A stretch of DNA of 25,501 nucleotides from positions 1 through 25,501 of IMG/VR virus record IMGVR_UViG_3300030104_000035. One strand, written 5' to 3'. The DNA comes from a virus. This document shows positions 1 through 25,501 of this stretch, piece by piece (within the stretch, counting starts at the first letter, position 1; each line of letters starts with the position of its first letter). The position numbers and the translations under genes were made by a program. The notes beneath the pieces were generated by a model that saw only the letters and a program-made list of their open reading frames with translations, had not been told where the DNA came from and searched no databases.

Positions 1-217
1 TTGGAAATACTGCACCAGATTCTACTTCCAACTCATTTGATGATCCTAGTTTATTAATAGTAGCACCACCACCTGCTGTACCATCGTGATTGTGTCCTGT
101 AGAAGCATTCATTGCACTTTCTATTGCATTGTATTCGTTGTTAAACAAATCGGCATCAATAGGATTGCCGTTGGCTAACGCTCCTGTAGTATCCTGTCTA
201 GTGTATCCATTTGGCAT
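1..217 (-). CDS. Tail fiber-like protein, N-terminal part (cut by window edge)
   Basis: Partial gene; the frame is open from an ATG at 217 to the window edge, giving 72 complete codons. The start is supported by AAGGA eight bases upstream and by its position just after the stop of the tail hub gene at 229. The visible protein begins MPNGYTRQDTTGALANG and contains GHNHDGTAGGGATI at about residues 42-55. His-rich GHxHDGT segments followed by a Gly-rich stretch are common near the N-terminus of marine phage fibers and baseplate-attached spike proteins, and the location in the tail block agrees. The receptor-binding part would lie outside the window. The fiber role is an inference from motif and context. 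Confidence 0.6.
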   Translation of the reverse strand, partial: MPNGYTRQDTTGALANGNPIDADLFNNEYNAIESAMNASTGHNHDGTAGGGATINKLGSSNELEVESGAVFP

Positions 218-228
218 ATTACTGTTCC

Positions 229-2769
229 TTATTGCCTGTCGTTTTGTTTATATTCTAACACACATGTGTCTAATGTAAAAGATGGATTTGATGTTGTATC
301 TGAAATCCGTAAAGCTATTGTATCTCCTGATCCTGTAATATTTACAGGGTAAACTTTTTCTAAGTTTGAACTAAATACTACACCGCCTGATGCATTAAAT
401 AAAGCACCACCACCAAAGATTGCAACAGAAGGTGATGTCGCTGTTTTTATTTCTATTATATCTGGTTGCCTAATATCGTTTCTTAGTAAAGATTCAAAGT
501 CATATCTGACTGAAAATTCTAAGTCAATAGTACCTTCTGGGGCTATGAATAAAACAGCTTTATAAAAAGTTTTTCTAATCTGTGGATCATTTATAGGCAT
601 GAATGCAGTTTGCATAATAGATTCTATGTTTGTGCCATCAAAAGTATTACCTGAATCTAGTAAATATGCATAGTTATCATTATTTGAAAAAGCTACTGTT
701 TCTGTAGCATTAGTTATGTTATATGCACTGTCTATAACACTAGCTTTTATTCCTTTTGTAGTAGACCACTCAATGCCATCTGAACCTTGTGCTGATAGTT
801 TAGTAGCTATCAAACCATCAGAAGCAGAAGAAGCCCTACTTGATACGTAAGAGAAAACTCTATATTGAGACTTTTCCCTAACCACAGTAGAGCAGTATGC
901 AGTAGTACCACTTAAAAACTTAGAAGCGTCTTCTTTTATTTTGTCAGAAGCAACGTCCAAAGCAAAGTCACCTATACGGTCCGTAGCAGATAATAGTCTT
1001 AGTCCATCAGGAGCAAGATACATTATGTCTCCACCAATCTCTTGAACTGTATCCCCATTTATACAACCTATATTTTCTGTTATAGGCTGTAGTCTAAAGT
1101 CTGCAGTAGAGCTACCTGTTAATCTGCTTACTGTGTCTGTTGTAAAAATAATTAGTTGTTCACGGAAGACAACTATACCTGTAATATTATGTGCTAGGTT
1201 TATACTACCTGCGCCATCTGCTACTGAGAAGTTATCTACAGTTGATGGTGCTGTGAATAATAACTTATTTCCTTTAACATAGAATGCTGTGTTCTTAAAT
1301 ATTACTACACGTTCTGCGCCCAAAACATCTGTATTAATGTTTGCACTTGCGGCTGTTAGGTTTGTTTGTGTATTATTTGATATATTATATATACTAGGGT
1401 AGCTTGTACCGTCAACAAAAACAACCTTATCAGTACCATCAAAATTAAAATCGGCTTGGTTTATTTTCCCACCGCCTGTATTTGTGCTAACAGCAGTGAA
1501 TATCCAATCAGTATTAGTGCTGTAGTAATAAGCAGTTTTATTTACATCTGCAGTAACAAGGTCACCAAAGGTCAGAACAGTATTATCGGATAAAGACTGA
1601 GCAGATGAAAGTGTTATACTGTTTTGATTTGTAACTGATGCTACAGTAACCGTACCCGATATGCCTGTACCTGTAACAAACATACCTGCTTTTATATTAG
1701 TATTAAAAGTAAGTACAACGTTATCAGCAATAGTTACTGCTCTGTCTAGTACAAGGCTATTCTGATTTGTTACTGTCTTTACTACAACATCCCCAGAGAT
1801 ACCAGTACCAGTTACAAGCATTCCTTTAGTAATAGTTCCAGTAAAACTTACACCAGTACCAGCGATAGAAACACCTGTTATTGGTCCTTCTGCTAAACCT
1901 GTACCTGCTATAGTAGCTGCTGTTATGCCACCTGATCCATTTACTGTAGTTATTGTAATAGTTGCATCATTAGCAGTAGTAGCACCATTTAACTGTGTAC
2001 CTACTACTTTAATTGTTTGATTAGCTGCGTAACCTGAACCTGCTGCAGAGATAGCTACAGTATATGTAGTACCTGTTTTAGTAATATTAAATGTAGCACT
2101 ACTACCAGAACCACTATAGCTAGACTGTGTTGGGTTGGTGTATGTAGCAGCACTAGAACCAATAGAAGTAACTGTAACAGTTGCGTTGTTTGCTGAAGTA
2201 GCGCCACCTAAGTTTGCACCTACTACTGTTACTGTTTCGCTAACTTTAAACCCTGTACCTGCTGCATTTATTGCTGCTGTGTACGTGCCATTTGTATTTG
2301 TTATGTTAAATGTAGCACTTGCACCAGCTAGAGAGGAGCTACCTGTTACTGCTGTAAAAGTTCTTGCTCTGTCTAAGGTTAATGCAGTACCAGAAGAAAC
2401 AGCACCATTTACTATAGCTGTAGCAGTGTTTGTATCAAGGGCTACTGCAGTAGTTGATGATGTAGCACCGTTTACCGTAGACGTAGCAGTTTGTCTTTCT
2501 GTTACAGTAGCAGAGTCTACTTTACGAGCAGCAATTATTCTAGCGTTGGACACTACTTTAATGCCTAAAGTATCACCTGTTCCTGGAATTGTAAAATCTG
2601 TAAACTTAGAAAAGCCTTTTATCTTTTTGTAGCCACCTTCTTTATCTACTTCAAAGTTTTGCAAAGTAGAAGCAGAACCAACAGCATTAATACCTTGCTG
2701 TAGTAAACTCATGTTAGAGATTAAACCACCCCTAAACTCTATTGGGAATGTATTCCAGCCTGTAGCCAT
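229..2769 (-). CDS. Tail hub / DNA stabilisation-type structural protein with inserted repeat domains
   Basis: An 846-residue protein in the position that follows the head-tail adaptor in short-tailed phages. Its N-terminus (GGLISNMSLLQQGINAVGSA, then LQNFEVDKEGGYKKIKG) and its C-terminal half, with blade-like segments such as FNFDGTDKVVFVDG (about 443-456), resemble the beta-propeller tail hub or P22 gp10-like stabilisation proteins that seal the portal and carry fibers. Residues about 88-405 look inserted: they are Thr/Ser/Gly/Ala-rich and contain three repeat pairs (about 95-114 and 116-136; 146-209 and 216-278; 315-355 and 360-400). The ATG overlaps the stop of the adaptor gene (TAATG), implying coupled translation. 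A T7 gp12-like nozzle protein is the main alternative. The family assignment comes from recall and layout. Confidence 0.55.
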   Translation of the reverse strand: MATGWNTFPIEFRGGLISNMSLLQQGINAVGSASTLQNFEVDKEGGYKKIKGFSKFTDFTIPGTGDTLGIKVVSNARIIAARKVDSATVTERQTATSTVNGATSSTTAVALDTNTATAIVNGAVSSGTALTLDRARTFTAVTGSSSLAGASATFNITNTNGTYTAAINAAGTGFKVSETVTVVGANLGGATSANNATVTVTSIGSSAATYTNPTQSSYSGSGSSATFNITKTGTTYTVAISAAGSGYAANQTIKVVGTQLNGATTANDATITITTVNGSGGITAATIAGTGLAEGPITGVSIAGTGVSFTGTITKGMLVTGTGISGDVVVKTVTNQNSLVLDRAVTIADNVVLTFNTNIKAGMFVTGTGISGTVTVASVTNQNSITLSSAQSLSDNTVLTFGDLVTADVNKTAYYYSTNTDWIFTAVSTNTGGGKINQADFNFDGTDKVVFVDGTSYPSIYNISNNTQTNLTAASANINTDVLGAERVVIFKNTAFYVKGNKLLFTAPSTVDNFSVADGAGSINLAHNITGIVVFREQLIIFTTDTVSRLTGSSTADFRLQPITENIGCINGDTVQEIGGDIMYLAPDGLRLLSATDRIGDFALDVASDKIKEDASKFLSGTTAYCSTVVREKSQYRVFSYVSSRASSASDGLIATKLSAQGSDGIEWSTTKGIKASVIDSAYNITNATETVAFSNNDNYAYLLDSGNTFDGTNIESIMQTAFMPINDPQIRKTFYKAVLFIAPEGTIDLEFSVRYDFESLLRNDIRQPDIIEIKTATSPSVAIFGGGALFNASGGVVFSSNLEKVYPVNITGSGDTIALRISDTTSNPSFTLDTCVLEYKQNDRQ
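1555..2508 (-). repeat. Intragenic block of three degenerate repeat pairs
   Basis: This part of the tail hub gene encodes residues about 88-405. Pair one is TVNGATSSTTAVALD / IVNGAVSSGTALTLD. Pair two is about 65 residues long and shares SATFNIT, INAAGTGF / ISAAGSGY, VVGANLGGATSANNAT / VVGTQLNGATTANDAT. Pair three is about 41 residues long and shares VTGTGISG, VTNQNS and VLTF. The copies are clearly similar but not identical, so the duplications are not very recent. Confidence 0.7.
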
Positions 2770-3458
2770 TAGAAACTAACTCTTCTGTCTCTTATTTCTT
2801 TGTAACGATTTATATGTAAGCTTCTTAAATGTTTTATGCCATCTTCAAATAATACCTGAGACATGTTAGCCATTTGTGCATCATTTCTAAATTGATATGC
2901 ATAATACATAGCACCATTTATAATAACGTGTCTATATGGCTCTGGTATTTGTGGTACGTCATCATGTCCTTCTAAGTCAAAACCAAGTAAGTAATACTCA
3001 TAAACTAATGTGTAGGCTTCATCAGGCTCAGGCACTAGTATATATTCTCTACTAGGCGCACGTACAACCATTCGAGGCATGCCCCTGTTTGATGTACCTG
3101 AGTCATACTCTTGATCTACATACTTCTCTAAATATTCTTCATATGTTATTTCTTTTAGGTATTCTGTTCCGTTACCAATGGTGGCATCTCTTTTTATTCT
3201 AAAAGACTGCATGTTTACAACTTTAGCATCTGTAGGAAAAGGTTCTCTTGATACACCTGCTACTAAAGTTATTTCATTCTCTACATGATTCCAAGTCCAC
3301 TCAAATTCTTCTTGTTGAATATGTCTTATAGCAGAGTTAACAGCTTCTTTGACAAAAGTGTAGTAACCTGTAGTTGTTGCAAAGTTAGTAGTTGTTAGTT
3401 TGACTTCATTTAGTCTACCACAAACATCATTAACTAGGCCAATAAAATCGTAAGCCAT
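2769..3458 (-). CDS. Head-to-tail adaptor (SU10 adaptor / P22 gp4 / T7 gp11-like)
   Basis: A 229-residue protein that would form the ring beneath the portal and connect it to the tail hub. The N-terminus (MAYDFIGLVNDVCGRLNEV) followed by a long helix (about 31-50) and a mixed beta region matches what I know of the SU10-type adaptor family, which is functionally equivalent to P22 gp4 and T7 gp11. The length is usual for these adaptors. The C-terminus has helical segments (YRHVIINGAMYYAYQFRNDA) typical of adaptor subunits. It sits directly upstream of the hub gene with a TAATG overlap and just downstream of the small fiber-tail adaptor candidate. The call rests on recalled similarity plus position. 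Confidence 0.65.
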   Translation of the reverse strand: MAYDFIGLVNDVCGRLNEVKLTTTNFATTTGYYTFVKEAVNSAIRHIQQEEFEWTWNHVENEITLVAGVSREPFPTDAKVVNMQSFRIKRDATIGNGTEYLKEITYEEYLEKYVDQEYDSGTSNRGMPRMVVRAPSREYILVPEPDEAYTLVYEYYLLGFDLEGHDDVPQIPEPYRHVIINGAMYYAYQFRNDAQMANMSQVLFEDGIKHLRSLHINRYKEIRDRRVSF

Positions 3459-3460
3459 TA

Positions 3461-3775
3461 TTAAGTACTCCTAACCCTTAATAAGATATTTCTTTCAAAG
3501 ACTTTTGAATCTGAATCAGTAATCCTACAAGTAATCTTATATCGTTTACCATCTACTCCACCTGAAAAACGTGCAGTTGCAACTGTGGTTGTATTGGTTG
3601 GTTGTATTAGAATTATTTCATTACTAAGTCCATTTAAAGAAACATTAGTAGTTAGCAACGTGTCTTCTGCTAACCAAACAACACTTGCTATTGTATCTGT
3701 GCCTAAGAAACGCGACCAGTCAACACTGAAATCAGCAATTTCATCTGGGTCTTTGTTAGGCCATTTATATGCCAT
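3461..3775 (-). CDS. Small structural protein, possible fiber-tail adaptor
   Basis: A 104-residue protein beginning MAYKWPNKDPDEIADFSVDW. The KDPDE...DW opening, a middle with alternating strands, and an end that reads GGVDGKRYKITCRITDSDSK match a small beta-sandwich family often annotated in phages as fiber-tail adaptor (Gp77-like). These proteins are thought to link fibers to the tail hub or baseplate. AAGGA six bases before the ATG supports the start. The gene lies between a repeat-rich structural protein and the head-tail adaptor, which agrees with a tail role. Family assignment is from recall and is moderately secure. Confidence 0.5.
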   Translation of the reverse strand: MAYKWPNKDPDEIADFSVDWSRFLGTDTIASVVWLAEDTLLTTNVSLNGLSNEIILIQPTNTTTVATARFSGGVDGKRYKITCRITDSDSKVFERNILLRVRST

Positions 3776-3784
3776 AAGAAATCC

Positions 3785-4432
3785 TTATCTACGTGTTATG
3801 TATACCTTGTAGTCTTTATAAGGTACAATATTTACCGTTGCTGTTCTTCTAAAGTCTGTATTTAGAAATATAACTTCTGGCGCTCTATATATACCATTAG
3901 GTATATCTGGATCATCACTGTTCCAATTTACTGCACCAGAGGCAGACACACCTGTTATTGGAGTACTACCTTGAGCATCTTCATCTGCAAAGTCACCAAA
4001 GGTTGCTGTAGCTGAAACTGAAGCAATAGTAAAATTAGATTCTGCAGTAACACCAATACCTAGTCCACCTGTCGCTACTAGTGATGATAGCTTGTGTTTA
4101 CCAGTGGCAGAAACAGCACTTAAAGCAGAAGTACCAGCTACACCTGTTACACTTGTAGCAATAAAACCTATACCATCAGCAGCACCAGCAGCAGAAGTAC
4201 CAACAACTCCAGTTGGAGTTACATTGCCTTTAGCAATTACGGTAGCTGTTGTTATAGAGTCTTGTACAGCACTAGTAGCAGCAATACCAGCAAGAGCAAA
4301 TGCTCTATCTCCACCAACACTCAAGCCCGGAGTACCAGTTGTACCTACTACACCTGTAAGTCCAACGTTTCTGTGTGGAGAAGATTCAAAATCGCCTAGA
4401 GGTAATTCTGAATGTGCTGCAAAACTTAGCAT
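3785..4432 (-). CDS. Ala/Gly/Thr-rich probable virion protein with degenerate repeats
   Basis: A 215-residue protein. Residues about 24-150 are built from repeats of the type TGVVGTTGTPG, TGVVGTSAAGA, TGVAGTSALSA, spaced by strands such as TTATVIAKGNV. The repeats suggest a beta-rich fibrous structure. The C-terminus is different in composition: a segment with NGIYRAPEVIFLNTD followed by RTATVNIVPYKDYKVYITRR, which may be the attachment part. AAAGG nine bases before the ATG supports the start. It is placed among tail fiber and adaptor genes. I do not recognise a defined family; a minor fiber or tail decoration role is an inference. Confidence 0.5.
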   Translation of the reverse strand: MLSFAAHSELPLGDFESSPHRNVGLTGVVGTTGTPGLSVGGDRAFALAGIAATSAVQDSITTATVIAKGNVTPTGVVGTSAAGAADGIGFIATSVTGVAGTSALSAVSATGKHKLSSLVATGGLGIGVTAESNFTIASVSATATFGDFADEDAQGSTPITGVSASGAVNWNSDDPDIPNGIYRAPEVIFLNTDFRRTATVNIVPYKDYKVYITRR

Positions 4433-4454
4433 TTACAAGTGCCTTTATTAAAGT

Positions 4455-4679
4455 TTATTTATGATCTGCAATAGCTTTGTTAACAGCAGTCATGTCTTCA
4501 GTAGTCCAGAAAGTTTTAGCTTTCATAATCTCCAAGTGTGCTACATTAGAAGCTTTACATGCAGCCCACTCAGCATCTGGCATAGTAGAAGGTTGTCCTG
4601 CGTTTAATGTAGTAACAGAATCTTGCATTGCTTTGTAGTGATGTGCTATTCTTTCAGCACTTGGATTTTCTTCAGACAT
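4455..4679 (-). CDS. Small acidic hypothetical protein downstream of tail fiber
   Basis: A 74-residue, probably helical protein (MSEENPSAERIAHHYKAMQD...), ending TFWTTEDMTAVNKAIADHK. It starts three bases after the stop of the 951-residue fiber gene, so the two are probably co-translated. Small proteins immediately downstream of fiber genes in marine phages often share the pattern of an HL-M-K-FWT-EDM ending, but their function is unknown to me. A fiber assembly chaperone is possible by position only. It could equally be a minor virion protein. Confidence 0.5.
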   Translation of the reverse strand: MSEENPSAERIAHHYKAMQDSVTTLNAGQPSTMPDAEWAACKASNVAHLEIMKAKTFWTTEDMTAVNKAIADHK

Positions 4680-4682
4680 TTT

Positions 4683-7538
4683 TTATCCTTCTAAAGTTTT
4701 TATTCTAGCTTCTAAAGCGTCATTCTTTGCTGATAATTCCTGAATGGCTTTAACCATTGCCCATTGTAGAGCATCTGGATTTACTGAAAGAACACCTGTG
4801 CTTGCTTCAGTCACACAACTAGGTATTACAGCTTGTAGTTCTTGAGCTATAACGCCAACTTGTACACCTGATTTTTCTACTATATCGGTTTCTACTAATC
4901 CATCAGCTTTTATTTCATCTAAATCATCTTTAGTTTTGTACTCAAAGTTTCTAACTTTTACAGCTTTAATAGCATCAAGGCCGACAGGGCTATCTGTAAT
5001 ATTCTTTTTAATTCTACGATCTGAAACTGTATTCCAATAAGAAGCGTTATGCTGACCATATATACCAGATGTACCACCATAATAACCAGTTCCATTACCT
5101 TTTCCTGTAATATTAAAGCCTATAACAACACTGTTTGCATCTGCTGCAGCAGCAACATTGGTATAACCACCACTAATTAATGTGTTTCCCCCACCTGTTA
5201 ACTGGTTTGATCCACCACCTGCATATCCATTTAAATAACCAATGAGACAATTATGACTAGCAGTTGTCATGCCATATCCTGCATAACGACCTATAGATAT
5301 ATTATAATTACCAGTGGTTGTAGTAGGTAAAGAATCATCACCTAGAGCTACGTTATGCGCCCCTGTAGTTACAACGTGACCTGCTCCTACTCCAACACAG
5401 GTATTATAGTTAGATGTAGTCACATCGTTTAATGCGTTAAAACCAACAGCAGTTGAATACGCACCTGATGTAAGATTAGCTAAAGCATAAGCACCAAATG
5501 CCGTATTCTGACTCGTAGTTGTAATTGAAGACAAAGAACCTTGACCAACAGCTACATTACTATTACCTGTTGTTAAAGCATCCAAACAGTTATGACCAAC
5601 GCCCACATTATTGTAACAATTATCATCAGTAACTGCCGTACCAGCATTTTGACCTATAAAAGTATTGTTAGCAGCAGTAGTACCTGCCTTTCCTGCTCGA
5701 TAACCTATAAAGGTATTACCATACCCAGTAGTGTTAGCCGCCCCAGCTTCAAATCCAACTGCAGTATTTCCATTTGCAGTGGTGCTTGCACTTAGGGCAT
5801 TATATCCTATGGCTACGGTACTACTACCTGTAGTATTAGCATCAAAAGCGAGGCTTCCCACTACAGTGTTATATTGGCCTGTGGTGGATAATCCTGCTGC
5901 ACTATATCCAATAGCTATATTGTAGGTTTCTGTAGCAGAAGTAAAGTTTTGAGTTCCTAAAGCCATTCTACCAATCGCAATAGACCGACTACCTGCTGTA
6001 TCAGCAGTTAACGCATTTTTGCCTATAGCAGTATTAAGGCTTCCAGTAGTCAAAGTATCACCTGTTAGTGCGCCTACAAGGGTGTTGTCTGTACCTGTTG
6101 TAATATCGTTACCAGCGTTAAATCCTACAGCAGTATTGTATGCATCAGTAGCTGAAGTAAAATTTTGTGTTGTTAATGTTCCAAAGCCTACTGCTGTACT
6201 TTTACTACCTGTAGTATCTGCAAGCAAAGCATCATATCCAACTGCTGTGTTTCTTACTCCAGTAGTGTTTACAGCCAAAGCTTTAAATCCAACAGCGAGA
6301 TTTTTATCTCCAGTAGTTATCGCTGCGCCAGCATCTTTACCAATAAGTGTGTTTTCTGTACCACCAGAAGCAAGAGCAACACCTGCACCATCACCAATCC
6401 TGAGATTATCTGTACCTGCTGTAGTAGTAATCAAATCTGCACCAACACCAAAAGTTAAATCTGATGAAAGGCTTCCTCCACCTAATTTTGAATCTAACTG
6501 TGTTTGTATATTTGAGGTTACACCATCTACGTAGTTTAGTTCAGCAGTAGTAGCTGTGACACCATCCATGATGTTTAGCTCTGTTGTGGTAGCTGTAACT
6601 CCGTCAAGAATGTTTAACTCTGCTGTGGTAGAAGTAACACCGTCAAGAATGTTTAACTCTGCTGTGGTAGAAGTAACACCGTCAAGAATATTGAGTTCAG
6701 CAGCAGTTGATGTAACACCATCTAATATGTTTAACTCTGCAGCAGTTGATGTAACACCGTCTAGAATGTTTAACTCAGCTATAGTAGATGTTAGTGTGCT
6801 AAAGTCTTTACCGCTATATACCTTGGCTCCCATACCTGAGTGTGCAGTACAATATGTGTACAACAAATCTGGTGCATCTTGCTCAAGAGTTACCTGCGTA
6901 TACGCTCCAGCACTTCCCGGAGTACCTACAGCAGTAACACCTGTGCTAAAAGCTGAACCTGATGCATGTGTACCGTCTGAGGTTGTTGATAGTCTTAGAG
7001 GGTGTCCAGCATTACTTGAATCTGATTGATCAAATCTTACAGTTACAGACTTAGGTATTAATGCAGTCTGTTGTACTGTTCCGTCTAATGCATACTTGTT
7101 ACCACCAGAGTTAACAACTGTAACCGCAATAGTGTGATACGGTTGTTTTGCGTCTAACTGTGTCTGTATGTTTGAAGTAACGCCATCTGTAAAGTTTAAC
7201 TCTGCAACTGTTGCAGTAATACCTAGACGTGTTTGGTCTGCAGGTACAGTCATAAAAATATTTTTAGTACCAGCGCTAAAGTTTACTGCGCTAGTTCCAT
7301 TAGAACCTGCTAAAACAGTAGTACGAGTGAGAGTGTTGCCAGTATTCCATGTACCTATGCCTACCTCCCACTCGTCTGTGCTTGGTGTGGTATGTGCAAC
7401 GGCATAATATGTCGTGTCACCATTAGACATACACGATGTAAATGTATCAAAAGTAGCATCAGCACCACCTAGAGCATAAGCTCCTGTACCTGTGGTTGTT
7501 GTACTTTCTTTTACACGATCTTTTGTAATTAATGCCAT
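4683..7538 (-). CDS. Tail fiber with C-terminal S74 intramolecular chaperone domain
   Basis: A 951-residue fiber. The first 105 residues (MALITKDRVKESTTTTGTG, EWEVGIGTWNTGNTLTRTTV) look like a conserved marine phage fiber attachment domain. Residues about 135-241 form a cupredoxin-like module (H179, C230, H233, M236). Residues about 251-342 carry seven copies of a 13-residue repeat (TAELNILDGVTST type). Residues about 387-780 carry NTAVGFNAG...TTG-like repeats that probably form a trimeric beta-structure. From S839 the sequence SDRRIKKNI, then GVIAQELQAVIPSCV, matches the peptidase S74 chaperone, with Ser839 and Lys844 as the expected catalytic pair for self-cleavage after trimer folding. A C-terminal coiled coil (QELSAKNDALEARIKTLEG) follows. 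AAGG upstream supports the ATG. Confidence 0.85.
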   Translation of the reverse strand: MALITKDRVKESTTTTGTGAYALGGADATFDTFTSCMSNGDTTYYAVAHTTPSTDEWEVGIGTWNTGNTLTRTTVLAGSNGTSAVNFSAGTKNIFMTVPADQTRLGITATVAELNFTDGVTSNIQTQLDAKQPYHTIAVTVVNSGGNKYALDGTVQQTALIPKSVTVRFDQSDSSNAGHPLRLSTTSDGTHASGSAFSTGVTAVGTPGSAGAYTQVTLEQDAPDLLYTYCTAHSGMGAKVYSGKDFSTLTSTIAELNILDGVTSTAAELNILDGVTSTAAELNILDGVTSTTAELNILDGVTSTTAELNILDGVTATTTELNIMDGVTATTAELNYVDGVTSNIQTQLDSKLGGGSLSSDLTFGVGADLITTTAGTDNLRIGDGAGVALASGGTENTLIGKDAGAAITTGDKNLAVGFKALAVNTTGVRNTAVGYDALLADTTGSKSTAVGFGTLTTQNFTSATDAYNTAVGFNAGNDITTGTDNTLVGALTGDTLTTGSLNTAIGKNALTADTAGSRSIAIGRMALGTQNFTSATETYNIAIGYSAAGLSTTGQYNTVVGSLAFDANTTGSSTVAIGYNALSASTTANGNTAVGFEAGAANTTGYGNTFIGYRAGKAGTTAANNTFIGQNAGTAVTDDNCYNNVGVGHNCLDALTTGNSNVAVGQGSLSSITTTSQNTAFGAYALANLTSGAYSTAVGFNALNDVTTSNYNTCVGVGAGHVVTTGAHNVALGDDSLPTTTTGNYNISIGRYAGYGMTTASHNCLIGYLNGYAGGGSNQLTGGGNTLISGGYTNVAAAADANSVVIGFNITGKGNGTGYYGGTSGIYGQHNASYWNTVSDRRIKKNITDSPVGLDAIKAVKVRNFEYKTKDDLDEIKADGLVETDIVEKSGVQVGVIAQELQAVIPSCVTEASTGVLSVNPDALQWAMVKAIQELSAKNDALEARIKTLEG
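6513..6788 (-). repeat. 39-bp tandem repeats encoding TAELNILDGVTST units
   Basis: Seven in-frame units of 13 residues (39 bases) lie in tandem inside the fiber gene, an eighth related unit lying apart near residue 112. The units at 6602-6640 and 6641-6679 are identical over all 39 bases; the others differ at synonymous and a few replacement sites (ILDGV, IMDGV, YVDGV). Such a block usually forms a repetitive shaft segment. Confidence 0.85.
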
Positions 7539-7550
7539 TGTAATATACCT

Positions 7551-7988
7551 TTAAGCTATGCGGATAACAGCGTTAGAAGCGTCTGCTGTTGGGAACACAA
7601 TAGTAAAGTCACCACTTGTTGCGCTAACATCACCACCGAAGTCAAAAACTGCGATAGCTTTATTACTTGCTGATGAGTTATATATAATTGCGCCTCTTGC
7701 AGTGATAGTCAAGTTTGAAAAGACTTCATCTGCAAAATCTACTGTAGCTGTAGTTCCTGAAAGTGCTATTGTTCCACTATCTAAGTTCTGTCCACCTGCT
7801 GAATAATTTGTGCCAGTAGCTTCGTCTGAGTTACCTGTAACGTCAGAATAGTTTGCAGTTGCTGCACCATAAGTGCCTGACATGCCAGATTTGATTAGAG
7901 CTATCTTTAAAGTATGAGTGTCTAAATCGTGAACACCTCCAAGAAGCTCTTGCTTGAAGCTGCTGCACATTGCCGTTGTGATTGCCAT
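7551..7988 (-). CDS. Small virion structural protein next to the capsid gene
   Basis: A 145-residue protein (MAITTAMCSSFKQELLGGVH, THTLKIALIKSG, YSAGGQNLDSG, DFADEVFSN, ending IVFPTADASNAVIRIA). The pattern of an N-terminal helix, KIAL strand, TNYSAGG loop and FPTADA-NAVIRIA end belongs to a widespread family of phage structural proteins that I recognise without a firm function. It lies between the capsid gene and the tail fiber, so a capsid decoration, fiber-base or tail role are all possible. AAGGA nine bases upstream supports the ATG. The terminator-like hairpin at 8024-8048 separates it from the capsid gene. Confidence 0.6.
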   Translation of the reverse strand: MAITTAMCSSFKQELLGGVHDLDTHTLKIALIKSGMSGTYGAATANYSDVTGNSDEATGTNYSAGGQNLDSGTIALSGTTATVDFADEVFSNLTITARGAIIYNSSASNKAIAVFDFGGDVSATSGDFTIVFPTADASNAVIRIA

Positions 7989-8023
7989 TTGGAAATGTCC
8001 TTATATAGGTTAAAGATGCACAA

Positions 8024-8048
8024 AGAGGCCAGCAATGAGCCAGCCTCT
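8024..8048 (-). terminator. Terminator-like hairpin after the major capsid gene
   Basis: On the minus strand an arm AGAGGCTGGC and an arm GCTGGCCTCT surround a five-base loop (TCATT), giving a 10-base-pair stem with two G-U pairs. It is followed by TTTG and, a little later, CTTT, so the U-tract is weak. It sits 13 bases after the capsid stop. Intrinsic terminators after the capsid gene are familiar in T7-like phages; here partial termination is the likely role. Confidence 0.55.
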
Positions 8049-8061
8049 AAGTTTAACTTGA

Positions 8062-9123
8062 TTAAGCAGCGTTGTAACGTGCTGTCACCAATGCTTGTGG
8101 GCGTAGAATCTTACGTCCGTAAAGGTGCATACCACGTACAATATCTGCAAATGAGTCAGGATCTCTGTAGTTCTCAACTTTGTTGATCTGCTCTGCAGAT
8201 GCTACAGCTTCTTCTTGACCTGCTAGGATGATACCAAAGTTGTCATCTTGTGCAGTTGTGCCAGAAGTACCTGGTCCAGTACCGTCTGTTGGTAGGTTGT
8301 TTGAAACATACAGCTTCATGCCGTGAATGTTATCTGCAACCAAGCCGTTCATTAGCTGACCATTGCCGCCGAAGTCTGAATTTAGAAGACGTGAATCTTC
8401 GTCTTTCAACATTTCAACAAAAATTGGGTCAACAACCAAGTAACGTCCACGTGAGTCAACGTTGCCTGTGTCCAACTGACGTGCCATTCTTGCAATAACT
8501 TGCAATGGTGAGGCTGTTGTAGTTGCTTTTGCAGTAGCGCCCGGTAGTCTAGGTGCTATTGGGATTGAGTCACCAGTTGTAGAACCTGAAGCTGAAGTTG
8601 TGATGTTAGTCATGTCAGACATATCCAACTGGTTCACCTTCAAAAATTCACCGTTGATCTCACCTGATGTTGGGTGCTGTGCAGTACCAGAAACAGCAGT
8701 TGAGTATTGTCCACTCGCTGCAGTACCTGTCATGTACAGTAAAACGTCAGCATCTAATGTATCAGCCATTTTGTATGCTGCTCTGTCTGCAGCTAGGCTA
8801 ACGAAGTCGATGTGTGAGAACTGTTCTTCGATGTCATCCATTTTGAAAGCAAAGTAGTTAGCTTTGTCGATGGTTAACTGGAAGTCAGTGTCATCTAGTT
8901 TCTCAACAGAGATAGCTGTGTGACGCTCTAATGCGGTTACAGTTACGTCTGGTTCTTTTTGGATGCGTACAACATCCCCTTGATTTGCAATGTCACCAAA
9001 GTATGAGTTGTTGGTGATTGCGCTGACAACTGATGCTTTACGTAAAGCGATCTGTGCCTGTTTGGAGTACATGATTGGGCTAAAGTTAGCGTCAAAGCCT
9101 CCACTTGCTGATGTAATAGCCAT
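8062..9123 (-). CDS. Major capsid protein
   Basis: A 353-residue protein beginning MAITSASGGFDANFSPIMYS. The start at 9123 is preferred to an upstream ATG at 9162 because AAGGAG lies nine bases before it. An early region with AQIALRKASVVSAITNN and GDVVRIQKEPDVTV, a central hydrophobic helix region (AADRAAYKMADTLDADVL), a long disordered-looking Thr/Ser/Gly loop, then GRYLVVDPIFVEMLKDEDSR and an end with GMHLYGRKILRPQALVTARY fit an HK97-fold coat protein of the kind found in short-tailed marine phages. It follows the scaffold gene, as expected. The leader carries a possible promoter and the 3' side a hairpin, consistent with high expression. Fold assignment is inferred from recall and gene order. 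Confidence 0.85.
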   Translation of the reverse strand: MAITSASGGFDANFSPIMYSKQAQIALRKASVVSAITNNSYFGDIANQGDVVRIQKEPDVTVTALERHTAISVEKLDDTDFQLTIDKANYFAFKMDDIEEQFSHIDFVSLAADRAAYKMADTLDADVLLYMTGTAASGQYSTAVSGTAQHPTSGEINGEFLKVNQLDMSDMTNITTSASGSTTGDSIPIAPRLPGATAKATTTASPLQVIARMARQLDTGNVDSRGRYLVVDPIFVEMLKDEDSRLLNSDFGGNGQLMNGLVADNIHGMKLYVSNNLPTDGTGPGTSGTTAQDDNFGIILAGQEEAVASAEQINKVENYRDPDSFADIVRGMHLYGRKILRPQALVTARYNAA

Positions 9124-9346
9124 AATTAAAATCTCCTTATAGATATGGCGTTGAAGTAACACTACATATCCACCATGAAGAGGCTCTTAGTTTTAGGGTG
9201 GTCAGCTATGCTTTGAGACTGCGCTGTCTCTCTGCGCTGGGCCTATACTTTGAGGTAAGTCTTTTGTGTGGCTAGTGCTTGATTAAGCATACACACTTAT
9301 TGTTGTGTATATACTATAGTTTTATCTACAATAGTTTGATTGTCAA
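9124..9346 (-). promoter_or_regulatory. Capsid gene leader: TTGACA element and RNA structures
   Basis: This 223-base non-coding gap contains a TTGACA box at 9341-9346, directly after the scaffold stop. A -10 is less clear: TAAAAC (9319-9324) lies 16 bases away and TATAGT (9313-9318) 22 bases away. The leader also has a GAGAC-loop-GTCTC hairpin (9215-9230), two copies of CAGCGCAG around it, and a GATATG...CATATC pair (9142-9147 and 9165-9170) just upstream of the ribosome binding site. A promoter and a stabilised capsid mRNA are inferences. Confidence 0.4.
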
Positions 9347-10321
9347 CTACTTTCTTGACATATCGTAAATAAATCTTCGGTTACGTTGAGCGTCAAGTAT
9401 TTCTTCTTGTCGCTTCTCGTATTCTTTAATAGACATTGCAGCTACCTCTGACTCACGAATGTATTTACTTGCTTCGTCTGCCTCTGGTGCTGCAGCGCCT
9501 TTTGTTTTAACTGAAGATGCTGCAGCTTTATCTGCAGTGTTCTTCTTTTTAGTAGTAATACCTGTGTCTATCTTATATAGATCGAGTACTCTTGATACAG
9601 ACTTTGCATCATCTACATTTTCATATAAAGCATCCTGTACCCACTTAGGCTGTTCTTTTGCCCAGTTATGAAATTTATCATCTTCACGAATTGCAATAAA
9701 ATCAGGGTGCATATTAATTAGTTCAGCTTCTGCTTTTTCTTTTTTAGCTGTAATGCGTAGTTCTTCTAACTCAGCCATACGTTCTTCTAAATCATTAGCA
9801 GTAGCTTTAGACTTTTTATCTGCGATGGTTTCTATAATAGACGCAACATCAGGGTATTCTTTTGCCCAAGCTTCAAGTTCTTCGTCTGTCTTAGGAAGTA
9901 CAAGCTCTTGGTTAGCAGCTTTAGTTATCTGTGCCTGTAGTGCTTCTATTTTTGCGTTAAACTCTTCTTCTTTTTTCTGTGAGTGTCTACGTAGATCACC
10001 ATAACGTTTCTTAAAGTTCTTTTCTTCAGCACCTAAGTCATCATCTTCTTGTGCTTTGGCTTCTGTTTTTTCTTCTTGTTTGGTATCACTCTCTGCCTGT
10101 ACTGGTTCAGCTTCAGGCTTCTCGCTACTGGGTTGATCTTCAGTACTTTCTTCATCTGTAATACCTGCTGCTGCTCTAGCTTGCTTTTTCATCTCTTCTA
10201 GTTCAGCTTCTTCCTTCTTGATACGTTCTTCATTGTTTAGATATCCACCTCTACCCATTAGTACTCTAGGTATTTCAGGTTTCACCATTGGGTTTGGTTT
10301 TGCAGTTTCGTTTGTAGCCAT
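9347..10321 (-). CDS. Head scaffolding protein
   Basis: A 324-residue, highly charged protein located immediately upstream of the capsid gene. It has an acidic Glu/Ser/Gln-rich region (about 50-100), predicted helical and coiled-coil stretches (KKEEEFNAKIEALQAQITKA, then DLEERMAELEELRITAKKEK), a more compact segment (INMHPDFIAIREDDKFHNWA, VQDALYENVDDAKSV) and a basic C-terminus (EKRQEEILDAQRNRRFIYDM). This layout and gene order are typical of scaffolds that direct capsid assembly, the basic tail usually contacting the coat protein. AAGGA with eight-base spacing supports the ATG. The scaffold call rests on composition and position. Confidence 0.75.
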   Translation of the reverse strand: MATNETAKPNPMVKPEIPRVLMGRGGYLNNEERIKKEEAELEEMKKQARAAAGITDEESTEDQPSSEKPEAEPVQAESDTKQEEKTEAKAQEDDDLGAEEKNFKKRYGDLRRHSQKKEEEFNAKIEALQAQITKAANQELVLPKTDEELEAWAKEYPDVASIIETIADKKSKATANDLEERMAELEELRITAKKEKAEAELINMHPDFIAIREDDKFHNWAKEQPKWVQDALYENVDDAKSVSRVLDLYKIDTGITTKKKNTADKAAASSVKTKGAAAPEADEASKYIRESEVAAMSIKEYEKRQEEILDAQRNRRFIYDMSRK

Positions 10322-10343
10322 TTGTTTTTTCCTTATGTTGGGG

Positions 10344-10357
10344 TCAGCCGAAGCCGA
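10344..10357 (-). other. UUCG-tetraloop hairpin between virion genes
   Basis: In the 48-base gap before the scaffold gene the minus strand reads TCGGC TTCG GCTGA: five base pairs (one G-U) closed by C(UUCG)G, an exceptionally stable RNA loop. No U-tract follows, so it is not a standard terminator. It could protect or mark an mRNA processing end. Confidence 0.45.
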
Positions 10358-10369
10358 GTGGCCTTATAG

Positions 10370-13300
10370 TTATTTGGATTTTTTCTTTCTTCCTTTTTTC
10401 TTAGATGCTAGTCCACCTTTTTCAAAACCTCTAACAACTCCTCTATCTAAGTCTCTTAAAACATTTTCTGTTCTAGCTGCTGCTTTTAGTGCCTGAGTTC
10501 TCTCTTCTCTAGAAGCACCTCTGTCTCTCATGTCTTGCATTACTTTTTGCGTATTTTGTCTTGCTTGTTGTACTCTAGGAGAAGCTTGTCTTATTGGAGT
10601 TGTTGCTGTTTTTGGAGCAGGACGTGGTTGAGCTTTCATCTCTGCTTCAATACGTTCTATATCAAACCTATCTTGCATTTTATCAAAATCATCTGCATCA
10701 GAACTTTGAGGAATAAACGGAGTTGTTGTTGTTGCCGCAGGTGGTGCAGGACTTATTGCACCGTCAACTCCGGGTGTAAATCCTCTGTTATTATCTACGC
10801 CTGGAGTTGTTTTGTCGTTTGCTGTTTGTGCATCTGGAGTATATGCCTTTGTCATTTTATCTAACTGTGCATATAGTGCGCTAGTTTGTTCAGGAGTTCT
10901 GCCCAGTGCTTCTGTCTCTTTACCTGTTATCTTATTTAACAAAGTAGCTACTAATCCCGGCTCATCTCTATTTGCTAATTCAAGTAGGGTATCATATCTT
11001 CTTTTATCTACTTCACTTGTATAAGGATCATCTCTTCTGCGTTCTAATTCAGCCTTAGTTCTTCTAGTTTGATCCCACATAATAATTTTAGTTATAGGAC
11101 TTAAAGAACCAAAGACTTTACTACCAAAACTTTTCTGGTCTTCCACCATCTCTTGTAGTTCTGCAAGAGTTAATTCTTTGTAGTTAATACCTTCTGGCAT
11201 AGGCATATCTTCTACACCGGGATCATCATTCTGAGAAGCGCCATAGTTTACAGAACCGTAGTTTACTGTTGGTATTACACCTGTTGAACCTACAGGTTGC
11301 ATAGTTGTGGCTTCTCCTACAGGATAGTAACCTGCAGGTATTTCCATCTGGGGTTCACCGTCTATAAATGTGATAAATATTCTGTGACCTTGATCATTCA
11401 TATATTCACGCATCTCTAGCATTGGTTCGCCTGTACCACCACTAACTTGATCAGGGTAAGCCATATCCATGTCAAAGCCACCCTTTTGATCTTCTGCATA
11501 AAAAGGCTGATTGAATTGGTCTTCACCACCTATGAGATTATCATCTGTAGCCATGCCACCTTCGTCATAACCAAAAGTGTTGGCAAGGCCCTGCTTAAAC
11601 CTTGGAATAAACCCCTCACGTTCTAAAAGATTTGTACCTTCTGGAATATTTGGGTATTGACCACCTCTCCTATCAGAGCTAAACAAATTATTCTGATTGT
11701 TTTCTTGATTATCTTCTCTATCAAAAGGGTTATAACCAGTCATCTCTCTTGCTTTTTGTACAGCAGATTGAAAAAAAGATGGTTGATTAGCTTCTGCTCT
11801 ACGTTTGTTGTATTCTGCACGTCTTTCTGCTGCTTCTCTTTGAGCCTGATCTTGTTGTCTAAGTTCAAATCCTTTTCCACCAAAATTTATTTGATCTGCT
11901 ATTGAAGGAAAAACATTATCTCTTTCAGGAGGTTTTCTATTTAAAGTAGGTCTATCTATTTTAGTTATACCAAGATCAGAGGGTTTGTAACTACCAGTTG
12001 TTGAACTAGCTGTGTAGCTAGGCTGTGCTGGACTCGCAGATACTGAAGGGCTTGAAGATACTGAATTTTTTAGTGATTGAGTAGGGCTACTAAAAGGATC
12101 TGGAGCTTTTTGAACAACTGTGAAACGTTGTGGTCTAGGCTTAGGTCTAGGACTAGACTTTGGAGCTAAATAACTTTTATATATATTGCCACGCCCGCCT
12201 TCAAAGTTCATGCCACCTCTTCTCATTTCAACAGATTCTTCATCGTCAGGAACTTCCATAGTTTCTAGATCAGCAAGGTCTAATCCTATATCGTTTTCCA
12301 TTTCCATGTCATCTTCCATAGGCTCACCACCTATACGTCCATCTTCAGCCATTTCAGAATATCCCAGCTTGGCTTCATCACGTAAGTCTTCAAACAGTTT
12401 TACACCATGATAGTTTACGACATCTGCAGGTATGACTATCTCACCTTCACTTAACATAGCTGGTATGTCATCACGCACATTTTCTGCTGTTGAACCCATT
12501 GGTATATCGTTACCTGATACAGGATCTTGACCTATAGTATTATCAGGTACATCACCAAAGTTCATTGCCATTTGTTCTTCCATTGCTATACCGCCCTCGT
12601 TAAATGGGAATGCTTCTGCACCCACCTTTTTTGCATTACGTGCTAATACTAAGTGTCCTACTTGAATTACTTCTGCTGCTTCTAGTATTGCTTCTCCAGT
12701 TTCTCTGTCATAGAAGAAACCTCTTTTTATTGGATCATATCCTACTTGTGTCCACTCATCACTATCAAAAACTTCTTTTGCCATAGTGAAAAGTTCATCA
12801 TCAGCACCCTCTACATATTCTCCTGTCATAACAGCAAAAGGATTCTTTTCACCGCCCTTTGCTACTTTAAGAGCCTTAGAGCTATCTGTTCTTTTTGCAC
12901 TACCACTTAAAGTAGGTTTTATAAAGTTGACATTTTTTAGTCTAACTGCAGCTTTGTATTTTTCTTTTCCATTATGCCTAATTGTAGGAACCCAAACATC
13001 GTAGTCAGTATATGCAGGTATATTTAACCTTACGTCTACCATTTCTCCTGTTGAAACTTTTTCATTAAGTTCAACTATAGGGTTTCGTCTTTGTTTATCG
13101 TTTAAGGCACTTACGATTTCTTTATTGGTTGCAGGTTTAGGTACTTCTTTAACTTCTCTAATAGGTCTAATTTCATCAGCACGTTTTCTGTAGGTACTAG
13201 CAAAGACTCTACCTTCGTCTACCCCTGAAGCCAACTCTTGTAGTACTTCATTACGACCTTTAAGAGCTTTACGAAATTCTTCTGATGTAGCATTCTCTTT

Positions 13301-14176
13301 ACGCCACTTTTCAATAGCTTCATCTGTAAGACCTGCAGCTTCTATGGTTGGTACACCTTCTTTTATGGCTGCTCTTGGTGCGTCTACTACTTCTAGCTTA
13401 CCCATTATAGGGTAGTTATTTGACTTAACTATATCTAAATATGATGAGCCTTTTTGTCCTTTTTCATTACTTGTTATAAGTTTAGGTATATAGTACTTAC
13501 CATTCTTTTCTATAATAGTTAAGTCGCCATCTATTCTATCCTGCAGTCTTTTAAAACTAGGGGTGTCCATTTTAATTTCATCTAAGGCGTGACCTAATAT
13601 CTTAAAGGGTAATGGATCTCCTTTTTTATTTCTGCCCCGAACTGTAGATCCTACTGTATACTTTCCAAAAAGTCCTGATCGTCCTACTTTTTTTGCAAGA
13701 TTTTGTTTTGCTTTTATTCTGTCTTTTATTTTATCAGAAGTATCTTGGTATGTTTTAGCTAGATCTTTTTCTTTTCTTTTTTCAGTAAAAGATATAATGT
13801 TTGGCTGATTGGCAGCAGTTTTAGGCTTTATCCTAATGTTACCACCCATCATGCCTACAGCATCAGGGTCAACCTCAACTCGTTTAGCTACATCTACTGC
13901 TTTACGTATACCTGCAGCAGCAGCGTCACCTATACCCGGAACTGCACCAATTAAAGCAGCACCGCCCAGCGCAGCTATAAGTCCGTAATTAGGTTCATCT
14001 TTCATTAACTCATCATAGACTTCTTTTGCTGCCATAGCATCTCCTATGATAGGAGTAAACTCAGCAACAGTCTTAGCTGCATCTTTAAATGTAAGGTCAG
14101 TGTTTATGTCTGTTACAGGTTCTACACCGTAAGACTTAACAAAACCAAGACGTTCTTCCTCTGTAGGTTTATCCAC
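10370..14176 (-). CDS. Giant multidomain probable internal/ejected virion protein
   Basis: A 1268-residue protein starting with GTG, eight bases inside the preceding gene, with AAGGAG ten bases upstream. Residues about 64-95 are Ala/Gly-rich and hydrophobic (LIAALGGAALIGAVPGIGDA), a type of membrane-active helix frequent in ejection proteins. Residues about 383-515 form a compact charged region (YDVWVPTIRHNGKEKYK, NPFAVMTGEYV, GYDPIKRGFFYDRETG) like associated domains of phage polyvalent proteins. About 568-590 reads DDIPAMLSEGEIVIPADVV, a motif common in marine phage virion proteins. The middle is Pro/Ser/Gln/Asn-rich and disordered, and the end is strongly basic (ASKKKGRKKKSK). Copies of an E/K-GG-hydrophobic motif recur near residues 528, 890 and 1254. 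It lies between portal and scaffold, where internal virion proteins may occur. Function is inferred. Confidence 0.55.
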   Translation of the reverse strand: MDKPTEEERLGFVKSYGVEPVTDINTDLTFKDAAKTVAEFTPIIGDAMAAKEVYDELMKDEPNYGLIAALGGAALIGAVPGIGDAAAAGIRKAVDVAKRVEVDPDAVGMMGGNIRIKPKTAANQPNIISFTEKRKEKDLAKTYQDTSDKIKDRIKAKQNLAKKVGRSGLFGKYTVGSTVRGRNKKGDPLPFKILGHALDEIKMDTPSFKRLQDRIDGDLTIIEKNGKYYIPKLITSNEKGQKGSSYLDIVKSNNYPIMGKLEVVDAPRAAIKEGVPTIEAAGLTDEAIEKWRKENATSEEFRKALKGRNEVLQELASGVDEGRVFASTYRKRADEIRPIREVKEVPKPATNKEIVSALNDKQRRNPIVELNEKVSTGEMVDVRLNIPAYTDYDVWVPTIRHNGKEKYKAAVRLKNVNFIKPTLSGSAKRTDSSKALKVAKGGEKNPFAVMTGEYVEGADDELFTMAKEVFDSDEWTQVGYDPIKRGFFYDRETGEAILEAAEVIQVGHLVLARNAKKVGAEAFPFNEGGIAMEEQMAMNFGDVPDNTIGQDPVSGNDIPMGSTAENVRDDIPAMLSEGEIVIPADVVNYHGVKLFEDLRDEAKLGYSEMAEDGRIGGEPMEDDMEMENDIGLDLADLETMEVPDDEESVEMRRGGMNFEGGRGNIYKSYLAPKSSPRPKPRPQRFTVVQKAPDPFSSPTQSLKNSVSSSPSVSASPAQPSYTASSTTGSYKPSDLGITKIDRPTLNRKPPERDNVFPSIADQINFGGKGFELRQQDQAQREAAERRAEYNKRRAEANQPSFFQSAVQKAREMTGYNPFDREDNQENNQNNLFSSDRRGGQYPNIPEGTNLLEREGFIPRFKQGLANTFGYDEGGMATDDNLIGGEDQFNQPFYAEDQKGGFDMDMAYPDQVSGGTGEPMLEMREYMNDQGHRIFITFIDGEPQMEIPAGYYPVGEATTMQPVGSTGVIPTVNYGSVNYGASQNDDPGVEDMPMPEGINYKELTLAELQEMVEDQKSFGSKVFGSLSPITKIIMWDQTRRTKAELERRRDDPYTSEVDKRRYDTLLELANRDEPGLVATLLNKITGKETEALGRTPEQTSALYAQLDKMTKAYTPDAQTANDKTTPGVDNNRGFTPGVDGAISPAPPAATTTTPFIPQSSDADDFDKMQDRFDIERIEAEMKAQPRPAPKTATTPIRQASPRVQQARQNTQKVMQDMRDRGASREERTQALKAAARTENVLRDLDRGVVRGFEKGGLASKKKGRKKKSK

Positions 14177-14360
14177 TGTTCACTGTCTCCTTTAGTAACT
14201 TGAGTTTTCTAAGTACATCTATAGCACCCTGCTGTCTGTACATTGTAGTAGAATCGTTTGCTGACTCTAATGCACGTTGTCTCATACTTATTATTTCATC
14301 TATGTGTTGTTGAAACTGTTCGTAACATTCTTTATCGTTAACCAACTGCTTGAGGTGCAT
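14169..14360 (-). CDS. Small helical protein between portal and internal virion protein
   Basis: A 63-residue, largely alpha-helical protein (MHLKQLVNDKECYEQFQQHI, ending VLRKLKLLKETVNSG). It overlaps the portal 3' end by 23 bases and the next gene by eight bases, so it is probably translated by coupling; only a weak AGG lies near its ATG. Small helical genes at this place, after the portal, are common in marine podovirus-like genomes, but I do not know a proven function. The tight packing and in-frame conservation of a normal protein composition argue that it is real. Confidence 0.6.
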   Translation of the reverse strand: MHLKQLVNDKECYEQFQQHIDEIISMRQRALESANDSTTMYRQQGAIDVLRKLKLLKETVNSG

Positions 14361-16455
14361 TACCTGTGAATCCTTGTTCTTCAGGTAAAGGTGCTGTACC
14401 CATACCTATTTGTGATCCTCCACCTCCTGATGTGTCAGCTACGCTTTGTGGGCCTTGACCTTCAGGACCAGCTACACCTTGCTCTGGTGTTGGCGCTGGT
14501 GCTTGAAAACCTTTTAGTATCTCAGCCTGTATAGCTGCGTCAGCAATAGAGTTAGTCACCTTGTCAGGATCTAAGTCCATGCTTTTTGCAATCTCACGTA
14601 TAATATAATCCATTTTAGCAAAAGGTGCAAGTACTGGATTCTGTGCAACTTGTAAGAACTGCATCAAGCGTTGACTACGTACTTCGTTAGCCATTAGACT
14701 TTCTGTACCAGAAGCACTTACCTCTAAGTCACCCTTTATATTTTCATCAAAGTCAAACTGCATGTTAAATGCAAAGAATGCTTTACCTAATGGTCTGATT
14801 AAATAATCATCAACATTCTTAACAACGGTACGGATACTACCGTTAGCAGCAGACATAAGCATAGAGATTCCAGAAGCAGTACGCCCCACTCCCGAAACTC
14901 CTGTTTGACCATGTGCAAAAGATGGGAATCCAGTAGACTCATCTGCTAAAACCCTCGCTTTATCAAATAGTTGTATGTTTTCATTTGCTACGTTTGGAAA
15001 CTTTGTACCAAAAATAGCTTGTCCTGGAGCGCCACCTTGTCTTCTAAAAACTTTTCCGGGATATACAGACATGTCTTGGCCGGGAACTAGGTTAGTTTCA
15101 TCTACTTCTATAATTAGATTACCAGATAATGCAGCATTGTCAATAGCCATTCTCATAAAGCCATTCATCAATGTCTGTGTATCGTCCATGTTCTCAGCAA
15201 TACCAACGCCAAAGAAGGAGTATGGGTTATGCTCGTAAGGTACAGCGTAGTAAGGAATACGTGTAGGTTTAAATGGGTTTAGTACAAACCGTAGTACTTC
15301 ACCATTACATGTCCATATGTTACAGTTAACTTCGTCTAAGTCTGACAACTCACTAGGTACATCAACACCGTGTTCTTCTAGTATCTTTGTATCAACAAAA
15401 CCCCAGAACTCCAATACTTCCCAACGTTCTGATGTTGGTTGAGTATCGTCATCCTCCATAGTCATTTCCCAGTACTTCTGTGTATAGTCTGGTCCTGCAT
15501 CTACAGCTTTCTGTACTGCATCATCCATAAAGTATGGACGTGACTTCAGCGCACGTAGTTGTGTGCGTGACATCTTATGTCTTTGTACAGTATACTCAGC
15601 ATCGTCCATAGACTTTGCTTCAGGGTCAGGGTAAAAATCCCAAACACTTACATGATTACACTCAGGTACAGTCCTAACAAGAGGATTATAATTACCGTCA
15701 TCGCCCCAGTTAGGGTACTCTTTATCTACAGCAAACGGACCTTTCATAACACCTGTACCCATAAGTGCCATTTCAAATGCCATGCTTCTTAGGTGTACAT
15801 TAGCTCCACTTTCCTGTAGCTGGTCATGTATCTTCTTTTCCATCTTCTTAGCGGAAACCATAGCAGGGTGAAACGTAACTGAAGTAGCTGTAGTGCCATC
15901 ACCTTCTATAATCTTTTCAGAAACAGGTTCTAGTTTATCTTCCATGCCACCTAGTCTAGCCTGTAAATCCATCAAAGTTTCGCCGGGTTGTAAATCTGTA
16001 TCGCCATCTATTAAGTAAGGTCTTGGCGCTGGTGAACCCATAGCTGCACTTATAGCACCCTGTCCTGCTTCTACTCTAGGGTCTATGTTTATATGTACAG
16101 ACTCAGCTACCCCATCAGGTAGTACAGTAGGATTTACAGATAGAGGAAACTTGTTGTTACCAAATAGTACATCTACTATCTGTCCGTATGCTGCTAGTGT
16201 TTTGGTCTTTGTTACTTTTACAAATACACGTGACTTTTCTGTGTCGGTAAACTGTACGTCTGCTCCATACAAGCCACGGTAGTTACGGTATGCCTTTAGC
16301 CATCTTTGTTCATCTGCGTAGCGATGGTCTTCGGATCTTTTGTATCTTTCGCCTACAAAAGAAACAACACTTGATTTCTGTTCAAAGATACTATCAAGTC
16401 CACTCTCTGCAGCTACGACTTCATCTGTCTCAAACATTTCTTCTTGTTCAGCCAT
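14338..16455 (-). CDS. Portal protein (P22-like size)
   Basis: A 705-residue portal subunit that would form the dodecameric DNA channel at one capsid vertex and bind the terminase. The ATG at 16455 (MAEQEEMFETDEVV) is chosen over one at 16482 because AAGGA stands eight bases before it. The sequence contains the portal-like segments DEQRWLKAYRNYRGLYG and KVTKTKTLAAYGQIVDVLFG, the FYPDPEAKSMDDAEYTVQRH region, YYAVPYEHNPYSFFGVGIAE in the clip/stem part, then ASGISMLMSAANGSIRTVVK and a helical C-terminus ending in a Gly/Pro-rich disordered tail. Its length is close to that of P22 gp1 (725 residues). It overlaps the preceding small gene by eight bases and follows the terminase, as usual. Confidence 0.85.
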   Translation of the reverse strand: MAEQEEMFETDEVVAAESGLDSIFEQKSSVVSFVGERYKRSEDHRYADEQRWLKAYRNYRGLYGADVQFTDTEKSRVFVKVTKTKTLAAYGQIVDVLFGNNKFPLSVNPTVLPDGVAESVHINIDPRVEAGQGAISAAMGSPAPRPYLIDGDTDLQPGETLMDLQARLGGMEDKLEPVSEKIIEGDGTTATSVTFHPAMVSAKKMEKKIHDQLQESGANVHLRSMAFEMALMGTGVMKGPFAVDKEYPNWGDDGNYNPLVRTVPECNHVSVWDFYPDPEAKSMDDAEYTVQRHKMSRTQLRALKSRPYFMDDAVQKAVDAGPDYTQKYWEMTMEDDDTQPTSERWEVLEFWGFVDTKILEEHGVDVPSELSDLDEVNCNIWTCNGEVLRFVLNPFKPTRIPYYAVPYEHNPYSFFGVGIAENMDDTQTLMNGFMRMAIDNAALSGNLIIEVDETNLVPGQDMSVYPGKVFRRQGGAPGQAIFGTKFPNVANENIQLFDKARVLADESTGFPSFAHGQTGVSGVGRTASGISMLMSAANGSIRTVVKNVDDYLIRPLGKAFFAFNMQFDFDENIKGDLEVSASGTESLMANEVRSQRLMQFLQVAQNPVLAPFAKMDYIIREIAKSMDLDPDKVTNSIADAAIQAEILKGFQAPAPTPEQGVAGPEGQGPQSVADTSGGGGSQIGMGTAPLPEEQGFTGNAPQAVG

Positions 16456-16657
16456 TATATTCTTCCTTGTTAAAGCAGTCAAATTGTATGTCGTAATACT
16501 GGTTGTTTCTAAACTTATTCCAGTTAGAAGTATCAGCTAGATTCAAACACTCTTCCTGTGTATACATTTCTTGTGATACATACTGATTACCTGTATATAC
16601 CCAGTCAGTTCCGTTGTTTCCCCATATACTTATTACTAACACAAAAGCTTTTACCAT
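16448..16657 (-). CDS. Small protein with hydrophobic N-terminus
   Basis: A 69-residue protein. Its start shares one base with the stop of the upstream zinc-ribbon gene (TAATG), and its end overlaps the portal start by eight bases. Residues 1-14 (MVKAFVLVISIWGN) look like a short signal or anchor. Two Cys (C37 in QEECLNLAD and C61 in QFDCFNKEE) could form a disulfide if exported. I know similar small exported-looking proteins from marine phages but no function. The position between terminase and portal is unusual for an exported protein. Confidence 0.5.
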   Translation of the reverse strand: MVKAFVLVISIWGNNGTDWVYTGNQYVSQEMYTQEECLNLADTSNWNKFRNNQYYDIQFDCFNKEEYNG

Positions 16658-16797
16658 TACTTATCTTTCCAAGGTCCATTGTTAAAAGCAGCCTGTTCTT
16701 CACAGTTAGGGCATTTATCGTTCCACATATTTTTATTGTAACTTATCTCACACTTAGGGCAAGTTTCTACTAATTTAGTATCCGAATGTGGAATCAC
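16657..16797 (-). CDS. 46-residue zinc-ribbon protein
   Basis: A short gene that starts with GTG at 16797, inside the last 23 bases of the large terminase gene, and stops at 16657 where TAATG couples it to the next gene. AGGA lies about ten bases before the GTG. The protein contains CPKC (residues 13-16) and CPNC (29-32) separated by 12 residues, a clear four-cysteine zinc-ribbon pattern, followed by EEQAAFNNGPWKDK. The junction geometry and the two CPxC knuckles make chance unlikely. The role is unknown; a nucleic-acid or protein-binding adaptor for packaging is possible. Confidence 0.65.
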   Translation of the reverse strand: MIPHSDTKLVETCPKCEISYNKNMWNDKCPNCEEQAAFNNGPWKDK

Positions 16798-18364
16798 TGG
16801 CTTGAAATCCTGATCTCTGTTTAGCAGGGTTGTAATCCCATATGCTGCTTCGTGGTCTTGTCATTATACCATACCTTAATGCATCATACAAGTGATCTTC
16901 TGCTTTTGTGTCTACATCCTCTGGATTTCTTTTGTCCAGTGGTATGCTTGGTAGCTGCGCTATTGTATTAGTGCAGTTATTCATAATTGCTAACATAGGT
17001 TTTTCAGTAAACTCATCTACCTTCAAACGTCTATGTATTTCGTTTTTACCAGCGATACGTGAGCCTCTCGAACGATCAGAAGGACGCCATCGACAACCTT
17101 TCATATTCATCTGTTCTGCTAACGATGGCCCAGTATCGCCACGGTTGTGCCACAAAGAGCTATCAAGCACACCGTATCTCATACCACCGTCTTTTGCTTC
17201 TGCTTCTAATATCATGTCTGCTAAGTCTGAAGCAGTAACTTTAGAAACGTATAACTCTCTATATACTATAAGCTGTTCATCAGGAGCCACAGTAAACCAA
17301 AGAACCCCAGTGTAACTACCGTAACCGTAATCACACGCACGAAAACGTACCCAACTGTCAGGAATTTCAAAGTGTTCGATAACGTGGGTATTTCTGTCAA
17401 ATTCGGGAAATGCTGCTCCCTCGTTGATATCCCAGTTTCCTTCGAGGAGTTGCTTCCTCTGATGCTCTGGTAGTGATAAGAGCATGGCCTCATAGTCACC
17501 CTCTTCGGCAAGGTATGGGTTATCGAAGAGAGATGCAGGAATAAACCTACGCTTGAATAGAGGCTGACCTTCCTTGCTGTGTCCTTTAGGGAATGTAATT
17601 GTTTTACTTGATTCAATGTCTGTAGCCCAAAATGCTTTATCTGGAGGTGACGGATCTATAAACATCTTCTTAACCCAAGAATGTCCAGCACCACCTGGAT
17701 TTGTTGTAGCTCTCATGTAAAGTCCTAGTTCTCTACCATAAGCACTACGTAAACGTGACCTCATATAATCCCAAGCGTAAGGTGTAGGCCATTGAGTAAG
17801 TTCGTCAAATCCAATCCAGTTAAAAGCCTGTCCTTGGTAACGTGTGACATCGGTATCTTTGTCCAGATAAGACATCCATAATCGTCCACCTCTAGGAGAT
17901 ATCCACTGCGACTTACGCTCTGACCATTTGATTCCCGGAATGGCACGTGGGTATAACTCCTGTGACTTCTGTATTAGTTCCCTTAGTTCTTCAGTTGTGT
18001 GTCGTACAAGGAGTCCAGAGAAGTGTGGATCGTTAAGGCCGTGTAATGGGTCTGCCAGCATAGCATATGATTTACCACCACCTGCTGCCCCTCCGTATAG
18101 TACTTCTCTTTCAGATGAACTTAGGAAAGATGTTTGTGGCCCTTCATTAGGCTTAAACACGACTTCCTTTGCTTCATCTACGTCATACTCAGGGGCTACT
18201 ACCTGCGCTGGGATAGGTTCAGTTTGGGGGGCGACTATCTCCGCTGGCTTCTGAGTATGCTCCGACCCCTTGTGTTTCGAGCTTCTCGATTTCCGAGAGC
18301 GTCTCTTGGAGCCACTTGGCAAGCTTACGTTTAATTGCAGATGCTTTTCTACGTTTTTGCTCAA
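16775..18364 (-). CDS. terL: Terminase large subunit (ATPase and nuclease)
   Basis: The motor that pumps DNA through the portal and cuts concatemers. Counting from the TTG at 18364 (529 residues): Q-like motif GPQTSFL near 75-81, Walker A GGAAGGGKS at 91-99, Walker B WIGFDEL at 183-189, a coupling motif TTNPGG at 220-225, and RNase H-type nuclease acidic residues in ACDYGYGSYTG (D345), LDSS (D401) and DHLYDALRYG (D494). The start is uncertain. The first 48 residues are basic, low-complexity and overlap the helix-turn-helix ORF in another frame. A GTG at residue 69 (EVVF) with AAAGGA upstream is an alternative, and frameshifted joining to the upstream ORF is a third possibility. Confidence 0.9.
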   Translation of the reverse strand: MSKNVEKHLQLNVSLPSGSKRRSRKSRSSKHKGSEHTQKPAEIVAPQTEPIPAQVVAPEYDVDEAKEVVFKPNEGPQTSFLSSSEREVLYGGAAGGGKSYAMLADPLHGLNDPHFSGLLVRHTTEELRELIQKSQELYPRAIPGIKWSERKSQWISPRGGRLWMSYLDKDTDVTRYQGQAFNWIGFDELTQWPTPYAWDYMRSRLRSAYGRELGLYMRATTNPGGAGHSWVKKMFIDPSPPDKAFWATDIESSKTITFPKGHSKEGQPLFKRRFIPASLFDNPYLAEEGDYEAMLLSLPEHQRKQLLEGNWDINEGAAFPEFDRNTHVIEHFEIPDSWVRFRACDYGYGSYTGVLWFTVAPDEQLIVYRELYVSKVTASDLADMILEAEAKDGGMRYGVLDSSLWHNRGDTGPSLAEQMNMKGCRWRPSDRSRGSRIAGKNEIHRRLKVDEFTEKPMLAIMNNCTNTIAQLPSIPLDKRNPEDVDTKAEDHLYDALRYGIMTRPRSSIWDYNPAKQRSGFQASDSTFGY

Positions 18365-18644
18365 CTTCTATCCGTTTCTTTAGACCCATATGAGAGATGT
18401 ATCGGTCTGTTTCTTTACTCAACCACTGCGCTACTGCTCTGTAACTATACTGCTTGAGGTGTTGTTTTGCAAGCTCTAACGCTTCTAGTTCATGTTCTAC
18501 AGGAACAAGTAACTTATCGTTTTCTGGGTGTAGCTCATAACCAAAGGGAACTTTTAAAGTTGTCCTTACTATAATGTGCCACTCTTTGTTGTGTCCTTTG
18601 GGTGGCAGAGGTAGCTGCCAGAATCCCAGTTCTCTTTGAGGTAT
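18219..18644 (-). CDS. Helix-turn-helix protein with no canonical start codon
   Basis: An open frame of about 141 residues between the two terminase genes. It opens QRELGFWQLPLPPKGHNKEW, continues with a beta-like region (IIVRTTLKVPFGYEL), then has a helix-turn-helix at about 66-91 (YSYRAVAQWLSKETDRYISH) like those of recombinases, followed by a long basic helix (90-125). No ATG, GTG or TTG exists before residue 75. Two ATA codons (18645-18647 and 18642-18644) lie 9 and 12 bases after AGAAGG, and the second stands where TAATG occurs at six other junctions. It overlaps the annotated large terminase frame by 146 bases. I infer DNA recognition during packaging, perhaps with the small terminase. 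Confidence 0.65.
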   Translation of the reverse strand: MPQRELGFWQLPLPPKGHNKEWHIIVRTTLKVPFGYELHPENDKLLVPVEHELEALELAKQHLKQYSYRAVAQWLSKETDRYISHMGLKKRIEVEQKRRKASAIKRKLAKWLQETLSEIEKLETQGVGAYSEASGDSRPPN

Positions 18645-19012
18645 TATTCGTTTGTACCTTCTTTAGGTGGTAAATAGAAAATGCCACCACCACTGGTGAC
18701 ATCTACTTTGTCTACTTTACCAAGACCTGCTCTGTCAAGCACATCTTTGGCAGCTATCATTTTTTCTTTGATACCCAACTCAGTGGGATCTTGCAAAGCG
18801 CCCATAAGCGCAAAAGCAGCTTTAGGGGCAGTCCTAGCAAAGTAAGTACGAGTTTTTTCAGCGATTTCATCTTTTAGTGCCTCCACTATTGAAGTTGTAC
18901 TGGAGTTGTTGCCATACCCAGCTAACTTCTTAGCCTGTACAACATCTCCCCCAGCATCGTCAAACAATACTTCCAAGAACCTTTGTTGTCTTTCAGTTAA
19001 TGTCCTTGCCAT
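18644..19012 (-). CDS. terS: Terminase small subunit
   Basis: A 122-residue DNA-binding protein that would recognise the packaging site and recruit the large subunit. The N-terminal half (LTERQQRFLEVLFDDAGGDV, AKKLAGYGNNSSTTSIVEAL) has the helix-turn-helix look of small terminases, where a phage-type repeat of QRFLEV...AGY is usual. The C-terminal half has an oligomerisation-type helix (IKEKMIAAKDVLDRAGLGK) and ends VDVTSGGGIFYLPPKEGTNE, an ending I associate with this family. AAGGA nine bases upstream of the ATG overlaps the stop of the preceding gene. The large terminase frame lies about 280 bases downstream. Confidence 0.8.
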   Translation of the reverse strand: MARTLTERQQRFLEVLFDDAGGDVVQAKKLAGYGNNSSTTSIVEALKDEIAEKTRTYFARTAPKAAFALMGALQDPTELGIKEKMIAAKDVLDRAGLGKVDKVDVTSGGGIFYLPPKEGTNE

Positions 19013-19024
19013 AGATTGTGTTCC

Positions 19025-19375
19025 TTACGTTGGTTTATATTCTTCTTCACCTGATATAGTTATATGAAAGTCTGAACTACTTTCTTGAAAGCCTATAATC
19101 TTGTCACCCGGACTAAGAGCTATAAACCCACTACTTAAAACATCTTCATTAGCACTAGCAATTAAACTGACTGCATCAACAATAGTGTGATAAGTAGTAG
19201 TGGTAGATTCATACCACTGAATGCTGTACTTCTTAGCGCTAGTAGCTCCATTAGAAACGTTTAGAAACGTTATAAGTGATGTATGAAAGTTAGGACATGT
19301 ATATACTACATCTCCACTAGCACCACCTGCAGTAGCTGATAAAGTCTTAGCTTTTGTGAAGTACTTAGATGCCAT
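19025..19375 (-). CDS. Small beta-rich probable virion protein
   Basis: A 116-residue protein (MASKYFTKAKTLSATAGGAS), with TSLITFLNVSNG, KYSIQWYESTTTTYHTIVDA and LSSGFIALSPGDKIIGFQES, ending HITISGEEEYKPT. Alternating strands and the LSPGDKI turn resemble small phage virion proteins that I know without a firm role. It starts three bases upstream of the following Lys-Gly-Met repeat gene's stop end and precedes the small terminase gene. No membrane segment or signal is seen. A minor capsid or decoration role is only a guess. Confidence 0.5.
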   Translation of the reverse strand: MASKYFTKAKTLSATAGGASGDVVYTCPNFHTSLITFLNVSNGATSAKKYSIQWYESTTTTYHTIVDAVSLIASANEDVLSSGFIALSPGDKIIGFQESSSDFHITISGEEEYKPT

Positions 19376-19378
19376 CTA

Positions 19379-19693
19379 TTATCTTTTACCGCCTCTGGCT
19401 CCACCTTTAGCTTTGCTTTTTTTACGCATCTTTAGTGGTTTAGCAGCAGGAGCTAGAAAACCGCCTCTTGCCATCTTCTTCATACCGCCTTTAGCCATGC
19501 CCTTCTTTTTCATAGCCATGCCGCCACCATACATCTTACCTTTACCATCAGCAGCATAAAATGGAACTTTCTTTCCATCCTTCATTACCATCTTGAGGCC
19601 ACCTTTAGCCATACCCTTTTTCTTCATGCCGCCTTTAGCCATACCTTTTTTCTTCATCATGGACCCTCTAGCGTAACCTTTTTTCTTCATCAT
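19379..19693 (-). CDS. Lys-Gly-Met repeat protein
   Basis: A 104-residue, extremely basic protein made largely of KKKGMAKGGM-like repeats (about residues 13-33 and 57-75), with a non-repeat part DGKKVPFYAADGKGKMYGGG between them and a Gly/Arg/Lys tail (KSKAKGGARGGKR). The start shares a base with the stop of the upstream gene (TAATG). The composition is that of a nucleic-acid-condensing or disordered charge-neutralising protein. I recall such Lys/Gly/Met repeat proteins from marine phages but no proven function. Packaging with DNA is an inference. Confidence 0.6.
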   Translation of the reverse strand: MMKKKGYARGSMMKKKGMAKGGMKKKGMAKGGLKMVMKDGKKVPFYAADGKGKMYGGGMAMKKKGMAKGGMKKMARGGFLAPAAKPLKMRKKSKAKGGARGGKR

Positions 19694-20376
19694 TATTCTT
19701 CATCCTCGCTGTAAAGATTGTTAAAAACTCGTTGCGTATCCCATACATAGTCTACGTTTTCTTTTGAGTTGTATATATGTTGATTGGGTCTGAAGTCTGG
19801 CGCACCTTCTCCAGTTTCAAACCAAGCTGGGTGAGTTACTCTCACTCTGTTATTGGGTAACGCAACCATGTTACCTGTATATTCTCCTGCATCTAGTAAC
19901 TCCAACACGTGTGATTGTTTATGTTGGGCAGGGTCATCTGCTACTTCGTTATCTGTGTAGTCTACAGTGAAGTAGTATTTGGCAGGATAAAACTCATTGT
20001 CTATCTTAGCTATCCAAGGCGCTGGGCTTGCCCTCTCTAGTTTATACACTGAATGTGTATGAGACATACAATCCCAAGGCTGTGCTAAATATGGTGGTAA
20101 CTCATTAGGCCATTCATCCAACGGTGTATCAGCTACTAGTGCGGTCAGTGGCATTCTAGCCCACATAGCACCACCATGTACGTTTTGAGCATCGTCATCG
20201 TCATCTGTTTCACAACCTGTGAATATAACTTGAAAGCTCAGTGTTCTGTTTGGCATTGTAGTAACGCCTATTACCATAGCGTGTAAGAAGTCACCATGAT
20301 AATCTTCCATATTCTTTGTATATTCTCTACGTACCCATGCTTTAAAGTACGGTATACTGCTTTGGAGGAATGACAT
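19693..20376 (-). CDS. Conserved 227-residue phage protein of unknown function
   Basis: A well-formed globular-looking protein (MSFLQSSIPYFKAWVRREYT, YHGDFLHAMVIGVTTMPNRT, SFQVIFTGCETDDDDDAQNV, then HGGAMWARMPLTALV, AQPWDCMSHTHSVYKLERAS, FYPAKYYFTVDYTDNE, ending in an acidic EDEE). I have seen close relatives in marine phage genomes, always as hypothetical. Several His and Cys (HGDFLHA, CMSHTH, HKQSHV) could bind metal, but no catalytic motif is evident. AAGGAT lies six to seven bases before the ATG, and a promoter candidate is located just upstream, so this gene may begin a transcription unit that reads into the terminase genes. Confidence 0.6.
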   Translation of the reverse strand: MSFLQSSIPYFKAWVRREYTKNMEDYHGDFLHAMVIGVTTMPNRTLSFQVIFTGCETDDDDDAQNVHGGAMWARMPLTALVADTPLDEWPNELPPYLAQPWDCMSHTHSVYKLERASPAPWIAKIDNEFYPAKYYFTVDYTDNEVADDPAQHKQSHVLELLDAGEYTGNMVALPNNRVRVTHPAWFETGEGAPDFRPNQHIYNSKENVDYVWDTQRVFNNLYSEDEE

Positions 20377-20402
20377 ATAATATCCTTTATGCTAATTTAT
20401 TT

Positions 20403-20431
20403 ACTATAACATAATAGTATATTACACACAA
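20403..20431 (-). promoter_or_regulatory. Putative sigma70-type promoter
   Basis: On the minus strand TTGTGT (20426-20431) and TATAGT (20403-20408) are separated by 17 bases, in the 59-base gap before the 227-residue gene. The expected transcript would read the terminase and morphogenesis genes. The match is good at -10 and weaker at -35. Confidence 0.5.
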
Positions 20432-20435
20432 GTTA

Positions 20436-20699
20436 TTATTTTCTTTTCCTACCCGATGCTGTTGTAGACCAATTAACTTTTTTTGGACCAGTCTTTTTTG
20501 CAGCTTCTTTTTTACTTATTTTACCTGCTACCTTTGCAGGTCTACAAGCTGGGTATGGTCTACTAGAGTCCTTAGCACTTTTTCTTCCACACTTTTTGCC
20601 TGTCTTTACGTCACGCCAGTCTTCCTTAAACCACTTAGTTAGGCCACCTTCAGCAAAAGATCTACGACTTTCTAGTACGTGTCTTGACTTTTGATGCAA
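20436..20699 (-). CDS. DUF5872-like basic protein
   Basis: Basic protein with GGLTKWFKEDWRDVKTGKKC and a spaced Cys/Arg/Lys region (RPYPACRPAKVAGK), ending SGRKRK. The LTKWFKE-W-D...G-CGR pattern is that of the DUF5872 family, as I recall it, which is widespread in marine phages and of unknown function. I place the start at a TTG (20699) because AGGAGG stands five bases before it, giving 87 residues; a GTG at 20729 would add ten residues but lacks a binding site. The 5' end overlaps the preceding gene by 38 bases in another frame. The two Cys could bind metal. A virion or DNA-associated role is a guess based on charge and neighbours. Confidence 0.6.
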   Translation of the reverse strand: MHQKSRHVLESRRSFAEGGLTKWFKEDWRDVKTGKKCGRKSAKDSSRPYPACRPAKVAGKISKKEAAKKTGPKKVNWSTTASGRKRK

Positions 20700-20850
20700 C
20701 TGCTCCTCCTTTACTGTACGTGCCTCCACGTTTTTTGTAAGTTTTAACTAGCCATGCTGAACCGTATGCACTAGGCCAAGATTTAAACTTTTTCTTAGCT
20801 TCTGACTTTACTCTAGAGTACAAGGCTGGGTTCTTAGGTTTGCTTGCCAT
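20662..20850 (-). CDS. Small basic protein (KSWPSAYGSAWLVKTYKKRGG type)
   Basis: A 62-residue protein: PKNPALYSRVKSEAKKKF, then SWPSAYGSAWLVKTYKKRGG, then a basic tail ending ASKVKTRTRKS. The NPALY-RVK-EAK-KF-WPSAY-WLVKTYKKRGG pattern is strongly conserved in marine phage and some giant virus and cyanophage proteins, in my recollection; sometimes it is fused to a DUF5872-like part, which is here the next gene. It starts at a TAATG junction. Function is unknown; the high Lys/Arg content suggests nucleic-acid binding. Confidence 0.6.
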   Translation of the reverse strand: MASKPKNPALYSRVKSEAKKKFKSWPSAYGSAWLVKTYKKRGGTYSKGGAVASKVKTRTRKS

Positions 20851-21251
20851 TACTTTTTCTTTCTCTTCTTAGCAACGCCACCTTTATTCATAAGTGTCTT
20901 TTTTGACAATGCAGTTTTAGAATACTCTTGTGGCATCTTCATACTACCACCGCCACCACGACCAGTAAGTTTGGCTTTGGCACGACTTGCTCTTGAAAAT
21001 GCATTTGCCTTTCTATGAAGTTTTGCTCTTTTTTCAGCACCTGTCAAAGTAAACCTACCTAGATTATGCTTCTTTTCAAAAGTATCTAGTTTTTTTCGAG
21101 CCGCAGTTACTGCACGTTCAAAGGAAGCTACATCTTTAACTTTTGTTTTACCACCTTTATTTCTATTAATTCTTAAATAGTCACTAAAAATTCTTCCCGT
21201 TTTTTTAAGATTGTCTTTTAAGCTTTGATGTTCTTTTTTAATATCTACCAT
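20850..21251 (-). CDS. Basic Lys/Arg-rich protein
   Basis: A 133-residue protein from the ATG at 21251 (MVDIKKEHQSLKDNLKKTGR). That start is preferred to one at 21287 because it forms a TAATG junction with the preceding gene and has GAGG eight bases upstream. Residues about 15-60 are helical and basic (FERAVTAARKKLDTFEKKHN), followed by a Lys/Arg/Ala stretch (AEKRAKLHRKANAFSRASRA), a GRGGGGS hinge and a tail ending NKGGVAKKRKKK. It has no recognisable enzyme motif. It belongs to a cluster of basic genes that may encode packaged DNA-associated proteins. Confidence 0.55.
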   Translation of the reverse strand: MVDIKKEHQSLKDNLKKTGRIFSDYLRINRNKGGKTKVKDVASFERAVTAARKKLDTFEKKHNLGRFTLTGAEKRAKLHRKANAFSRASRAKAKLTGRGGGGSMKMPQEYSKTALSKKTLMNKGGVAKKRKKK

Positions 21252-21520
21252 TATGTACGCCTCGACTTTGTACCAGCACACTTCCACTTCTTACGAGATA
21301 GACGTAGTGGGCTGTTAGGGTTAGCTGCTGCCTTTGGATGTTTCTTCATCTGCCCAGCACTTCTTGCACAGTACGAATCACCTTTGGCTGTACCTGCACG
21401 TATACGTTTGCCACCATCCTTGGCTTTACCAGCCTGACCGTAGCTTACCTTTACCTTACGCCCTGTCTTAGGGTTAGTTGTTGTCTTGGCAAACATCTTG
21501 CCTTTTGCTGGTTTAGCCAT
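21251..21520 (-). CDS. DUF6321-like small basic protein
   Basis: An 89-residue protein (MAKPAKGKMFAKTTTNPKTG), with KGDSYCARSAGQMKK and NPNSPLRLSRKKWKCAGTKS. The KGDxYCARSxG...DPNSPLxLSRxKWKC pattern corresponds to a family I recall as DUF6321, found in marine phages and cyanophages and of unknown function. Two conserved Cys (about 51 and 81) may pair or bind metal. It is separated by eight bases from the coiled-coil membrane gene upstream and coupled by TAATG to the next basic gene. Confidence 0.6.
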   Translation of the reverse strand: MAKPAKGKMFAKTTTNPKTGRKVKVSYGQAGKAKDGGKRIRAGTAKGDSYCARSAGQMKKHPKAAANPNSPLRLSRKKWKCAGTKSRRT

Positions 21521-21528
21521 GTCTATCC

Positions 21529-22173
21529 TTACAGTGGGTTCTCTACCATACTATCATAAGCTTTCCAAATATCATCAATCTCTGTTTGGATTACGTCTAG
21601 CTTATCTCCTATAGTATCTGTTATTGTAGTTGATTTGTCAACCTGTGATCTTAAATCTAGTAAAACTTTCTGCTGCTCTAGTATCTGCTGCATGTTTGTA
21701 GCTAGTTGTGCAAGCTTTGAGTTTAGTCCTCTAACATCATTATCTACTATAGCTTGTTCTACAGTTTGTATTCTACTTGTTACCGTAGAGTCTAGTGTTG
21801 TTAGCCGTTCAGTTAACTGTTGCATTTTTGCAACACTATTATCGCTTAGGCTTGTTTCGACTTCTTGTAATTCTTTTCTTATTGCTGTACTTGCTGTCGT
21901 TAGTTCGTTTGCCGCAAATGTTTTATTAGCTGTTCGTTCTCTTGCTGTGTCGTTACTTAACTTAGTCAAGCTTTTTTGTAGCTCTGCAATTTGCTTTGCG
22001 TTGGTTCCAGCTTTACTTAGTGCGCTATCTACGCCACCCTCTACACCGTAGAACCTATTGAGAGTATCATAGCCCCAATATACACCACCTGATACAGCAG
22101 ATAGCACTGGCAAAGCCACAGCAACCATCCAGCCTTTAACATTAAAGCCTCCTATGCTGAACTCCATTGCCAT
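21529..22173 (-). CDS. Membrane-anchored coiled-coil protein (possible inner spanin)
   Basis: A 214-residue protein. Residues about 14-35 (GWMVAVALPVLSAVSGGVYW) form one membrane segment close to the N-terminus; residues about 46-205 are Gln/Leu/Thr-rich and helical with heptad-like spacing, a long coiled coil; the end reads EIDDIWKAYDSMVENPL, an ending I recall from related marine phage proteins. Most of the chain would lie in the periplasm if the N-terminus stays inside. That is the architecture of an Rz-like inner spanin, and a small lipoprotein is encoded two genes upstream, but no other lysis gene is present. A virion coiled-coil protein is the alternative. The start is at a TAATG junction. 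Confidence 0.5.
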   Translation of the reverse strand: MAMEFSIGGFNVKGWMVAVALPVLSAVSGGVYWGYDTLNRFYGVEGGVDSALSKAGTNAKQIAELQKSLTKLSNDTARERTANKTFAANELTTASTAIRKELQEVETSLSDNSVAKMQQLTERLTTLDSTVTSRIQTVEQAIVDNDVRGLNSKLAQLATNMQQILEQQKVLLDLRSQVDKSTTITDTIGDKLDVIQTEIDDIWKAYDSMVENPL

Positions 22174-23054
22174 TAGTTAGGCATAGTTCCGTATTCAGCT
22201 ACGTACTCACCTGCTCCATATATATCTGAGGCATCTTTAAACTCTGACGTTAAGTAGCCCTGCCAACCAGAGCCAAACCCATCATCGTTCCAGTTAATTA
22301 CAAACTCATCCATAGCTTGTGTGTACGTAATAGTTGTGTAGTTACCGACTGCAAAGTTATTAACTGTTGCGTAGCTGTCAATACTAGCTGTTAAATCTGT
22401 GTTGTTAGCTGCAGCCATAAAAGCACCAGCTTGCTGTGCGTAGTTCTCTACCTGTGCTACAGCTTGGTTGTACGCATCTACTTCTGCTTGGTCTATGCTG
22501 TACTCATCTGTACCCATCATGCCTTGCAGTGCAGTTTGCTCTGGCGATGTATCTGCTGCTGCAGCACTTTCCATTATACCAGTAGCTGTTAATACTTCAC
22601 CAGCAGCATCTGCTAGTAAGTCTATAGCTTCATCCAAGTTATTCATTGCACCTTGGTATTCTTGTGTAAATAACTCTTGTGCGTTAGCAGCAGTCTCGTA
22701 GTCGTGGTTTATTACAAGATCATGCGCTTCTACGTATGCATCAAACTCACCCTGCGTAATTAGTCCATCATTAAATGCGTCATCTACAACAACACCGCCC
22801 AGCGCAGCGTAACCAACAGCACCTACTGTCATTGTACCTGCGTCCGTCACCCTGTTCTTAATAGCACCCAGAGAAGATATTAGTGCGTCAATCTTTTCCT
22901 GCCCCGTCATTGACAGGTTTAGGTTTATTTCTACTTCCAGTTCCAGTGTTTGTGGTGGAGGTGGAGGCTGAACTGGTGGACTTGTTGCGTTTGCTACTCC
23001 TGAACTGGTCACTAAGGCTGCGCTTAGTAGTAGTATCTTCGACAAACTCTTCAT
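22173..23054 (-). CDS. Secreted protein with signal peptide, unknown function
   Basis: A 293-residue protein with a typical signal peptide (MKSLSKILLLSAALV..., cleavage expected after ANA at residue 23), a Pro-rich linker (PPVQPPPPP), then an Ala/Asp/Glu/Tyr-rich, largely helical acidic chain without Cys. GAGAGGA five bases upstream strongly supports the ATG, although the first 167 bases overlap the end of the preceding gene in another frame. The mature protein would act in the periplasm or outside the cell. I do not recognise the family. Its place between another secreted protein and the membrane coiled coil suggests a shared envelope role. Confidence 0.55.
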   Translation of the reverse strand: MKSLSKILLLSAALVTSSGVANATSPPVQPPPPPQTLELEVEINLNLSMTGQEKIDALISSLGAIKNRVTDAGTMTVGAVGYAALGGVVVDDAFNDGLITQGEFDAYVEAHDLVINHDYETAANAQELFTQEYQGAMNNLDEAIDLLADAAGEVLTATGIMESAAAADTSPEQTALQGMMGTDEYSIDQAEVDAYNQAVAQVENYAQQAGAFMAAANNTDLTASIDSYATVNNFAVGNYTTITYTQAMDEFVINWNDDGFGSGWQGYLTSEFKDASDIYGAGEYVAEYGTMPN

Positions 23055-23742
23055 TGTATTCCTCTCCTACTTTTAGTAAGCTATCCCAAAACTCTTTATC
23101 TAACTCGTACCCTACAACAAACAAATCAGGGTTTTCTCTGTACTTCATTATAGCATTCTTGCCCATCAACAATCTGCCAGTACGTGCATCGTTAATTGGA
23201 CACGGAGTATTAGCTAACATCATACTCCTAAATACTGTAGGGTCTTGGCACATCACTGAGATGGCTGACACCTGTAATCCTAACCCACCTACCTGTTGAG
23301 GTAACCCCAGCAATCTAGCATTCTTCCTGCGATTGCAATGTGGGTCTTGCTGCATCTCACCTTCAGAGATTCCAACTATATTTAACTGGATACCTCTGCT
23401 TTTAGGGATTAAGCAAGAGTCGTTACCTCCCCCACCCATTATTGTAGGAGCTATGCTGGACATTACCGGGCTACTCCCCGGAGATGAACCTGCTCCGTTG
23501 TAATTTATAATTTCACTTTGGTTGTTAGATTCTACAGTTGAATCTTCGTAGTTATTAGAGAAGTCACCTTCTATGTCGTTGCCATTGTCTGTAGTGGTAC
23601 TGTTGTTGTTAGTTATACCATCATCAATCGGCACTTGTTCCTGTGCATTCACTGGATGACAAAAAGCTACTAATAGTAGTGTCGCTACACATAAGCTTTG
23701 TAGCAGCTTCCGTATGTCCAATAAGTGCGAGTGTCTGTGCAT
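22888..23742 (-). CDS. Secreted four-cysteine protein, unknown function
   Basis: A 284-residue protein with a signal peptide (RKLLQSLCVATLLLVAF, probable cleavage after VNA at 33), an Asn/Ser/Asp-rich disordered region (about 40-105), a compact domain (about 108-228) and a Ser/Thr/Lys-rich tail. The domain contains SCLIPKSRGIQLNIVGIS, DPHCNRRKNARLLG, SVMCQDPTVF and TPCPINDARTGRLL; the four Cys (110, 136, 165, 181) could make two disulfides. I recall similar domains in marine phages but no function. The ATG at 23742 has a weak binding site; a TTG seven codons later is possible. The last 56 codons overlap the next gene, and the first 40 overlap the lipoprotein gene. Confidence 0.55.
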   Translation of the reverse strand: MHRHSHLLDIRKLLQSLCVATLLLVAFCHPVNAQEQVPIDDGITNNNSTTTDNGNDIEGDFSNNYEDSTVESNNQSEIINYNGAGSSPGSSPVMSSIAPTIMGGGGNDSCLIPKSRGIQLNIVGISEGEMQQDPHCNRRKNARLLGLPQQVGGLGLQVSAISVMCQDPTVFRSMMLANTPCPINDARTGRLLMGKNAIMKYRENPDLFVVGYELDKEFWDSLLKVGEEYNEEFVEDTTTKRSLSDQFRSSKRNKSTSSASTSTTNTGTGSRNKPKPVNDGAGKD

Positions 23743-23863
23743 CTTGGTTTCTCTGACATACAGTATCTCCCACCCTGCATGACGCTGTATATGTTATGGT
23801 TTGACAAGCGGATAACAACATTAGTATACATAGTTGTATCCAGAGATTGTTGTTTGTCAACAC
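23624..23863 (-). CDS. Small lipoprotein (possible outer spanin)
   Basis: A 79-residue protein starting with GTG, with AGGA seven bases upstream, four bases after the preceding stop. Residues 1-20 (MLTNNNLWIQLCILMLLSAC) form a signal with a lipobox LSAC, so Cys20 would be lipidated and the protein sorted to the inner face of the outer membrane. The mature part has three more Cys (CRVGDTVCQR and KLMCSD, with one further near the end). Size and lipobox fit an Rz1-like outer spanin, but the partner gene is not adjacent and the Pro-rich content usual for Rz1 is absent. It overlaps the next gene by 119 bases. Confidence 0.55.
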   Translation of the reverse strand: MLTNNNLWIQLCILMLLSACQTITYTASCRVGDTVCQRNQDAQTLALIGHTEAATKLMCSDTTISSFLSSSECTGTSAD

Positions 23864-23867
23864 TTAT

Positions 23868-24128
23868 TTATCCTACCCCTGGTCTTTTTCTTTCCGGGTC
23901 TAATACTTCATATTTCTGTAGGAATCCCTCTAGGTACATGGCTCTTTCTACGTGGTCCAGTGTGTACCTCTGTCCTAGCCTGGCTTCCAGCGCTTCACGC
24001 ACGTAGAATACATCGGACTTAGGAATGTGTACACGTCTTAGTCTGTTACTGTCACCGTCTGCTATTGCATCGTAGAACTCTTCAATGACATTCTCAGAAG
24101 AGTACAGGTGTATTTTGTTTTTATACAT
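23868..24128 (-). CDS. Small charged protein of unknown function, first gene after a structured leader
   Basis: An 86-residue protein (MYKNKIHLYSSENVIEEFYD, RRVHIPKSDVFYVREALEAR, GQRYTLDHVERAMYLEGFLQ). The pattern SDVFYVREALEARLGQRYTLDHVERAMYLEG is a segment I recall from other marine phage genomes, split here into two quoted parts; function is unknown. No ribosome binding site precedes the ATG; instead a long leader with an inverted repeat (24147-24220) ends 18 bases upstream, and a strong promoter lies at 24271-24300. Leader-controlled translation is plausible. It is the first gene of the envelope gene set. Confidence 0.6.
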   Translation of the reverse strand: MYKNKIHLYSSENVIEEFYDAIADGDSNRLRRVHIPKSDVFYVREALEARLGQRYTLDHVERAMYLEGFLQKYEVLDPERKRPGVG

Positions 24129-24146
24129 GATATTACCGAAAAAGGT

Positions 24147-24220
24147 GGTATCTGTAGCAACCTACGTGTTAGAGGAGGAGGAGACATGGAGGAAGAGACA
24201 CCCAGACTACTACAGATACC
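24147..24220 (-). promoter_or_regulatory. Leader inverted repeat, 11-bp perfect arms
   Basis: GGTATCTGTAG (24147-24157) and CTACAGATACC (24210-24220) are perfect inverted copies, 52 bases apart, within the 5' leader of the 86-residue gene. On the minus strand the loop holds a pyrimidine tract with CTCCTCCTCCTC, which resembles the anti-Shine-Dalgarno end of 16S rRNA. On the plus strand the same tract is AGGAGGAGGAG followed six to seven bases later by an ATG opening a 12-codon frame. A regulatory RNA structure is the inference. Confidence 0.45.
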
Positions 24221-24270
24221 TTAGTATAACACTTATTGTTTGTTATAGTTTATGTTGTGTTATAAAAATT

Positions 24271-24300
24271 AGTATATACTACGGTTAGTATAACTGTCAA
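24271..24300 (-). promoter_or_regulatory. Strong sigma70-type promoter
   Basis: On the minus strand TTGACA (24295-24300) and TATACT (24271-24276) are 18 bases apart; the -35 is perfect and the -10 has one mismatch. It lies in the 294-base gap between the HNH gene and the 86-residue gene, so transcription would start near 24264 with a leader of about 135 bases. Confidence 0.7.
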
Positions 24301-24390
24301 GTTAAACTTTACCTATGTCCAATCTTTTTTATATAGTTTAACTATTTATTTGTTTTATTATTTATTAGTTTTAACTTAAAAAGTTTAACT
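24300..24390. repeat. Cluster of AGTT-n-AACT palindromes
   Basis: Three copies of the nearly palindromic 9-mer AGTTWAACT (24300-24308, 24335-24343, 24382-24390) and one copy with an extra T (24367-24376) lie within 91 bases upstream of the promoter at 24271-24300; one touches its -35 box. They could be repressor or activator sites. The region is AT-rich and the same 9-mer also occurs elsewhere (for example 8050-8058), so chance is possible. Otherwise the gap 24301-24422 holds nothing I can identify. Confidence 0.3.
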
Positions 24391-24422
24391 ACCTGCTCCT
24401 GCTACGCAGTTATACCCGGATA

Positions 24423-25295
24423 TTACTTCTTGTCAATAGTGTTTTCTTTATTGTGCGACACTTTGTCGTACTGATACATACAACCAAACTTCCACTTGTT
24501 TGACTTACTAAGGTTTTCTTTTTTAGGTATTAGCTGTAAGTTCCAAGGTACGTGTAGTCCACATACTGTTTCACCATTCAACGGTACAATATGATCTATA
24601 TGGTACTCTTTGTTTTGTGTATCTCTTATTTGTTTTTGTTTTAGGTGTAGCTTTCTTATTTCTTTCTTCTGTTCTAGTGTTAGCCAATTAGGTACTGCAG
24701 GATGTGACTTGCGAATATGTCTAATTCTATTTCGCATTTTAAGGTCTGCTTTTCTTTTAGGAAGCTTTCTATAGGCTCTTCCAACTTCGGGGTTTTCTTT
24801 TCTATACTTGAAGGCTTTTTTATTCCTACAAACCTTACATGCAGAAGGAGTAGTTATGTATTTGCTTCCATCTGTTCTAGTTCTAGTCCTAATGCTAAAC
24901 TCTTTAATAGGTTTTATCTCTTTACAAGTACCACATTGTCTTTCTGTTTTGTTTTTTCTTTTTAGTTCGGCTTCTTCTCTTTGTTTTTTATTTAATTCTT
25001 TGTTATAATCACTATTAGTCCAAGCTTCATGTTTAGCTTCAGCCATTGTTTGCCCTGGTTTAGGCTTTAGGTTCTCATACAGTTTACGTTTTATTCCTGT
25101 TAGAGGATTAACCTTCTTAGTCATACTAGCTAAATACTCTTCTCTAGTCATTTTCTTTCTATTACGGAAGTCTCTATTATAACATACCTTACATCTACCC
25201 CTGGTCTTTTGTATTCCTTCAACAGTATAGGTACTTCTTCCCGGAAACTCCTCTATAGGCTTCTCTTTTTTACAGGAAAGGCATGTTTTTAACAT
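24423..25295 (-). CDS. HNH endonuclease with tandem zinc-binding modules
   Basis: A 290-residue protein. Two similar zinc modules occur at residues 5-38 (CLSCKKEKPIEEF ... CKVC) and 121-156 (CGTCKEIKPIKEF ... CKVC), each with two CxxC pairs. Between and after them are basic linkers. The C-terminal HNH domain reads YHIDHIVPLNGETVCGLHVP, WNLQLIPKKENLSKSN, with D234-H235 as the expected metal/catalytic pair and the Asn residues N252 and N261/N266 further on. AGGAG six bases upstream supports the ATG. It is likely a free-standing homing-type or packaging-associated HNH nuclease; its distance from the terminase genes favours the former. Its own promoter precedes it. Confidence 0.8.
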   Translation of the reverse strand: MLKTCLSCKKEKPIEEFPGRSTYTVEGIQKTRGRCKVCYNRDFRNRKKMTREEYLASMTKKVNPLTGIKRKLYENLKPKPGQTMAEAKHEAWTNSDYNKELNKKQREEAELKRKNKTERQCGTCKEIKPIKEFSIRTRTRTDGSKYITTPSACKVCRNKKAFKYRKENPEVGRAYRKLPKRKADLKMRNRIRHIRKSHPAVPNWLTLEQKKEIRKLHLKQKQIRDTQNKEYHIDHIVPLNGETVCGLHVPWNLQLIPKKENLSKSNKWKFGCMYQYDKVSHNKENTIDKK

Positions 25296-25324
25296 AAAAT
25301 ACTCCTCTTGTATCTATAAATAGT

Positions 25325-25353
25325 ACAATAACAACATATAGTATCTTTGTCAA
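25325..25353 (-). promoter_or_regulatory. Strong sigma70-type promoter of the HNH gene
   Basis: TTGACA (25348-25353) and TATTGT (25325-25330) on the minus strand are 17 bases apart, an almost ideal arrangement. Transcription would begin about 20-25 bases before the ATG, leaving a short leader that carries the AGAGGAG ribosome binding site. Confidence 0.65.
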
Positions 25354-25501
25354 GGGTCCATACCCCCCTTCAAAAAACCACTTCTGTGTGTTTATGTATA
25401 TATACGTACTGGGTGACCCCCAATGGCCCTCGGCCGCCAACGCATTTTGAGACTGATTTGCTAGATTTTATAGAGTTTTTCTTCATAAGTCACTGTATTT
25501 G
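25354..25501. other. Non-coding right end with GC-rich island
   Basis: No gene is supported here. A C-run (CCCCCC near 25362-25368), a TATGTATATATACGTA stretch and a GC-rich island (about 25411-25437) with GGCC-CTC-GGCC (25425-25435) stand out from the AT-rich surroundings. The hairpin has only four GC pairs plus possible wobble extension and no U-tract, so I do not call it a terminator. Confidence 0.35.

Follow-up and report, generated by a model that had tools for sequence, protein, structure and literature searches.

How do phages that carry no recognizable spanin open the outer membrane of their hosts? In a 2018 survey, 91 of 677 genomes had no recognized spanin, 20 of these belonging to phages of marine cyanobacteria, and its authors asked if some other route exists (PMC6139136). 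The locus described here bears on this question. It consists of four consecutive genes, which we call LIPO, CYS, HEL, and COIL. A sequence-only reading recognized their products as a lipoprotein, a pair of secreted proteins, and a coiled coil with a membrane anchor. That reading observed that the first and last resemble outer- and inner-membrane spanins in architecture, but that two secreted proteins sit between them, and it offered three explanations: an extended spanin-type lysis complex, a superinfection-exclusion device, or a surface-modifying system. A search of the open-access literature, by title and the start of the abstract, found no paper on the four-gene set or on the polymerase-embedded reading frame described below, and none pairing spanins with a SAR11 phage or with an HMO-2011-type phage.

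Results

Four overlapping genes encode envelope-directed proteins

The window, by which we mean the whole stretch of DNA analyzed, is a viral record 25,501 bases long. Its nearest isolate is Roseobacter phage CRP-207, which is assigned to the HMO-2011-type phages (PMC9038755), and the window phage is itself an HMO-2011-like marine phage. The minus strand of the window holds a late module of terminase, portal, coat, tail, and fiber genes, and the window ends short of the DNA polymerase gene. An amidase assignment for positions 229–2769, suggested by a match to phrog_5107, was dropped; because of the neighboring genes, we take the product to be a tail-type protein.

All four genes of the set are present where the sequence-only reading placed them, and they are transcribed from the minus strand in the order LIPO (23863–23624), CYS (23742–22888), HEL (23054–22173), and COIL (22173–21529). 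LIPO encodes a 79-amino-acid lipoprotein with an LSAC lipobox at residues 17–20 and a mature part that contains C29, C36, C59, and C73 and forms a mini-domain, C..R...A..L..IG...AA..LMC. The lipobox cysteine is kept in 35 of 35 aligned rows. C20, C29, and C36 are invariant in all 35, the four non-lipobox cysteines are mostly invariant, and the strict lipobox motif is found in 63 of 74 sets. By inspection, this short protein has no C-terminal hydrophobic segment and thus lacks the layout of a unimolecular spanin, in which a single protein combines an N-terminal lipobox with a C-terminal transmembrane segment.

The two proteins proposed to be secreted both begin with signal peptides, identified by inspection (...HPVNA/QEQ in CYS and ...GVANA/TSP in HEL). 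In the 284-amino-acid CYS, the signal peptide is followed by a low-complexity stretch, a core in which C110, C136, C165, and C181 are invariant, and a weakly conserved tail whose coding region overlaps HEL; the protein matches the profile phrog_20531 (E = 5.5e-9). HEL (293 amino acids) contains no cysteine in its translation, is conserved among relatives, is mostly helical in a low-confidence model, and gave nothing above the family cut-off when compared with Pfam. Searches of solved-structure profiles with CYS and HEL returned nothing below E = 0.1. AlphaFold2 models were of poor quality (mean pLDDT of 49.7 for CYS from 58 sequences and 48.8 for HEL from 36 sequences).

COIL, a protein of 214 amino acids, has the N-terminal hydrophobic segment and the coiled coil that had been claimed for it. 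Heptad-like periodicity exceeds that of shuffled sequences: only 1 of 1000 shuffles scored as high for residues 46–110, 2 of 1000 for residues 110–205, and 37 of 1000 when the whole of residues 46–205 was considered. Among relatives, the membrane end and the last ∼80 residues are conserved and the middle varies in length. In 72 of 74 sets, the tripeptide NPL occurs among the five C-terminal residues; the other two end in EKPLG and RNPMQ. The CRP-207 homolog of COIL, gp73, likewise has one hydrophobic segment. We take its label "putative lysozyme" to be a misnomer, since no such domain occurs in the window COIL or in the COIL relatives scanned, and we take the same view of the label "OmpA family protein" on CRP-810 gp53, for which no such domain was found in the window CYS or COIL or in the scanned COIL relatives.

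Two features of these genes stand out. First, LIPO and CYS are homologous: the C-terminal mini-domain of LIPO aligns with the CYS core as a shared four-cysteine domain (hhalign E = 3.5e-6), and also aligns with the CYS proteins of SAR11 phages (E = 3.9e-5). Because the aligned parts lie outside the overlapping DNA, the likeness is not an artifact of gene overlap. Second, CYS overlaps both of its neighbors out of frame on the minus strand, LIPO by 119 nt (23624–23742) and HEL by 167 nt (22888–23054). In the CYS frame, differences at four-fold sites fall to 0.233 over LIPO and 0.164 over HEL, compared with 0.337 where CYS stands alone, where 39-codon windows range from 0.236 to 0.403. The suppression of synonymous change is thus clear over HEL and marginal over LIPO.

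The set has other close neighbors. Upstream of LIPO, an 86-amino-acid soluble protein is encoded on the minus strand (23868–24128), and a homolog is encoded ahead of LIPO at 59 of the 63 distinct LIPO loci; we do not think that it is part of the complex. Immediately downstream of COIL is a series of small, very basic, Lys/Arg-rich open reading frames (20436–21520), and similar genes follow the set in CRP-207 and occur in CRP-603. Positions 19693–20376 match the ferredoxin-type phage family phrog_3704 (E = 5e-27).

The four genes are kept together in relatives

The sequence-only reading made its proposal depend on whether the four genes co-occur in relatives, and they do. Scans of viral contigs yielded 84 relatives of CYS, 346 of COIL, 120 of HEL, and 44 of LIPO, from which at most the best 80 per query were kept, and removal of protein-level duplicates gave 93 distinct loci among the matches listed. 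Within these matches, the order LIPO-CYS-HEL-COIL is seen in all 50 distinct relatives with more than 2.6 kb before COIL, and all four genes are present in 69 of the 93 loci, the other 24 being cut by contig ends. A profile scan for LIPO identified 63 distinct loci, and CYS is the next gene in 62 of the 62 with room for it. The overlaps are equally constant. They are found in all 74 distinct complete sets, always in one fixed frame, and span 28–149 nt for LIPO/CYS and 71–191 nt for CYS/HEL.

Sister phages that lack the set carry canonical spanins

If the set contributes to lysis, dedicated spanins beside an endolysin would be unexpected in the same genomes, a point that the sequence-only reading had singled out. 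The HMO-2011-type phages CRP-212, CRP-235, and CRP-738 do not have the set. Instead, each encodes an i-spanin, a small membrane protein recognized by the profile phrog_1026 "Rz-like spanin" (E = 2e-5 to 3e-6) and encoded next to a lysozyme gene. In all three, the i-spanin gene is overlapped by an unannotated lipobox reading frame on the minus strand, a candidate o-spanin (L186:24147-24392 in CRP-235, L272:22787-23038 in CRP-212, and L274:21838-22083 in CRP-738). A fourth phage without the set, CRP-345, has a spanin2-type protein adjoining its endolysin. Of 16 records, 11 have COIL and three have phrog_1026, and none has both, so that the spanin family of the sister phages is found in none of the 11 set-bearing records and in 3 of the 5 that lack the set. 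Although the pairs in CRP-235, CRP-212, and CRP-738 consist of two small proteins encoded next to a lysozyme and are unrelated to the set in sequence, they occur in sister phages of the same group and probably do the same job.

In CRP-603, neither the set nor a canonical spanin was found. At the position of the set, it has a single gene, gp76, for a 114-amino-acid transmembrane coil, beside a gene resembling the homolog of the one upstream of LIPO.

Distant phages carry related cassettes, sometimes beside endolysin or holin-like genes

CYS homologs were detected in only 11 of 50,697 phage records, which comprise phages of SAR11, phages of Roseobacter, and metagenome-derived phages. With a SAR11-type CYS as the query, viral contigs yielded 547 relatives, of which the best 80 loci were kept. 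At SAR11-type loci, CYS is followed by a jelly-roll-like protein with a Glu/Pro-rich stretch and then by an NPL-ended coil. The cassettes of HTVC033P (gp46–gp44), HTVC023P (gp45–gp48), and Mosig (202–200) thus resemble the set in having a homologous CYS, an NPL-ended coil, and a secreted protein between them, but differ in that LIPO is absent, the jelly-roll-like protein takes the place of HEL, and the genes often lie among those for holin-like proteins and endolysins. The jelly-roll assignment was made by inspection; the Pfam match, to PF02018, has E = 0.0089, below the cut-off. The NPL motif is kept without exception in the 22 SAR11 coils aligned, and 16 of 63 distinct SAR11-phage CYS proteins have a lipobox of their own, which ties the cysteine domain to the outer membrane.

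Profile comparison did not demonstrate homology between the window COIL and the SAR11 coils, nor was any demonstrated between HEL and the SAR11 jelly-roll protein. The window COIL is nearer to HTVC115P gp49 and to the NPL-ended coil of a contig from a Rhodobacteraceae bin (L354:5788-10451), where CYS, several secreted proteins, and the coil are followed by a reading frame with a GHSLG lipase-like motif. A relationship of the NPL coil to the Mu gp25 releasin was considered because the short NPL coil of phage S28C10 is annotated as DUF2730. We dropped this idea, as there was no Pfam DUF2730 match at E = 0.1, and releasin differs in that it is reported to be N-out and to have a cytoplasmic domain (PMC9239132).

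What do the neighboring genes suggest? In 4 of the 11 CYS-bearing phage records, six of which were scanned in full, the set has a profile-called endolysin no more than about 1 kb away. These are HTVC033P (Amidase_2), HTVC023P (the next gene, phrog_894), MW202481 (phrog_7), and MW202675 (phrog_181). Among the loci listed, 27 distinct SAR11-type loci have room for a gene after the NPL coil, and in 10 of them the next gene encodes an M15 peptidase; in 15 of 47, the 2.5 kb preceding CYS include a holin-like gene of the CRP-207 gp42 or the L194 type. CRP-207 gp42 and its relatives in SAR11 phages and S28C10 form one family (56% and 47% identity); we call them holin-like because of their architecture, and PHROGs gives no function. 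The T7-like phage S28C10 has a gp42-type gene, CYS, a jelly-roll protein, and the NPL coil between its tail-fiber genes and terminase. The holin and Rz/Rz1 genes of T7 are located between tail-fiber genes and terminase. In CRP-207 and CRP-810, the endolysin is more than 20 kb from the set; in CRP-207, the holin-like gp42 and the endolysin-like gp43 are more than 25 kb away, and gp42 is also distant in other HMO-2011-type records.

These observations bear on two other explanations. The set could be a complex that excludes superinfecting phage or alters the cell surface, preventing further phage or newly released progeny from adsorbing. Superinfection-exclusion lipoproteins of the T5 Llp type are expressed early and block the receptor. 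Two secreted proteins between the anchors would suit such a device, as would the SAR11 protein, which is called carbohydrate-binding in two records, and the several secreted proteins between CYS and COIL in the Rhodobacteraceae contig. However, canonical spanins take the place of the set in sister phages, and in distant relatives it adjoins an endolysin or holin-like gene, and we regard exclusion or surface modification as an improbable function.

Alternatively, COIL might act with a protein that has an EF-hand-like motif and two hydrophobic segments as a holin/antiholin-like timing device, with the secreted proteins sensing the state of the envelope. The gene for this protein follows COIL in CRP-207 (L001:19623-19979) and at 7 of the 63 LIPO loci; homologs adjoin spanin2 in CRP-345 (L273:44917-45237) and the holin in CRP-810 (L275:21265-21567), all on the minus strand. 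As the gene is not next after COIL in the window or in most relatives, and gp42-type holin-like genes are encoded elsewhere in the same genomes, a timing device seems very improbable. The association of this family with lysis genes counts among the points in favor of a spanin-type function of the set.

A candidate lipoprotein reading frame lies within the DNA polymerase gene

A wider lipobox scan, which took in four more set-bearing records, together with BLAST uncovered a second lipoprotein candidate. In HMO-2011-type phages, the +1 frame of the DNA polymerase gene contains a proline-rich, Rz1-like reading frame with a lipobox (L002:9664-9873 on the plus strand in CRP-207, L187:6012-6218 in CRP-603, and L356:18806-19015 in G001). 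Of 85 distinct polymerases, 82 have the frame open and 83 have a lipobox in it, 82 of the latter also having an ATG start. Proline makes up 15.2% of the mature part versus 3.1% of that frame overall. Over the embedded frame, four-fold-site differences in the polymerase frame drop to 0.36, in a trough formed by windows starting at codons 111–191; 60-codon windows elsewhere in the gene are mostly at 0.5 to 0.63, and the lowest away from the trough is 0.488. When the synonymous codons of five genes were shuffled, the frame was open in 13 of 1500 shuffles and never with a lipobox. Openness by itself is weak evidence, since another part of the polymerase gene contains a window with the +1 frame open in as many as 73% of sequences; the case is carried by the trough, the lipobox, the ATG, and the proline content.

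The embedded lipoprotein, rather than LIPO, may be the true o-spanin. COIL, or gp76 in CRP-603, would then be the i-spanin, and LIPO, CYS, and HEL would be accessory envelope proteins. Consistent with this arrangement, the frame is found in CRP-603 and in all 10 records that bear LIPO or the set and gave a usable polymerase sequence, and it is closed in CRP-345, CRP-235, CRP-212, and CRP-738, the four relatives with canonical spanins, and the CRP-207 copy matches the Rz-like spanin profile phrog_11621 (E = 0.0039). Against it, the other three of the four copies that were scanned matched no spanin profile below 0.1, and the frame sits in a replication gene, on the other strand and far from any i-spanin candidate. 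It also leaves the CYS and NPL coil of HTVC033P unexplained, since no such lipoprotein was found there in a lipobox scan that recovered 30 of 35 LIPO rows; that was one setting of narrower scans strict enough to miss LIPO of CRP-207 itself. We consider it unlikely that the embedded lipoprotein is the o-spanin partner of COIL or gp76. The embedded frame could equally encode an early exclusion lipoprotein.

Discussion

We favor the view that LIPO, CYS, HEL, and COIL form a late-lysis, periplasm-spanning complex, an extended spanin-type system for outer-membrane disruption with extra secreted subunits, and judge its probability to be roughly 0.52. This reading is preferred because it accounts for the anchors in two membranes, the fixed linkage, the lysis-gene neighbors in distant phages, and the replacement of the set by canonical spanins. 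Of the three explanations first offered, it is the one that fares best; superinfection exclusion and surface modification gained no positive support here. The spanin-type explanation also came through both comparisons that might have counted against it, co-occurrence and dedicated spanins, and it now has to accommodate a second o-spanin candidate in the polymerase gene. Also weighing against it are the distance of more than 25 kb between the set and the endolysin of CRP-207, the spacing of LIPO and COIL, CRP-603 with neither the set nor a canonical spanin, the failure to demonstrate homology of the window COIL and HEL with their SAR11 counterparts, and the poor structure models. The analysis shows the genes, their linkage, motifs, and overlaps, the homology of LIPO and CYS, and the absence of the sister phages' spanin family from set-bearing relatives; the localization, contacts, late expression, and lytic act of the proteins are inferred.

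How might such a complex work? LIPO would be anchored in the outer membrane, and COIL in the inner membrane, from which the coiled coil with its terminal NPL would span the periplasm. CYS, with its LIPO-type cysteine domain, and HEL would link LIPO to COIL or reinforce their connection. After degradation of the cell wall by the endolysin, the assembly would collapse, and the outer membrane would be disrupted or fused.

The set invites comparison with two-component spanins such as lambda Rz/Rz1, T7 18.5/18.7, and T4 PseT.3/PseT.2, which also pair an outer-membrane lipoprotein with an inner-membrane coiled coil and are encoded by overlapping genes. An invariant lipobox cysteine, together with a membrane-anchored coil whose ends are conserved and whose middle varies in length, appears to favor a spanin-type architecture, and LIPO has the lipobox expected of an o-spanin. 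COIL, with its one hydrophobic segment and coil periodicity, is a candidate for an i-spanin, a protein type marked by an N-terminal transmembrane segment and a periplasmic domain in type II topology. The distribution of cysteines is also similar, COIL having no cysteine and mature LIPO having four. In the spanin survey, four cysteines are reported for 35 of 526 o-spanins, and i- and o-spanin genes are described as embedded, overlapped, or linked, the extreme being ∼1 kb (PMC6139136). Here, in contrast, LIPO and COIL are 1.45 kb apart, two overlapping genes for secreted proteins lie between them, and all four form one fixed block. There is also no secure sequence match: the best spanin-profile match of COIL is weak (phrog_739, E = 0.0027) and appears among other coiled-coil families, and LIPO gave no profile match to spanin families.

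More tentatively, the set may exemplify a third, modular architecture for outer-membrane disruption in phages of marine alphaproteobacteria. In such a system, the cysteine-domain protein and the NPL-ended inner-membrane coil would be the fixed ends and the secreted middle would be exchangeable, being HEL in roseophages and the jelly-roll protein in SAR11 phages; in HMO-2011-type phages, it would operate beside the polymerase-embedded Rz1-like lipoprotein. We regard this generalization as possible, at less than even odds.

Abundant roseophages and SAR11 phages appear to use a multi-subunit alternative to spanins, overlooked so far because the genes involved overlap and have not been given a family name. 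If this is true, it would provide a testable answer to the question of how certain very abundant phages of the ocean breach the outer membrane, and it would mean that spanin-type function can be shared by more than two proteins.
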